51,495 bases of DNA from Acidobacteriaceae bacterium (GTDB lineage: Bacteria; Acidobacteriota; Terriglobia; Terriglobales; Acidobacteriaceae). The DNA lies in contig PMWW01000192.1 of the NCBI GenBank assembly GCA_003165795.1, forward strand, positions 1 to 51,495, in the 5' to 3' direction. Positions 1-51,495 of this stretch are shown one piece after another (position 1 is the first letter of the stretch; each line of letters opens with the position of its first letter). The notes under the pieces are model-generated. The model searched no databases. It was not told the DNA's origin and saw nothing but the letters and a program-made list of their open reading frames with translations. The translations under genes were made by a program, and so were the position numbers.

Positions 1-111
1 TTCGACGTGACGCGGGAGCAGATTACAGCGGTGCTTGAGTTTGTGGCGCAGAGCCTCAAGGTGTCAGCACCGGCGCAGGTCTCCGAGCCCGTCGATGCTC
101 ATTCTCTTTGA
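1..111 (+). CDS. DUF433-family antitoxin-like protein, C-terminal end (cut by window edge)
   Basis: The first 36 codons are open from base 1 and end in TGA at 109-111. The visible start FDVTREQITAVLEF resembles the end of DUF433 proteins, where a 'lt.e.i.aal.fa' helix closes the small winged-helix-like domain. DUF433 proteins usually act as the antitoxin partner of a DUF5615 protein, and a DUF5615-like gene overlaps this one by 17 nt, which supports the call. Only the tail is visible, so the start, length and DNA-binding part cannot be judged. Confidence 0.6.
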   Translation, partial: FDVTREQITAVLEFVAQSLKVSAPAQVSEPVDAHSL

Positions 112-424
112 CCACGGAGCGCCACGGGGCGTTGCCCGTGCGCTTCGCGGCCACACCGTCATCACAGCTAAAGCGAGAGGTTGGGACAGGCTGGCGAACG
201 GCGCTTTGTTGAAGGTGGCCGAGGAAGCGGCAGTTGATCTCTTGTTCACTACCGACCAGAAAATCCGCTACCAGCAGAACTTAACGGGCCGGAAGATTGC
301 CATCGTCGTTTTGGCCGGTACGACAAAATGGTCACGCGTACGGTTGCATCTTGAACGCATCGCCGCCGTGGTGGACGCGGCCCCACCGGGCAGCTATACA
401 GAAATTCCAATACCCTTCGATTAA
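95..424 (+). CDS. DUF5615 PIN-like toxin-type protein
   Basis: This 109-residue protein starts MLILFDHGAPRGVARAL and carries an early conserved Asp (D6), as in DUF5615 proteins, which have a PIN/Mut7-C-like nuclease fold. A second acidic patch, FTTDQKIRYQQN near residues 62-73, matches the family's 'd.df' region, and IAIVVLAG follows as the usual core strand. The ATG at 95 is preferred because it overlaps the upstream DUF433-like gene (stop at 111), as in paired toxin-antitoxin genes; a longer frame upstream would only read through that gene. Toxicity is inferred from family context. Confidence 0.65.
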   Translation: MLILFDHGAPRGVARALRGHTVITAKARGWDRLANGALLKVAEEAAVDLLFTTDQKIRYQQNLTGRKIAIVVLAGTTKWSRVRLHLERIAAVVDAAPPGSYTEIPIPFD

Positions 425-467
425 GCCCTACCGTTTAACACCTACTCAAATGCGCTAGACTCATAGC

Positions 468-722
468 ATGTTCGACGATCTGATGACTGACAGAATAACT
501 GTGAGAACCAGTGAGGGGAAAATATTCATGGACGTTGCCGCATCTGTGCAAGGCAACAAGGTTTTCACTGAGCGCACGGAAATTCCCTTACGCCCCGGGG
601 ACCAGATCAGCCGCATAACGCCTGCTGGTGTCGAAGAAACCTTCATCATCGAAGACCCCGGCTTTCACAGTGGCGGCGGAGATTTACCGGACACTTATCA
701 AATGCGAGTACGGCGCAGTTAA
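468..722 (+). CDS. Small conserved-looking hypothetical protein (84 aa)
   Basis: An 84-residue soluble protein starting MFDDLMTDRITVRTSEGK. It alternates hydrophobic and charged residues in a way that suggests a small beta barrel (ITVRTSEGKIFMDVAASVQG, then ISRITPAGVEETFIIEDPGF). No signal peptide or membrane segment is visible. I do not recognise the family. It lies 43 nt after the DUF5615-like gene on the same strand and ends 80 nt before the stop of the opposing membrane-protein gene. Its composition is balanced and no better frame overlaps it, so it is probably real. Confidence 0.5.
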   Translation: MFDDLMTDRITVRTSEGKIFMDVAASVQGNKVFTERTEIPLRPGDQISRITPAGVEETFIIEDPGFHSGGGDLPDTYQMRVRRS

Positions 723-802
723 CCTCCCGGGTTCCTAGTGGCGAAGAAGCGCGAATTTTTTTGGGCGACCCTTCCCTACCCCGTGTCGCGCCGGTTGCTG
801 CT

Positions 803-1174
803 TTACCGCTCCTTCATGGCCGCAAACGCCGAAGGCAATTGCAACCCGAAACCAATAATGATGAAGCCCAAACCCCAAGGCACGTATGTGGGCCTTTCCG
901 CAATGATTTCCGGCGTAGGTCCAGTGTGCTTCCAGTCGTCGGGGCAAGTATCAGTCGTGACGATCAGTGGTCCTCCGAAGCCACTTGCTACCAGCTTACC
1001 GTTAAGACAAATAGCAACCCCGCCGTCACTTTTTTCTACGAGCCGAAAGTTCGAGGACTTCAGCGTCAAAGAGCAGAACAAAAGAATGCTGCCAGCCAAA
1101 CTAAAAAACAGTCCGACCAAATTTAGAATTGCTTTACCCCGGGAACGCCTCGCGCGCTCTTTTTCAATCCCCAT
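803..1174 (-). CDS. Hypothetical membrane protein with two transmembrane segments
   Basis: A 123-residue protein with a basic N-terminus (MGIEKERARRSRGKA), a first membrane helix at about residues 16-36 (LNLVGLFFSLAGSILLFCS), an extracytoplasmic loop of about 60 residues with two Cys (AICLNG and DTCPDD) that could form a disulfide, and a second helix near residues 98-116 (WGLGFIIIGFGLQLPSAFA). This pattern makes the minus frame much more credible than the overlapping plus-strand open frames, which have no domain-like pattern. Function unknown. Confidence 0.5.
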   Translation of the reverse strand: MGIEKERARRSRGKAILNLVGLFFSLAGSILLFCSLTLKSSNFRLVEKSDGGVAICLNGKLVASGFGGPLIVTTDTCPDDWKHTGPTPEIIAERPTYVPWGLGFIIIGFGLQLPSAFAAMKER

Positions 1175-1308
1175 GCACTCATTGTGACGCTTATTTCCGG
1201 TGTCTCAAAGGGTAAAGCGTAGCCCCTTCCCTGCCCCGCAGCTTCCGGGCTATTGTCCGCCCTCATGATCGAGCGGAATTGCCTAGCGGCAATCTGTGCG
1301 CGTGTCCT

Positions 1309-1321
1309 TATAATATTCCGA
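1309..1321 (+). promoter_or_regulatory. Candidate -10 box of a leaderless gene
   Basis: A perfect TATAAT lies at 1309-1314, ending six bases before an ATG at 1321. If used, transcription would start at or next to the ATG, giving a leaderless mRNA. No Shine-Dalgarno sequence is visible in the gap, which fits. No convincing -35 hexamer is present at the expected distance, so this is tentative. Confidence 0.35.
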
Positions 1322-1836
1322 TGACCGCGAGTTGCATTCTAGAATGGCTCAAAGCTATCGGTCCGGTTGCTGTCGCCCTAGCTGTCCTCATTGCGACGTG
1401 CTGGTTTTACCGATGGCAAATCCGCCTCGCCAAGCAAAAGCTCCGTCATGACCTGTACGAGCGGAGGTTCGCTATTTATGCCGCCTTTCGAGAACTCTTG
1501 TTAGCTTTCATCGAAAAGCGCGATGACGAGATTATGGCTGCGTTTCGAAAAGCGAGCATCGCGCGTTTCGAAGCCCGGTTTGTGCTCGACGATCCGGAAA
1601 TCGACGCGAATTTAGATGCTCTGTGCAAACAAGCAACCGCCGATGTTATTAGCAACATAATGTATTTCGATGCCATGAAGCCGCACGGTACGATGGGCGA
1701 TCCCCAAATATCCCAAGAGTTTGCAGAAAGAGCGGGCCGCCTTGGCAGGGCCAAGCTTGATCTTGTTGGTCGTTATTTTGAAGAACTGCCCAAACAGTTT
1801 GAGAAGTATCTAAAGCTTACTGATTTTTCGGAATGA
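1321..1836 (+). CDS. Hypothetical protein, N-terminal membrane anchor plus helical domain
   Basis: With the ATG at 1321 the protein has 171 residues. A single hydrophobic helix (IGPVAVALAVLIATCWFY, about residues 12-29) is followed by a mostly helical, charged cytoplasmic region (QIRLAKQKLRHDLYERRFAI onward). This 'one TM then LRxxLYERRxxIY' layout is common in uncharacterised bacterial membrane-anchored proteins. An in-frame start at 1279 exists, but the -10-like TATAAT at 1309-1314 would then lie inside the gene. No enzyme motif is visible. Confidence 0.55.
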   Translation: MTASCILEWLKAIGPVAVALAVLIATCWFYRWQIRLAKQKLRHDLYERRFAIYAAFRELLLAFIEKRDDEIMAAFRKASIARFEARFVLDDPEIDANLDALCKQATADVISNIMYFDAMKPHGTMGDPQISQEFAERAGRLGRAKLDLVGRYFEELPKQFEKYLKLTDFSE

Positions 1837-2374
1837 ACCCTCCCCCTGAAGCTCTGTCACCAAAATCTGGCCCCCGTGAGCACCCTGCCATGCGGACGCC
1901 TCGTTGTCGCAGAAAGGGTAAGTTTTGCGACGCCCGTGAGGCCAATGAAATCGGCCCTTTCAGGGTCTCATAACTCAGTCTCAAAATCGAATGCACGTCG
2001 TCGAGTTGAGCCAAGGGTTTGATCCGCAGGGCTGAGCAGGCTGCACGGTCGCCGCGCCGCCGAAAAATCTCAAATCTCAGTCTCAAAAAATCAGCCTGCG
2101 ATTTCGGCTCTCATGGTAGTACCCGGCCGTGAACACGCGGAGCGCCCGGAGTTAAATCCGCTGTAACCGCGACCGTTCACGAACCAGAAGGATGTATAGT
2201 CGCCAAACCGCCGACTGAGAGCGGACGACACGCCGTAAGTCACAAGAAAGGGCAGGGCGTTTTACGTCCACGTGGTGGTGCCAATGCGGTTGCCGATGCT
2301 TCTCGGGAGTAATGTCCTCGAAGCCGGTTTCGGGCCAGTTTCTGCCTTGCCAACCATCCGGCGTTGGATAAGGC
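1837..2374. other. Non-coding stretch with short dispersed repeats
   Basis: No credible gene in 538 bp. It holds the motif CTCAGTCTCAAAA twice (near 1975 and 2074), a reverse-complement version of the CTTACCCTTT word seen at 15.4 and 16.8 kb (near 1915-1925), and the first copy of the 64-bp structured repeat at 2197-2260. It looks like repeat-rich spacer between the unknown membrane gene and the 3' end of glgC. Confidence 0.5.
2197..2260 (+). repeat. 64-bp structured dispersed repeat, copy 1
   Basis: Bases 2197-2260 match 5701-5764 at 62 of 64 positions, same orientation. A hairpin is visible at the start (GTCGCC, loop AAACC, GCCGAC, one mismatch in this copy) and an outer ACGCC/GGCGT pairing later. 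Weaker similarity continues about 20 bp downstream, where both copies have a CCA/TGG palindrome with different bases. Confidence 0.7.
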
Positions 2375-3685
2375 TCAGGCGAACATAGCCGCCAGTGGCA
2401 CGGTGCTGTGTTCTCGCCCGATGACGACTATGCCGGAATCAGTCACATGCCATCCGCGCGCGCGGTCGGCATCGAGATCGTATCCGACCGTGGCGTCCTC
2501 CGGAATACGAACGTTCTTATCCAGGATGGCGCGGCGCAGCTTGGCGCGCCGCCCGATGTGGCAGTTGTCCATGAGGACGCAGCCTTCTACCAGAGCGCTG
2601 GTGTGGACGTGGATGCCTCGTCCGAGAACGGACTTCCGCACTACGCCCCCGGAAACAATGCATCCGCCGGATACGATGCTGTCGATCGCAAGACCGCGGC
2701 GGTTATCTTCATCGAAGACGAACTTCGCGGGCGGATCGGGGTAGCTTGTGCTGCGCACTGGCCACTCGCGATTGTAGAGATTGAGTTCGGGCTTGACGTG
2801 GTTCAAGTCCATATTAGCTTCGTAGAAGGCATCGATCGTGCCGACATCGCGCCAGGAAGGGATGGAGTCTTCAGGCTCGCCGGGAATTCGGTTGGTCTCG
2901 AAGTTGTAAGCATAGATGGGGGCGTTGCCGGCGAGATTAGGCAGGATGTCCTTGCCAAAATCGTGATGACTGCCCGGGGTATTTGCGTCGCCCTTGAGCA
3001 GATCCAGAAGACTGCGCGTGGAAAAGATGTAGTTGCCCATGGAGGCGTATACGCGCCCGGGATCGGTGGGCATGGTGGGCGCGTTGGGGTCCTTCTCGTG
3101 AAATCCCATGATGCGTCCATCCTCATTCGCCTCGATGACGCCGAAGTCGGAGGCGTGCTCTCGGGAAACTGGGATGGCGGCGACGGTCACTTCCGCCTGC
3201 TTCGCTATGTGGAAATCAATCATGCTGGCGACATTCATGCGGTAAATGTGGTCGCCACCGAAAATGGCCACCAAGTGCGGATCCGACTGCTCGATGAGGT
3301 TAATGTTCTGAAAGATGGCATCGGCAGTCCCGAGATACCAGGATTCGTTCTCCGAACGCATCTGTGCAGGCACGTTGATGATGAATTGGCTCTTCAACAT
3401 TCCGCTGAACTGCCATCCCTCGCTTAAATGCTGGAGCAGCGACTGGCTGCGGAACTGGGTGAGCACATAGATCGAATAGATTCCGGAATTGACGAAATTG
3501 CTCAGGACGAAATCGATGATCCGGTATTTGCCTCCAAAGGGAACCGCAGGTTTGGCGCGTTCCCGCGTAAGTGGAAACAGCCGGGTTCCTTTGCCACCGG
3601 CGAGCACGATGCCCAAAACGCGGGGGTGTACGGCTCTTTGCACGACGAAGGTGGATTCTCGTTCAGGGGTCATAATTTCAGGCAA
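2375..3685 (-). CDS. glgC: Glucose-1-phosphate adenylyltransferase
   Basis: This enzyme makes ADP-glucose from glucose-1-phosphate and ATP, the committed step of bacterial glycogen synthesis. The 436-residue protein has the nucleotidyltransferase signature [11 protein letters not shown] (residues 30-40), [15 protein letters not shown] soon after, GDHIYRM in the middle, and a C-terminal left-handed beta-helix ([16 protein letters not shown] region), at the usual length for GlgC. The frame opens with TTG at 3685 behind GAGGG; an ATG four codons later (3673) is the alternative start. It stands alone here, with no other glg genes in the window. Confidence 0.95.
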
Positions 3686-3867
3686 TCAGCCCTCACAAAG
3701 ACATTTCTGCGGCAAGATGTTACCAGAGGATCCGGGCTAGAATCTGTGATACTGAATTCATTCCGGGCCAGAAGTCTTGTTCGAGGAGATGATGTCTACA
3801 GCTATCTCTGGAAAGCTGACTTCGGAGTCGCCCGGCGGTCGCCCCCTAGTCTGAATTACACAGCATG

Positions 3868-3881
3868 GTGACTCAAATCAC
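3868..3881. promoter_or_regulatory. CRP/FNR-type palindrome between glgC and the DUF1254 gene
   Basis: GTGA-N6-TCAC (GTGACTCAAATCAC) lies between the divergent starts of glgC (3685) and the DUF1254 gene (3969). It sits inside a 10-bp direct repeat CACAGCATGG (3859-3868 and 3879-3888) with exactly 20-bp spacing, about two helical turns. On the opposite strand it reads TGTGATTTGAGTCACC, close to the site at 45742-45757. Binding by a CRP/FNR-family regulator is inferred. Confidence 0.45.
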
Positions 3882-3968
3882 AGCATGGCCGTGCTGCGGG
3901 CTGCGACCATGATCCTTCCTGAACGAATAGCGGGTCACCCAACAAAGACCTGAGAAATGGAAGGATCA

Positions 3969-5438
3969 ATGACTGTCCGAGGTAGGAATTTCGTTGCTTT
4001 GGTTGGAGTGCTGGCGCTGATGGCCGGGGCGGTCGCGGCCCAGCAGGATTCGGTCGCTGGGAAGCCCCCGAAGCAGGGGGCACAAGTCCCGCCAGCGCAG
4101 GCCAAGGCTTTGGAAGACTGGTCGTATTCGCTTGCCGTCCAGGCTGCTACTTGGGGTAGCCCCGCCGTAATCATGTACGCCCTGCGCGATCACGATGCCA
4201 CGGGACCCAATTCCAAGGCGCCGCCGAACGGTCTCTGGCGGATGGAGAACACCTCAACTCCGGAGCTCGCTGAAAAAGCGGGTTACGTGCTGCCGAACCT
4301 GAGCGTGATCTACGGCTTCGGTTTTCTCGACCTGCGTCAGGAGCCGGTCGTCCTGAGCCTTCCCGATTCAAATGGGCTCTACTACATGGTGGAAACTGTC
4401 GACATGTGGACCAACGCCTTCGCGTATCCGGCGGGCGCGGAGGCCGGTTACAAGGGAGGAAAAGTCGCCTATGTCGCTCCTGGCTGGCAGGGTGAGTTGC
4501 CGCCGGGTGTCAAGCGCATTGATTCGCCGACGCCTTGGGTTTTGATCCAGCCTCGCGTGCATCTACCGCAACAAAGTGGTCTGGAAGCCGCCCGAAAAGT
4601 CTTGGCACAAATCAAGCCGCAGACACTGTCGGAATACTTGGGCCACGCGGCACAACCGGCTCCCAAGAACAACTATGCCGTGCCGAACTTGATCAATCCG
4701 AAATTGCCGGTGAGCACCTTGGATTTCAAGGACCCGCTGCAGTTCTGGGAGATCATGTCCGCGGTCATCAACGAGAACCCTCCTCCCAAGGACGAGATCG
4801 CCGCCGTCCTGCCGATGTTCGCGCCCCTTGGCATCGAACTGGGCAAGCAGTGGGACCGGACCAAGGTCAACCCGATTGTCCTGAAGGCGATGTCCCGAGC
4901 GGCTGTGGACGTGCCAAAGATTCTGGCCACGCTGCCGATAGGTCAGCCCGTCAACGGCTGGTTCATCCCGTCGTCCACGATGGGCGTCTATGGCACGGAT
5001 TACAGTCTTCGCGCCTATGTCGCGCGGAATGGCTTGACCGCCAACACACCCGAAGAAGCGGTCTATTTGCAAGCAGTCCTGGATGGCGCGGACCAACCGC
5101 TCAACGGAACCAAGCAGTACACCATGACGTTCAAACAACCGCCGCCCTTCAACGAACCGGCTTTCTGGGCGTTGCGGATGTTCGACGCCACGAACTACTA
5201 CCCCGTCCCGAATCCGATCAATCGTTATGTCCTGGGGAGTGACTACCCAGACATGAAAAAGAACGCGGATGGATCGTTGACCATCTACTTGCAGAGCAAG
5301 AATCCCGGGAAGGACAAGGAAGCGAATTGGCTGCCCACACCCACAGGACCTTTCATGTTGATCCTTGGCACCTACGCTCCGGGTAAGGCACTAATCGATG
5401 GCACATACGTTCCGCCGCCGGCCGTGATCGTCAAATAG
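3969..5438 (+). CDS. Secreted DUF1254/DUF1214 domain protein
   Basis: A protein of about 490 residues with a signal peptide (FVALVGVLALMAGAVAAQQ), then a DUF1254 region (WSYSLAVQAATWGSPAVIMY at the front, YYMVETVDMWTNAF in the middle), then a DUF1214 region near the C-terminus (PPPFNEPAFWALRMFDATNY, YLQSKNPGKDKEANWLPTP, GPFMLILGTYAP). These paired domains are widespread, probably periplasmic, and of unknown reaction. The ATG at 3969 follows GAAGGA closely; an in-frame ATG at 3957 has no Shine-Dalgarno. A CRP/FNR-like palindrome lies about 90 bp upstream, shared with divergent glgC. Confidence 0.85.
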   Translation: MTVRGRNFVALVGVLALMAGAVAAQQDSVAGKPPKQGAQVPPAQAKALEDWSYSLAVQAATWGSPAVIMYALRDHDATGPNSKAPPNGLWRMENTSTPELAEKAGYVLPNLSVIYGFGFLDLRQEPVVLSLPDSNGLYYMVETVDMWTNAFAYPAGAEAGYKGGKVAYVAPGWQGELPPGVKRIDSPTPWVLIQPRVHLPQQSGLEAARKVLAQIKPQTLSEYLGHAAQPAPKNNYAVPNLINPKLPVSTLDFKDPLQFWEIMSAVINENPPPKDEIAAVLPMFAPLGIELGKQWDRTKVNPIVLKAMSRAAVDVPKILATLPIGQPVNGWFIPSSTMGVYGTDYSLRAYVARNGLTANTPEEAVYLQAVLDGADQPLNGTKQYTMTFKQPPPFNEPAFWALRMFDATNYYPVPNPINRYVLGSDYPDMKKNADGSLTIYLQSKNPGKDKEANWLPTPTGPFMLILGTYAPGKALIDGTYVPPPAVIVK

Positions 5439-5854
5439 AGTTCCTGCGGCGGCTAGAATTGCGGCGACAACAAGGGGCATGCACAAGTGCCGCCCTCTTC
5501 CTTTCGGCACCACACAGTTGGTGCATTGTCGATGATTCGGAATCTGACTCCTCACCACTCTCGGATAGCTATTACGAAATCGCAAACTCACAGCGAAAGA
5601 CGTCTAGTGCCCGCTTCCCAACGGTCCGGCGCGAGTCACGAGCAAACGGGAATTGGTTTCGGGCCCGAAGTCTTGTGGGAGGAAGTTTCACTTGGCCGTG
5701 TAGTCGGCAAACCGCCGACTGAGAGCGGACGACACGCCGTAAGTCACAAGAAAGGGTAGGGCGTGATACAGCCAAGTGGCTGCTGAAAACACAACTTTAT
5801 CGTCTAAGTGAAAAACGAAGGCAGGCTGGGAGAGGACTTTCAATCCAACACAGG
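5439..5854. other. Non-coding stretch holding a second 64-bp repeat
   Basis: No credible gene in 416 bp. It contains a 20-bp word (5657-5676, TTTCGGGCCCGAAGTCTTGT) that matches 3761-3780 at 18 of 20 bases, so this word flanks the DUF1254 gene on both sides. The 64-bp repeat copy lies at 5701-5764, followed by a palindrome CAGCCA-AG-TGGCTG. Confidence 0.5.
5701..5764 (+). repeat. 64-bp structured dispersed repeat, copy 2
   Basis: Matches 2197-2260 at 62 of 64 bases. In this copy the first hairpin is perfect (GTCGGC, loop AAACC, GCCGAC). It ends about 90 bp before the small basic-protein gene at 5855, same strand. Confidence 0.7.
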
Positions 5855-6130
5855 GTGGTGGGCTTACCCGTTAACGCTGCCGAGAAATCTACTTCCAAAC
5901 GTCGGCGTATGGGTCCGGCTGCACGAGCCAGAATAGCCGCTTGGTGGGCAAAGCAGAAAGCTAAGCCGGAGCCCAAGAAGGTTGCGCCTGTCTCGAAGAA
6001 GTCCACTGGTCGGAAGCCGATGAGTGCAGCCATGCGGAAGAAATTGTCAGCGATGATGAAGGTAAGGTGGGCGGCAAGTAGGAACTCGAAACGGCGAAGA
6101 CCATCTTCGGGTGGATGGCCTTCGCCGTAG
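5855..6130 (+). CDS. Small lysine/arginine-rich protein with duplicated motif
   Basis: A 91-residue, very basic protein read from GTG at 5855. Two similar helical motifs are visible: RRRMGPAARARIAAWWAKQK (about residues 16-35) and GRKPMSAAMRKKLSAMMKVR (about 52-71). Such 'aaRkkia..mkarWa' motifs occur in small nucleic-acid-binding or histone-like basic proteins, so DNA or RNA binding is a reasonable inference. No clear Shine-Dalgarno fixes the start. It converges with the antiporter gene 34 bp downstream. Confidence 0.5.
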   Translation: MVGLPVNAAEKSTSKRRRMGPAARARIAAWWAKQKAKPEPKKVAPVSKKSTGRKPMSAAMRKKLSAMMKVRWAASRNSKRRRPSSGGWPSP

Positions 6131-6164
6131 CAAATTCTTCGATAGCGGGATCGTGCCCGCGCCT

Positions 6165-7292
6165 TCACCCCTGCACCAGCAGCAGCAGAAACGTGACAAA
6201 CAGTAGCAGGTGGACGAGCCCCTGCAGCACGTTGGTTCGGCCGCTGGCAAAGGTCAGGATGCTGACGCCGAGCGTCAGCACCAGCAGCACGATGTTGCCA
6301 TGCTCCACCCCCAGGATTATCGGATGGTGGGTCCAGTTGCTCACAATCAGCATCGCGGGAACCGTAAGTCCAATCGTTGACAACACTGATCCCAGAAAGA
6401 TGTTGACCGAGCGTTGCATCTGGTTCGCCAGCGCCGCCCGCGTAGCGCCAATCGCCTCCGGAGTCGCCACCAGCACCGCGATCACCACGCCGCTCCAGGC
6501 CTGCGGCGCGTGCAGAGTCTCGGTCAAGTAATCAACCGGATGGGCCAACTGTTCGGCCAGGTACACCACCGGCAAGATGTACAGCGTGAGTAGTAGGACA
6601 TGGTAGGGCAGCGAATGCGGAGCAGAAGTTGCCTCCTTGTGCTGCACTACCTCATCAGTCTCACTCAGGCTAAAGTAGCCGCGATGCCGCCCGGTCTGCA
6701 CGCCGAGGAAGACGCTGTACAGGCCGACCGTGAGCAAGGCCAGCGCCCACTCCTGCGGATGAGAAAGCGTCGGGCCCGCCGTGGTCGTGGTGTAGTTGGG
6801 CAGCACCAGCGACAGAACTGCCAGTGGAATAATCACCCCCAGGTAGGCGTTGGCGCCCTGAAGGTTGTAGTCCTGTTCCCGGTGCTTCCAGGCGCCTGCC
6901 AGAAGCGAGATTCCCACCATCCCGTTCAGGTTGATCATGATCACGGCGATCAAGGTGTCGCGCACGAGACTTGGATTGTTCTGCCCGTGCAGCATCACCG
7001 CCGAGATGCTCATCACTTCGATGAACGTCACCGACAGCGTGAGGACGAGCGTTCCGTACGGCTCGCCCAGCAGCGCGGCGAGGTGTTCGGCGTGGCGTAC
7101 GACTGACATTGCCGAGCCGAGGATCACGCCAAAGAGCCAGAAGAAAACAAACGCCAGCACCCACGGATTGGCGAGTTTCGACCACAGCGTCTGGCCGGCG
7201 AGCACAAAAGCCACGCATGTCGTCAGGCTGACGGCAACGAACCATTCCGCCCGGCACCCTGCGCGCTCAAGATTTTTCTGATGGCTGGTCAC
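6165..7292 (-). CDS. chaA: ChaA-like calcium (sodium)/proton antiporter
   Basis: An inner-membrane exchanger of the CaCA superfamily that should expel Ca2+ or Na+ in exchange for protons. About eleven hydrophobic helices are visible. The two family repeat motifs are present: YGTLVLTLSVTFIEVMSISA in the first half and VLVATPEAIGATRAALANQ in the second, each with the conserved acidic residue needed for cation passage. A cytoplasmic acidic segment (SLSETDEVVQHKEA) separates the halves. The GTG at 7292 is chosen because GGGAGA lies nine bases upstream; the frame itself opens at 7379. It is a single-gene unit. Confidence 0.85.
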   Translation of the reverse strand: MTSHQKNLERAGCRAEWFVAVSLTTCVAFVLAGQTLWSKLANPWVLAFVFFWLFGVILGSAMSVVRHAEHLAALLGEPYGTLVLTLSVTFIEVMSISAVMLHGQNNPSLVRDTLIAVIMINLNGMVGISLLAGAWKHREQDYNLQGANAYLGVIIPLAVLSLVLPNYTTTTAGPTLSHPQEWALALLTVGLYSVFLGVQTGRHRGYFSLSETDEVVQHKEATSAPHSLPYHVLLLTLYILPVVYLAEQLAHPVDYLTETLHAPQAWSGVVIAVLVATPEAIGATRAALANQMQRSVNIFLGSVLSTIGLTVPAMLIVSNWTHHPIILGVEHGNIVLLVLTLGVSILTFASGRTNVLQGLVHLLLFVTFLLLLVQG

Positions 7293-7596
7293 GCTCGTGG
7301 ATCTCCCGACATTCGCACGATGAACTCCCCGTCGTATCGCGAACCTGCTCTCGCGATGTCCAAAGAGCATATCAAACACCTGTCGAGGTTCTGTCCCGCC
7401 GCGGCTACATCAACTTCTCGGCGCTTCGCGTGGCGCGATTCCTCCTCTAGCAGTGGCCAGCACATTACGAGAAAATAACCAATTTGCTTTTCTTCGCGGC
7501 CTCACCGGGCCACAATAGATTTGTCGGATAGCTGTTGGTTTACCCCGACAGCAAAGAGGGATGCTCACATCCTCCCCGCCACTCTAACGGGGGACC

Positions 7597-8286
7597 TTGA
7601 ATATGACGGAAAGGTGGCCAGCAGGGGACACCACCCTGGTAACGCTCGAAGAGACCCTTGCAAGCATTCGCGAACGCTTCATTGAGGATGCTTGGACGAT
7701 TCGGACAGCCAATGTGTCCGTCCACGAGAAAGTGAGGGCTTGTATCAACCCGGCGCGTGGATCGGCCCAGTTGAAGCGTGCACACAAAATAGTCAACTCA
7801 GCTCTCATTGAGTGGCAGGAAAATCTGGTGGGTCAAGCTAAGAAATATTTTAAGACACTCTTTGAAGTTGCCATTGCCCATCCAGAATGGACTGGCGGCA
7901 ATCCAGTAGCATGGGCTCGATCTCAAGCGGATGCACTGTGGACGGAGGAGTTGGATCAGGGTCGCGACGAGAGCTGTCAGTGGACCGCAGGCGAGGAAGA
8001 AAGGCAGCAGCGTGGTCTTCCGGCCACCTTGGGAGCTAAACCGGTTCGGCATCTTGATTGGTTCAGATGGGTTTGCGATGGGCCACCCGATATAAGCCGC
8101 ATTCCGGGCTCGGCTGGTTGGGATGAACCATGGCGTGCGCCTAACTGGGTGATGGGGAAGATCTGGAACCGCCGCCTCCTGACGGTCGCTCAGACGAACT
8201 ATGTGCTCCGCGCGCTCGTACCGATCTGGAAGGTCGATTGGACTTTGAGCTGCATCGAACGGAGACAAAAGGGAAGATTAAACTAG
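7597..8286 (+). CDS. Hypothetical protein next to integrase relic
   Basis: A 229-residue soluble protein starting MNMTERWPAGDTTL. The first 100 residues are helical and charged (SIRERFIEDAWTIRTANVSV, IVNSALIEWQENLVGQAKKY); the later part is Trp-rich (DWFRWVCDGPPDISRIPG, GWDEPWRAPNWVMGKIWN). I do not recognise the family. It ends ten bases before the recombinase fragment and probably belongs to the same mobile-element relic beside tRNA-Ser. Its C-terminus may be altered by the deletion that removed the front of the recombinase. Confidence 0.5.
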   Translation: MNMTERWPAGDTTLVTLEETLASIRERFIEDAWTIRTANVSVHEKVRACINPARGSAQLKRAHKIVNSALIEWQENLVGQAKKYFKTLFEVAIAHPEWTGGNPVAWARSQADALWTEELDQGRDESCQWTAGEEERQQRGLPATLGAKPVRHLDWFRWVCDGPPDISRIPGSAGWDEPWRAPNWVMGKIWNRRLLTVAQTNYVLRALVPIWKVDWTLSCIERRQKGRLN

Positions 8287-8295
8287 CGCGTCACG

Positions 8296-8748
8296 GTGCA
8301 GTCTTCGACCAAGAACCGCAACGTGCGCAGCGTGATCGCCAACCGGGAAGATGCTGTAAAGACGAAGAAGAGCAAGGCGCGGCTACCGCTCGACCCGGCG
8401 CTCATCGCAGTGCTCGAGGACTGGCGGGCAATCTCGGAGTTCAAGGCTGACAGCGATTGGGTATGGGCATCGCCCTGGGTTGCTGGAGCCATGCCGTATT
8501 ACCTGAACGCGGTACAGCGCGATCACATCATCCCGGCTGGCAAGCGCGCAGGCCTGGGCGAATCCGTGGGCTGGCATACCTTCCGGCACACCTACCGCAC
8601 CTGGATGGATGCGAACGGTACGCCGCTCGGGATACAGCAGGATTTGATGCGGCACGCAAACATCACCATGACCACGAAGTACGGCAGTTCTATGGCCGAG
8701 GGGATGCGGGCAGCCAACAGCGCAGTAGTCAGGATGGCTATTCAGTGA
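8296..8748 (+). pseudogene. Tyrosine recombinase (phage integrase), C-terminal catalytic half only
   Basis: A 150-residue fragment carrying the last part of a tyrosine-recombinase catalytic domain: the Lys-bearing beta-hairpin (KTKKSKARLPLDPAL), the HxxR box (GWHTFRHTYRTWM), the following His motif (DLMRHANITMTTKY) and the nucleophile Tyr in MTTKYGSSM. The N-terminal core-binding domain and the first catalytic Arg are missing; intact integrases are usually 300-400 residues. It lies 54 bp from the 3' end of tRNA-Ser, the classical attachment site for such elements, so it is a relic of an integrated element. Confidence 0.75.
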
Positions 8749-8801
8749 TTCGGGTAACTTGACCGCGTTGACCGCCATTTGCCTCTAAGTTATTGAAAAT
8801 A

Positions 8802-8891
8802 TGGCGGAGAGACAGGGATTCGAACCCTGGGTACCCTTTCGAGTACACACGCTTTCCAAGCGTGCGCCTTCAGCCACTCGGCCATCTCTCC
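8802..8891 (-). tRNA. tRNA-Ser (anticodon GGA)
   Basis: Read on the minus strand: acceptor GGAGAGA pairs with TCTCTCC, then discriminator G and an encoded CCA (ending at 8802). The anticodon stem-loop CGCTTGGAAAGCG carries GGA, reading Ser UCC/UCU. A long variable arm (GTACTCGAAAGGGTAC) and the T-arm AGGGTTCGAATCCCT are typical of serine tRNAs. A truncated integrase lies just past its 3' end. Confidence 0.95.
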
Positions 8892-9026
8892 GTCGGGAAA
8901 GGCGTGTTGCAGATGCGCCGAAAAACAGCGCTCATCCATTGTAGCGTATTGTGCGCCGGCGCCCAGGACCACTAGCGCGGAAGAGGACGCGAGCTCGCAC
9001 TCGAGATATCCTGCAGATCTCTGTCG

Positions 9027-9503
9027 CTACTTGTCTTCCTTAAGTTGCTCGGCCAGGTAGTTTGCGATGCCCATCTCGCTGATGGCGTGCAGTTGGGCTT
9101 CCAGCCAGTCGACGTGTTCCTCTTCGTCGTTAAGAATCTGTTCGGCGAGATCGCGCGAGGCATTGTCGCCCTGAGCTACGCACAGTTTGATGCCGTCGTT
9201 TAGACGCTTCACGGCGTCGTATTCGACCTGCAAGTCGTTCTTGAATTGCTCCTCGACGGTGGCGCCGATATTGATCTTGAAGTAGTCGGTCATATTGGGT
9301 GTTCCATCGAGAAAGAGGATGCGCTCGATGCATTTCTCGGCGTGCACCATCTCTTCGATCGACTCTTTCTTGACCTTCTTGCCCAATCGCTCATATCCCC
9401 AGTTCTCGCACATTTCGGCGTGCAGAAAATACTGATTGACGGCAGTTAACTCCGCCTTCAAAACCTGGTTGAGGAACGCAATTACTTTAGGATCGCCTTT
9501 CAT
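9027..9503 (-). CDS. bfr: Bacterioferritin
   Basis: A 158-residue, 24-mer-forming, heme-containing iron-storage protein that oxidises Fe2+ and stores ferric mineral in the cytoplasm. All ferroxidase ligands are visible: E18, E51, H54, E94, E127 and H130, with Y25 nearby, and the heme-ligand Met at residue 52 (EEMVHAEK), so this is a true Bfr and not a heme-free ferritin. Length is normal. The ATG at 9503 has GCGAGG just upstream. It is a stand-alone gene; no bacterioferritin-associated ferredoxin is nearby. Confidence 0.95.
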   Translation of the reverse strand: MKGDPKVIAFLNQVLKAELTAVNQYFLHAEMCENWGYERLGKKVKKESIEEMVHAEKCIERILFLDGTPNMTDYFKINIGATVEEQFKNDLQVEYDAVKRLNDGIKLCVAQGDNASRDLAEQILNDEEEHVDWLEAQLHAISEMGIANYLAEQLKEDK

Positions 9504-9609
9504 ATCGCCTCGCTAACTTGCAGATTTAAACACAGGACCGCGCCATCGCGCCCGTGTAAAGAATTCGTCAAAATTTCATCCCACTCTAGCCGGGCGCGCA
9601 CGGGAGCAC

Positions 9610-9954
9610 CTAACGAAAAGAAGCGACCGCCGTGGGCTCGTCATCCTCGACTTCAAAAATCGTATACAGCTTGGTGATCTGCAGCAGGTTGTGGACGTTC
9701 TTGCTCAGGTTCATCAGCTTGAGAGCGCCGCCGTGGTTGCGGACCGAAGTGTAGCAGCTCATTAGTTCCCCGACCCCGGCGCTGTCGATGTGCCGAACGT
9801 CGCGCAAATTAAGCAGGATGTTCTTGTAGTTCGTTTCGGTCAGCCCGCGCACAACATTCCGAACCACATCGGTCCCCTCGCCAAGCCGGAGCTCGCCGAT
9901 GATGTCCACGATGACCACATCATTCACTGTTCGCGTGCTCGTCTTGATCGTCAA
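9610..9954 (-). CDS. STAS-domain anti-sigma factor antagonist-type protein
   Basis: A 114-residue single STAS domain, as in SpoIIAA/RsbV, which bind anti-sigma kinases in partner-switching pathways. The signature RHIDSAGVGELMS contains the phosphorylatable Ser (about residue 58) after Asp. The start is TTG at 9954 with AGGGG nine bases upstream. No anti-sigma kinase or phosphatase gene is adjacent, so the partner is elsewhere in the genome. A terminator at 10042-10070 separates it from the upstream gene, so it has its own promoter. Confidence 0.88.
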   Translation of the reverse strand: MTIKTSTRTVNDVVIVDIIGELRLGEGTDVVRNVVRGLTETNYKNILLNLRDVRHIDSAGVGELMSCYTSVRNHGGALKLMNLSKNVHNLLQITKLYTIFEVEDDEPTAVASFR

Positions 9955-10041
9955 AAATGTCAGCCCCTATCGTGGTGGAATTCTTCTGCACATTTAACCG
10001 GCGTCTTATCGTACAACGCCGGCGAATTACCGGGGAAACAA

Positions 10042-10070
10042 AAAGCCGGAGGCTATTCCCTTCCGGCTTT
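10042..10070 (-). terminator. Rho-independent terminator after the 41-residue-repeat gene
   Basis: A perfect 9-bp stem (AAAGCCGGA at 10042-10050 with TCCGGCTTT at 10062-10070, 11-nt loop). On the minus strand the stem is followed by a T-rich run (TTTTTGTTT), six bases after the stop of the gene ending at 10076. Confidence 0.8.
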
Positions 10071-10075
10071 CGGAG

Positions 10076-10741
10076 CTATTGAAACTTAAACAACGCCACC
10101 AGGAGAAACACCGCCTCGGCAGCAGCCAGCGAAATCCAGATTTTCCGGCGAAAGCGGGTGCGTACAATGTCCCGCGTCAATTGCAGGCGCGCCGCCAGAA
10201 GTCCGGGGTGGGCCGGCGCCGGTTCGGGAACCGTGGGCGCCATCGCCACCTGATAAGTGGCAAAGGTCGGCGCCGGTTGCGGCGCATCGGCCAGGAAGAC
10301 TTTCGGCCCGGCAATTAAGCTGGACCAATCCAGTATCTGCAGGCTCGACTCGGCCCCAAAAGCAGTCACCGGCTGGGAGGTCAAATGGAGTGGCGGCAAC
10401 TTCGCCGGCGAGAGACGGTCGCGTACATTTTGCAGCAGCGAGTCCCACCAGCCATGGCTCAATTCGTCGCCCAGCAGCTCACCCACATCCACCGGCTGCG
10501 ACTCCAGCAGGAGCGGAGGCAAGGTCTCAGGAGAAATCACGTCGCCCAAGTTAGTGAATACGGTTCGATACCACGGCAGATTAAGGAGATCACCCTCCAA
10601 AATACCAACGTCAACCGGCTTCGCGGTCAACTGCAAGGGAGCAAGACGCTCCGGGGCAAAGCGATCAGCAAGGTTGATCAGCAGCGAACGCCACAGAGAG
10701 ATTTCGAGCCCTTCGGGCGGAGAAAAGTCGAGATCGAACAT
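10076..10741 (-). CDS. Tail-anchored protein with three 41-residue repeats, unknown function
   Basis: A 221-residue protein. Residues 17-139 consist of three repeats with an exact 41-residue period: W17/Y58/W99, N23/N64/N105, D26/D67/D108 and P30/P71/P112 line up, and the units share 'SxxxN(L/V)xD...sP..LpPL.L...PVdvg'. A Pro/Ala linker (about 145-180) leads to a basic stretch (RTRFRRK) and a single C-terminal membrane helix (WISLAAAEAVFLLVALF), so the repeats should face the cytoplasm. A strong AAGGAG/GGAGGG ribosome site precedes the ATG. It starts 19 bp after the secreted-protein gene ends, probably co-transcribed, and has its own terminator. I do not recognise the family. Confidence 0.75.
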   Translation of the reverse strand: MFDLDFSPPEGLEISLWRSLLINLADRFAPERLAPLQLTAKPVDVGILEGDLLNLPWYRTVFTNLGDVISPETLPPLLLESQPVDVGELLGDELSHGWWDSLLQNVRDRLSPAKLPPLHLTSQPVTAFGAESSLQILDWSSLIAGPKVFLADAPQPAPTFATYQVAMAPTVPEPAPAHPGLLAARLQLTRDIVRTRFRRKIWISLAAAEAVFLLVALFKFQ

Positions 10742-10760
10742 CCAGTTTACCCTCCGCTCC

Positions 10761-11591
10761 TTAAGGCTTGGCGCTGGCCGTCGCGGGATTACTTTCCTTC
10801 ACCGCGTAGTCCTGCGGGACCAGGAACAACTGCGAGTTGGGCTCCGCGCGCACAATATCAACCAGCTTCATACTATTATGACCTGATTGACCGTCGTCCG
10901 TCTGGTTCAATACTACGATCTGCAAATCGTGCGAGTACCACGAATCGCTCACCGAAACGATTGGCCGCTCATTTCCCATCGTCCCCGCCTCGATGGTGCG
11001 CGTCGTCTTGGTCCCTACCGCGTTCACCCCTTCGATGGACTTAGTACCCAGCGTCTCCGTCTTGACTGTGGATGCCGCGTTGGCGGCGGAGTGTTGCGTC
11101 TCGATCTTGGTGGAAGGACCGGCGGGCTGGCCGGAGTCGTTTTGCGGAGTCATCCCTAGCGAAATTCCATGTTTGGAGGGTGCGACGGAATCGCCGGCGG
11201 CGACGGTTTGTCCGGTGTGCGTAACCGTCGCAATCTTGTTTCTGGGATCGAGGTGAATCACCGTATGCTGTACCGGGTCCAATATGGTGACCCGCAGGAA
11301 TTGCTCGCCCCCATTGCCCGGGGTAGAGAACTCGGTTTCCGTGCGCACGCGTCCCTGATCGTCGCGATAAACCTTGCCGCGCGTCTCGCGATGGATATGA
11401 TTACCGTTGCCAATCACGCGGTCATACTGGGTGATCACGACCGCCGAAAAGGCGGCATTCTTGATCGTCGTCGGAATGACTCCGACGTTCGGAGGAAGAG
11501 GACCGTTCGGTGAAACTCCAATAATCTGCGCCTGTAAGATCCCCGCCAATGGCAGAAGCAATAGTCCCAGAGAAACGCGTCGCAGTCGCAT
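10761..11591 (-). CDS. Secreted hypothetical protein
   Basis: A 276-residue protein with a clear signal peptide (MRLRRVSLGLLLLPLAGILQ, cut after AQ). The mature part is beta-rich with repeated 'T..T.....G' strands (YRDDQGRVRTETEF, TVKTETLGTKSIEGVNAVGT, KTTRTIEAGTMGNERPI) and a final region SWYSHDLQIVVLNQTDD. This resembles acidobacterial outer-envelope unknowns. The ATG at 11591 is chosen because GAGGGGGG lies just upstream and it begins the signal peptide; a longer frame reaching 11660 is unlikely. The repeat-protein gene follows 19 bp downstream. Confidence 0.75.
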   Translation of the reverse strand: MRLRRVSLGLLLLPLAGILQAQIIGVSPNGPLPPNVGVIPTTIKNAAFSAVVITQYDRVIGNGNHIHRETRGKVYRDDQGRVRTETEFSTPGNGGEQFLRVTILDPVQHTVIHLDPRNKIATVTHTGQTVAAGDSVAPSKHGISLGMTPQNDSGQPAGPSTKIETQHSAANAASTVKTETLGTKSIEGVNAVGTKTTRTIEAGTMGNERPIVSVSDSWYSHDLQIVVLNQTDDGQSGHNSMKLVDIVRAEPNSQLFLVPQDYAVKESNPATASAKP

Positions 11592-11853
11592 GGAAAACCC
11601 CCCTCGCTGAACCCGTCGTTGAATCAAAGCGGTTCTTTGCCGGGCCGAGCAGCAATGCAACTATACCTTACCAGCCCGCTAGTTGAGGAGGCGCACGCAC
11701 CTAAAGGTCCAAAACCAGCTATCGCACAAATCGCACCTGCATTCCCATTTACGAAGTGGCTCTTGGTTTCTAGGTAAGGGCCGGCGCCGGGCTGTGCTCC
11801 CGCGCGGTTCCGCCAAGAATCGGACGGCTTCCCCAGGCGCCACACGCGTGTTC

Positions 11854-12846
11854 CTATTCGGCCAAGCCTTCCCTCTCCGGCGGCTCGCCTTCGTCGGGCT
11901 CGATGGCGAGCTCCTGTCGCGGCTCCTCGAGGGGAGCATCCTCTCCATCTTTCTTCTTGAGGCGAACGACGGTGATCTTGGCGAAGCCTTCTTCGAACTT
12001 CGGCGGGCGCAACTTAGCGGCCATGCGTTGCATGACGTCTTCGGGAACGTTGCGTTCGCGGCGGTGGTTGCGTTCCATACAGACTTCCGGCGGCACGTCG
12101 AAAAAGACGGCATGCGCCTCATAGCCAAAATCGTGGGCCAGCTTGATCCAGCTTCGGCGCTCGTGGGGGGAAAGATTGGTCGCGTCCAAGTAATTCCAGG
12201 GACGCCGCGCCAGCAACCGCGCCCGCAGCATGGTGCGTAGCGTGGAAAATACCAGGTCCTGATAACGCTGCTCGGTAACATCGTCGAACAACAGAATACG
12301 CACCATGTCGCTGGACAGCGGCAAAATGTTATGGCGCTTGAACCAGGTACTCTTGCCCGAACCCGGAAGTCCTATCGAGAGCACAACCGCGCCCTTTGGC
12401 CGCTTGGAGGATTGTCCGGGCTGGGCTGCCAATTTGGCGGCTTCGCCAGGCGCTTCAGCCTCGGCGCCTTCGCCGGTTGGACCACCCGGATGAGGAAGCG
12501 CGGGAGGGCGTGCTGGAGTTTGCGCCGCTGGTTGGGCCGGAAGCTGTGCTGCTGCTGGTTGTTCTGGTCCTTGCGGACGGTTGCCTCGGCCACGACGGCC
12601 GCGACGGCGGTTACGGTCACGCCGCTGTTGCGGCTCTTCCCCGCCGCCCGCCTCGGCCACGGGCTGAGACTCCTGCACATCATCCTGATCGGGTTGGGCC
12701 TCGAAGTCGGGCTGTCGGCTCTCGACCTCGCCTTCCTCAGAAGGGGGATCGGGAAACTTGGGTTGCAACGGGGCCGGATTCTCCTGCCCCTGATTTTCGC
12801 CTGGCGGTTTGCGGCGCTTGCCGCGGTCACGCATCCATCTGCGCAT
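11854..12846 (-). CDS. P-loop polynucleotide-kinase-like protein with long disordered basic/acidic N-terminus
   Basis: A 330-residue protein. The first 150 residues are low-complexity: Pro/Gln/Glu-rich with an Arg/Gly block (RRRGRRGRGNRPQG, about 80-93) like RNA-binding tails. From about residue 152 there is a P-loop kinase domain of the Pnkp/zeta-toxin type: Walker A GLPGSGKST (159-167), SSDMVRILLFDD, YLDATNLSPHERRSW and the lid HRRERNVPEDVMQRM. The C-terminus is acidic. Family knowledge suggests phosphorylation of a nucleic acid end or small molecule; the RG-rich tail hints at RNA. It is a single-gene unit, divergent from gap. Confidence 0.75.
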   Translation of the reverse strand: MRRWMRDRGKRRKPPGENQGQENPAPLQPKFPDPPSEEGEVESRQPDFEAQPDQDDVQESQPVAEAGGGEEPQQRRDRNRRRGRRGRGNRPQGPEQPAAAQLPAQPAAQTPARPPALPHPGGPTGEGAEAEAPGEAAKLAAQPGQSSKRPKGAVVLSIGLPGSGKSTWFKRHNILPLSSDMVRILLFDDVTEQRYQDLVFSTLRTMLRARLLARRPWNYLDATNLSPHERRSWIKLAHDFGYEAHAVFFDVPPEVCMERNHRRERNVPEDVMQRMAAKLRPPKFEEGFAKITVVRLKKKDGEDAPLEEPRQELAIEPDEGEPPEREGLAE

Positions 12847-13047
12847 GTTGCACTTTTAACACGCTTCCCTAGCCGGGGGCAATCCGGCATATTCCCCTTT
12901 TGTGGCAGAAGGCAGTTCACGATTGTGATTTGTAGCGTTGCCTCGCCCCACCGCGAATGCTAGGATTCTCTGTTTCGTTCGCTATCCTGCTCGCGGTTGT
13001 GCAGCGTAGTATCGAATTACTGCATTGCGAAGTGGAATTTTTTCTGA

Positions 13048-14067
<1,020 letters not shown>

Positions 14068-14077
14068 GAGAGGGACT

Positions 14078-14127
14078 AGGGATTAGGGGCTAGGGATTAG
14101 TTTGTTGGCAGCTAGCCCCTAATCCCT
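14078..14127 (+). repeat. Perfect 16-bp inverted repeat between gap and pgk
   Basis: AGGGATTAGGGGCTAG (14078-14093) pairs perfectly with 14112-14127 across an 18-nt loop. The arms are built from repeats of short words (CTAGCCCC, TAATCCC, TGACCCC). In mRNA it would form a strong hairpin between gap and pgk, possibly a processing or partial-termination element. No T-run follows, so it is not a standard terminator. Confidence 0.75.
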
Positions 14128-14151
14128 GACCCCTGACAACTGGTGCACGCC

Positions 14152-15360
14152 ATGTCGAAGTTATCGATACGTGATCTACCGCTGAACAACAAACGCGTTT
14201 TCATGCGGGTCGACTTCAATGTCCCGCTCGACGACGGCCGCGTCATGGACGACACTCGCATCCGCGAAACGCTGCCCAGCATTGAATACGCGCTGCGCCA
14301 CGGCGCGCGCCTCATCCTGGCCTCTCACCTTGGGCGCCCCAAAGGCAAGCCCAATCCCAAGATGAGCCTGAAGCCAATCGCCGAGCGGCTGCGCATTCTC
14401 ATCGATGACGTGATGCGCCGCGGCGAGAATGTTGGCTTCTCACCCGACTGCATTGGGGTTCAGGCCGAGGAGATGGCCGAGAAGCTGGAGCGCGGCCAGT
14501 CATTACTGCTGGAAAATCTGCGCTTCCATCCTGAGGAAGAAGCCAACGATCCGACCTTTGCCAAGAAGCTGGGCAAGCTCTGCGACTATTACGTAAACGA
14601 CGCATTCGGTTCGGCGCATCGCGCCCACGCTTCCACCGAAGGCATCACGCATTTTGTGGAGAAGAGTGCTGCCGGCCTGCTGATGGAGAAGGAACTCGAG
14701 TATCTGGGCAAGGCGCTATCGCATCCGCAAAAACCGTTTGTCGCGATTCTTGGCGGCGCTAAGGTCAGCGACAAGATCGGCGTCATCACGCACCTGATGA
14801 GTAAGGTGGACACGCTGATCGTTGGCGGCGGCATGGCTTACACCTTCCTCAAGGCGCAGGGACAGGAGATTGGTAAGTCTCTGTTGGAGGCCGACAAGGT
14901 CGAACTCGCGAAACAAATTCTCGCCGACGCCAAAGCGCACGGCGTGAAATTCCTGCTGCCCGTCGATCACGTTGTCGCTGATAAGCCCGAGGCCGGCGCG
15001 CGTATTCAGAACATCGGCGAAGGCCAGCCGATTCCGGCTGACATGATGGCGCTTGACATCGGACCGAAGACGATCGAGTTGTTCTCCGACGAAATCGACG
15101 CCGCGCGCACTATCGTGTGGAATGGGCCGATGGGCGTCTTCGAGATCGAAGCGTTCGCCAAAGGTACGAAGAAGATCGCTCATGCGGTTGCCGATAATGG
15201 CGCAGCGGTTTCGATCGTCGGCGGCGGCGACAGCGTGGCGGCCGTGAAAGCCGCAGGCGTGGCCGACAAGATCACCCATATCTCAACCGGCGGCGGCGCG
15301 TCGCTGGAGTTCCTGGAAGGCAAGAAGCTGCCGGGCGTGGAAGCGCTCAGCAACAAATAA
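14152..15360 (+). CDS. pgk: Phosphoglycerate kinase
   Basis: Transfers phosphate from 1,3-bisphosphoglycerate to ADP in glycolysis. The protein has about 402 residues from the ATG at 14152 ([19 protein letters not shown]), with the N-domain signature [42 protein letters not shown], the hinge/C-domain [14 protein letters not shown], and the nucleotide-binding end [16 protein letters not shown]. An in-frame GTG at 14143 is an alternative start. It probably shares a transcript with gap upstream. Confidence 0.97.
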
Positions 15361-15426
15361 CAGCTCAAGGTTCTGAGACAGGATTTTGAGACCGGTGTGC
15401 CCTTGATTTGGTAGATCTCGTGTTTC

Positions 15427-15448
15427 GTCTCATAACTTACCCTTTTCG
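15427..15448 (+). repeat. Short direct repeat, left copy, flanking the frameshifted gene
   Basis: GTCTCAT followed by two variable bases and CTTACCCTTTTCG. The same 22-bp word occurs at 16831-16852 with 20 of 22 bases identical and in the same orientation. The two copies bracket the secreted, frameshifted gene. Confidence 0.55.
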
Positions 15449-15563
15449 ATAAGGGAAGGGATCGCGACTGGGGCAAGGTGGCACGTAGGTGTAAGATGTT
15501 GGAGTTAAACAAAGGCCCTCGATTCAAGTATCTAGTGTCACTCGAGGAAAGGATTGAAATCGT

Positions 15564-16184
15564 ATGAGGATTTCTGTATGGCGCATAGCCCAAATTGGGC
15601 TGGCTTGCATCGGCTTTCTTCTAGTTTCAGGAACAAATGAAGCCTTAGGCCTGTCAGCCAGCGAGTGCGGGCGGAACCTCTTGCCGAATACTTTTCAATC
15701 GGCGTCGTCTAACGCGGAGAAGCTCGCATACTATTCGCTTTTAGACAAGACTACATTCACCCAGAACCAGACAATTCACGACGGGGCAGCCAAGTTTCTC
15801 GGTTATGACGGCTATGGTAGCGGTGGCTTTACCTGGGATGATTTCCAAGCTTCGCTGGAGAAGTACAAGTCACAGCAGTCGTCGGCGCTAAGCGATTGGT
15901 CTTCTTTATCAACATATCAATCCATCATTCCAACTGAATCATACCAAGCGTATGTGGTATGTCTCACGCAAAATGAGCAGGGCCCGGTATTGACGGCGGT
16001 ACTCGAGCGGCAAGGTGCTCAAAACAAGAATGGGGTCTACACCGCGTTTGCGATACATCTGGCCTTTGTGGCCGGTGGCGGATCAGCGAAAGATGCGAAG
16101 GTTACCATACTGTCTTCCGATCCGAAGGTAACGGTAACACCAGGCCCATCATCAAATTTTCAGGAAGCGGTTCTAAGACTTTAA
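15564..16184 (+). CDS. Secreted unknown protein, first part (frame then shifts by -1)
   Basis: A 206-residue frame starting MRISVWRIAQIGLACIGFLL with a signal peptide ending near ALG. The mature region has a helical part (SNAEKLAYYSLLDKTTF, FTWDDFQASLEKYKSQQSSA), then beta strands (YQAYVVCLTQNEQGPVLTAV, YTAFAIHLAFVAGG, AKVTILSSDPKVTVTPGP). The sequence stops making sense after about 16154, and the -1 frame continues with similar beta-rich sequence to 16570. The slippery-type heptamer A-AAT-TTT lies at 16154-16160. It is either one protein with a frameshift mutation or sequencing error, or a programmed -1 shift. Family not recognised. Confidence 0.6.
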   Translation: MRISVWRIAQIGLACIGFLLVSGTNEALGLSASECGRNLLPNTFQSASSNAEKLAYYSLLDKTTFTQNQTIHDGAAKFLGYDGYGSGGFTWDDFQASLEKYKSQQSSALSDWSSLSTYQSIIPTESYQAYVVCLTQNEQGPVLTAVLERQGAQNKNGVYTAFAIHLAFVAGGGSAKDAKVTILSSDPKVTVTPGPSSNFQEAVLRL

Positions 16185-16570
16185 TCGTCCAGTCTAAGAG
16201 CACCGCGAAGACGAGTCTGATAACGTTTAATTCCGAGATAGCCACGGCTGGCCCGATCATGGTCGTTTGGCAGCAACCTGACTTGCCTCAGCCGAAGCCG
16301 GTTGGCATCGGACTGTGCCGTATAGTTTATGCGGGTAACCCTCCGTATGTCCGGGGTCAAACGCAAACCGGAATGTCACCGGCACAGTGTCGGGCGATGA
16401 CAGAAGATTATGATGGTGCTAATAAAACGAACGCTTCGTTCGAACTTGGCTGCAGAGTTCTCCGTACCGACATTTGGGATACTGCGCAACCAGGTGGGGA
16501 TTCAGACCCGGCCTTCCGCTATTGGATCAATCACAATTCTTTTCCGCCCCCCTGCACACCAGGCGGGTGA
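16142..16570 (+). CDS. Continuation of the secreted unknown protein in the -1 frame
   Basis: This frame is open from before 16142 to the TGA at 16568-16570. It continues the upstream protein sensibly: KFSGSGSKTLIVQSKSTA, LITFNSEIATAGPIMVVWQQ, then a Cys-containing C-terminal region (GIGLCRIVYAGNPP, MSPAQCRAMTEDY, FELGCRVLRTDIW, SFPPPCTPGG) that would suit an exported, disulfide-bonded domain. An internal ATG at 16259 exists but has no convincing ribosome site and would cut through a strand. It is not a good independent gene; its sense depends on joining to the frame that starts at 15564. Confidence 0.5.
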   Translation, partial: RPIIKFSGSGSKTLIVQSKSTAKTSLITFNSEIATAGPIMVVWQQPDLPQPKPVGIGLCRIVYAGNPPYVRGQTQTGMSPAQCRAMTEDYDGANKTNASFELGCRVLRTDIWDTAQPGGDSDPAFRYWINHNSFPPPCTPGG

Positions 16571-16882
16571 GGGCCCTTCCTTCCGACGGTTCGGCTGCCG
16601 CACCGGGCGTTGCCTAAAGCTCTCGGGAATGACGAGCTTGTAGTTCTTGATCGTGATACGAACGGTAAAGTGCGCCCAACAGAACATTGGCGTGGTGGTA
16701 AACCGTTACCTTTTCCGGATCAGAAGCTGTAACTTTAAGAAAAGAGCCATTTCCGCGCCCGGCCATGCGCTGGGCGTTTATTCTGTGGGTCGAACGCCCT
16801 AACCGTAAGCTGCACTTGGTGTTGCGGGGAGTCTCATTTCTTACCCTTTTCGGGACGCGATATATTCATGCCGCTAAGGATG
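16571..16882. other. Spacer without a convincing gene
   Basis: No credible coding frame in 312 bp. Short open frames exist on both strands (for example minus 16502-16687) but have no domain-like pattern. The right copy of the 22-bp direct repeat lies at 16831-16852. Confidence 0.4.
16831..16852 (+). repeat. Short direct repeat, right copy, flanking the frameshifted gene
   Basis: GTCTCAT, two variable bases, then CTTACCCTTTTCG; 20 of 22 bases match 15427-15448. A reverse-complement core (AAAGGGTAAG) also appears near 1915. Confidence 0.55.
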
Positions 16883-17140
16883 CTACGCCTTCTCCCGCTT
16901 GTACTCATCGAACGCTTCCAGAAAGCGGTCGATGTCCTTCTTCCGCAGGTAATATGGCGTCGACAGCCTAAGCTTCGACGGATCGCCTCCGCGACTGCGG
17001 ATCTTCTTCGTCGTCCACATCCAATTCTCCAAAGACAGACGCTGGATGGGCGGGACGTTCGCCGTCACTATCGCGCAGCGCAGCTTCCCATCTTGCGACG
17101 TCCGCGATTCCGCCCCACGGTCCATCATCGCTGCCAACAT
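16883..17140 (-). pseudogene. C-terminal relic of a class V aminotransferase-like enzyme
   Basis: An 85-residue frame whose second half (ENWMWTTKKIRSRGGDPSKL, then LSTPYYLRKKDIDRFLEAF) resembles the end of class V PLP-dependent enzymes (selenocysteine lyase/isopenicillin-N epimerase type), where an Arg-Gly segment is followed by '(L/I)R(I/L)S..yYn...eid.fl'. The PLP-lysine and the large domain are absent, and an in-frame stop lies about 13 codons before the ATG. It is probably the surviving tail of a deleted gene. The family match is from memory and moderate; a small independent gene cannot be excluded. Confidence 0.4.
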
Positions 17141-17179
17141 GTAATCGCCGACGACGCGACGGGCGGGAGGTCTCGTTCA

Positions 17180-17482
17180 CTAGACGTGCAGCGCTTGTGG
17201 TACATGCTGCCGGCGGACCCGGATCTTGCTTTCGCCCTTACGGGCCTTGGCCAGATCGTAGGCAAGCTGCATCCGTAACCACGTTTCCGGCGTGCTGCCA
17301 AACGCCTTCGAGAGCCGGATCGCCATCTCGGGGCTGATGCCCGACTTGCCATTGACGACGTTGTTGAGCGTCTGCCGGGTGACGCCGAGAACCTCCGCGC
17401 CCTGCGTAACCGACAGGCCCAAGGGTTCAAGGCAGGCGTTTCGGATACTGCGTCCGGGGTGTGGCGGGTTCTTCATCGGCAT
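17180..17482 (-). CDS. higA: HigA-family antitoxin (XRE-type)
   Basis: A 100-residue antitoxin with the family start NPPHPGRSIRNACLEPLGLS and an XRE helix-turn-helix (VTQGAEVLGVTRQTLNNVVN, SGISPEMAIRLSKAFGSTPE, TWLRMQLAYDLAKAR). It should neutralise the HigB toxin encoded just upstream and repress the pair by binding the operator. The toxin gene comes first, with a 21-bp gap, which is the typical higBA order. The C-terminal KIRVRRQHVPQALHV is a normal short extension. Confidence 0.92.
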   Translation of the reverse strand: MPMKNPPHPGRSIRNACLEPLGLSVTQGAEVLGVTRQTLNNVVNGKSGISPEMAIRLSKAFGSTPETWLRMQLAYDLAKARKGESKIRVRRQHVPQALHV

Positions 17483-17503
17483 TTGTTTTGCTCCCTCTCT
17501 TGC

Positions 17504-17782
17504 TTAATGATAGTCAGTCAGCTCGACGTCAAACGCATCCGTGCCTTCAAAGCGAAAAACAATGCGCCAGTTCGCCCGCACAGTAACCGACCAAGAACCT
17601 TTCAGGCGCCCCTTAAGCGAATGCAAGCGATAACCGGGAAGGTTCATGGCCTGCGCCGTCTGAGCTCTGTCGAGGCGAGCGAGAATGTCTTCCACAGTCT
17701 CGATCAAGTCGGGCCGTATCCCGCCACGGTCATCGCGCTCATAAAACCGTTTGAGGCCGCGACGCTTGAAGCTTGTAATCAT
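17504..17782 (-). CDS. higB: HigB-family toxin (ribosome-dependent mRNA interferase)
   Basis: A 92-residue RelE-superfamily toxin from the ATG at 17782: MITSFKRRGLKRFYERDD at the front, then RLDRAQTAQAMNLPGYRLHS, LKGRLKGSWSVTVRANWRIV and FRFEGTDAFDVELTDYH. The 'WsvtvranWRIvFrf...a.dVe..DYH' ending is diagnostic. HigB cleaves mRNA on the ribosome when free of HigA. A longer frame reaching 17887 exists, but the ATG at 17782 matches the family start and lies four bases after the operator palindrome. Confidence 0.92.
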   Translation of the reverse strand: MITSFKRRGLKRFYERDDRGGIRPDLIETVEDILARLDRAQTAQAMNLPGYRLHSLKGRLKGSWSVTVRANWRIVFRFEGTDAFDVELTDYH

Positions 17783-17786
17783 AAGG

Positions 17787-17804
17787 GTACACCGTAAAGT
17801 GTAC
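17787..17804. promoter_or_regulatory. Operator palindrome of higBA
   Basis: GTACAC-CGTAAA-GTGTAC, perfect 6-bp arms with a 6-bp spacer, directly upstream of the higB start codon (17782). Its place and symmetry fit autorepression by a HigA dimer, as in known higBA modules. Binding is inferred. Confidence 0.7.
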
Positions 17805-17908
17805 ATTGTCACTTGTCGAGCGCTGTGTCTTGCAGTCTGGACCTGCTTCGCGGTATGCCTGAGGCAGCTGTAAAATCCAGAGTGCAACCAACGTCACGTA
17901 CCCGCCGA

Positions 17909-19126
17909 TCACAGCGTGGCCACTCGCCGTTGTATCAGCAGAAAGTACAGTGCCATCAGAATCAGCAGCAATCCGTTCACGCTCAGCACCACAGGTGCGG
18001 TAAATATCGGCACGATCCATCCCGACAATAAGTTTCCCATCGGCATTCCTCCGCGAAAGGCGCAGTTGTAGACGCTCATCACGCGTCCGCGCATTTCGTT
18101 GGTAGTAATCAACTGCACCAGCGAAGTCACCGTGGCAAAGACAGACATCATGGAAGCGCCCACCAGCACTAGCATCACGTAGCTCAGCGGCAACTTTCTC
18201 GAAAGCGAAAACCCTGCAATCGCGGCGCCCAGGCAAATCAGCATGCTGATGGCAAACCGGCCCTTGCGGCGTATGTTGCCCATCCCCGCAACCATTAGCG
18301 AGCCGGCGATGGATCCGATTCCCATGAAAGAAAGTAAATTGCCATAGGTTTCCGGACCGCGATGGAAGATGTCTTTGACGAACACCGGAATATAGGTCCG
18401 CATCGGCATGGCCAGCGCCGTCATGCAGAACGCCAGCACGATCAGCGCCTCCATCGAGCCCTGTTTGCGAACGAACTTGATACCCTGCTTCAGGCTGGTA
18501 AACATCGAGTCGCCAGTGCTTGCCGGCAGGAATCGGGTCCTGATCATCAGCAGCGTAATGATGGGTGCAAGGAAGGAAAGCGCATTCAACCCGAAGCACC
18601 ACTTCTCTCCCAACTTCGCCAAAGCCTGGCCGGCGAGTGCGGGTCCAATGGTGACCGCCAGGTTGAACTGGATCGAGTTCAGCGCGATGGCGTTGGGCAT
18701 GTCCTCTCGGTCGACCAGCGTCGGAATCAGCGCCGAGTACGCCGGGCCGCCAAAGGCCTGGGCCAGGCCGGACATAAACGAGAGACAAAGGATAGGCCAA
18801 ACGTGGGTCAATCCGTTGGCCACCAGGACAGTAAGGATCGCCGCACTCGCCATCTGTACGTATTGCGAGGCGAGCAGGATTTTCCGGCGCTCGATGCGGT
18901 CGGCCACCACGCCGCCGATCAGCGAGAACAGGAAGATGGGAATGCCGCCGAGAAACTGGTCGAGCGCGAGCAGGAAGGCGGAATGGCTCAGGCGATAGAT
19001 GAGCCAGCCCTGGGCCACGATCTGCATCCAGGTGCCGATGCTCGAGGTGCAGGCACCGACCCACATCAGCCGGAAATCGCGATAATGAAATGCTTTGAAT
19101 ATTCTGCGCAGGGTTGACGTCTTCAT
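17909..19126 (-). CDS. MFS transporter, EntS-like (MFS_3) exporter
   Basis: An inner-membrane drug or siderophore-type exporter of about 405 residues with twelve hydrophobic helices. The start region FHYRDFRLMWVGACTSSIGT, the motif A loop LIGGVVADRIERRKILLASQ and GLAQAFGGPAYSALIPTLVD are typical of the MFS_3 branch that includes enterobactin exporter EntS. The ATG at 19126 (MKTSTLRRIFKAF) is chosen; the frame extends to 19228 but with no membrane or signal sequence there. Substrate unknown. It is a single gene; the large minus-strand frame over the same bases is a shadow. Confidence 0.85.
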   Translation of the reverse strand: MKTSTLRRIFKAFHYRDFRLMWVGACTSSIGTWMQIVAQGWLIYRLSHSAFLLALDQFLGGIPIFLFSLIGGVVADRIERRKILLASQYVQMASAAILTVLVANGLTHVWPILCLSFMSGLAQAFGGPAYSALIPTLVDREDMPNAIALNSIQFNLAVTIGPALAGQALAKLGEKWCFGLNALSFLAPIITLLMIRTRFLPASTGDSMFTSLKQGIKFVRKQGSMEALIVLAFCMTALAMPMRTYIPVFVKDIFHRGPETYGNLLSFMGIGSIAGSLMVAGMGNIRRKGRFAISMLICLGAAIAGFSLSRKLPLSYVMLVLVGASMMSVFATVTSLVQLITTNEMRGRVMSVYNCAFRGGMPMGNLLSGWIVPIFTAPVVLSVNGLLLILMALYFLLIQRRVATL

Positions 19127-19401
19127 GGGCTCCGACGTGTCGCTGTCCAGAGTCCATCTTCGCACGAGCGCGGGCCGGTCTGGGATTCCTGGCTTCCGCA
19201 CCGGACTTGAAACGCCGCGCCGGGACACGGAGTTGATTAAGCAACGACTGCGCGAGGGCGAACAGATTGCAGAGGAGATGGAGCCAGGAGCAAGCTGCGC
19301 ACGACGACGAGTCTCTCCCGCTCATCCGCAAAAGGCGCGAATGAATGGGACAACCGGCTACGTTGTAATAATTTGTGTCGAACCTTGCTACGCTCCTTTT
19401 C

Positions 19402-20073
19402 ATGCTCGTCGAGCAGACATTTAACCTTGTAATCGCATCAGCTACTTGTGTCGCCGCGATCGCAGCCTGTATCGCCGCGTGGAGCGCAAGCAAGGCTGCC
19501 AAAGCCGCTGAAAGCCAGGGCAGGGCTGCATGGGTGATAGTAGAGCTCCAACGCCCTCGACCGGTCGTCATTGTCGAAGGTGATTGGAAACTCGAAGGCA
19601 GTGACGAAAACAAATCTGCTTGCCTTCGGATTCAAAATATTGGCTCAAGCCCGGCATTCGATGTTGACGTAACCGAAATCGAGGGCCTCAAGAGGGCCGA
19701 GTATACAGAACTGCTGACCACAGAAAGAATATTTGTTCTGGCAGAGAAAAGTGCCCCTATGCATGCGACGCACCACCGGCGCGTGCCCGGCATCCCGATT
19801 ACCCCTAAAGCCATGCTCGAATTCGTGAAGACCGTAGGTGAATCATTTCCGCATAAAGACGCAGCTGGTAATCCGTCTCTCGATCACCGATTGAATTTTG
19901 AGATCACATACAAAACGCTTGACGGGAGACGATATACGACCGCATGCCAGATTCGCTTCAACCTTGGGGTAAGTAGCCGGCGAGCGCACGTGATCCCGGT
20001 TTCCAGTTGGCTGGGCAAAGAAAATCCAATACCAGAACCACCGGACTCTATGGTCGGCGCAACGATGATATGA
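19402..20073 (+). CDS. Hypothetical membrane-anchored protein
   Basis: About 223 residues starting MLVEQTFNLVIASATCVAAI, a single N-terminal membrane helix followed by AAWSASKAAKAAESQGRAAW, then a mostly beta domain (SACLRIQNIGSSPAFDVDVT) and an Arg-rich end. The 'lrixNiGsgPAxdV' segment is typical of uncharacterised membrane-anchored proteins with a beta-sandwich after one helix. A GTG at 19375 is an alternative start; neither has a clear Shine-Dalgarno. The next lipoprotein gene follows 28 bp later, so they may be co-transcribed. Confidence 0.55.
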   Translation: MLVEQTFNLVIASATCVAAIAACIAAWSASKAAKAAESQGRAAWVIVELQRPRPVVIVEGDWKLEGSDENKSACLRIQNIGSSPAFDVDVTEIEGLKRAEYTELLTTERIFVLAEKSAPMHATHHRRVPGIPITPKAMLEFVKTVGESFPHKDAAGNPSLDHRLNFEITYKTLDGRRYTTACQIRFNLGVSSRRAHVIPVSSWLGKENPIPEPPDSMVGATMI

Positions 20074-20101
20074 GCGTGGGAGAAGTCGAGAGGATCGAGA
20101 T

Positions 20102-21085
20102 TTGAGACATCTGCCCCTTTGTGTCATTGCGGTCGTGGTGCTAATGAGCGGCTGCCAACGAGAGATATCCGGTACATACATCGCGAAATTCACGGACGGA
20201 GTGTACTGGCTACAACTCGTCAGGACTCCGGACAACCACCTGACAGGTCAACTGGAAACTCTGGTATTGGGGAAGGACGGAAAAATCGAGCGAGAAACCG
20301 TGCCGGTCATAGGGGCCGTTAACGCCGGGAATGTCACGATTTCAGCCAGTCAGTTAGGGCTTCAAGTGGTCACACTATCGGGCACGCTTGACGGGGATAC
20401 ACTGACGCTCACGGGTGGGCAACCAAGCCCCATCGTTCTAACGCGGTCTGACCTCAGCGATTATCAGAGGCAAGTGAATACGTTGAACGCCCAGTCGCAG
20501 GGTATTCTCGCCGCGAAGGACGCTGCCGCCGTTCGTCAGAGAACTGAGCGGACCCAGCAGACCTTTATCTCTGAAATTGACCGGATTGTAGGGAGAATGC
20601 AGAAATTTGACTCCGAAGCAGACGTGCATCTCAGCAGGTTTCCCGGAGTCGAACAGCGCTATCACGCAATCACAGCAAAGATGACCGAATACGTTAGTCG
20701 CGAGCGCCAATTGGCTGGAAATCAGAATGCGACCGTAGCACGTGGTCAACTTTCTGTAGCTGCAAGCCAGGCGTCGATTAATGCTGATCAGTTGCACAAC
20801 TCGGCGCAGTCATTGCAATCGACGTTTCAGACGAATGTGCAGCCCATAGCAAACGAAGCTACCGATTTTGAACGGGGATGCCGAGCATTCGTTCCCCCCG
20901 GCAATCTAACACTAGCCCAAACTGATGCGCGTAATGAAGCTTGCCGGCGGCTTTTCATTGCCGGTGCTCCTTTCCGACAGAAATTCGAGGCTGTATTGGC
21001 GGGCCTTGTTCATCTTGAGCAAGTCTACGCGCAGGAACGGAAAGTTCAGGAAGGACTGCTCGAGTCCGCCCAGCAATTAGAATGA
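20102..21085 (+). CDS. Lipoprotein with N-terminal beta domain and coiled coil
   Basis: A 327-residue predicted lipoprotein: signal LCVIAVVVLMSGC with the lipidated Cys at residue 18. Residues about 22-120 look like a small beta-barrel domain (ISGTYIAKFTDGVYWLQLVR, LTGQLETLVLGKDGKIE, SGTLDGDTLTLTGGQPS), and about 130-320 are helical, coiled-coil-like (RTERTQQTFISEIDRIVGRM, SINADQLHNSAQSLQSTFQT). Two Cys lie near the end (ERGCRAF, NEACRRLF). The start is TTG at 20102 with GAGAGGA upstream. Function unknown. Confidence 0.6.
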   Translation: MRHLPLCVIAVVVLMSGCQREISGTYIAKFTDGVYWLQLVRTPDNHLTGQLETLVLGKDGKIERETVPVIGAVNAGNVTISASQLGLQVVTLSGTLDGDTLTLTGGQPSPIVLTRSDLSDYQRQVNTLNAQSQGILAAKDAAAVRQRTERTQQTFISEIDRIVGRMQKFDSEADVHLSRFPGVEQRYHAITAKMTEYVSRERQLAGNQNATVARGQLSVAASQASINADQLHNSAQSLQSTFQTNVQPIANEATDFERGCRAFVPPGNLTLAQTDARNEACRRLFIAGAPFRQKFEAVLAGLVHLEQVYAQERKVQEGLLESAQQLE

Positions 21086-21267
21086 CCAGCAGTCGCGCAT
21101 CAACATCCCTTCTGAAACAGAGTTTCGAAACATACAAGGCCCGGCACCCCGTTCCTTGGCCGCGCTTGAGACAGGCTCTTTCGCCTGCCTCGGGCGGCAG
21201 AGTGGAAAACCGCCTCCGGTCGACTGACAACTGGCAGATGACAACTCATCGTAGGAAGAATTAAGAC

Positions 21268-21391
21268 ATGACCAGTGCGCGCATCGACAAGTGAATGTGG
21301 GCGGCGCGATTCTTCAAGTCTCGCGCCCTGGCTGCGGGGGCCTGCGAGCTGGGCAAGATCCAATCCAACCAGCAGCCAGCCAAGCCGGCTG
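21268..21391 (+). pseudogene. Broken duplicate of the S4-domain (Hsp15-like) gene
   Basis: From the ATG at 21268 the sequence aligns without gaps to the intact gene at 23826-23950. The codon for the first Trp of RIDKWLWAARFFK is TGA here, so the frame stops at codon 9; downstream RFFKSRALAA and ACELG-KIQSN remain recognisable. Similarity stops near 21391, just before the hydroxylase gene's stop on the other strand. A few upstream bases (GAAGA-TTA-G-CATGACC) are also shared. This is a truncated, inactivated duplicate. Confidence 0.8.
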
Positions 21392-21427
21392 GCGGCGTTA
21401 TCGAGCGCGCGTCGCGCCGCGGCGATG

Positions 21428-22333
21428 TCAGTCCGATTGAGCGAGCACGTGCATAGCGGTCCCTTCGCTAGCCTGCAGCTGGGCGGTTGCTACCATGGGT
21501 TTCTCGTCCTGCGGCAGCAGCGGTTGCAGGAGTTGTCCTACCAGACCGGGAGCCATAGACGCGTCAATTCCGTATTTTGGCGGCCATAGCTTTTTCGGCA
21601 TGTACCAAGTGCCGAACAGTTTATCCAAGCAGGGCAGCATGGAGGCGTAATTCTTGTTGACGTGCTCGTCATTGGTGTGGTGCCAATGGTGAAACGCGGG
21701 AGTAGATATCAGCAGCCCCAACCAGCCAAATCGCCAGCGCAGATTGGCGTGGATAAAGAAACCCCACAGCGTGGCCACCAGCATAATAAGCAGCGGCACC
21801 ACGTCCACTCTGTTCCCCATCATCGGTTGGGCCAGACCCAACGCGTACATGGGGACAAAGCCGCACAGCCGCACGAAGACGATGTCCAACGGATGGGCGC
21901 GAGTATTGACCAGCCAGTCGATCTGCTCGGCGCTGTGGTGGACCGCATGAAAGCGCCACAGCAGGGGAATCTGGTGCGTCCAGCGATGTCCCCAGTAAAA
22001 TCCGAATTCTCCCACCACAAACGCGGCCGCCAGGCGCGTCCATAGCGACATGCCCGCTACCCTCCAGTGCAGGCCATCCGGCACAACGTAATGCAGGCCC
22101 CAGGCAATCAATGCCATGGGCACGACTAGAAGCATCTTGGGTAAGAGGCTGTTGAGAAAGTAATAGGCCAGGTCGATGGGAAACGACTTGCGGAAGACCC
22201 TCTGCGGATGGACCGCGGAGAGTCTTTCCAGCGGTACGAAAACAATCATAAGCAGCAACAACCAGATGCCCAGGCGGAGGACGTCGGTAGCGAACGGACC
22301 GAGATGCTGTTGCAGCTGCTGAAGGATTTCCAT
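21428..22333 (-). CDS. Fatty acid hydroxylase / sterol desaturase family protein
   Basis: A membrane di-iron oxygenase-type protein of about 301 residues. The histidine clusters are present: GHRWTHQIP, RFHAVHHSAE and FHHWHHTNDEH, between several hydrophobic helices (LGIWLLLLMIVFVPLE, MLLVVPMALIAWGLHY). The family hydroxylates lipid substrates; the substrate is unknown. I choose the ATG at 22333 (MEILQQLQQHLG) because the other ATG (22375) lies inside the terminator hairpin at 22363-22392 that ends the upstream PEP-CTERM transcript. Confidence 0.85.
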   Translation of the reverse strand: MEILQQLQQHLGPFATDVLRLGIWLLLLMIVFVPLERLSAVHPQRVFRKSFPIDLAYYFLNSLLPKMLLVVPMALIAWGLHYVVPDGLHWRVAGMSLWTRLAAAFVVGEFGFYWGHRWTHQIPLLWRFHAVHHSAEQIDWLVNTRAHPLDIVFVRLCGFVPMYALGLAQPMMGNRVDVVPLLIMLVATLWGFFIHANLRWRFGWLGLLISTPAFHHWHHTNDEHVNKNYASMLPCLDKLFGTWYMPKKLWPPKYGIDASMAPGLVGQLLQPLLPQDEKPMVATAQLQASEGTAMHVLAQSD

Positions 22334-22362
22334 TCTGCGTCGAAAAACCGGAAACTTAAAAC

Positions 22363-22392
22363 GAGGTAGTGCCATCCGCTCGGCACTACCTC
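22363..22392 (-). terminator. Terminator after the PEP-CTERM gene
   Basis: A perfect 11-bp inverted repeat (GAGGTAGTGCC at 22363-22373 with GGCACTACCTC at 22382-22392, 8-nt loop), followed on the minus strand by GTTTTAAGTTT. It lies 36 bp after the stop at 22429. It decides that the hydroxylase starts at 22333, not 22375. Confidence 0.75.
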
Positions 22393-22428
22393 AAAATCGG
22401 GCGGGCATTGAAGCCGCCCGGCTGACAA

Positions 22429-23196
22429 TTAGCTCTTGGCCCTTTTTCTTAGTCTCGCGGCGCCTGCAACGCCCATCAGTCCGCTGATCAGCATCGTCCA
22501 GGTTGCCGGTTCCGGCAGTTGTGTGAGCGATACACCGTCCAAGAGGCTAAACGGCGGTACTCCAGAGGGAGTGCCAACAGCCAGGAAGGAGAGCAGATCG
22601 CTGGTGCCACTCGCGGTGAAGGTGAACGTCTGGTACTGCCAGCCGGTGAAGCCGTGACTGGCGTTGTTCAGCACTATGGTTGACTGCTCCTGGCTTCCGA
22701 AGCTGACTTGCCATTGCTCGGTGGTGGCCCCGGTGAAGCCATATTGTTGTGCCCCCGCCCACCAGAAGCTGACGCTGTAACTGGCGCCAGGGGTCAGGCC
22801 GGTGATTAACTGCGTGATCGCACCCACCTGGAAAGCACCGTCGGCGGCGACAATGTTCCCGCCGTTAGGGCTGCTGGCCGGCATTCCGTTGCTCGAACCA
22901 TTGCCCGGGCCCCAAAGTGAGATATTGCCATACTGGCCATTCGCACCGGTAGTGTCCGCGGTTCCGGGGGCATAGATGAAGTTGTAACCGCTCGTCGTCC
23001 AATCCGTGGCGTTGGTGTTGTAGCCCATCTCGCCATTGCCGTTGCTTGTCGACTCGAAGCCTCCGTTGAGTACCAGGTTAGATCCCGCTTGCGCGGAAAT
23101 GGCGAATGTCAAGACGACCATGGTGGAAAAACCGATCACGGCTGATTTACGCAAGGCGCATCTCAACGTCGTGAATTTCTTGATCCCAAGATTCAT
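22429..23196 (-). CDS. PEP-CTERM exosortase-substrate protein
   Basis: A 255-residue exported protein. It has a signal peptide (MVVLTFAISAQAG ends it), a Gly/Asn/Ser-rich beta domain of choice-of-anchor/CBM-like type starting NLVLNGGFESTS, and a C-terminal sorting signal: LPEPATW, a hydrophobic helix (TMLISGLMGVAGAA) and basic RLRKRAKS. Exosortase should recognise this signal; no exosortase gene lies in the window. The ATG at 23196 has GGAG seven bases upstream, better than the ATG at 23208. Confidence 0.85.
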   Translation of the reverse strand: MNLGIKKFTTLRCALRKSAVIGFSTMVVLTFAISAQAGSNLVLNGGFESTSNGNGEMGYNTNATDWTTSGYNFIYAPGTADTTGANGQYGNISLWGPGNGSSNGMPASSPNGGNIVAADGAFQVGAITQLITGLTPGASYSVSFWWAGAQQYGFTGATTEQWQVSFGSQEQSTIVLNNASHGFTGWQYQTFTFTASGTSDLLSFLAVGTPSGVPPFSLLDGVSLTQLPEPATWTMLISGLMGVAGAARLRKRAKS

Positions 23197-23208
23197 GTGA
23201 TGCTCCAT

Positions 23209-23825
23209 TTAGTCAATTTATTCAATTCGCCGAGCCACCCCTGCCTGGCGCATAGCACGATGGTGGGGTAATCAAGTAAATTAAACTCTTGAGCGACTAG
23301 GCCGTAAGATAGCCACTACACCACTACGCCGTAAGACATTTCGGAGAGCACCCGTCAAAAGCAGGGACGGACGGAACTCCTGTCCTGAGAGTTCCAGGGG
23401 CCGAGTTGAAGATGCGTGATTCTTGATTGCAGGTACGGTTCCAAAGTGTCGGATCCAACAGGATAGGGAGAATGAGGGGGAAAAGTCCCATGTACACATG
23501 ATTTCCCGGGTGGACCATGCAAGGAAATGCCTAAGAAAAATGAATAGACTTACCTAAGACAGGCCACTCCTGCGATACTCGGGGGCGACGGCCCAACCCC
23601 GAATTAGCTCGAAGCGGCCTGGCGTCAAGGATAAGGAACACCATCGGGGCCTAGATCGAGACATTGCTCATCTGATCGCTCCGAATCGAGGCCTGTCTGA
23701 CCGCTGGCCGCCCGGTTCCCTGGGCTGCGCTCAGGCGAGGGTCTTTTGGTTCGCGATGGCGAAAGCTGCCGAAAAGTCCTGCGCTGGCAACTGACAGACG
23801 GTAACCACTGTGGGAAGATTAGGGC
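23209..23825. other. Long spacer between divergent genes
   Basis: No credible gene in 617 bp. The word GCCGTAAGA occurs twice (near 23290 and 23329), and the final 50 bp resemble the upstream flank of the broken S4 copy at 21.2 kb. Promoters for the PEP-CTERM gene (minus) and the S4 gene (plus) should lie here, but no clear -35/-10 pair stands out. Confidence 0.4.
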
Positions 23826-24209
23826 ATGACCAGCGTGCGAATAGACAAATGGCTGTGGGCAGCCCGCTTCTTCAAGTCCCGCGCCTTGGCTGCTCGGGCC
23901 TGCGAGCTGGCCAGGATCCAATCCAACCATCAGCCCGCCAAGCCGGCTCGCGAGGTCCGCGTGGGCGACCTGTTACACATCAAGACCGACAGTGGAGATT
24001 TTGAGGTGAAGGTCCTTCTTCTAAGTGAAATGCGCGGACCGGCAGCGGTTGCTCAGACACTCTATGAAGAAACCGAGTCGGGGCGTGATTTGCGGTTGAA
24101 GCTGGCGGCCGAGCGTAAAGCCACGATGAGCTTCGCGCCCGCGCCCGCAGGCCGGCCCTCCAAACGCGACCGCCGTCACATCATCCAATTCCGCAGCGGC
24201 AACAATTAG
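23826..24209 (+). CDS. hslR: S4-domain RNA-binding protein, Hsp15-like
   Basis: A 127-residue protein with an N-terminal S4 RNA-binding domain (TSVRIDKWLWAARFFKSRAL, ARACELARIQSNHQ, REVRVGDLLHI) and a basic C-terminal tail (GRPSKRDRRHIIQFRSGNN), as in Hsp15/HslR. Hsp15 binds the 50S subunit carrying a stalled nascent chain and helps recycle it; that role here is inferred. Length is normal (family about 130). An inactivated duplicate lies at 21268-21391. Confidence 0.85.
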   Translation: MTSVRIDKWLWAARFFKSRALAARACELARIQSNHQPAKPAREVRVGDLLHIKTDSGDFEVKVLLLSEMRGPAAVAQTLYEETESGRDLRLKLAAERKATMSFAPAPAGRPSKRDRRHIIQFRSGNN

Positions 24210-24287
24210 ACGAGCGGCGGAGTGAATGAGCCCCTCACTCTCGCACCTAGGGAAACTATTAATTAAATGCCGAGTTTGCAGCCCTAT

Positions 24288-25454
24288 CTACTTTTCTTGT
24301 AACTCGGGCACGTGCGCCATTAGATCAACGAAGACGCACCTGAACTGCTCGAACAATTTTTCGAATTGGCCGACCTCATCGTCAGAGTCGACTCGGATTT
24401 CCGTTTCGTAGTCACCGCCAACCACACGGGTCGCGACCATAATGATGTGCTCCAGGCGCCGGAATACCAGACGGTTGAGCAGCGTCAGCACCAGAAAAAT
24501 GCCCAGCGTTAGAGCTACCACGGTCACCAGCACCAACACGTTCTGGGTGTGCCGCATCGCCAGGTAATAGCTGGAAATGTCCCGCACCACAAACATTGCC
24601 CCCACGGTATTACCGGCGGTGTCGCGGATGGGAAAGATGCCACGGACGAAGACCGAATCTCCGTCATGAAAACACTCCAGCACTTTGCCCTCGCCGGGCA
24701 ACGTGGCCAGCTCTTGCTGGAATTGAATGATATTGTCGGTGGCCGTGGTTTTGTCCGCCAACACCAAGTTCGGGCTGTCATTCCAGTTATCGCGACGCTT
24801 CCACAGCGCGTTCGATTCCGCCCAGGACTGCCGGTCCACAAACTTCTTGCTGAGCAATAGTGCGTAGTCGTCTCCCGTCTGACTTTTCATTTCCTGAATG
24901 AAATGGCCGATTTCTTCACCAAACTCGACGTAGCCGCTCAGGCCGCCGCGCGAATCGTAAAACGGCCGGAGGATTCTTACCGCAAACCCAGCTTTGGCCA
25001 TTTGGTTCCCTGCGACCATGGCATGGGTGCGCACCACTGCTTCATCCATAGGCCGCTTCAGGTGGTCACCGAACTTGGCAACGTTGTGCAGACGAAGGAA
25101 GACGGCCATGTCAGGCTCGGGTGTGTGGAACATCCAGTTGGTAATGCCTTCGCTCTTTAGTTCCGTATACAGAGGCGCGGTCAACTCGATCAACCGGCTG
25201 CGATCGCGGGCGGCGAAGGCATCGCGAACTTCCTGGTTGACGGCCAGGGTATCGCTTACCGCCGTCATTTTGCTGATTTCCCGGGCTTCCAAAATCGTAA
25301 ATAGCTTTTGTGCGCCGGTCACCGATTCCACTGCCAAGGCCTGCGAGTTACGCGCAAAACTGTAGTGCATCAAGACCAGGATACCGCCCACGCCCACCAC
25401 CAGGCAGGCGGCCAACGCGGCCAGTACTTTGGTTTTAATCAAATTCCATTTCAT
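24288..25454 (-). CDS. Double Cache-HAMP membrane receptor without output domain
   Basis: A 388-residue protein with a first membrane helix (VLAALAACLVVGVGGILVLM), an extracytoplasmic double-Cache region of the dCache_3 type (WMFHTPEPDMAVFLRLHNVA, AKAGFAVRILRPFYDSRGGL), a second helix (VLVLVTVVALTLGIFLVLTL) and a HAMP domain (RRLEHIIMVATRVVGGDYET), then only about 30 residues. It lacks a methyl-accepting, kinase or cyclase domain, so it must signal through a partner or is shortened. The ATG at 25454 is chosen because GAGGAG lies seven bases upstream. The small gene upstream overlaps its ribosome site region, so the two form an operon. Confidence 0.8.
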   Translation of the reverse strand: MKWNLIKTKVLAALAACLVVGVGGILVLMHYSFARNSQALAVESVTGAQKLFTILEAREISKMTAVSDTLAVNQEVRDAFAARDRSRLIELTAPLYTELKSEGITNWMFHTPEPDMAVFLRLHNVAKFGDHLKRPMDEAVVRTHAMVAGNQMAKAGFAVRILRPFYDSRGGLSGYVEFGEEIGHFIQEMKSQTGDDYALLLSKKFVDRQSWAESNALWKRRDNWNDSPNLVLADKTTATDNIIQFQQELATLPGEGKVLECFHDGDSVFVRGIFPIRDTAGNTVGAMFVVRDISSYYLAMRHTQNVLVLVTVVALTLGIFLVLTLLNRLVFRRLEHIIMVATRVVGGDYETEIRVDSDDEVGQFEKLFEQFRCVFVDLMAHVPELQEK

Positions 25455-25465
25455 GCCAGTACTCC

Positions 25466-25666
25466 TCACGCGTCGATCTGCAGCACTTCTTTGACAGCCT
25501 GTTTCAGCTTGGAGACGGCCGTCGGGTCATCCGGAGTGCTGGGTGAGATTAACGCCAGGACACGGCCTGAGCGCAGTCCGATCTGGCCCTTCACTTTCAT
25601 CGCATCCAGCCCGTCAGCTTTGATCTTGCTTTCGATTAGCAGTCTCAGATCGTAAAGTTGACTCAC
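25466..25666 (-). CDS. Small unknown protein co-transcribed with the Cache-HAMP receptor
   Basis: About 66 residues from GTG at 25666 (SQLYDLRLLIESKIKADGLD, then RSGRVLALISPSTPDDPTAV and a helix SKLKQAVKEVLQIDA). The start is chosen because GGGAGGA lies nine bases upstream; an in-frame GTG at 25687 has none. The stop lies 11 bases before the receptor start, with the receptor's Shine-Dalgarno between them, so translation is likely coupled. No known family recognised; it may be a cytoplasmic partner of the output-less receptor. Confidence 0.55.
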   Translation of the reverse strand: MSQLYDLRLLIESKIKADGLDAMKVKGQIGLRSGRVLALISPSTPDDPTAVSKLKQAVKEVLQIDA

Positions 25667-25903
25667 AGGGCATAGTCCTCCCGCCACCAGCGATTCATCC
25701 GCTTTCCTGGCCGCTGCTGGAAAGGCCTCGACACTGACATCACCATCTCTCCAGGCGAACTGTTCTTACAGGAGGCTCATCGGCACGCTTCGCTGTCAGC
25801 TTGAGTATGGGTTCCAAGGAAGGTATGGTGGCCCACCCAAGTTTCTGTTGCTTGAGTGGTATTTTGTCGATACAAAACTAATCGCCGGGGCCCATCTTTT
25901 CGC

Positions 25904-25923
25904 CTCCCTTTGGCGAAAGGGAG
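25904..25923 (-). terminator. Possible hairpin terminator after the hydrolase gene
   Basis: A perfect 8-bp stem with a 4-nt loop (CTCCCTTT-GGCG-AAAGGGAG), 28 bp after the hydrolase stop at 25951. No strong T-run follows on the minus strand, so this is a candidate only. Confidence 0.4.
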
Positions 25924-25950
25924 AAGACTGACAATACGTATGGAACTGGG

Positions 25951-26634
25951 TCAACTCCGACGAGATACTTCAGAAAAGAAGATACCGAACTCCCGCACCA
26001 CCGTCTCCGGCAACTCCTCGCGGTTCGACTTCTGCAGCAGACTGTGTCCCGCGCCTGCGATCGGAACCAGCTTTGCCGGTGCAGGAATCAGCTTGGTCGC
26101 GCCTTCCAGTTCTTCGATCGTGCCAAACGCATCACGCGTTCCGCTGACCAAGAGAACCGGAGTTCGCAAGCTGGGGAGATGCGCGGTCCGCAACTGTGCC
26201 GGACGTCCCGGAGGATGCAATGGATACGACAGCAGGAGCATCCCGTCCACCAGCGTCGGCTCGGCAGCAACCAACATGCTCGCCTGCCGTCCACCATACG
26301 ACACGCCGCCCAGAAAAGCGCGTCCAGTAAACTGCTGCTTCATCAGATCGACCGCCCGCCGCAGTCCAGCCTGATCATGCTTGGCATCCGACGGCGACGG
26401 CGGCCCATGCGGACGCCGCTGGCGAAACGGCAAATCGCAGCGCAGCACGCTGACGCCCTCCTCCGCAAACTTGTCAGCCAACGCGACCAGCAACGGCGCA
26501 TCGCAATTGCCGCCTGCGCCGTGGGTCAGCACAAGGAAACCGGATCCGGAATCTTCCGCGCGATGAAGAAATCCCCGGACCGGAGCATTGTCCGGCGTGC
26601 TGTCGGCAAACGGTTGTGCTTCGCGATCACTCAC
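25951..26634 (-). CDS. Alpha/beta hydrolase of the KANL3/Tex30 type
   Basis: A 227-residue alpha/beta hydrolase. FLVLTHGAGGNCDAPLLVAL gives the oxyanion region, FLGGVSYGGRQASMLVA the nucleophile elbow (Ser in GVSYGG), VLLVSGTRDAFGTIEEL the Asp, and VPIAGAGHSLLQKSN the His, so the catalytic triad is complete. The set matches the KANL3/Tex30 dienelactone-hydrolase-like branch, substrate unknown. The start is GTG at 26634, which overlaps the stop of the small lipoprotein gene as GTGA, so the two are translationally coupled. Confidence 0.85.
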   Translation of the reverse strand: MSDREAQPFADSTPDNAPVRGFLHRAEDSGSGFLVLTHGAGGNCDAPLLVALADKFAEEGVSVLRCDLPFRQRRPHGPPSPSDAKHDQAGLRRAVDLMKQQFTGRAFLGGVSYGGRQASMLVAAEPTLVDGMLLLSYPLHPPGRPAQLRTAHLPSLRTPVLLVSGTRDAFGTIEELEGATKLIPAPAKLVPIAGAGHSLLQKSNREELPETVVREFGIFFSEVSRRS

Positions 26635-26813
26635 AACAAATCCTCAATGTTCTCGTCCAGAACCAAAATGCCTGCCGTCCTGAGCGGAGGCAGCGTTTCG
26701 CCGCCGGAGTCGAAGGACTGCTTTGGCGGCGGCATCTGGTTGGTTTTATCGGCGGCATAGCTCGCAGGCAACAAACACCCGGCAAGCAGCAGCGCCACTA
26801 AGAACTTTTTCAT
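26631..26813 (-). CDS. Small predicted lipoprotein
   Basis: 60 residues starting MKKFLVALLLAGCLLPASYA. The lipobox LLAGC puts the lipidated Cys at residue 13, although a signal-peptidase-I cut after ASYA is also possible. The short mature region is Pro-rich (TNQMPPPKQSFDSGGETLPP) and ends ILVLDENIEDLL. A strong GAGAGGAGAG ribosome site precedes the ATG. It overlaps the hydrolase gene by 4 nt and lies opposite the FadR-type operator, which could also control it. Function unknown. Confidence 0.6.
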   Translation of the reverse strand: MKKFLVALLLAGCLLPASYAADKTNQMPPPKQSFDSGGETLPPLRTAGILVLDENIEDLL

Positions 26814-26988
26814 CGGTTCTCTCCTCTCAAAAAAACTCTTGACGGGACTCAGCGATTCGGCGTGATTGTCATTGTCCCATCCAGAGCAAGCTTCCGGCCA
26901 CCGGCTGTTTCCGTCGGCACTGGTTTATCACTATGCAGCGCTTGCTTTCCGTTTTGGAACGCTGGCTCCTCGTTTCGTACGTTCCCAA

Positions 26989-27033
26989 TTGCGGAAGGCC
27001 GTACGAGGCGATAGAGTGAATGAGTACTCATTC
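26989..27033 (+). promoter_or_regulatory. FadR-type operator with overlapping promoter
   Basis: GAATGAGTACTCATTC (27018-27033) is a perfect 16-bp palindrome; with one flanking base it reads TGAATGAGTACTCATTCG, matching the operator form known for TetR-type FadR (YsiA) of Bacillus, TGAATGA-N-TA-N-TCATTCA, at all but the last base. A candidate promoter (TTGCGG at 26989-26994, 17-bp spacer, TAGAGT at 27012-27017) runs directly into it. It lies 85 bp before the TetR gene. Confidence 0.7.
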
Positions 27034-27117
27034 GGGGCAGCGCTGGTAATCCCTCAGCCGCTGCAAGACTTGGCTGTGGGTCGAGTGCAATTCTCTTAGC
27101 TTACGACGATCAGGCCA

Positions 27118-27771
27118 TTGGCAAAACGTGACCCTCAATCTGCTTTCACTCCCCCAGAGGGAGCCGTCCCCGGCGCTAACCGCGGCGCTGACAAGCACCA
27201 GCGCATCCTGGATGCGGCGGTCGCCGTCTTCGCCGAGAAGGGCTTCTTCAGCGCGCGTATCGCCGACATTGCCGAACGCGCCGACGTTGCCGACGGCACC
27301 GTCTATCTCTACTTCAAGAGTAAGGAAGATATCCTGATGACCGCCATCAACACGGCGTTCGATGCCTTCATGAGCCTGGCCCGAACCGAGTTGAAGAAGC
27401 TGTCAAGTCCGGTGGACCGGCTGCGGCGGCTGGCATTCCTTCATCTGGACGCGCTCGGCTCCAATCGCAATTTGGCGGTGGTCTTCCAAATGGAGTTGCG
27501 ACAGAGTACGCGGTTCCTCTCCGAGTTCTCGCATCATCACATGATCGAGTACCTCGGCCTGGTGCGCGACGCGATCACCGAGGGTCAGGCCAGCGGGACT
27601 TTTCGCCGCGAGATGTCGGACAAGTATGCGGCCAACTGTTTCTTCGGCGCGCTCGATGAGATGGTCACCTCGTGGGTGTTGAGCGAGCACGATTACCACC
27701 TCGCGCACGTTGCCGACGGGGTAGTCGACATTTTCTTGAACGGGATGCGCAGCGACCGGCAAACGGGATAG
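27118..27771 (+). CDS. fadR: TetR-family transcriptional regulator, FadR-like
   Basis: A 217-residue repressor. The N-terminal HTH (KHQRILDAAVAVFAEKGFFS, RIADIAERADVADGTVYLYF, KSKEDILMTAI) is of the TetR type closest in form to Bacillus FadR/YsiA, and the ligand domain follows. FadR-type proteins repress fatty acid degradation genes and release DNA on binding long-chain acyl-CoA. The next gene is an acyl-CoA synthetase and a FadR-type palindrome lies upstream, so autoregulation and control of fadD are likely. The start is TTG at 27118; its ribosome site is weak. Confidence 0.85.
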   Translation: MAKRDPQSAFTPPEGAVPGANRGADKHQRILDAAVAVFAEKGFFSARIADIAERADVADGTVYLYFKSKEDILMTAINTAFDAFMSLARTELKKLSSPVDRLRRLAFLHLDALGSNRNLAVVFQMELRQSTRFLSEFSHHHMIEYLGLVRDAITEGQASGTFRREMSDKYAANCFFGALDEMVTSWVLSEHDYHLAHVADGVVDIFLNGMRSDRQTG

Positions 27772-27840
27772 AGCGAAGCTTTAAGTCAACGGCTGCGCCG
27801 TTACAGATAGACTGGGGATTGACCGACAGGGGACAAGCAG

Positions 27841-29640
27841 TTGGGCGCAAATAACCTTCGAACTCTCAATGACGTTTTCTTCACGCTGATGGGGCGCAAC
27901 AGCGATCGCATCATGCTTACCCGCGAAGGCGAGGCTTGGCAGCCCATCTCCGCCCTCCAACTGCGGAGCTGGGTCTATGCCACGGCGCGTCAATTACAGG
28001 CTTGGGGTGTAAGAAAAGGCGATCGCGTCATCATCCTTAGCGAGAACCGGCCGGAGTGGGCCGTTGCCGACTTTGCCACCCTGTTGCTGGGAGCCGTGGA
28101 TGTCCCCATCTACGCCACCCAGACCAGCGACCAGAGCTTATACGTCTTGCAGAATTGCGGAGCCCGTGTCGCCTTCGTTTCCACTCGCAAGCAGTATGAG
28201 AAGCTCGCCGCCATCCGCCAGCAGACCGGCCTCGAATACGTCGTCATCATGGATGACGCCCCGGGGTTGACCGAGGCAGTAGCGATGCAGTCCTTCCTGC
28301 GCGACGCCTCGTTCGAGAACGATCCGGAACTGGAGGCCCTAGGCCGGCTAGTCGAGCCCGACGATCTTGCCACGCTTATCTACACCTCGGGCACCACCGG
28401 CACGCCCAAAGGTGTGATGCTCACCCACGGCAACATGGCGTCGAACCTGAATGTCTCGCTCGACATGTACGACATCGACAAGGACGATCTCTGCGTTTCC
28501 TTCCTGCCGCTGTCGCACGTGACCGCCCGTCATCTCGACTATGCCTTGTTCAATATCGGCGCGCCGCTGGCCTACTGCCCCAACATGGACGATCTGCCGC
28601 GCGCCATGGCCGAGGTGCATCCCACCATCATCGTGGCCGTGCCCCGGGTCTACGAGAAGATTTATAACAAGGTGCAGTACGGGTCGCACGGCTTGAAGCA
28701 CGCTCTCATCAAGTGGGCCCTTTCGGTGGGCGTTGCGAATCGGGAAGCCATTCTTCGCGGCGAAACGCCAAAATCCATCGCGTGGAAGCTGGCCAACGCG
28801 CTGGTGTTCTCCAAAGTGCGCGCAGGTCTAGGAGGCCGTGCCCGCATCTTCGTCTCGGGAGGCGCGCCTCTGGGCCGCGAGATCGCCACGTGGTACGCCG
28901 ACATCGGAATCCGCATTCACGAAGGCTACGGGCTCACCGAGACTTCTCCGGTGATCGCAGTCAATAATCCCATCAACCATCGTCTGGGCACTGTAGGCAA
29001 GCCGCTGCCGAATGTTGAAGTGCGCATCGCCGAAGACGGCGAGCTGTTGGTACGCGGCCCTTCCGTCTTCAAGGGATACTGGAAGATGCCCCAGGAATCG
29101 GCTGCGGTCTTTGAAGATGGCTGGTTTAAGACGGGCGACATCGCGAACCTCGATGCAGAAGGCTATCTCTCCATCACCGACCGCAAGAAAGACCTGATCA
29201 AAACTTCAGGCGGCAAATTCATCGCTCCCCAGCCCATCGAGAGTTCGCTCAAAGTAAACCAATTCATCGGCGAGGCTGCCTTGCTCGGCGACATGCGACG
29301 CTTCCCTGCCGTGCTCATCATCCCCAGCTTTCCGGACTTGGAGGAATGGGCGCGCCATCACAATGTGAAGTTTTCGACCCGTAAGGAGTTGATCAAGGCG
29401 CACCAGGTGCAATCGCTTTATCAGGGCATCGTCGATGAGATGAATCAAAACCTGGCGCAATATGAGAAGCTGAAGCGCGTGCTGGTTGTGCCTGACGAAC
29501 TTAGCATCGCCGACGGCACCCTCACTCCCAGCATGAAGCTGCGCCGTCGCAACTTGACCGACCGCTATAAGAAAGAGATCGACGCTCTCTACGCCGACGC
29601 CGAATCACACTCGCGCGATACCATTCCTGCGAAGAGGTGA
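27841..29640 (+). CDS. fadD: Long-chain acyl-CoA synthetase (AMP-forming)
   Basis: A 599-residue enzyme that activates fatty acids to acyl-CoA via acyl-AMP. The core motif YTSGTTGTPKGVMLTHGN starts near residue 181; YGLTETSPVIAVNNP, WFKTGDIANLDAEGYLSI and DRKKDLIKTSGGKFIAPQPI complete the adenylate-forming signature. It resembles the FadD15-like branch by length and C-terminus. The start is TTG at 27841 with AGGGGA seven bases upstream. It follows the TetR gene by 69 bp on the same strand; its acyl-CoA product is the likely inducer of that regulator. Confidence 0.93.
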   Translation: MGANNLRTLNDVFFTLMGRNSDRIMLTREGEAWQPISALQLRSWVYATARQLQAWGVRKGDRVIILSENRPEWAVADFATLLLGAVDVPIYATQTSDQSLYVLQNCGARVAFVSTRKQYEKLAAIRQQTGLEYVVIMDDAPGLTEAVAMQSFLRDASFENDPELEALGRLVEPDDLATLIYTSGTTGTPKGVMLTHGNMASNLNVSLDMYDIDKDDLCVSFLPLSHVTARHLDYALFNIGAPLAYCPNMDDLPRAMAEVHPTIIVAVPRVYEKIYNKVQYGSHGLKHALIKWALSVGVANREAILRGETPKSIAWKLANALVFSKVRAGLGGRARIFVSGGAPLGREIATWYADIGIRIHEGYGLTETSPVIAVNNPINHRLGTVGKPLPNVEVRIAEDGELLVRGPSVFKGYWKMPQESAAVFEDGWFKTGDIANLDAEGYLSITDRKKDLIKTSGGKFIAPQPIESSLKVNQFIGEAALLGDMRRFPAVLIIPSFPDLEEWARHHNVKFSTRKELIKAHQVQSLYQGIVDEMNQNLAQYEKLKRVLVVPDELSIADGTLTPSMKLRRRNLTDRYKKEIDALYADAESHSRDTIPAKR

Positions 29641-29692
29641 TTTTCCGTCGAAATCAGTAGTCTCGGCCGTGTAGGACATGTAAGATAATGCT

Positions 29693-30183
29693 ATGGTCGA
29701 TCCGCTAATTCTGTATTCAACGAATACATGGTTGGCGTACAAGATCAGTGAACGCTATTATCGTGGGCTGCTCTATGTATGGTGCGCGCCCGTATTCGAT
29801 TCTGAGTCTGATTTTTCCGGCGAAGTTATGCTCTCAACCACCTCGAATCCGGTGACGGTCTATCGCAACCTCCGGGACGAAACGAGAACTGGAGATCGAC
29901 ACAGCACAAAAGTACAGGAAAACAAGGTGGGAATTTTACATGGTGCAACACGTAAGAGAGCGGACGGCCTGATTACTGAATCACAGGAAAGGGTATCGTC
30001 GCGATCGTCGATAGAGCTGAGACCCTGGACTTCAGACCTCTCCTTTACCTGATCCCGTTCGTCTCCGTCTCAGCTATGGTCGTGGAAGTGCCGGTCGAGA
30101 ACAGGGCGCATCCATTGGCCCAAGAGTACCTGATCGAACAACTCCCGCGTGATCGCTTTGATGTTGTGGAGTTCCCATTATGA
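29693..30183 (+). pseudogene. Unknown gene interrupted by one frameshift
   Basis: The first frame (29693-30052) starts MVDPLILYSTNTWLAYKISE and is sensible to about GATRKRADGLITES. Another frame then carries the natural continuation from about 29985: GKGIVAIVDRAETLDFRPLL, YLIPFVSVSAMVVEVPVENR, and on to DRFDVVEFPL, stop at 30181-30183. Together they give one protein of about 160 residues with a shift near 29970-29990. A -10-like TAAGAT lies seven bases before the ATG, suggesting a leaderless gene. The stop overlaps the next ATG (ATGA at 30180). Family not recognised. Confidence 0.55.
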
Positions 30184-30368
30184 GAGCTGATCTATCAGCG
30201 CTGTTGAAATCGTTACCGCTCGCGGTTTCGATAGAGTCCGCTTACCTGGCAATGAGAATTCTGCGTTACCGTTTTCTCCTTGAGCAGATGAGTAGGGATT
30301 CAATAATCGCGAAGGGCGGAGCCCATGAGTCGAACGAAAGCCGTCGTCTTGCATTATCATTATATTGA
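30180..30368 (+). CDS. Small unknown protein overlapping the frameshifted gene
   Basis: 62 residues starting MRADLSALLKSLPLAVSIES, helical with a run of bulky residues (AYLAMRILRYRFLLEQMSRD). The ATG overlaps the stop of the previous gene as ATGA, which argues for a real operon. The C-terminal third (HESNESRRLALSLY) may be out of its original frame: a different frame opens at 30325 with MSRTKAVVLHYHYIERY. This gene may also be damaged. Confidence 0.4.
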   Translation: MRADLSALLKSLPLAVSIESAYLAMRILRYRFLLEQMSRDSIIAKGGAHESNESRRLALSLY

Positions 30369-30547
30369 GCGCTATTGAAGCCGAGGAAGGTAGGAAAATT
30401 CAAGAACTCGATTCCAGCACCGTTGAGGAATACGTTAACCAGCTATCCTCGCTTGTTCAAGCCCGCTCGTCTTCAGAGCTTGGCGCACCTACGTCTAGCG
30501 CAGAAGCCCTACTGAATCAGCTACGGGAACGGGAGCGCTCTCTCTAG
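30365..30547 (+). CDS. Short acidic/helical protein, possibly the tail of a broken gene
   Basis: 60 residues (SAIEAEEGRKIQELDSSTVE, then EYVNQLSSLVQARSSSELGA and a Leu/Arg/Glu-rich end EALLNQLRERERSL). The only start is a TTG overlapping the previous stop. The short frame opening at 30325 (MSRTKAVVLHYHYIERY) would join it with a single shift near 30360, so the original protein was probably about 75 residues. Function unknown. Confidence 0.35.
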   Translation: MSAIEAEEGRKIQELDSSTVEEYVNQLSSLVQARSSSELGAPTSSAEALLNQLRERERSL

Positions 30548-30651
30548 TTTTCCAGAGTCGCCGAGTCGGTCCTCTTCGCGGGAAACTCGTACCAACACAG
30601 GGTCAGTGATTCTCTGGCGATGCGTCTTATCATGAAGCAAGAGGGGTTCTT

Positions 30652-30861
30652 ATGAAAAAACACTTGGCTAAGTGGCGCAACACTCTCGGCATTTGGATCC
30701 GCAAGCCTGTGGTCGAGAACGCCAAGCTGAGGGAAGGCGATTTGCTGGAGATTGAAGTTGCTGGGGAAGGCCACTTACAACCCAACTGCGGCGGTGAGAT
30801 ACCTAGTTTGGCCGACTTGGTTGCGCAGATTACTCCACAGAACCGCTACCCCGAGATTTGA
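30652..30861 (+). CDS. MazE/AbrB-type antitoxin, degenerate and truncated
   Basis: 69 residues. The start MKKHLAKWRNTLGIWIRKPV is a SpoVT/AbrB (MazE-type) DNA-binding motif, but the usual KWGNSLgIRIPK has changed at four places (G to R, S to T, R to W, P to R). The end IPSLADLVAQITPQNRYPEI is the toxin-binding tail, cut off where the family normally continues with 'tGp.vGkEaW'. GAGGGG precedes the ATG. No MazF toxin follows; the next gene lies on the other strand. It is probably an orphan, decaying antitoxin. Confidence 0.6.
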   Translation: MKKHLAKWRNTLGIWIRKPVVENAKLREGDLLEIEVAGEGHLQPNCGGEIPSLADLVAQITPQNRYPEI

Positions 30862-30874
30862 CCTCAAGCTCAGT

Positions 30875-31912
30875 TTACTCGATCGGCTCGACTGCGATCC
30901 GGGGTTCGGCGGGAGCTTTGCGGTCCGGCCGCTGTACCAAGATCGTCGCCGACAGCACCACCGCGATGCCCACCACCTGCATTGGCGAAACTAGTTCTCC
31001 CAGAATGATCGCCGTCAGCAGGATCGCCCATACCGGTTCCAGGCAGGCGGTCACGATGGCGCGCGTGGGATCGAGGTACTGCAGTCCCGCGAAGTACAGC
31101 GAGAACGGGACCAGCATCGACGTGATGGAAAAGACCAGCATGAAAAGCCACTGGCCGGCTGTGTAATGTTGAGCGACGATCTTCCACGGCGGGTTCACCA
31201 GTTGCCAGAAGACACTTGCGCCCAGCAGCGAATACAACAGCACTGTCCAACGGTCATAGATCTGGAGCAGGTGCTGTCCGTAGACGTTGTAGAACGCAAA
31301 TGAAATCGCCGCCGTCTCTGCCGCGGCCACTCCGATCATGTTGAAGCGCATTCCGGATAGCACCAGCCACGGGAAGCCTCGCCGTACGGCAACCTCGCCC
31401 ACCGCCAAGGCGCACCCGATCACGGCCAGAACAACTCCGCTGATGCGGAGCATGGTCGCCCGTTGTAACCCGCGGGCCAGCATGTACAGCAGCACCCACA
31501 CCGGCGCGACGTATTGCAGCACGATCGCCGTCGCTACCGTCGTCTTCTCTATGGCGAAATAGTAGAAGTAGTTCGAAGCGGCGAGGCCCAGGATCCCCAG
31601 CAGAAAGAATTGCGCCAGGTGACTACTGCGCACCCGCAGAGCAGCTCGCTTTTTTGCAAGGAGAATGGGAGTCAGGATTAGCAGCGCAATGGTGCTGCGG
31701 CTCTGCGCCAAAACTAGCGGATCAATCGGGGCCAGGATATGCGCTCCGCCCGAAAGCCTGCCGGTAAACATGCCTCGCCCCATGGCGGCGGCGAGTCCCC
31801 AGAAAAATGTGGCAGCAGCAATGAACAGGTAACCGCGCGTGGGATGAGCAAGGGAATGGTGATTCGGAGTACGGGAACCGTTGCGTGAATCTTGTTTGCG
31901 GTTTCTATCCAC
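30875..31912 (-). CDS. EamA-family (DMT superfamily) transporter
   Basis: A 345-residue inner-membrane protein with about ten helices in two EamA repeats: YLFIAAATFFWGLAAAMGRG opens the first, and MIGVAAAETAAISFAFYNVY opens the second, with PVWAILLTAIILGELVSPMQ near the end, a typical DMT motif. Members export amino acids or other metabolites; substrate unknown. The only start is GTG at 31912, inside a short repeat of CTAG-type words, which is unusual. It converges with the truncated MazE gene 13 bp away. Confidence 0.82.
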   Translation of the reverse strand: MDRNRKQDSRNGSRTPNHHSLAHPTRGYLFIAAATFFWGLAAAMGRGMFTGRLSGGAHILAPIDPLVLAQSRSTIALLILTPILLAKKRAALRVRSSHLAQFFLLGILGLAASNYFYYFAIEKTTVATAIVLQYVAPVWVLLYMLARGLQRATMLRISGVVLAVIGCALAVGEVAVRRGFPWLVLSGMRFNMIGVAAAETAAISFAFYNVYGQHLLQIYDRWTVLLYSLLGASVFWQLVNPPWKIVAQHYTAGQWLFMLVFSITSMLVPFSLYFAGLQYLDPTRAIVTACLEPVWAILLTAIILGELVSPMQVVGIAVVLSATILVQRPDRKAPAEPRIAVEPIE

Positions 31913-31935
31913 TAGCCACTAGCCGCTAACCACTG
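31909..31935. repeat. Short tandem CTAG-word repeat at the EamA start
   Basis: Three tandem near-copies of an 8-base word (CCACTAG, CCACTAG, CCGCTAA) followed by CCACTG, lying between the EamA start and the glycosyltransferase stop (31938). Similar word repeats build the gap-pgk inverted repeat, so this looks like a genome-wide low-complexity spacer family. Confidence 0.5.
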
Positions 31936-31937
31936 CT

Positions 31938-32915
31938 TCAATCGGCCAGCGCGCCTTGGCTGTGCGAAGAACGCAGCACACGATCGACCGTGTAGGGGGC
32001 GCGCTTGGATGGTTCGTGGAAGTGCCGGACCTGCAACTCTCCCAACAGCCCGAGCGCGATCAACTGCACGCCTGCCACGATCAGCACAGCGGCAAAAACC
32101 AGCAACGGTCCATGCTCATCCATCACATGCACGCCGCGCAGGAGCTTTTCCGAGATCATCCACAACGCGATCAGCGAGCCGGTCATGGAGCTCAAAGCGC
32201 CAACGCTGCCGAAGAAATGCAGCGGTCGCGACATGTACTTCAACAAGAAGCGAATCGTAATCAGGTCGAAGAAAACGCGCACGGTGCGCGAAATGCCATA
32301 GTGCGACTCGCCGCGCTCGCGGTTCACGTTACGGATGGGAATCTCACAAATAGTTGCGCCGTAAGCCGATGCCAGCGCCGGAATAAATCGGTGCAGTTCT
32401 CCGTAGAGTGGGACTTCCTGCACCACCTCGCGGCGATAGGCCTTGAAAGTCGTGCCAAAATCGTGCAACTCCACGCCGCTAAGCTTGGCCATCAGCCAAT
32501 TGGCTACCTTCGACGGAATCCGTCGCAGCACAAAATTGTCGATCCGCTGCTTGCGCCAGCCACTGACAATGTCATATCCCTCCCGCAGCTTCTGCAGGAA
32601 CATGGGAATGTCGTGAGGATCGTGTTGCAGGTCGCCATCCATGGCGATAACGTATTCGCCTTCGGCGTGATCGAAACCTGCCGCCAGCGCCGAGGTCTGC
32701 CCAAAATTCCGGCGCAGCTTCACCACCACGACCCGCCGGTCAACGGCCGCGATCTGCTGCAACATCCAGAACGTGTTGTCCTGGCTGCCGTCGTCCACGA
32801 AGACCAGTTCGAACGGCTCACCCGCCGCTTCCATCACCACTTTCAAGCGGTCGTAGAGCTCGGTGACGTTCTCTTCTTCGTTATGAAACGGTACGACAAT
32901 GGAGTACTTGAGCAC
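31938..32915 (-). CDS. GT2 glycosyltransferase, polyprenyl-phosphate type, with two membrane helices
   Basis: A 325-residue enzyme of the DPM1/ArnC/GtrB-like branch, which moves a sugar from a nucleotide donor to polyprenyl phosphate at the cytoplasmic face. The GT-A domain shows VVPFHNEEENVTELY, FVDDGSQDNTF and the metal site AMDGDLQHDPHD, then GWRKQRIDNFVLRRIPSKVA. Two C-terminal helices (VGALSSMTGSLIALWMI and LLVFAAVLIVAGVQLIALGL) anchor it. Lipid-linked sugar made here could feed the surface-glycan operon at 46-51 kb, but this link is inferred. Confidence 0.88.
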   Translation of the reverse strand: MLKYSIVVPFHNEEENVTELYDRLKVVMEAAGEPFELVFVDDGSQDNTFWMLQQIAAVDRRVVVVKLRRNFGQTSALAAGFDHAEGEYVIAMDGDLQHDPHDIPMFLQKLREGYDIVSGWRKQRIDNFVLRRIPSKVANWLMAKLSGVELHDFGTTFKAYRREVVQEVPLYGELHRFIPALASAYGATICEIPIRNVNRERGESHYGISRTVRVFFDLITIRFLLKYMSRPLHFFGSVGALSSMTGSLIALWMISEKLLRGVHVMDEHGPLLVFAAVLIVAGVQLIALGLLGELQVRHFHEPSKRAPYTVDRVLRSSHSQGALAD

Positions 32916-33051
32916 AGGTTCTTAATTATACCGTCGAGTCGTTGCGATTTGGTGTTGATTCGTAACCAAGCGGCCCCACACAGCTATCTGGATAAAACCC
33001 GAGTAAAGCCACTCCCACTGGTGGCAAAGCTCATTGCAATGTGGACGAGCC

Positions 33052-34251
33052 TCACCCGCCGGCGGTCGCAATATGTTTCAAAATCCTGGTCATGCCTGTC
33101 TGAAACGCGTCCGGCGGCGTAATCAGGCTGATGACCAGGTGGCCGTCTGCCGCGAAGTCATAGAAGTGTCCCGGCTGCACCAGCACTCCCGTCGCCTGCA
33201 GGAGCGCGATTGCCAGGTCCTCATCCGATCCAATCGCGGGAACGCGCAGCACCGCATACCAGCCGCCTTCCACGGCCAACCGGTGGCAAAGCTTCTGCGC
33301 AGATAATTGCGCGTCCAGCTCCAGCAGGTTTTCCCGGATGCGTTGCATCAGTTGCGCTTGAATGCCACGCCCCTCTTCAAGCATGGGGGGAATCGCCCAC
33401 TGCACCGGCGCATTCATCGAGAGATAGGTGTCGGCAACGACCTCCAGCCTGGCCAGCGCTTCGGCCTTCAGGGTATCCGGTCCGCTCACCGCAATCCAGG
33501 CAACCTTCATCTGCGGCAGGCCGGAAATCTTCGACAGCCCGTTCAGCGTGAAGGTCAGGGCTTCGCGATTCGCGGAGAACGGAAGGGGCGATTCTTCGCC
33601 CAGCGCATAGTCGAGGAAAACTTCGTCCGCGATGATTGCCAGACCGTTGGCCGCGCAAATGCGATGCAGTTCCTCGGCCTCGTGCCGCTTCGCATACGAA
33701 CCAGTTGGATTGTTAGGATGTACGACGAGTACGGCCCGGCATCTTCTGCCGGTCGCTTGGGCAAGTCCGATGGCGGCTTGCAGCGAAGGAAAATCCATCT
33801 GCCATCCGTGATCGTAAACCAGTTGGTAAGGGACCAGTGTCACATCTTGAAGGTCAGCCAGAAAGTCAAACAGCGGGTAGCTCGGCGTCGGCACCAATAC
33901 CGCATCTCCCGGATCGCAGAGCAAGCGAAAGACGAACGAGTAGGCCTCGCTGGTGCCGGTTGTCAGGAGCAGATCGTCGGGCGAGACCGGACTTCGGCGC
34001 TCCGCGTAATAGTCCGCGATTGCCTCGCGCGCGGCGAGCAAACCCTTCGGCTGCGGATCGTAGACCAGCACCTCGCGACGCGCCAGCGCCCGCAACAATT
34101 CCTCTTCGCGATATCGCAATCCAACGGTGGTGGGGTTCGAGGCCGTTAGGTCGAGCAGTTCCCTGCCCGCCCGGCGATGCGCCTCAAGGGCTTCTGTGTA
34201 GCGATTAGTGGCGAGGTTCCACGCCGTGCGCCGGGCAAAAAAGCTCTGCAT
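33052..34251 (-). CDS. PLP-dependent aminotransferase, class I/II
   Basis: A fold-type I aminotransferase of about 399 residues. TASNPTTVGLRY starts the substrate/PLP region, TTGTSEAYSFVFRLLCDPGD holds the PLP phosphate-binding turn, HPNNPTGSY and IADEVFLDYAL are the Asn and Asp motifs, and GLSKISGLPQMKVAW contains the Schiff-base Lys (K241 from this start). The ATG at 34251 is preferred; the frame reaches 34302 with no motif there and would overlap the next gene. Substrate cannot be told from sequence. Confidence 0.85.
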   Translation of the reverse strand: MQSFFARRTAWNLATNRYTEALEAHRRAGRELLDLTASNPTTVGLRYREEELLRALARREVLVYDPQPKGLLAAREAIADYYAERRSPVSPDDLLLTTGTSEAYSFVFRLLCDPGDAVLVPTPSYPLFDFLADLQDVTLVPYQLVYDHGWQMDFPSLQAAIGLAQATGRRCRAVLVVHPNNPTGSYAKRHEAEELHRICAANGLAIIADEVFLDYALGEESPLPFSANREALTFTLNGLSKISGLPQMKVAWIAVSGPDTLKAEALARLEVVADTYLSMNAPVQWAIPPMLEEGRGIQAQLMQRIRENLLELDAQLSAQKLCHRLAVEGGWYAVLRVPAIGSDEDLAIALLQATGVLVQPGHFYDFAADGHLVISLITPPDAFQTGMTRILKHIATAGG

Positions 34252-34282
34252 CAGAGCATGATAACGGACAAGGGTGCAGCCG

Positions 34283-35218
34283 TTATTTCGATACCGCGGC
34301 AAACAAATCCGACTTCAACAGCGCTTCGAAGCGCTGATCGTCGGCCTTGAAGTGCATCTGCAGCAGGTCATTGGAGCTGTCAACCGTGGTATTCTCCAGC
34401 GCCAACTTCTCCGTCGGCGTGCCGCTCAGCTTGCGGTACAGAACCCCTGCCTTCAGCAGCCCCGACAAGGTGGCCGCCGTTATCGTGTCCGAGGTCTTCA
34501 CGCTGAGATCGAAGGTCACACCATTGGTGAAGTCCATCACGTAATCCGACGCCAGCAAACGCTTCTTGATCACGTCATAGTCAGCCAGCGATGCCGCCTG
34601 GCCCAACGCCGACCTCATCATGTTTTGCGTACCTGCCTGGTCCAGCACGCTCCACACCGGCGAGTCTTGCACACTCGTGATCAGATCGTTCATCGTACTG
34701 TTCGACTGCACCGACTCCGCCCCATTATCGCGTACGTCGATGGCGCCCTTGATGGCGGCGTTCTCGCCGAACAGAATGGTCGTGGGATCGAGGAACACCA
34801 TTTGCATGCCCGATCCCATGGGATAGAGGTAGGAAAGAAGATATTTTTCCGGCTTGATCTTCTTCAGTCGCATCTTGGCTAGAAATTCCTTCTGCTTGAA
34901 CGGCCCCTGCGCGATGCCGATTCCATAGAGCGTCCCTTTGGCCACGCGGTAGCTGACAAAAGTGAGCTGCTCGATGTCCTTGTCAGGATCGACTCCCGCT
35001 CCCTTCAACGCCGTCTCGAACTGCTTGATACTGTCCGGCAGCACGCGATCTCGCAACGCGTGCGCCGCCTGCGAATCGCGCAGCGCGGGATAGTCGACGG
35101 AGATGATCTGCTGGAGCGCCGCGGGAACCACGGTGCGGGCATTGCTGCTCAAAGGCGCGGCGAGCGCAGGCATGCATAGCGCGCCACTCAGGAAAAGACC
35201 GGTAACAAACTGCTTCAT
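34283..35218 (-). CDS. Secreted hypothetical protein
   Basis: About 311 residues with a signal peptide (MKQFVTGLFLSGALCMPALA, cleaved before APLSS). The mature protein has a helical first part (DSIKQFETALKGAGVDPDKD), a central alpha/beta region (LTFVSYRVAKGTLYGIGIAQ) and a hydrophobic helix-turn (TLSGLLKAGVLYRKL), ending with a long helix (QMHFKADDQRFEALLKSDLF). It resembles acidobacterial envelope unknowns without a known domain. In-frame ATGs at 35227 and 35269 are alternatives; 35218 best places the signal peptide at the N-terminus. Confidence 0.7.
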   Translation of the reverse strand: MKQFVTGLFLSGALCMPALAAPLSSNARTVVPAALQQIISVDYPALRDSQAAHALRDRVLPDSIKQFETALKGAGVDPDKDIEQLTFVSYRVAKGTLYGIGIAQGPFKQKEFLAKMRLKKIKPEKYLLSYLYPMGSGMQMVFLDPTTILFGENAAIKGAIDVRDNGAESVQSNSTMNDLITSVQDSPVWSVLDQAGTQNMMRSALGQAASLADYDVIKKRLLASDYVMDFTNGVTFDLSVKTSDTITAATLSGLLKAGVLYRKLSGTPTEKLALENTTVDSSNDLLQMHFKADDQRFEALLKSDLFAAVSK

Positions 35219-35366
35219 GTTAATCATTCTACTCAACAATGTCAGCACAGATGCGGGATTTTGCTCCATTCTTGCTCAAGTCTTGCTCAAGGAGTGGCAA
35301 CCTTCGCTCGCCGGCAGAAGTTAGACGATGCTCGTCGACAAACATTAGCTGCAGCCGTCGAAAGCA

Positions 35367-36839
35367 TCAGCTCCTAACCGCCGTCACTCTCTGCTTCACA
35401 TCGGCGAGAAATACTTCATCCTTGATGTCGTTGAGGTTGATCTCGACGTTGGCCAGCGCACCTTCAGCGGCCGCGCGCGCCAGCGATACTCCTACCGTCA
35501 AGTCCGAGGCCATTCGCGGATTCGTCATCGGCCGCAGCGATTCGATCATCTGCCGCACTTCCCTCGCCCGCTCGGCAACCCCCAGCGGAATCAGCGTCGC
35601 CTTCTTCGTCGCCGCCTCAACCTCGACCTGCGCCTCGGGATGGTCTTTCGCCTTCTTGAACGCCGCCATCACTTCGTTGAACGACTCCGCGTCGGCATCG
35701 ATTGCCGCCTTGAACTGCTCGCGCAGCTCGGCCAAGCGCGCCAGAGCAACGGTCAACGGGCGTTCATACTGCGCGTAGGCCTTCTTGCCGCGAGACATTC
35801 CCGCGACCATGCTGCCCAGCGCAGCCGCCATCGCCGCTGTGGCAGCCGATGCGCTCCCTCCTCCCGGCGCTGCCGTGGGCGCTGCCAGTTGCTCGATAAA
35901 GGGCTCAACGCCGGCGCGGATTCCTCCGACCGCCAGCTTGCCACTCATCACCGCGACCAACCGGTTCTCCAGGATGAGCGACGAGTCGAAATTCTCGATC
36001 TGCAAAAACCACTCGGCCGCGTCTTCGAGCGCCTTCTTCGGAATCAGTCCAACAATCTCGCTCGCCAGCGGCATAACGCCGTAGCGCGCCGCTTCGCGCT
36101 TGACGTACTCGTACACGCGCGCGATCGGCGTTTGATCGGTATCGGTCAGGTTCATGGAAACCTGCGCCAGCCCGCGCACGCCTACTCCCATCCCCTTCAC
36201 GTAGCGCAGCCCGCCATTGGAAAAACGCACGGCCTTGCCAATCTTCTTGGCAATCTCCACATCCGGCGTGTTGAGGTAGACATTGTAGGCAACCAAGAAT
36301 TTGCGCGCTCCCACCACCGTCGCCCCCGCGGTGGGATGCAGCGCCGCTTCTCCGAAATCCGGTTTGCGCGCCCGGTTGGTCTTCACCTCTTCGCGAATGC
36401 CTTCGAACTGTCCCCGACGCACATTCTCCAGATTCTGGCGCTCGGGAATTTGCGCCGCGGCTTCGTACAAATACACGGGAACCTTCCAGCGCTTCCAGAT
36501 TTCTTCGCCGACGCGACGCGCAATGGCGACACAATCTTCCAGCGTCAGAGCTTCGATCGGGATGAACGGAATTACGTCGGCCGCGCCCAACCTTGGATGA
36601 GCGCCGGTGTGCTTGGTCAGGTCGATGAGCTCGGCGGCCTTGCCTACGCCGCGAATCGCGGCTTCGGCCACGTTCACCGGATCGCCCACCAGGGTGATCA
36701 CGCAGCGGTTGTGGTCGGCGTCCATCTCGCGGTCGAGCAGATAAACGCCATCCATCTTCATGGCTTCGATAATGGCATCGACTTTCGCTTTGTCGCGCCC
36801 TTCGGAGAAGTTCGGTACACATTCGACGAGTGCAGGCAT
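35367..36839 (-). CDS. ftcD: Bifunctional glutamate formimidoyltransferase / formimidoyltetrahydrofolate cyclodeaminase
   Basis: About 490 residues fusing two enzymes of histidine degradation/folate metabolism. The formimidoyltransferase part starts [20 protein letters not shown] and has [20 protein letters not shown] with the catalytic His; the cyclodeaminase part holds [40 protein letters not shown] and ends in helices. It should take a formimino group from formiminoglutamate to tetrahydrofolate, releasing ammonia. The ATG at 36839 is chosen ([14 protein letters not shown]); the frame reaches 36917. No hut genes are nearby. It is divergent from ispG. Confidence 0.93.
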
Positions 36840-37007
36840 AAGCATCAGGATAAAGCACCCAGAGGAATTCCTCGAAGTGCCTCCCGGCGCATCACCGGCC
36901 AGCGATTTTTCCGCCACCCGTTCAACGACGGCGAATGTGTGTCAGACCTCTTCCACTCTGCTCCAGCAACTCTGACCAACCGTGTTACACTTTTCTATAC
37001 ATCCTGT

Positions 37008-38255
37008 ATGGCTCAAATTCAGCGCAGAAAAACGTACACGGCGGTCGTAGGCGGGGTTCGCGTCGGTTCCGATGTACCAATCGTGGTGCAGTCCATGACC
37101 AACACCGACACCGCCGACATCGACGGCACCATCCGTCAGTGCATGGCCCTGGCCCGCGCCGGCTCGGAGCTGGTACGCGTCACCGTCAACAACGATGCCG
37201 CCGCCGAAGCCGTGCCGCACATTGTCGACGGGCTTGACCGCCTGGGCGTGCCGGTGCCGATCATCGGCGACTTTCATTACAACGGCCACATCCTGCTGAA
37301 GAAGTATCCCGCGTGCGCGCGGACGCTGGCCAAGTACCGCATCAATCCCGGCAACGTCTCTATCGGCAAGAAGGACGACAACAACTTCCGCGCCATGATC
37401 GAGGTCGCCATTGAGAATGACAAGCCGGTGCGCATCGGCGTCAACTGGGGCTCGCTCGACCAGTCGCTGCTGACGCGGCTGATGGATGCGAACTCCAAGC
37501 TCGGCGAACCCAAGGACGCGCGCGACGTGACCATGGAAGCCATGGTGCAAAGCGCCCTGCGCTCCGCCGATCTCGCCGTCAGCTACGGCATGAAGCCGGA
37601 GCAGATCATCCTCAGCGCCAAAGTCAGCGGCGTGCAGGACCTCATCGACGTCTATCGCGAGCTGGCCCGGCGTTGCGAATATCCGCTGCATCTTGGCCTG
37701 ACTGAAGCCGGCATGGGCGCCAAAGGCATTGTCAGCAGCACGGCGGCGCTGGGCGTCGTTATGCAGGAAGGCATTGGCGATACGATTCGCGTTTCGCTCA
37801 CGCCTGCGCCCAACGGCGATCGCACCGAAGAAGTCACGGTCGCCCAACAGATCTTGCAGTCAATGGGAATCCGCAGCTTCACGCCGCAAGTCACCGCTTG
37901 TCCCGGCTGCGGTCGCACCACGAGTACTTTCTTTCAGGAGATGGCCGAACAGATTCAAGGCTACCTGCGCGACCAGATGCCCATCTGGAAGACGAGCTAC
38001 TCCGGCGTGGAAGAGATGAAGGTCGCCGTGATGGGCTGCATCGTAAACGGCCCCGGCGAGTCGAAGCATTCCAACATCGGCATCTCGCTGCCGGGAACAT
38101 TCGAGGACCCGAAGGCGCCAGTGTACGTTGATGGCCGCCTGATGCTGACGCTCAAGGGCGATCACATCGTCGCCGAGTTTATCAAGATCGTCGACAACTA
38201 CGTGGACTCGCACTACGCGGCAAAGGAAAAGCAGTTAGTAACAATCGGCGGCTAG
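37008..38255 (+). CDS. ispG: 4-hydroxy-3-methylbut-2-enyl diphosphate synthase
   Basis: A 415-residue [4Fe-4S] enzyme of the MEP isoprenoid pathway that reduces MEcPP to HMBPP. It starts [20 protein letters not shown], shows [51 protein letters not shown] and [20 protein letters not shown], and carries the cluster ligands in [13 protein letters not shown] and [20 protein letters not shown]. The open frame runs far upstream of 37008 over the opposite ftcD gene; the ATG at 37008 is the real start by family length. Confidence 0.97.
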
Positions 38256-38467
38256 TTTTGGCGGTCAGCTCCCGGCCCTTAGCAAGCGCCGATTGCCGTG
38301 ATTTATGGGGACTTGAGGAAACGCAAAATCATTTGATTGCCGTTGGACCGCTTGCAAGATTAAAACCGCCCACTCTCCGAAAACAATGGCCGTTGCCCTC
38401 CGGCGGCGAATAGTACAATGAACAGTTTTCTTGGCATCGCTTCTTTCATTTGGTAAAGGTCTGATAC

Positions 38468-39229
38468 TTGATTCGCACGGGCTACTACAGTTTTCTCGTC
38501 GTTCTCCTGGGGCTTTCGCTTTCGATCGGTTGCAGCAAGAGCAACTCGCCGCAAGTCGCGGCTGCCAACCGCTCACAACCGAAAGCCGTGCTCGTCGATA
38601 GCGCCAGCGCAGCTACCATCACCGGCACCATCACCTTTGACGGCATTGCTCCCGCGCCCAAGCCGATCGACATGTCCAACGATCCCGGCTGCAAGGGGCA
38701 GGCCGCATCGGAGCAGGTCGTGGTCGACGAGGGCCATCTCGCCAACGTGCTCGTGTATGTCAAAGACGGTCTCGCCAACCGCAGCTTCGATCCGCCTCAG
38801 CAGAGGGTCACCATCAAACAGGAGGGTTGCCGCTACGTGCCGCATGTTGTGGCCGTCATGACCGGCCAGCCAGTGCGCTTCGAAGACGCCGATCAGACGC
38901 TGCACAACATCCATCCCATGCCCAAGCAGAACCGCGAGTGGAACCAGTCGCAGATGCCCAATTCGCAACCGCTGGACAAGACCTTCAGCACGCCCGAGTT
39001 GATGATCCCGGTCAAATGCAACCAGCATCCCTGGATGCGCATGTATCTCAACGTGATCGGGAACCCGTTCTTCGCCGTCACCGGCAAGGACGGCAAGTTC
39101 AGCCTGCCGGGCCTGCCGCCGGGGACGTACACCATCGCCGCGGTACAAGAGAAGTATGGCGAGAAGACGCAGACCATCACGGTGGGCGCGAAGGAAGAGA
39201 AGAGCGTGTGGTTCAGCTATCAGGAATAG
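38468..39229 (+). CDS. Predicted lipoprotein with cupredoxin-like and carboxypeptidase-regulatory-like domains
   Basis: 253 residues. The signal LVVLLGLSLSIGC lipidates Cys22. Residues about 45-200 form a beta domain with TITGTITFDGIAPAPKPI at the front and a copper-site-like set: H146 in LHNIHPM, then C184, H187 and M190 in VKCNQHPWM, matching type 1 copper ligands (His, Cys, His, Met). The end KDGKFSLPGLPPGTYTIAAV is a carboxypeptidase-regulatory/peptidase-associated repeat. Electron transfer in the envelope is the likely role, inferred from the ligands. The start is TTG at 38468 with AAAGG upstream. Confidence 0.8.
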   Translation: MIRTGYYSFLVVLLGLSLSIGCSKSNSPQVAAANRSQPKAVLVDSASAATITGTITFDGIAPAPKPIDMSNDPGCKGQAASEQVVVDEGHLANVLVYVKDGLANRSFDPPQQRVTIKQEGCRYVPHVVAVMTGQPVRFEDADQTLHNIHPMPKQNREWNQSQMPNSQPLDKTFSTPELMIPVKCNQHPWMRMYLNVIGNPFFAVTGKDGKFSLPGLPPGTYTIAAVQEKYGEKTQTITVGAKEEKSVWFSYQE

Positions 39230-39248
39230 AACAGGGTTGCCTGTATTG

Positions 39249-39650
39249 CTACGCCGTCTCCGCCAGCGCTATTACCAGCTCGCGTTCGCGCGGGCCGTCC
39301 AGTTCGATCAGCACCACGCGCTGCCAGGTACCCAGCAGGAGTAAGCCGCTTTCCACCATCAGGCTCACCGACGTCCCAATCATCGCCGACAGAATGTGAT
39401 CGGGTACATGCTCCGGATTGTGCTCGTGCCGGTAGTCGAGCTTCGGCACCATGAGTTCGAAGGCGTCGAGCATGTCGAGATCGGTGCCGGGATCGAGGTC
39501 GGCGGTGGTCAGGGCCGCAGTGGTATGCAGAAGACTGAGCTGGCAGACTCCGGTCTTGTCCTCGTACTGCTTCCACAGGACAGCTTCCAGCTTCTGCGTG
39601 ATATCGATGACCTCGCGCTTCTTGTGCGTTTTGATGGCAAGACGATGCAT
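39249..39650 (-). CDS. YjbQ/UPF0047 family protein
   Basis: 133 residues of the widely conserved YjbQ family (proposed secondary thiamine-phosphate synthase activity in some members). Diagnostic features: VCQLSLLHTTAALTTADLDP near residues 35-54, DYRHEHNPEHVPDHILSAMI with clustered His residues, and VSLMVESGLLLLGTWQRVVL followed by IELDGPRERELVIAL. Length is normal. It ends eight bases before the aldose-epimerase gene begins in the same direction upstream, so the two are likely co-transcribed. Cellular role is unclear. Confidence 0.9.
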   Translation of the reverse strand: MHRLAIKTHKKREVIDITQKLEAVLWKQYEDKTGVCQLSLLHTTAALTTADLDPGTDLDMLDAFELMVPKLDYRHEHNPEHVPDHILSAMIGTSVSLMVESGLLLLGTWQRVVLIELDGPRERELVIALAETA

Positions 39651-39657
39651 GGCTTAC

Positions 39658-40869
39658 CTATTCTTTCGGCGTGAACAGCTCCAGGCGGACCCGCCATGCG
39701 ACGGACTCTCCGGGCTGAAGCAGAACCATGCCGGTATCTGCACTTCCCCAATCCTGGTTATAAGGATCGGGCAGGTTGAACTGCGGCTCGATAGCGACAA
39801 AATTCTTCTGCGGAGGAGCATACACCTGGATCGACTTGATCTGCGGCGAAAGCGTAATCAGCCGCAGACCGTATTTCGCCGCCGGATCGATGATCTCCGA
39901 AACCGTGCGCCCTTCCGCGTTGTAGCTCAAGTTGGAGAAATTGTCATCCAGATATTGCGTTCCCAAAGCTCGCCCGGCGGGAGCGGAAAAATCGTACGGC
40001 GTGCCCTTCACGCTCACGCGCTGGCCGGTGGTAAACGAATCGTCATAATTGTTCATGACGGCGCGCGTCTGGCTGGGCAGAAGCAGCCTCACTTGCCGGC
40101 GGTCACCACTCGGCAGAACAAAATATGGATGCCAGCCGATGCCCATGGGGAGCGGCTGGTGGCCAACGTTTTTCGCCGTAACCGTCATTTCGAACGCGTC
40201 GTGGCTTAGCGTGGTTTCGACCTTCACGTCGGTGTCCGACAGCCAGTGACCATCGAAGTTGCCGGCGCGCAGCACCGCAGAAATAGTCGAGTTATCGCGT
40301 CCGTTGTGTGCTGACACATCCTGGAATTGCGATTGCCGCATCAGCCCGTGGATGGCGTGCTTCTCAGCTCCGGGATTATTGCCGCTCCAGTTGGCAGGCA
40401 GCGTGACGGCCTTTCCCGATACCGTCACGGTCATCGTTTTGCCGTCGGCAGACACCTTGCCGCGAATACGATTGGCAAACGGTAGAAGGATGGCGCCGCC
40501 GAATTTGAATATCTGGTTGCCGAACTCGTCGTCGCGCTGGTGCAACAATCGTTCCGCTTCCGGCAGCGGAGGAGAATTCAATAGCTCGATCTCGCCTTTA
40601 CCCGGAAGGTAAGCTTTGATTTGGAGGACCGCCATGCCGCGCCCCGGAAGGATGCACGCGTCAAGAAATTGCGGCTTACTCCGATCGCTGACTTCTGGAC
40701 GCCGTAGCGTAACCACCGGCTCTCCTCCAATCAAAATAGACTGAGCTGGCTTAGACGCGTGATTCACCTGGGCTGTGGCTTTGCTACTCTCGATTCCCAG
40801 CCAGCCGAGCCCCAGCCACGCCACAGCGAGTAGACTGAATTGGACTCCCCGACAATGCGAAACGCTCAT
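39658..40869 (-). CDS. Secreted aldose 1-epimerase (mutarotase)
   Basis: About 403 residues with a signal peptide (SLLAVAWLGLGWLGIESSKA region). It belongs to the galactose mutarotase-like superfamily: FGGAILLPFANRIRGKVSAD, HAIHGLMRQSQFQDVSAHNG and GIGWHPYFVLPSGDRRQVRL hold the Arg, first His and second His motifs, and FVAIEPQFNLPDPYN carries the Glu. It should interconvert alpha and beta sugars in the periplasm. The ATG at 40869 (MSVSHC) is chosen; the frame opens at 40938. It overlaps no gene and precedes the YjbQ gene. Confidence 0.85.
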   Translation of the reverse strand: MSVSHCRGVQFSLLAVAWLGLGWLGIESSKATAQVNHASKPAQSILIGGEPVVTLRRPEVSDRSKPQFLDACILPGRGMAVLQIKAYLPGKGEIELLNSPPLPEAERLLHQRDDEFGNQIFKFGGAILLPFANRIRGKVSADGKTMTVTVSGKAVTLPANWSGNNPGAEKHAIHGLMRQSQFQDVSAHNGRDNSTISAVLRAGNFDGHWLSDTDVKVETTLSHDAFEMTVTAKNVGHQPLPMGIGWHPYFVLPSGDRRQVRLLLPSQTRAVMNNYDDSFTTGQRVSVKGTPYDFSAPAGRALGTQYLDDNFSNLSYNAEGRTVSEIIDPAAKYGLRLITLSPQIKSIQVYAPPQKNFVAIEPQFNLPDPYNQDWGSADTGMVLLQPGESVAWRVRLELFTPKE

Positions 40870-41007
40870 GGGATAACCTTGCTTTATCGAAAACCGCGAC
40901 CATGCCCGCAACAGGGACACCGGGACCAGTGTTCCCATGCTTGTCAGGCGGGTCTAAACTCAGCCACTAGACAACCGGGCGGTGCCTGTCTTTGAGATTA
41001 GCGGCAA

Positions 41008-42795
41008 ATGATAACACCCAGCAAAGGTAGAAGCTCGGTCGGGAACATGCAAACTGGCCGAATATCTCGCTTCCGGCTTTCGTTTATAGCGGCGATGTGC
41101 GTTTGGGTAGCCTTGCTTTCGTCGCCAGCGATGTCGCAAACCAGCACCCCCCCGGCCACTGCGCCGGCTGAGTCCGCGGTGCAATCGCCCGACAAGAATT
41201 CGCCTGAAGTCTCTTCCCGCGAAGAGACAACCACCTTCAAAGTGAAGGTCAATCTCGTAGAGGTCCGGGTGGTGGTGCGCGACGTTCAAGGACACGCCAT
41301 TGGAAATCTCAAGCGGGAAGACTTCCAGCTTTTTGACAATGGCAAGCCGCAAGTCATCAGCAAGTTCAGCGTGGAACAGGCGGGAACGAATCGCGCAATC
41401 TATCATGATGTGGCTAACGGTCCAGCCGAAGCGCCGCCTGCGATTACGCCAACCGGGCCGCAGCGCTACATTGCCTACCTGTTCGATGACATTCACCTGA
41501 ATTTTTCCGATCTGGCGCAGGCGAGAAATGCGGCGGAACATCAATTGCAATCGCTGCAGCCTACGGACCGCGCCGCCATCTACTCCACCTCGGGCCAAAC
41601 CCAGCTTGACTTCACCGATGATCGAGCGCAATTGACGGCGACTCTCAATCGCCTGCTCCCGCGACCGATGGCGCATACCGGGCTCGTACCTTGTCCCAAT
41701 ATTTCCTACTATATGGCCGACCTGATGGAGAATAAGCATGATCCGCAGGCGATACAAGTGGCCATACAGGATGCCACGGACTGCGGATATTCCGCCAATA
41801 CGCTGACGATCGAAGCCTACGCGCGGCAGGCGCTCAATTCGGCGGAACAGGAGATGCGGCTTTCTTTGGGAACCTTGCAGGAAGTGGTGAAGCGGCTCTC
41901 GGTTATGCCCGGACAGCGGATGATCGTCCTGGTCTCGCCCGGTTTCATGAACCACGACGTCATGCATGAGCAGTCCGAGGTCATGGATCGCGCCTCGCAT
42001 TCCAACGTTGTCATCAACACGCTGGATGCGCGCGGCCTCTATACTACTTTGCCGGACGTGAGCCAACAGCGTTCTCCCAGCGCATCAATCGCGGGACTGG
42101 TGCAGCAATATCGCAGTGCGGAACTGGCGGCCGATAGCGACATCTTGGCCGAGTTGGCCGACGCTACCGGCGGCACGTTCTTTCACAACAACAACGATCT
42201 CGCGGAAGGTTTTCGCCGCCTGGCTGCGGTTCCCGAGTTTTCCTACCTGCTGGGATTCGCGCCCCAGGAGCTGAAACCTGACGGCCACTTTCACAAGCTG
42301 AAGGTCACGCTGAAGGGTCCGGCCAGGGGTGCCGTCCAAGCCCGCAAGGGATACTATGCTCCCAGGAGCGCAACCGATCCGGCTGAGCAGGCGAGGCAGG
42401 CCATCGAGGACGCGGTCTTCTCGCAGGAAGAGTCACGCGAAATTCCGGTTGAAGTGCACACGCAGTTCTTCAAGCCGGACGACAACAACGCCAAGTTGTC
42501 CGTGGTGGTACGCATGGATGTGCGGCACATTCATTTTCGCAAGACGAACGGCAGAAATGACAATGACGTTACAGTTGTCTCGGCGGTGTTCGATCGCAAC
42601 GGAAATTTCGTCACCGGCAACCAGAAGGTGCTGCAATTGCGTTTGAAGGATGAAACACTGGAAGGCCGGCTCAACTCGGGCATCAGCTTGAAAAGCAGTT
42701 TTGACATCAAGCCGGGAAGCTACATCGTCCGCCTGGTAGTCCGCGACGAAGACGGCCAGCTTTCCGAGGAAAATAGCGCGGTAGAAATTCAGTAG
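41008..42795 (+). CDS. VWFA-related acidobacterial domain protein 1
   Basis: 595 residues of the acidobacterial VWFA-related family (TIGR03436 type). The N-terminal helix (LSFIAAMCVWVALLSSPAMS) is a signal peptide. A strand-rich entry KVNLVEVRVVVRDVQGHAIG, KREDFQLFDNGKPQVISKFS leads to the VWA-like domain starting YIAYLFDDIHLNFSDLAQAR; the usual DxSxS metal site is degenerate here (DDIHL). MIVLVSPGFMNHDVMHEQ and TGGTFFHNNNDLAEGFRRLA follow, with a beta domain to the end. Function unknown, probably envelope or extracellular. A start at 41047 (MQTGRISRFRL) is also possible. The second family member follows 9 bp later. Confidence 0.85.
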   Translation: MITPSKGRSSVGNMQTGRISRFRLSFIAAMCVWVALLSSPAMSQTSTPPATAPAESAVQSPDKNSPEVSSREETTTFKVKVNLVEVRVVVRDVQGHAIGNLKREDFQLFDNGKPQVISKFSVEQAGTNRAIYHDVANGPAEAPPAITPTGPQRYIAYLFDDIHLNFSDLAQARNAAEHQLQSLQPTDRAAIYSTSGQTQLDFTDDRAQLTATLNRLLPRPMAHTGLVPCPNISYYMADLMENKHDPQAIQVAIQDATDCGYSANTLTIEAYARQALNSAEQEMRLSLGTLQEVVKRLSVMPGQRMIVLVSPGFMNHDVMHEQSEVMDRASHSNVVINTLDARGLYTTLPDVSQQRSPSASIAGLVQQYRSAELAADSDILAELADATGGTFFHNNNDLAEGFRRLAAVPEFSYLLGFAPQELKPDGHFHKLKVTLKGPARGAVQARKGYYAPRSATDPAEQARQAIEDAVFSQEESREIPVEVHTQFFKPDDNNAKLSVVVRMDVRHIHFRKTNGRNDNDVTVVSAVFDRNGNFVTGNQKVLQLRLKDETLEGRLNSGISLKSSFDIKPGSYIVRLVVRDEDGQLSEENSAVEIQ

Positions 42796-42810
42796 GTTCA
42801 GGGGTTGCAT

Positions 42811-45075
42811 ATGACGACTCGCCGTTTTCTATTCGCGTTCTTCCTTATCGTGCTTACCTCGTGCACTAGCAGGATTTCAGCTTTGCCCCAAGCCCAGCCG
42901 ACCCAGCCAGCGGCAACGCAAGGTTCCACCATTCCTACCATCAAGACAGAGACGCGGCTGGTTCTGGTGGACACTGTCGTCACCGACAAGAAGGGCAACT
43001 ACATTCGCGATCTTACCCAGAAGGACTTTCGGGTTTGGGAGGACAACAAGGAACAGACGGTCAAGACTTTCTCCGCCGAAACTGACGCTTCCGCTCCTTC
43101 CGGCGAACAGCGGCGTTACCTGATTCTCTTCTTCGACAACTCCACCATGAATATGAGCGACCAGGCGCAGGCCCGCGCGGCCGCCCTGAAATTCCTCGAC
43201 GGCAATGCGGGCGCGAATCGCTATATCGCAGTCGTGGACTTCGGCGGCACGCTCCATGTCGCGCAGAATTTCACCACTGACACCGACCGGCTGAAGCAGG
43301 CAGTAAGCAACTTGAGCTTCTCCGCCGCGTCGCCCAATCCCGAGGCGACAGCCGTGCAACCGGTGCAAACGTTGCCGGTCGGCATCCCGCAAGTGGGAAA
43401 TATGCAGACCAATTTCGGCGTGCGCACATTGCTTCTGGCATTACGAAACATGGCGAAGGGATTGGCTTCCGTACCGGGACGCAAGACGCTGGTGCTCTTG
43501 TCCGCCGGCTTTCCCTTGAATCCTGCCGATCCCAATCTGCCGGAACAGATGTCGGAACTAACGGCGGCGATCGATAGCTGCAACAAGGCCAACGTAGCCA
43601 TATACCCGATCGACGTTCGCGGGCTGGTGACGCCCGTCGGTGCGGCCCCCGAACTACGGGGCTTTCCCGACTCCGCACGCGGCCGCCTGGTAAGCGCGAC
43701 CCTCAATCTCAGCGGAAACGGCGACGATCCACCGGCCCACTTGGTCTATGTGCAACGCGGCGGCGCTTCTGGTGGCGCCGGCGGCGGACACACGGGGGGC
43801 GGGACCGGAAGCACCGGCACCAGCGGCGGTCATACGGGCAGCAGCAGCGGAACTAGCAGCGGCTCTCGCGCCGGCAGCAGTTCGCCAACGAACACCTCTG
43901 CTCTCAACGCTCCTTACAGTCAGGCGCACACCCTGCTGCCGCCGATGTCAAGTGGAACGGATCCACGGCAAGTTCTTTATGAGTTGGCCCAGGGCACCGG
44001 CGGTTTTGTCATCGTGAATACCAACGATCTGCTAGGAGGATTGCAGAAGATCGCCCAGGAGCAGACGCAATACTATCTTCTGGGATATACCCCGCCTGCC
44101 TCGGATGAAGGCAGCTGTCATACTTTGCGGGTGAAGGTGGACCGTGGTGACACGGCTGTGCGCGCGCGCAGCGGCTATTGCAATGTCCGGCCCACCGATC
44201 TGCTGGCGGGCAAGCCGGAGGAGAAGCAACTGGAAAACCAGGCTACGGGCCCGCAACCGGGGAACATTGCGGCTTCTATGCTGGCGCCGTACTTCTACAC
44301 TTCGGCGAACACCGCGCGGGTGAATCTGGCGATCGAGATTCCGGCCAGCGCTATCAAGTTTGCGAAAGAAAAAGGCAAGATGCATGCCGAGATCAACGTG
44401 CTCGGCCTCGCCTACAAGCCAGATGGAACCGTGGGCGCGCGCTTCAGTGACAACGTCGATTTGACCTTCCCCGGCAAGTCGGAAGTCGAGGAGTTCGCCA
44501 AGAAGCCCTATCACTATGAAAACCAGTTTGAGGTTGCCTCCGGACAGTACAACTTGAAGGTAGCCTTCAGCTCGGGTGGAGAACGCTTCGGTAAGCTGGA
44601 GATGCCGCTGGTGGTCGACCCCTACGATGGGAAACAGTTTGGCATGAGCGCTCTGGCACTCAGCAAAGAGCTACATCCTCTGTCGCAAGTGTCGTCGGGA
44701 CTGGATGCCGCGCTGTTGGAAGACCGCACTCCGCTGGTGGCGCAGGGAATGCAGATTGTCCCCGCCGGCAGCGATCGCTTTAAGAAAAGCGACCTCGCAA
44801 CATTTTATGTTGAGATCTACGACCCGCTGCTGACGACCTCGACGCCTCCCAAGGTTCGCATTCAGATGCGGGTTGTAGACCGCAAAACGGGCGAACAAAA
44901 AGTTGATGTAGGAGGTCCGGCTCCCGGCGTCAGGGCCGGCGATCCGGTGATTGCGTTGGGGGTCAAGTTGCCGATGGATAAGCTCGCCCCAGGTTCGTAT
45001 CGTCTGGAGCTGAAGGCCGCGGACTCAGCCGGAAATTCCACGCCGGCTCGAACCGCCGACTTCGAAGTGGAATAG
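42811..45075 (+). CDS. VWFA-related acidobacterial domain protein 2, lipoprotein with Gly/Ser-rich insert
   Basis: 754 residues, same family as the preceding gene. The signal FLFAFFLIVLTSC carries a lipobox, so Cys18 is probably lipidated. The family entry LVLVDTVVTDKKGNYIRDLT is followed by the VWA domain YLILFFDNSTMNMSDQAQAR, whose metal site DNSTMNMS is nearly complete, unlike gene 1. A Gly/Ser/Thr-rich low-complexity stretch interrupts the domain at about residues 315-365. HTLLPPMSSGTDPRQVLYEL and a long C-terminal beta region follow. The ATG at 42811 is used; an in-frame ATG-like start at 42805 exists. Confidence 0.85.
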   Translation: MTTRRFLFAFFLIVLTSCTSRISALPQAQPTQPAATQGSTIPTIKTETRLVLVDTVVTDKKGNYIRDLTQKDFRVWEDNKEQTVKTFSAETDASAPSGEQRRYLILFFDNSTMNMSDQAQARAAALKFLDGNAGANRYIAVVDFGGTLHVAQNFTTDTDRLKQAVSNLSFSAASPNPEATAVQPVQTLPVGIPQVGNMQTNFGVRTLLLALRNMAKGLASVPGRKTLVLLSAGFPLNPADPNLPEQMSELTAAIDSCNKANVAIYPIDVRGLVTPVGAAPELRGFPDSARGRLVSATLNLSGNGDDPPAHLVYVQRGGASGGAGGGHTGGGTGSTGTSGGHTGSSSGTSSGSRAGSSSPTNTSALNAPYSQAHTLLPPMSSGTDPRQVLYELAQGTGGFVIVNTNDLLGGLQKIAQEQTQYYLLGYTPPASDEGSCHTLRVKVDRGDTAVRARSGYCNVRPTDLLAGKPEEKQLENQATGPQPGNIAASMLAPYFYTSANTARVNLAIEIPASAIKFAKEKGKMHAEINVLGLAYKPDGTVGARFSDNVDLTFPGKSEVEEFAKKPYHYENQFEVASGQYNLKVAFSSGGERFGKLEMPLVVDPYDGKQFGMSALALSKELHPLSQVSSGLDAALLEDRTPLVAQGMQIVPAGSDRFKKSDLATFYVEIYDPLLTTSTPPKVRIQMRVVDRKTGEQKVDVGGPAPGVRAGDPVIALGVKLPMDKLAPGSYRLELKAADSAGNSTPARTADFEVE

Positions 45076-45078
45076 TTA

Positions 45079-45201
45079 GGGAAACTCTGATCAAGTCACG
45101 GCGAGGTCCCCGCAGCGGCTAAAGAGGAATTGATTTTGCGGCGCTCACGGACGGCCTGAAGGCCGTTCCCTTCGGTAGGGCGGATTTAATCAGAGTTTTC
45201 C
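45079..45201. mobile_element. MITE-like element with imperfect terminal inverted repeats
   Basis: The left end GGGAAACTCTGAT (45079-45091) and right end ATCAGAGTTTTCC (45189-45201) match as inverted repeats at 12 of 13 bases, with partial similarity continuing inward. The 123-bp interior has no gene and contains a palindrome GGCCTGAAGGCC. Size and structure fit a non-autonomous transposable element or large REP-like repeat. It begins three bases after the stop of VWFA protein 2. Confidence 0.55.
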
Positions 45202-45202
45202 G

Positions 45203-45219
45203 AGCGGGATTTTCCCGCT
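45203..45219. terminator. Hairpin between convergent genes
   Basis: AGCGGGA-TTT-TCCCGCT, a perfect 7-bp stem with a 3-nt loop, just after the MITE-like element and 24 bp before the stop of the cNMP-binding gene on the other strand. It could act in both directions. A 14-bp direct repeat (GTTCTCTACACCA) follows. Confidence 0.5.
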
Positions 45220-45242
45220 AGAGTTCTCTACACCAAAGTTCT

Positions 45243-45707
45243 CTACACCACCACTGCCTCACGGCCAAGGCTTTTCGCGGAAGCAGCCTGTCTGCGACGC
45301 TCCGCCAGCGCCGACTGGATGAAGGTCACTTCCCGGCCCAGCATTTCCGTGGCTTGGCGGCACAGCTCCGGGCGCTCGCGCATCAGGCTCACGAAATTGT
45401 CCTGTGTCACGTGCAACACGTCCACTTCGGTGACCGTTATCGCGGTCAGGCTGTAAGGATGTCCGGTGAAAGTGGAGGGCAAGCCCAGCAGCGACGCGCT
45501 TCCAAATAGCCGATCCAGGCTGGGCAGGTTCTTCACGCTCATGCACACTTTGCCCTTGAGCACCAGAAAAACTCCGGCATTGTCGCCTTCCTCGCGGAAC
45601 AAGATGCTGGCGGCGGAAAAATGCTCCTTCTTCCCTACCTCGGCAAGGCAGGCTTTTAGGGCATCGGACACTTTCAGGATATGACTCTGGGCACCCACAC
45701 TCATCAT
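45243..45707 (-). CDS. Cyclic-nucleotide-binding-domain protein without DNA-binding domain
   Basis: 154 residues. The Crp/Fnr-type cNMP-binding barrel is visible: FSAASILFREEGDNAGVFLV, LKGKVCMSVKNLPS, then FGSASLLGLPSTFTGHPYSL, followed by a long helix (DNFVSLMRERPELCRQATEM) and a final helical tail. The C-terminal helix-turn-helix of Crp/Fnr regulators is absent, so it cannot bind DNA in that way; it may act on a partner. The ATG at 45707 (MMSVGAQ) is chosen; the frame reaches 45752, but this would run through the palindromes upstream. Confidence 0.75.
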   Translation of the reverse strand: MMSVGAQSHILKVSDALKACLAEVGKKEHFSAASILFREEGDNAGVFLVLKGKVCMSVKNLPSLDRLFGSASLLGLPSTFTGHPYSLTAITVTEVDVLHVTQDNFVSLMRERPELCRQATEMLGREVTFIQSALAERRRQAASAKSLGREAVVV

Positions 45708-45741
45708 GCAACTACTTATGCCAAATTCCGCACCGGGTTGC

Positions 45742-45768
45742 TGTGATTTCAATCACACCTAGGTGTGA
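45742..45768. promoter_or_regulatory. CRP-type site overlapping a second perfect palindrome
   Basis: TGTGATTTCAATCACA (45742-45757) fits the CRP consensus TGTGA-N6-TCACA exactly and shares its last five bases with TCACACCTAGGTGTGA (45753-45768), a perfect 16-bp palindrome. They lie 35-61 bp upstream of the cNMP-binding gene start at 45707. Two regulators, or two dimers of one, could compete here. Confidence 0.6.
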
Positions 45769-45871
45769 GGAGGACAGGGCGCGGTATAGGCCCGAATATC
45801 CGTTCGCATCTGAGAACAGCGCTGCTACCCACTACATTCCAATATCGAGCTACACTCTCATTTGTATCTTG

Positions 45872-46480
45872 CTATCTTCCGCAAACCATAATCAGGTGGG
45901 TGTAAGGGATACGCAACACGTCTTCCCGAAGGTGGCAATATACATTTCTGAAGGACGAGCGAGCTAGGGCTTCGTAGCCGGGCTGAGTACGAACGAACTG
46001 ACCGCGGTCGCGCGACAGCAGGTAACGTTTGGCGGCGGACTGCCGAGACACATAGCATCCATCGTTGGTAATCATACGTCCGCCTGGCTTCAGAGCTGTG
46101 TACCCGACCCGAAAGAGATCCCTCGCCTCCGCATCTTCGAGGTGATGTACCAGCCCGAGTGCAAGAACGATGTCGAATGCACCCAACGGCTGGACGGTAA
46201 GATGCTTGACCTGCTCACAGACAAACTTGCCGCGAACCCCGTATCGCGCATGAGCGGAGGCGATATACGATTCATTGGCGTCGAATCCCACGTATTGACA
46301 GTCTGGCAAGAAGGGAAGCATGTTGCCCGGACCACACCCGATGTCGAGAATCCGGTCATTCTGTTGGGGGCAAATATACTCGTCGACCAGCACACGGCTG
46401 CGATAATTCGCACCGATTAGCTTGTGGTACGACTCATAAAAAAATGGTCGATTCAGAATACGGCGAACGAGTTCAATCAT
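45872..46480 (-). CDS. Class I SAM-dependent methyltransferase
   Basis: 202 residues with motif I DRILDIGCGPGNMLPFLPD, the acidic motif II QYVGFDANESYIA, motif III/IV AFDIVLALGLVHHLEDAEAR and GYTALKPGGRMITNDGC. The substrate is unknown. It is the last gene of a run of five overlapping minus-strand genes; its start overlaps the next methyltransferase by 8 nt. In this context it most likely methylates a sugar or polyprenyl-linked glycan intermediate. Confidence 0.85.
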   Translation of the reverse strand: MIELVRRILNRPFFYESYHKLIGANYRSRVLVDEYICPQQNDRILDIGCGPGNMLPFLPDCQYVGFDANESYIASAHARYGVRGKFVCEQVKHLTVQPLGAFDIVLALGLVHHLEDAEARDLFRVGYTALKPGGRMITNDGCYVSRQSAAKRYLLSRDRGQFVRTQPGYEALARSSFRNVYCHLREDVLRIPYTHLIMVCGR

Positions 46481-47183
46481 TATGAGTTATTGCCTTAATA
46501 CCAAAAAGTGCATACTGTCCCCCAAACGGGATTTTCCCCAACCATGATTCGATCTTCCTTCCGATTCGCCGATAGGCGAACTGCGGAACATATAGGAAGT
46601 AACGCAATTGATCAATGTGAAAGCCAGCCATTCGCATCCAGCGGCAGGTTTCAGAAGCGCTGAGCAACACGGCATTGGCATCTACCGGCGTACGGCCCAC
46701 GATAAGCCGGGTTGCCGGATTGAGGGGATTGTGTTCGATGATGCCGAAGACCCCTCCTGGTTTCAATACACGATAAGCTTCACGGGTAAGGCCCAAGCGG
46801 TGAGCGGGAGGGACGTGATGATAGACGCATACTGCGGTTACAAAGTTGAAACGCGCGTCGTCGAAGGGGACACCTCCGAGACCAGACTGCACTTGGAGAT
46901 CGAATCCTTGGGTAGATCTGATCATGGCTGGGGAGGGATCGCATCCGGCACAGGAGGCGAAATCGTGGCTCAACAACGATAAGAGTTCACCCTTTCCGCA
47001 CCCAATATCGAGAAAATCGTGTCCAGTCGGGTCGATCCTCTTATTGCGGAAGTAATCCCGAATCAGATCGCGCTTGCGGGTGTGGAAGAACCCCGGTTCC
47101 TTACCAGCAAAAAAATCTCGCACCGGGTCCTTCAGCAGGTCCAAGTAAGAGGCGGAGTAACGATCAAACTCGGGTTGGTTCAC
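46473..47183 (-). CDS. Class I SAM-dependent methyltransferase
   Basis: 236 residues with motif I DFLDIGCGKGELLSLLS, motif II FASCAGCDPSPAMIRS, then FNFVTAVCVYHHVPPAHRLG and EAYRVLKPGGVFGIIEHNPL. The C-terminus (IDQLRYFLYVPQFAYRRIGR) is typical of methyltransferases found in glycan clusters. It overlaps the following methyltransferase by 8 nt and the preceding glycosyltransferase by 4 nt, so the genes are translationally coupled. Substrate unknown. Confidence 0.87.
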   Translation of the reverse strand: MNQPEFDRYSASYLDLLKDPVRDFFAGKEPGFFHTRKRDLIRDYFRNKRIDPTGHDFLDIGCGKGELLSLLSHDFASCAGCDPSPAMIRSTQGFDLQVQSGLGGVPFDDARFNFVTAVCVYHHVPPAHRLGLTREAYRVLKPGGVFGIIEHNPLNPATRLIVGRTPVDANAVLLSASETCRWMRMAGFHIDQLRYFLYVPQFAYRRIGRKIESWLGKIPFGGQYALFGIKAITHND

Positions 47184-48208
47184 CTGTAAGTTCTCCAGGT
47201 TACGGGTTCGTCATGGTGCTGGAAGGTTGCGGCCCCGACATTGAACGCCCGGGAGACAAGATACAAGGGCCGGTCCTTGATCTGCTCATAGATCTTCCCC
47301 ACGTACTCGCCTACTACGCCTACACTGATCAAAATAGCTCCTCCCACAAGGCTAACCAGTACCGTTAGGGACGACCAACCGGGCACCGCGTACCAATGAA
47401 AGAGGTGCGCCAGCGTGGCCCGCAGTCCTTCGGCAAAGCCCAGGAGGCTGACCACAATGCCCATGACGATGCTGGCTTTCAGAGGCAGGGTGGAGAATGA
47501 GGTCGCGGCAGTCCACGCGAACCTTAGCATCTTGGGCAGCGAATATTTAGTGGCGCCGGCAACGCGGCAGGCCCGCCGGTAGGGCACGCTGATCTGCGGA
47601 TAGCCGGCCCACGCAACCATGCCGCGCAGGAAGCGGTGGACCTCGCGCATTTGTTGCAGGCCATTCAAGCACTGCCGCGAGATCAGGCGGAAGTCGCCGG
47701 CATCCAGCGGCAAGTCTTGGTGGACCATGCGGCGCATAAGGCGATAGAACAGCCAGGCGGTACAGCGCTTGAAGCAGGTCTCCCCGTCGCGGCACTGCCG
47801 CTGCCCGTAAACCACGTCGTAGCCTTCACAGTAATGCACCATCATCTCCGCAATGACGTACAGGGGATCTTGCAGGTCAGCATCCAAAATGACCGCGGCG
47901 TCGCCGGTGGCGAAGTCCAGTCCGGCGGTGGTGGCCAACTGGTGCCCGAAGTTACGGGAGAGATCGATGACCTTAACGCGCCGGTCCTGGTCCGCCCAGT
48001 CGGCAACTTGCGGCAATGTGGTATCCGTGCTGCCGTCATTGACGAGGATGATCTCCGCGTCGCAGCCCAGGGTGCGCATGAAGTCTTCCAGCGCGCGGCG
48101 CAGGAAGCCGACAACCGCTTCTTCGTTGTACATAGGGATTACCAGCGAAAGCAGCGATGGGTAAGATCGCGGCTGCAATAAGTAGCGTCTAGGGCCAGGC
48201 TTATGCAT
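47180..48208 (-). CDS. GT2 glycosyltransferase, polyprenyl-phosphate type, with C-terminal membrane helices
   Basis: About 342 residues from the ATG at 48208 (MHKPGPRRYLLQPRSY). The GT-A domain shows SLVIPMYNEEAVVGFLRRAL, EIILVNDGSTDTTLPQVADW and the metal site LDADLQDP, then RVAGATKYSLPKMLRFAWTA, the motif before two membrane helices (ASIVMGIVVSLLGFAEGL, LTVLVSLVGGAILISVGVVG) of GtrB/ArnC-like enzymes. It should charge polyprenyl phosphate with a sugar. The ATG at 48208 is chosen because GGTGGAAAG lies just upstream and it overlaps the stop of the preceding gene. Confidence 0.9.
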   Translation of the reverse strand: MHKPGPRRYLLQPRSYPSLLSLVIPMYNEEAVVGFLRRALEDFMRTLGCDAEIILVNDGSTDTTLPQVADWADQDRRVKVIDLSRNFGHQLATTAGLDFATGDAAVILDADLQDPLYVIAEMMVHYCEGYDVVYGQRQCRDGETCFKRCTAWLFYRLMRRMVHQDLPLDAGDFRLISRQCLNGLQQMREVHRFLRGMVAWAGYPQISVPYRRACRVAGATKYSLPKMLRFAWTAATSFSTLPLKASIVMGIVVSLLGFAEGLRATLAHLFHWYAVPGWSSLTVLVSLVGGAILISVGVVGEYVGKIYEQIKDRPLYLVSRAFNVGAATFQHHDEPVTWRTYR

Positions 48209-50192
48209 CTTTCCACCTGATTTCGAAGAATCCCACTGCCGCCGACTGGGGGAACCGGCGGCGGAGCCCGGCAAGCAGCTCGGGGGCGGGTGGCCCCGAA
48301 TCGTTACCGCTGCGGTGACTGATGATCACCACTCGCACGCCCGCCTCATCCACGCCATCAAGAATGCGGTTGGGCTCTCGGTCCGGACCGGCGAGAAACT
48401 CCCACAAAATGGGAGTTGGGTTGCGGCTGGCGGCGAGAAAGTAGAACTCCGCCGAATCGGGTACGGCGTAGATGGGCATGTTTCCCTTATGCTTCGCTAC
48501 TTCGGCCACCGCCCGCTGGTACAAGTCAACCAAACCAGCCTCGCCGTGCAGGCCGGCCGCCCGCGGCAAGGTAAACGCCTTCTGGGCAACGGGCGTCAGC
48601 GACAAACCTCTTGCGTAGATCTGGCTGGGCATGATCAGCAAGACGATGAATGCCAGGTAGAAAACCGGCACCGGTAACAGGGGAAGCAGCGAGCAACCGT
48701 GGCTTTGCACTCTCGCCAGCGCGATGAAGGCAAGAACCACCAGGGGAGAGACATAGCAGAAGTAAAACGGCGTGGAAAATGGAAACTGAATGAGGCTGCA
48801 CAGGGCCGCTACGGCCACCAGCAGCACCAGTTGCGACTGCGCTTGATCGGCGGCACGGCGGCGGGTGAGAAGCGCTGTCACGGCGGCCACGGTCAGGACG
48901 GGAATAGCGGTAGCTACCGACACCCAAGTCCAGCGTGCATATCCAGGACTGCGCAGGCACAAGGCCAGCGCCGCGGCGGAGAGCAGCGCAAGAGCGGCCA
49001 AGCCCAGCCGGCGCATGGCTGGCGTGCGCAGCCGGCAATTGACCCCCAGCACAATGAACAGCGGGATGCAGCAAACTCCGCCGAGAGCGCCGATAGGCGG
49101 ATAGAAGGCGTGTTGCAAGCGTGCCGCCGGCAACACGAAGACGCCGGTATACCACCTGCCCGAAGTCCCAGTGTGCAGATAGGGGGCGAGATAAAGAAGG
49201 ATTGGAAGAGCAGCGCCAATCATGAGAGGAAACAGGCGCCCGGCAAATTGCCGCAGGCGAATCACCATGGCAAAGCGCGGCACGCTCCACTCGCGAACTA
49301 TCAAGAATAAAGTGAGGGCAAAGCCGGGGAGCGCGAAGTGGTAGATTTCGCTGATATCGAGCTGAGAGTGAAGAAGCCTTAGCAGGGCAGCATCGAAGGT
49401 CAACAGCGCCAACGTGAGGAGAGCCGAAAATGCGGGGCCACTGATATTCCGGTCTGGATACCTTACCGACTGCTGAAAGTCTTGCTCGTCATAGATAAGA
49501 AACACAACCAGTGCTGCCAGGAAATAAAGGCCCGAAATTTTCATCAAAAACGATAGTCCGGCGAACAGTCCGGCAAGAAATATCCAACCGGAGCGGCGGC
49601 TCTGGATGTAACTGAAGAGCGCAGCCGTCCCGAAGGTAGCGAAGTAAAGGTTGTACCAGGAAGGCAGCGGACTAGGATAGAGAGGGACGCTCCACACTAC
49701 CGCTAACAGAGTAAACAGGGTAGCGGGTAAGGGAGAAGTAAGCTTTCCGACTATGTGCCAGAAGCAAGCAACCCACACCGAAAAAAACAACAACAGCATA
49801 ATTCGAGGGGAGATGAGGCGAATGCCGAACAGCCAAAGCGAAAAGGCGTTCAGGTAGCTCAAGCCGCCGGTGTAGGCGTCGTGAAACTGGACGTGCGGAC
49901 GGTCGCCATGCAGCACTCGCTCGGCCACGTGCGCCTGCACGGGATCGTCGGCAGGAATGAATCCCTCCCGTAAACGCGCCGCCAGAACCAGGGTACTGAA
50001 CACCACCACGCCGATCAGCAGCCACCGTGGACCCCCGAGGCTCACCCTAGCCATCTCGCGTGGACGGGAAATACTCGGTGGCGCCAGCGCTTCGGAGAAC
50101 GCGGAGAAAAATGTGATGGGCCATGCCGCACTGCCGCGGGTGATCCTAGAGCCCGCTGCGCTGGTATGCTGGTCGCTTTGCAGGCTGCTCAT
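48201..50192 (-). CDS. Polytopic glycosyltransferase-like membrane protein
   Basis: About 663 residues with at least ten hydrophobic helices (LLIGVVVFSTLVLAARLREG, LLLFFSVWVACFWHIVG, ATLFTLLAVVWSVPLY, WIFLAGLFAGLSFLMKISGL and others) and a soluble C-terminal domain (LHGEAGLVDLYQRAVAEVAK, PIYAVPDSAEFYFLAASRNP). The first loop after helix 1 holds ADDPVQAHVAERVLHGDRPH, an acidic-pair region like that of GT-C enzymes that use polyprenyl-phosphate sugars. The ATG at 50192 overlaps the preceding stop (ATGA); the frame extends to 50258. It probably adds sugars to a surface glycan at the outer face of the inner membrane. Confidence 0.75.
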   Translation of the reverse strand: MSSLQSDQHTSAAGSRITRGSAAWPITFFSAFSEALAPPSISRPREMARVSLGGPRWLLIGVVVFSTLVLAARLREGFIPADDPVQAHVAERVLHGDRPHVQFHDAYTGGLSYLNAFSLWLFGIRLISPRIMLLLFFSVWVACFWHIVGKLTSPLPATLFTLLAVVWSVPLYPSPLPSWYNLYFATFGTAALFSYIQSRRSGWIFLAGLFAGLSFLMKISGLYFLAALVVFLIYDEQDFQQSVRYPDRNISGPAFSALLTLALLTFDAALLRLLHSQLDISEIYHFALPGFALTLFLIVREWSVPRFAMVIRLRQFAGRLFPLMIGAALPILLYLAPYLHTGTSGRWYTGVFVLPAARLQHAFYPPIGALGGVCCIPLFIVLGVNCRLRTPAMRRLGLAALALLSAAALALCLRSPGYARWTWVSVATAIPVLTVAAVTALLTRRRAADQAQSQLVLLVAVAALCSLIQFPFSTPFYFCYVSPLVVLAFIALARVQSHGCSLLPLLPVPVFYLAFIVLLIMPSQIYARGLSLTPVAQKAFTLPRAAGLHGEAGLVDLYQRAVAEVAKHKGNMPIYAVPDSAEFYFLAASRNPTPILWEFLAGPDREPNRILDGVDEAGVRVVIISHRSGNDSGPPAPELLAGLRRRFPQSAAVGFFEIRWKDA

Positions 50193-51400
50193 GCTGCTGC
50201 CGCTTCCAGCGCCGGCGCTTGCCTCTTTCGCGCGTCGCTCATTGCATACCACAGCCATCCGACAAGTAGTGCCAGCGCCGCAACCTTGAATTCACCGATC
50301 GCAACGACATATATAGGAGTACAGAAAAGCGCAACCACCGGAACCAGCACCGTCCAACTGGCGCCGGTCGTCCACCGTCGGTCTTGCAGGACAACCAGAA
50401 TGGGCAGCAGCAGTAGCGTGAAGTCGTGCAGGTTCAGGTGAAAGCTGGCCAGTACCGCGAAACAGACGAGCGACGCCAGGGCCCGTGCGGGAGCCGGGCT
50501 GCTGCTGGTTGATGCGGCAACCAGCAGCAGCCCGGCTGACAGGATGAGAACAAGGATTGTCCGTACCGCGGGAGTTGCCATCGGGACAAGGGCGATCATC
50601 CCGCGCAGGTTGGGCATCATGACGGGGTGGACCGCCATGTGTTGACTCGCCTGGCCCTGGATCACCAGTTCAACCAGTTGCACCATCCCGGAGGATCCAA
50701 CCATGGCCAAACTGACAGCCGAGACAGCCACACCGGAACAGAGGAGTCCTGCGAGGAATCGCCATCGCCGCCACAGGAAGTAAACTGCTGCGATGGGCAA
50801 TACCAATTCGAATTTGAAGAAGCCCAAGCCGAGCACCAGCCCGGCCATGAAATCACTGCCCTGGTCGAAAAACCAGACGCAAGCGGCGAATAGCGCCAGC
50901 AACAATACCGAATCCTGCCCCATCCATAGGCAGTAGGGGACGGGAAAGAAGGCGATTGCGATTATGAAGACCGCGGTGACTTTAATGCGTGGGCAAAGTG
51001 TTCTTGCCAGTAACCAGGAGGCAACGGCGAGCAACCCTAAGCTGGCGACACGCCAAATCCAAAAAGCAGCGTGAAAGCTGAAACCGGCCAAAGGCAGCCA
51101 GACAATCAGCTCGTACGGAGGATGGTTGAAGGGGATGTCATCGCGTCCCACTAACGCCTGCTCAACTTGCCTTTGCGCGGCGAGATCATAGAGGTGGCTG
51201 GGATTCTGGCGATAGATATGGGCGCCAGTGTAGAAGGCGCAGAAATCACCCGGAAACTGTGGATGGGTTCCCAGATAGGCAAGCAGGAGAAGGCAATTCA
51301 GCGCGGCCAAGGCAATCCAACCGGCGCTCGCACTGGTTCTCAAGATCGGCCCTCTCTCTATTGTTATCGGCTGTTTGCTTTCGATACATGCGGCACCCAT
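50189..51400 (-). CDS. GT87/DUF2029-type membrane glycosyltransferase
   Basis: About 403 residues with roughly ten membrane helices. The first periplasmic loop GDFCAFYTGAHIYRQNPSHL and YDLAAQRQVEQALVG, then FNHPPYELIVWLPLAGFSFH, match the DUF2029/GT87 mannosyltransferase signature (D-x-x-x-y-x-A ... hPP). FFPVPYCLWMGQDSVLLLAL follows in the middle. It should use a polyprenyl-phosphate sugar donor. The ATG at 51400 is preferred; the frame reaches 51445. It is the first visible gene of the operon and the true operon start may lie beyond the right edge. Confidence 0.82.
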   Translation of the reverse strand: MGAACIESKQPITIERGPILRTSASAGWIALAALNCLLLLAYLGTHPQFPGDFCAFYTGAHIYRQNPSHLYDLAAQRQVEQALVGRDDIPFNHPPYELIVWLPLAGFSFHAAFWIWRVASLGLLAVASWLLARTLCPRIKVTAVFIIAIAFFPVPYCLWMGQDSVLLLALFAACVWFFDQGSDFMAGLVLGLGFFKFELVLPIAAVYFLWRRWRFLAGLLCSGVAVSAVSLAMVGSSGMVQLVELVIQGQASQHMAVHPVMMPNLRGMIALVPMATPAVRTILVLILSAGLLLVAASTSSSPAPARALASLVCFAVLASFHLNLHDFTLLLLPILVVLQDRRWTTGASWTVLVPVVALFCTPIYVVAIGEFKVAALALLVGWLWYAMSDARKRQAPALEAAAA

Positions 51401-51495
51401 GAGGTGAGGAGGGCTACCTGGGTTATTGAAGGCCAGACAGTCCAATCTGGGAAATCTGATGGCGATAACCAGAGAGGGTTGGATGAAACCGGGAC

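Follow-up and report, generated by a model that had tools for sequence, protein, structure and literature searches.

A predicted FadR-type circuit for fatty acid degradation in an Acidobacteriaceae genome, and a shorter operator form among its relatives

The operators of Bacillus FadR follow the consensus TGAATGA-N4-TCATTCA. The Bacillus regulon, as given in the part of its description available to us (PMC4525379), comprises fadNAE and lcfA-fadR-fadB-etfB-etfA and is relieved by C14–C20 acyl-CoA. In Sulfolobus acidocaldarius, FadR binds one operator as one dimer and another as two, the decisive G and C being 11 bp apart, and BLAST at first gave no functional homologues in bacteria, according to the available sections of PMC6449355. 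Thermus thermophilus FadR is described, in the accessible part of PMC5597230, as a TetR-family regulator of fatty acid degradation with the operator TTRNACYNRGTNYAA. Fatty acid degradation is also regulated by E. coli FadR, a GntR-family protein, and by PsrA and FadP, which belong to other TetR groups and to the Proteobacteria (PMC5343134, in the portion available). Among the matches listed in a search of the open-access literature, no paper on FadR in Acidobacteria was found; most subscription journals lie outside that literature, and this is weak evidence of absence. A search of the same literature for the operator sequence gave nothing usable.

The locus described here lies in a stretch of 51,495 nucleotides (the window) from the genome of an Acidobacteriaceae bacterium. 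It resembles that of Bacillus subtilis FadR (YsiA) in its YsiA-like TetR repressor, in the form of the operator, in fadN-fadA-fadE as a predicted target and in the acyl-CoA ligase gene that adjoins fadR; in relatives of the window genome etfBA is a further predicted target. It differs from B. subtilis in gene order (fadR-acsL as compared with lcfA-fadR-fadB-etfB-etfA; PMC4525379, in part), in a regulator that scores below the NCBI equivalog cut-off, in the presence of only two sites with at most one mismatch in its own genome and in the shorter operator form of some relatives. The S. acidocaldarius protein is likewise a TetR-family repressor of fatty acid genes, and the 11-bp distance between G and C described for it in the available sections of PMC6449355 recurs in TGA-N8-TCA, but it is archaeal and has a different regulon. 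The window protein shares with T. thermophilus FadR the TetR family and the link to fatty acid degradation, whereas the window site, judged by eye, does not fit the Thermus operator as given in the accessible part of PMC5597230. The window circuit joins the known FadR kind, and the operator variant in the relatives is the newest finding.

The fadR gene (27118–27771, plus strand) has a TTG start and encodes a TetR-family, FadR/YsiA-like repressor of 217 residues. PF00440 (TetR_N, 57.9 bits) and PF08359 (TetR_C_4, YsiA-like, 92.5 bits) both score above cut-off. The best NCBIfam model, NF053878 for Bacillus FadR, gives 181.2 bits, below its equivalog cut-off of 200, and the protein is therefore named FadR-type and not filed under the equivalog; this cut-off is passed by the B. 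subtilis control and by 4 of 199 Acidobacteriota genomes. The best matches in the PDB are 5gpa, 1vi0, 3whb and 5gp9 (E 3e-36 to 6e-36; next match 1e-14), all of them TetR regulators, with 3whb deposited as a fatty acid metabolism regulator. We take 1vi0 and 5gpa to be Bacillus FadRs, the latter presumably that of Bacillus halodurans. Residues 24–212 of the window protein align with the Bacillus FadR chains; for the B. halodurans protein, a Firmicute FadR that is among the best matches (5gp9, 5gpc), the aligned query residues are 24–211. In the available sections of PMC6449355, 3whb is identified as B. subtilis FadR and 5gp9 as B. halodurans FadR. The next gene, acsL (27841–29640, plus strand), encodes an AMP-binding acyl-CoA synthetase of 599 residues (PF00501, 262.6 bits). 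Its best NCBIfam model is FadD11 (365.7 bits, below the cut-off of 950), and long-chain fatty acids are its probable substrate. Among 80 named fadR loci, which are the best 80 matches to an acidobacterial FadR profile, an AcsL match lies downstream of fadR in 54.

Upstream of fadR, a perfect palindrome, GAATGAGTACTCATTC, occupies positions 27018–27033, and 84 bases separate it from the TTG start. It lies within the 18-mer TGAATGAGTACTCATTCG (27017–27034, plus strand; 83 bases upstream of that start), the predicted FadR-type operator, which agrees with the FadR consensus at 13 of 14 fixed bases; the mismatch is the last base, G for A. Directly upstream is a promoter of σ70-like appearance, with a putative −35 element TTGCGG (26989–26994) and a putative −10 element TAGAGT (27012–27017) on the plus strand, separated by 17 bp; the final base of the −10 element is the first base of the 18-mer. 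A promoter-like stretch stands in the same place in relatives of the same genus. The first-pass annotation had described these parts, namely a perfect 16-bp palindrome of Bacillus FadR form behind a plausible promoter, a TetR-family gene and an acyl-CoA synthetase gene next to it, and the operator match, the Pfam, NCBIfam and PDB matches and the AMP-binding ORF bear the description out. It had also suggested a divergent lipoprotein-hydrolase pair as a third target, for which we find no support: its start lies some 200 bp away from the operator, and in place of the 60-residue "lipoprotein" ORF relatives have a peroxiredoxin-like gene.

By arithmetic with equal bases, about 0.8 perfect 16-bp palindromes of any sequence are expected by chance per 51 kb, and GAATGAN4TCATTC with at most two mismatches has 2 matches in the window as compared with 2.14 expected from shuffles. 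Because the palindrome itself is at chance level, its significance comes from conservation and from the genes downstream of the sites. The frequency of such palindromes would also suit a different reading, in which this one arose by chance or is a private operator, the regulator reads some other motif and the sites at fadN belong to another factor; the distribution of the sites bears on this.

In the 4.95-Mb genome, the exact TGAATGA-N4-TCATTCA occurs only once, at positions 18137–18154 of another contig (G000:C97:18137–18154), with about 0.02 occurrences expected by the same arithmetic. With at most one mismatch there are two sites, the exact one and that of the window (about 0.8 expected), and with at most two there are 13 (about 16 expected; 1 for the reversed control pattern). 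The exact site is 280 bp upstream of fadN, which encodes a 3-hydroxyacyl-CoA dehydrogenase of 801 residues; genes for a thiolase and then an acyl-CoA dehydrogenase come next on that strand, giving the Bacillus order fadN-fadA-fadE. The FadE protein, at 853 bits, passes the NCBIfam cut-off of 600 for Bacillus FadE. The exact operator occupies the spacer between the putative −35 and −10 elements of the fadN-fadA-fadE promoter. The sites with up to two mismatches are at chance level, and those that were read lie in or beside unrelated ORFs, with the exception of L012, where a FabH-like ORF begins. The short form TGAAT-N4-ATTCA has three matches in the genome; one is the fadN site, and the other two, judged by the ORFs, do not adjoin fatty acid genes. 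This genome has no third site with at most one mismatch, at etfBA or anywhere else; in other genomes, a site lies upstream of etfBA in G058 and at 5 of the 29 phylum loci described below. Judged by site position, the predicted regulon of this genome comprises fadNAE (exact site) and fadR with the acyl-CoA ligase gene (one mismatch).

Among 61 genomes, namely this one and 60 relatives, TGAATGA-N4-TCATTCA with at most one mismatch gives 41 sites, as compared with five for the reversed control (one each in G013 and G017, three in G022). The 18 exact sites, in 15 of the genomes, lie upstream of fadN (16), fadR-acsL (one, G051) and etfB-etfA (one, G058); the G058 locus (L071) has fadR, acsL, an exact operator and then fadNAE side by side. 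Of the 23 sites with one mismatch, seven are in fadR promoters of the genus to which the window belongs; the other 16 have none of fadN, fadA, fadE, fadR, acsL, etfB and etfA in the flanks examined and are best read as chance. A search for other copies near fatty acid genes had been proposed on first reading of the window: the own genome yielded a single exact copy, upstream of fadNAE, and downstream of each of the 18 exact copies in the 61 genomes are genes for beta-oxidation or ETF, or fadR-acsL. Upstream of fadR, identical arms and the final G are common to all seven same-genus genomes compared, the own one included (L014–L020), and the N4 cores vary (GTAC, GCAT, ACAT, ATGC, GCAT, ACAT and GCAT); most of these species are close, and the wider surroundings of the site are therefore alike as well. 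In 15 of the 16 canonical fadN promoters TTGAC is directly 5' of the operator and a TAnnnT stretch directly 3'. In G009, G026, G029, G031 and G033, five relatives from the same family, fadN has an exact site and fadR has no site at up to one mismatch, so autoregulation is not universal. When presence of FadR is defined as a protein match of at least 180 bits (17 genomes), the exact site and FadR occur together in 14 of the 61 genomes, FadR alone in three, the site alone in one and neither in 43 (Fisher p 4e-10, which overstates independence because the genomes are related).

The same association extends over the phylum. In 199 Acidobacteriota genomes, a FadR match (E ≤ 1e-25) is present in 52, one each and over many families, and the exact site in 41; the control pattern has one exact match in all (G236). 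Both are present in 38, FadR alone in 14, the site alone in three and neither in 144 (Fisher p 1.5e-25, with the same overstatement of independence among related genomes). The 14 genomes with FadR and without the exact 18-mer are nine of genus g46 and five others. Targets were surveyed at the own site and at one site in each of 29 of the 41 exact-site genomes (L184–L212). Downstream of these 29 sites are fadN (six), etfBA (five), fadR (five), acyl-CoA dehydrogenase (two), fadA (one), a hydratase/dehydrogenase fusion (one) and a 4Fe-4S protein (three), which may be FadF. Four more sites are near a gene for a secreted hydrolase-like protein; of three such genes scanned, one matches DUF676 (putative serine esterase; 27.9 bits, cut-off 20.3) and the other two match no Pfam family. 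At L188 the hydrolase-like gene is not the ORF nearest to the site. The remaining two sites lie beside another TetR gene, in G176 and G186, both without a FadR match; the third genome with a site and no FadR match is G061. The motif beside another TetR gene in G176 and G186 would fit a chance or private palindrome in the window. That reading has to contend with identical arms around a varying core in all seven same-genus genomes, with a site that tracks FadR in 199 genomes, with 18 of 18 exact sites preceding fad genes in the 61 genomes and with a fadR site at up to one mismatch in 57 of 88 loci. On the downstream genes, the conservation and the co-occurrence of site and FadR, we reject a chance palindrome and regard this explanation as extremely improbable.

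A separate question is what the repressor responds to. In TetR proteins the ligand pocket changes more quickly in evolution than the DNA-binding domain, and the site could be a FadR site whose regulator answers to a short-chain or branched acyl-CoA, or to another lipid, and not to long-chain acyl-CoA; moreover, the chain length given to AcsL is only deduced, with the FadD11 model below cut-off. This is unlikely, since the C-terminal domain scores 92.5 bits with the YsiA-like Pfam model, residues 24–212 align with Bacillus FadR and the predicted targets fadNAE and etfBA are the same as in Bacillus.

The descent of the regulator was examined in a maximum-likelihood tree of the 80 named loci, the window protein and two Bacillus FadRs. 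Sixty Acidobacteriota sequences form, with the window protein and a single Rhodanobacteraceae MAG, one set with support 99/94, and outside it are the 19 other rows, mostly delta-proteobacterial, and the two Bacillus FadRs, with Bacillus on a long branch; the tree is rooted at the midpoint, contains only two Bacillus sequences and draws on loci picked by an acidobacterial profile. In 15 of those 19 other loci the 18-mer with at most one mismatch lies upstream of fadR. A recent horizontal transfer of the fadR-operator pair from Firmicutes would account for a regulator, an operator form and a fadNAE order that are all of Bacillus type. Against it stand the position of Bacillus outside the supported set and the occurrence of FadR once each in 52 of 199 genomes from many families, and we consider it highly improbable; it is rejected by the tree, subject to its two Bacillus sequences, midpoint root and best-match sampling. 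An old FadR of the Acidobacteriota, probably inherited mainly vertically, fits these sequences best. Of the two alternatives in the first-pass annotation, that the pair is widely conserved or was transferred, the former is favoured by the phylum counts and the tree over the latter, taken as recent transfer from Firmicutes.

The build of the operator was compared in 88 distinct fadR upstream regions, which are 96 rows minus eight: seven duplicates, in which a genome is listed with two names, and L016, from a closely related species with shared sequence. Two of the 88 (L141 and L158) have short upstream DNA. The 18-mer is present in 57 with at most one mismatch and in 37 exactly. Among the 31 regions without it, TGAAT-Nx-ATTCA matches exactly at x = 4 in nine, one of which also has a match at x = 14, and the remaining spacings between 0 and 16 give none; with up to one mismatch TGAAT-N4-ATTCA is found in 13 of the 31. 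Neither form is present at that tolerance in 18 of the 88. When the spacer of TGAATGA..TCATTCA is varied, the main peak is at 4 (57 matches), flanked by smaller ones at 0 (21) and 8 (9) with no matches between, as expected from a 4-bp repeat of half-sites. In 62 of 85 distinct exact sites, which are related by descent, AT stands at an end of the N4 core, as compared with 37.5 ± 3.0 for shuffled cores, where 62 was reached in 0 of 5000 trials. AT in this position completes TGAAT-N4-ATTCA on that side; the GTAC core of the window operator is without it. This bias, and the frequent replacement of a missing 18-mer by the shorter form, suggest a reading in which a single dimer recognises TGA-N8-TCA and the 18-mer combines two of these sites, shifted against each other by 4 bp. 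The pairs G2-C13 and G6-C17 of the 18-mer are each 11 bp apart.

The shorter form is best seen in genus g46, the FadRs of which are 78–98% identical to that of Edaphobacter lichenicola (nine of nine genomes). Its fadN promoters run from TTGAC through the short form to the −10 element. In seven short-form fadN promoters (six of g46, one of G027) the half-site adjoining the −35 element is altered; in six of them the short form is in line with the inner part of the 18-mer, and in the seventh it is displaced by one base. A composite pattern with at most one mismatch has 12 matches in 19 genomes of the family, eight upstream of fadN and four upstream of etfBA (control, 0); they occur in eight of the nine genomes with FadR (all g46) and in none of the ten without, one of which is also g46. 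Upstream of fadR itself, the exact short form is found in only four of the nine g46 genomes. The recognition helix is alike in the short-form and 18-mer groups. In eight Edaphobacter/Granulicella-like rows residue 47 is Pro and residue 50 Ala or Val, as compared with Lys or Arg and Asp or Glu in 23 selected rows with the 18-mer. All nine g46 proteins have Pro47; eight have Ala50 and one has Glu50. Arg47 and Asp50 are found in G027, which has the short form at fadN, and in the Bacillus FadRs these positions are occupied by Gln and Lys. Both cases weaken residues 47 and 50 as the cause of the short form, and these residues may mark only a clade.

On balance we lean, by a little, toward a bacterial FadR whose operators come in two designs that can replace each other: a double site of 18 bp, on which two dimers cooperate and in which TGAATGA-N4-TCATTCA is two TGA-N8-TCA sites at a 4-bp offset, and a 14-bp single-dimer site, TGAAT-N4-ATTCA. 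In the Edaphobacter-like genus, decay of the outer half-site by the −35 element would have left the fadN and etfBA promoters with the single site, and the recognition helix would have stayed unchanged. The window fadR operator, in which the final G is conserved, would be an asymmetric double site, and autoregulation through it would be weaker than the repression of fadN.

We propose, with a probability of roughly 0.9, that the TetR protein is a FadR-type repressor of fadR-acsL and fadNAE that acts through the predicted sites and is relieved by long-chain acyl-CoA. The similarity to FadR, the positions and conservation of the sites, their association with beta-oxidation genes and their co-occurrence with FadR are the sequence-based parts of this proposal; DNA binding, repression and release by acyl-CoA are drawn by analogy from known FadRs, and the inducer, the promoter elements and the dimer stoichiometry are likewise inferred. 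Without long-chain acyl-CoA, FadR would sit on 27017–27034, over the −10 element and start of its own promoter, and repress its own gene and acsL, and at G000:C97:18137–18154 it would block the fadN-fadA-fadE promoter. On arrival of fatty acids the synthetase would make acyl-CoA, which would open the repressor; both operons would then be expressed and the signal burnt. One dimer would occupy each TGA-N8-TCA, and the overlapping pair at a 4-bp offset would leave room for two dimers on the 18-bp operator. It is highly likely that the circuit is real; it should operate as in Bacillus, and its presence in the phylum is probably old.

What began as one palindrome leads to a regulon spread over the phylum Acidobacteriota. 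As these bacteria share the regulator, the operator and the target operons with Bacillus, control of their fatty acid degradation can be read from genomes. The two operator forms would make a natural series for the transition of a TetR regulator between one and two dimers, a switch that has been reported for the archaeal FadR (PMC6449355, in the sections available).

In relatives, the gene encoded divergently from fadR specifies a peroxiredoxin-like protein (loci L015, L016, L018, L019, L020, L104, L105, L106, L108, and L109, of which L015 and L105 come from the same genome). All 10 of the relatives' loci inspected carry an in-frame TGA within the gene, in the context FAFTGG-TGA-[TS]xxM, at what is likely the position of the active cysteine. 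Because the TGA falls at this place in every locus, the relatives' protein is probably a selenoprotein. The tRNA-Sec model scored above its cut-off in 9/9 genomes of the window's genus and also in 5 of the 14 control genomes. In the window itself, all that remains at this place is a 60-residue open reading frame on the minus strand (26631–26813) with a signal-peptide-like start.

The exact FadR palindrome adjoins a different TetR gene in two genomes that have no FadR match (locus L184 of G186 and locus L207 of G176), and in these the same motif may be read by another TetR protein. In a same-genus genome, the site TGAATGAGCGTTCAGTCA (L090, G003:C251:2911–2928) has none of the seven fad/etf query genes among its fetched flanks. 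A two-mismatch palindrome in the window's own genome, AGAATGAGTGATTATTCA (L012 1501–1518, corresponding to G000:C182:80583–80600), overlaps the start of an open reading frame labeled by eye as β-ketoacyl-ACP synthase III (FabH)-like; since two-mismatch sites number at chance level, its occurrence there is probably fortuitous.

One Edaphobacter-like fadR-acsL pair (L142) lies on a contig labeled Rhodanobacteraceae, reflecting either a misbinned contig or transfer. The thiolase reading frame of the own-genome fadNAE operon (L044 5609–6875) seems to have been shortened by unread assembly bases, which appear as X in the translation.

Secreted hydrolase-like genes lie near exact FadR sites in four loci, L185 (G222), L186 (G180), L188 (G109), and L189 (G121). 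Given these sites, the FadR regulon could reach extracellular ester breakdown.
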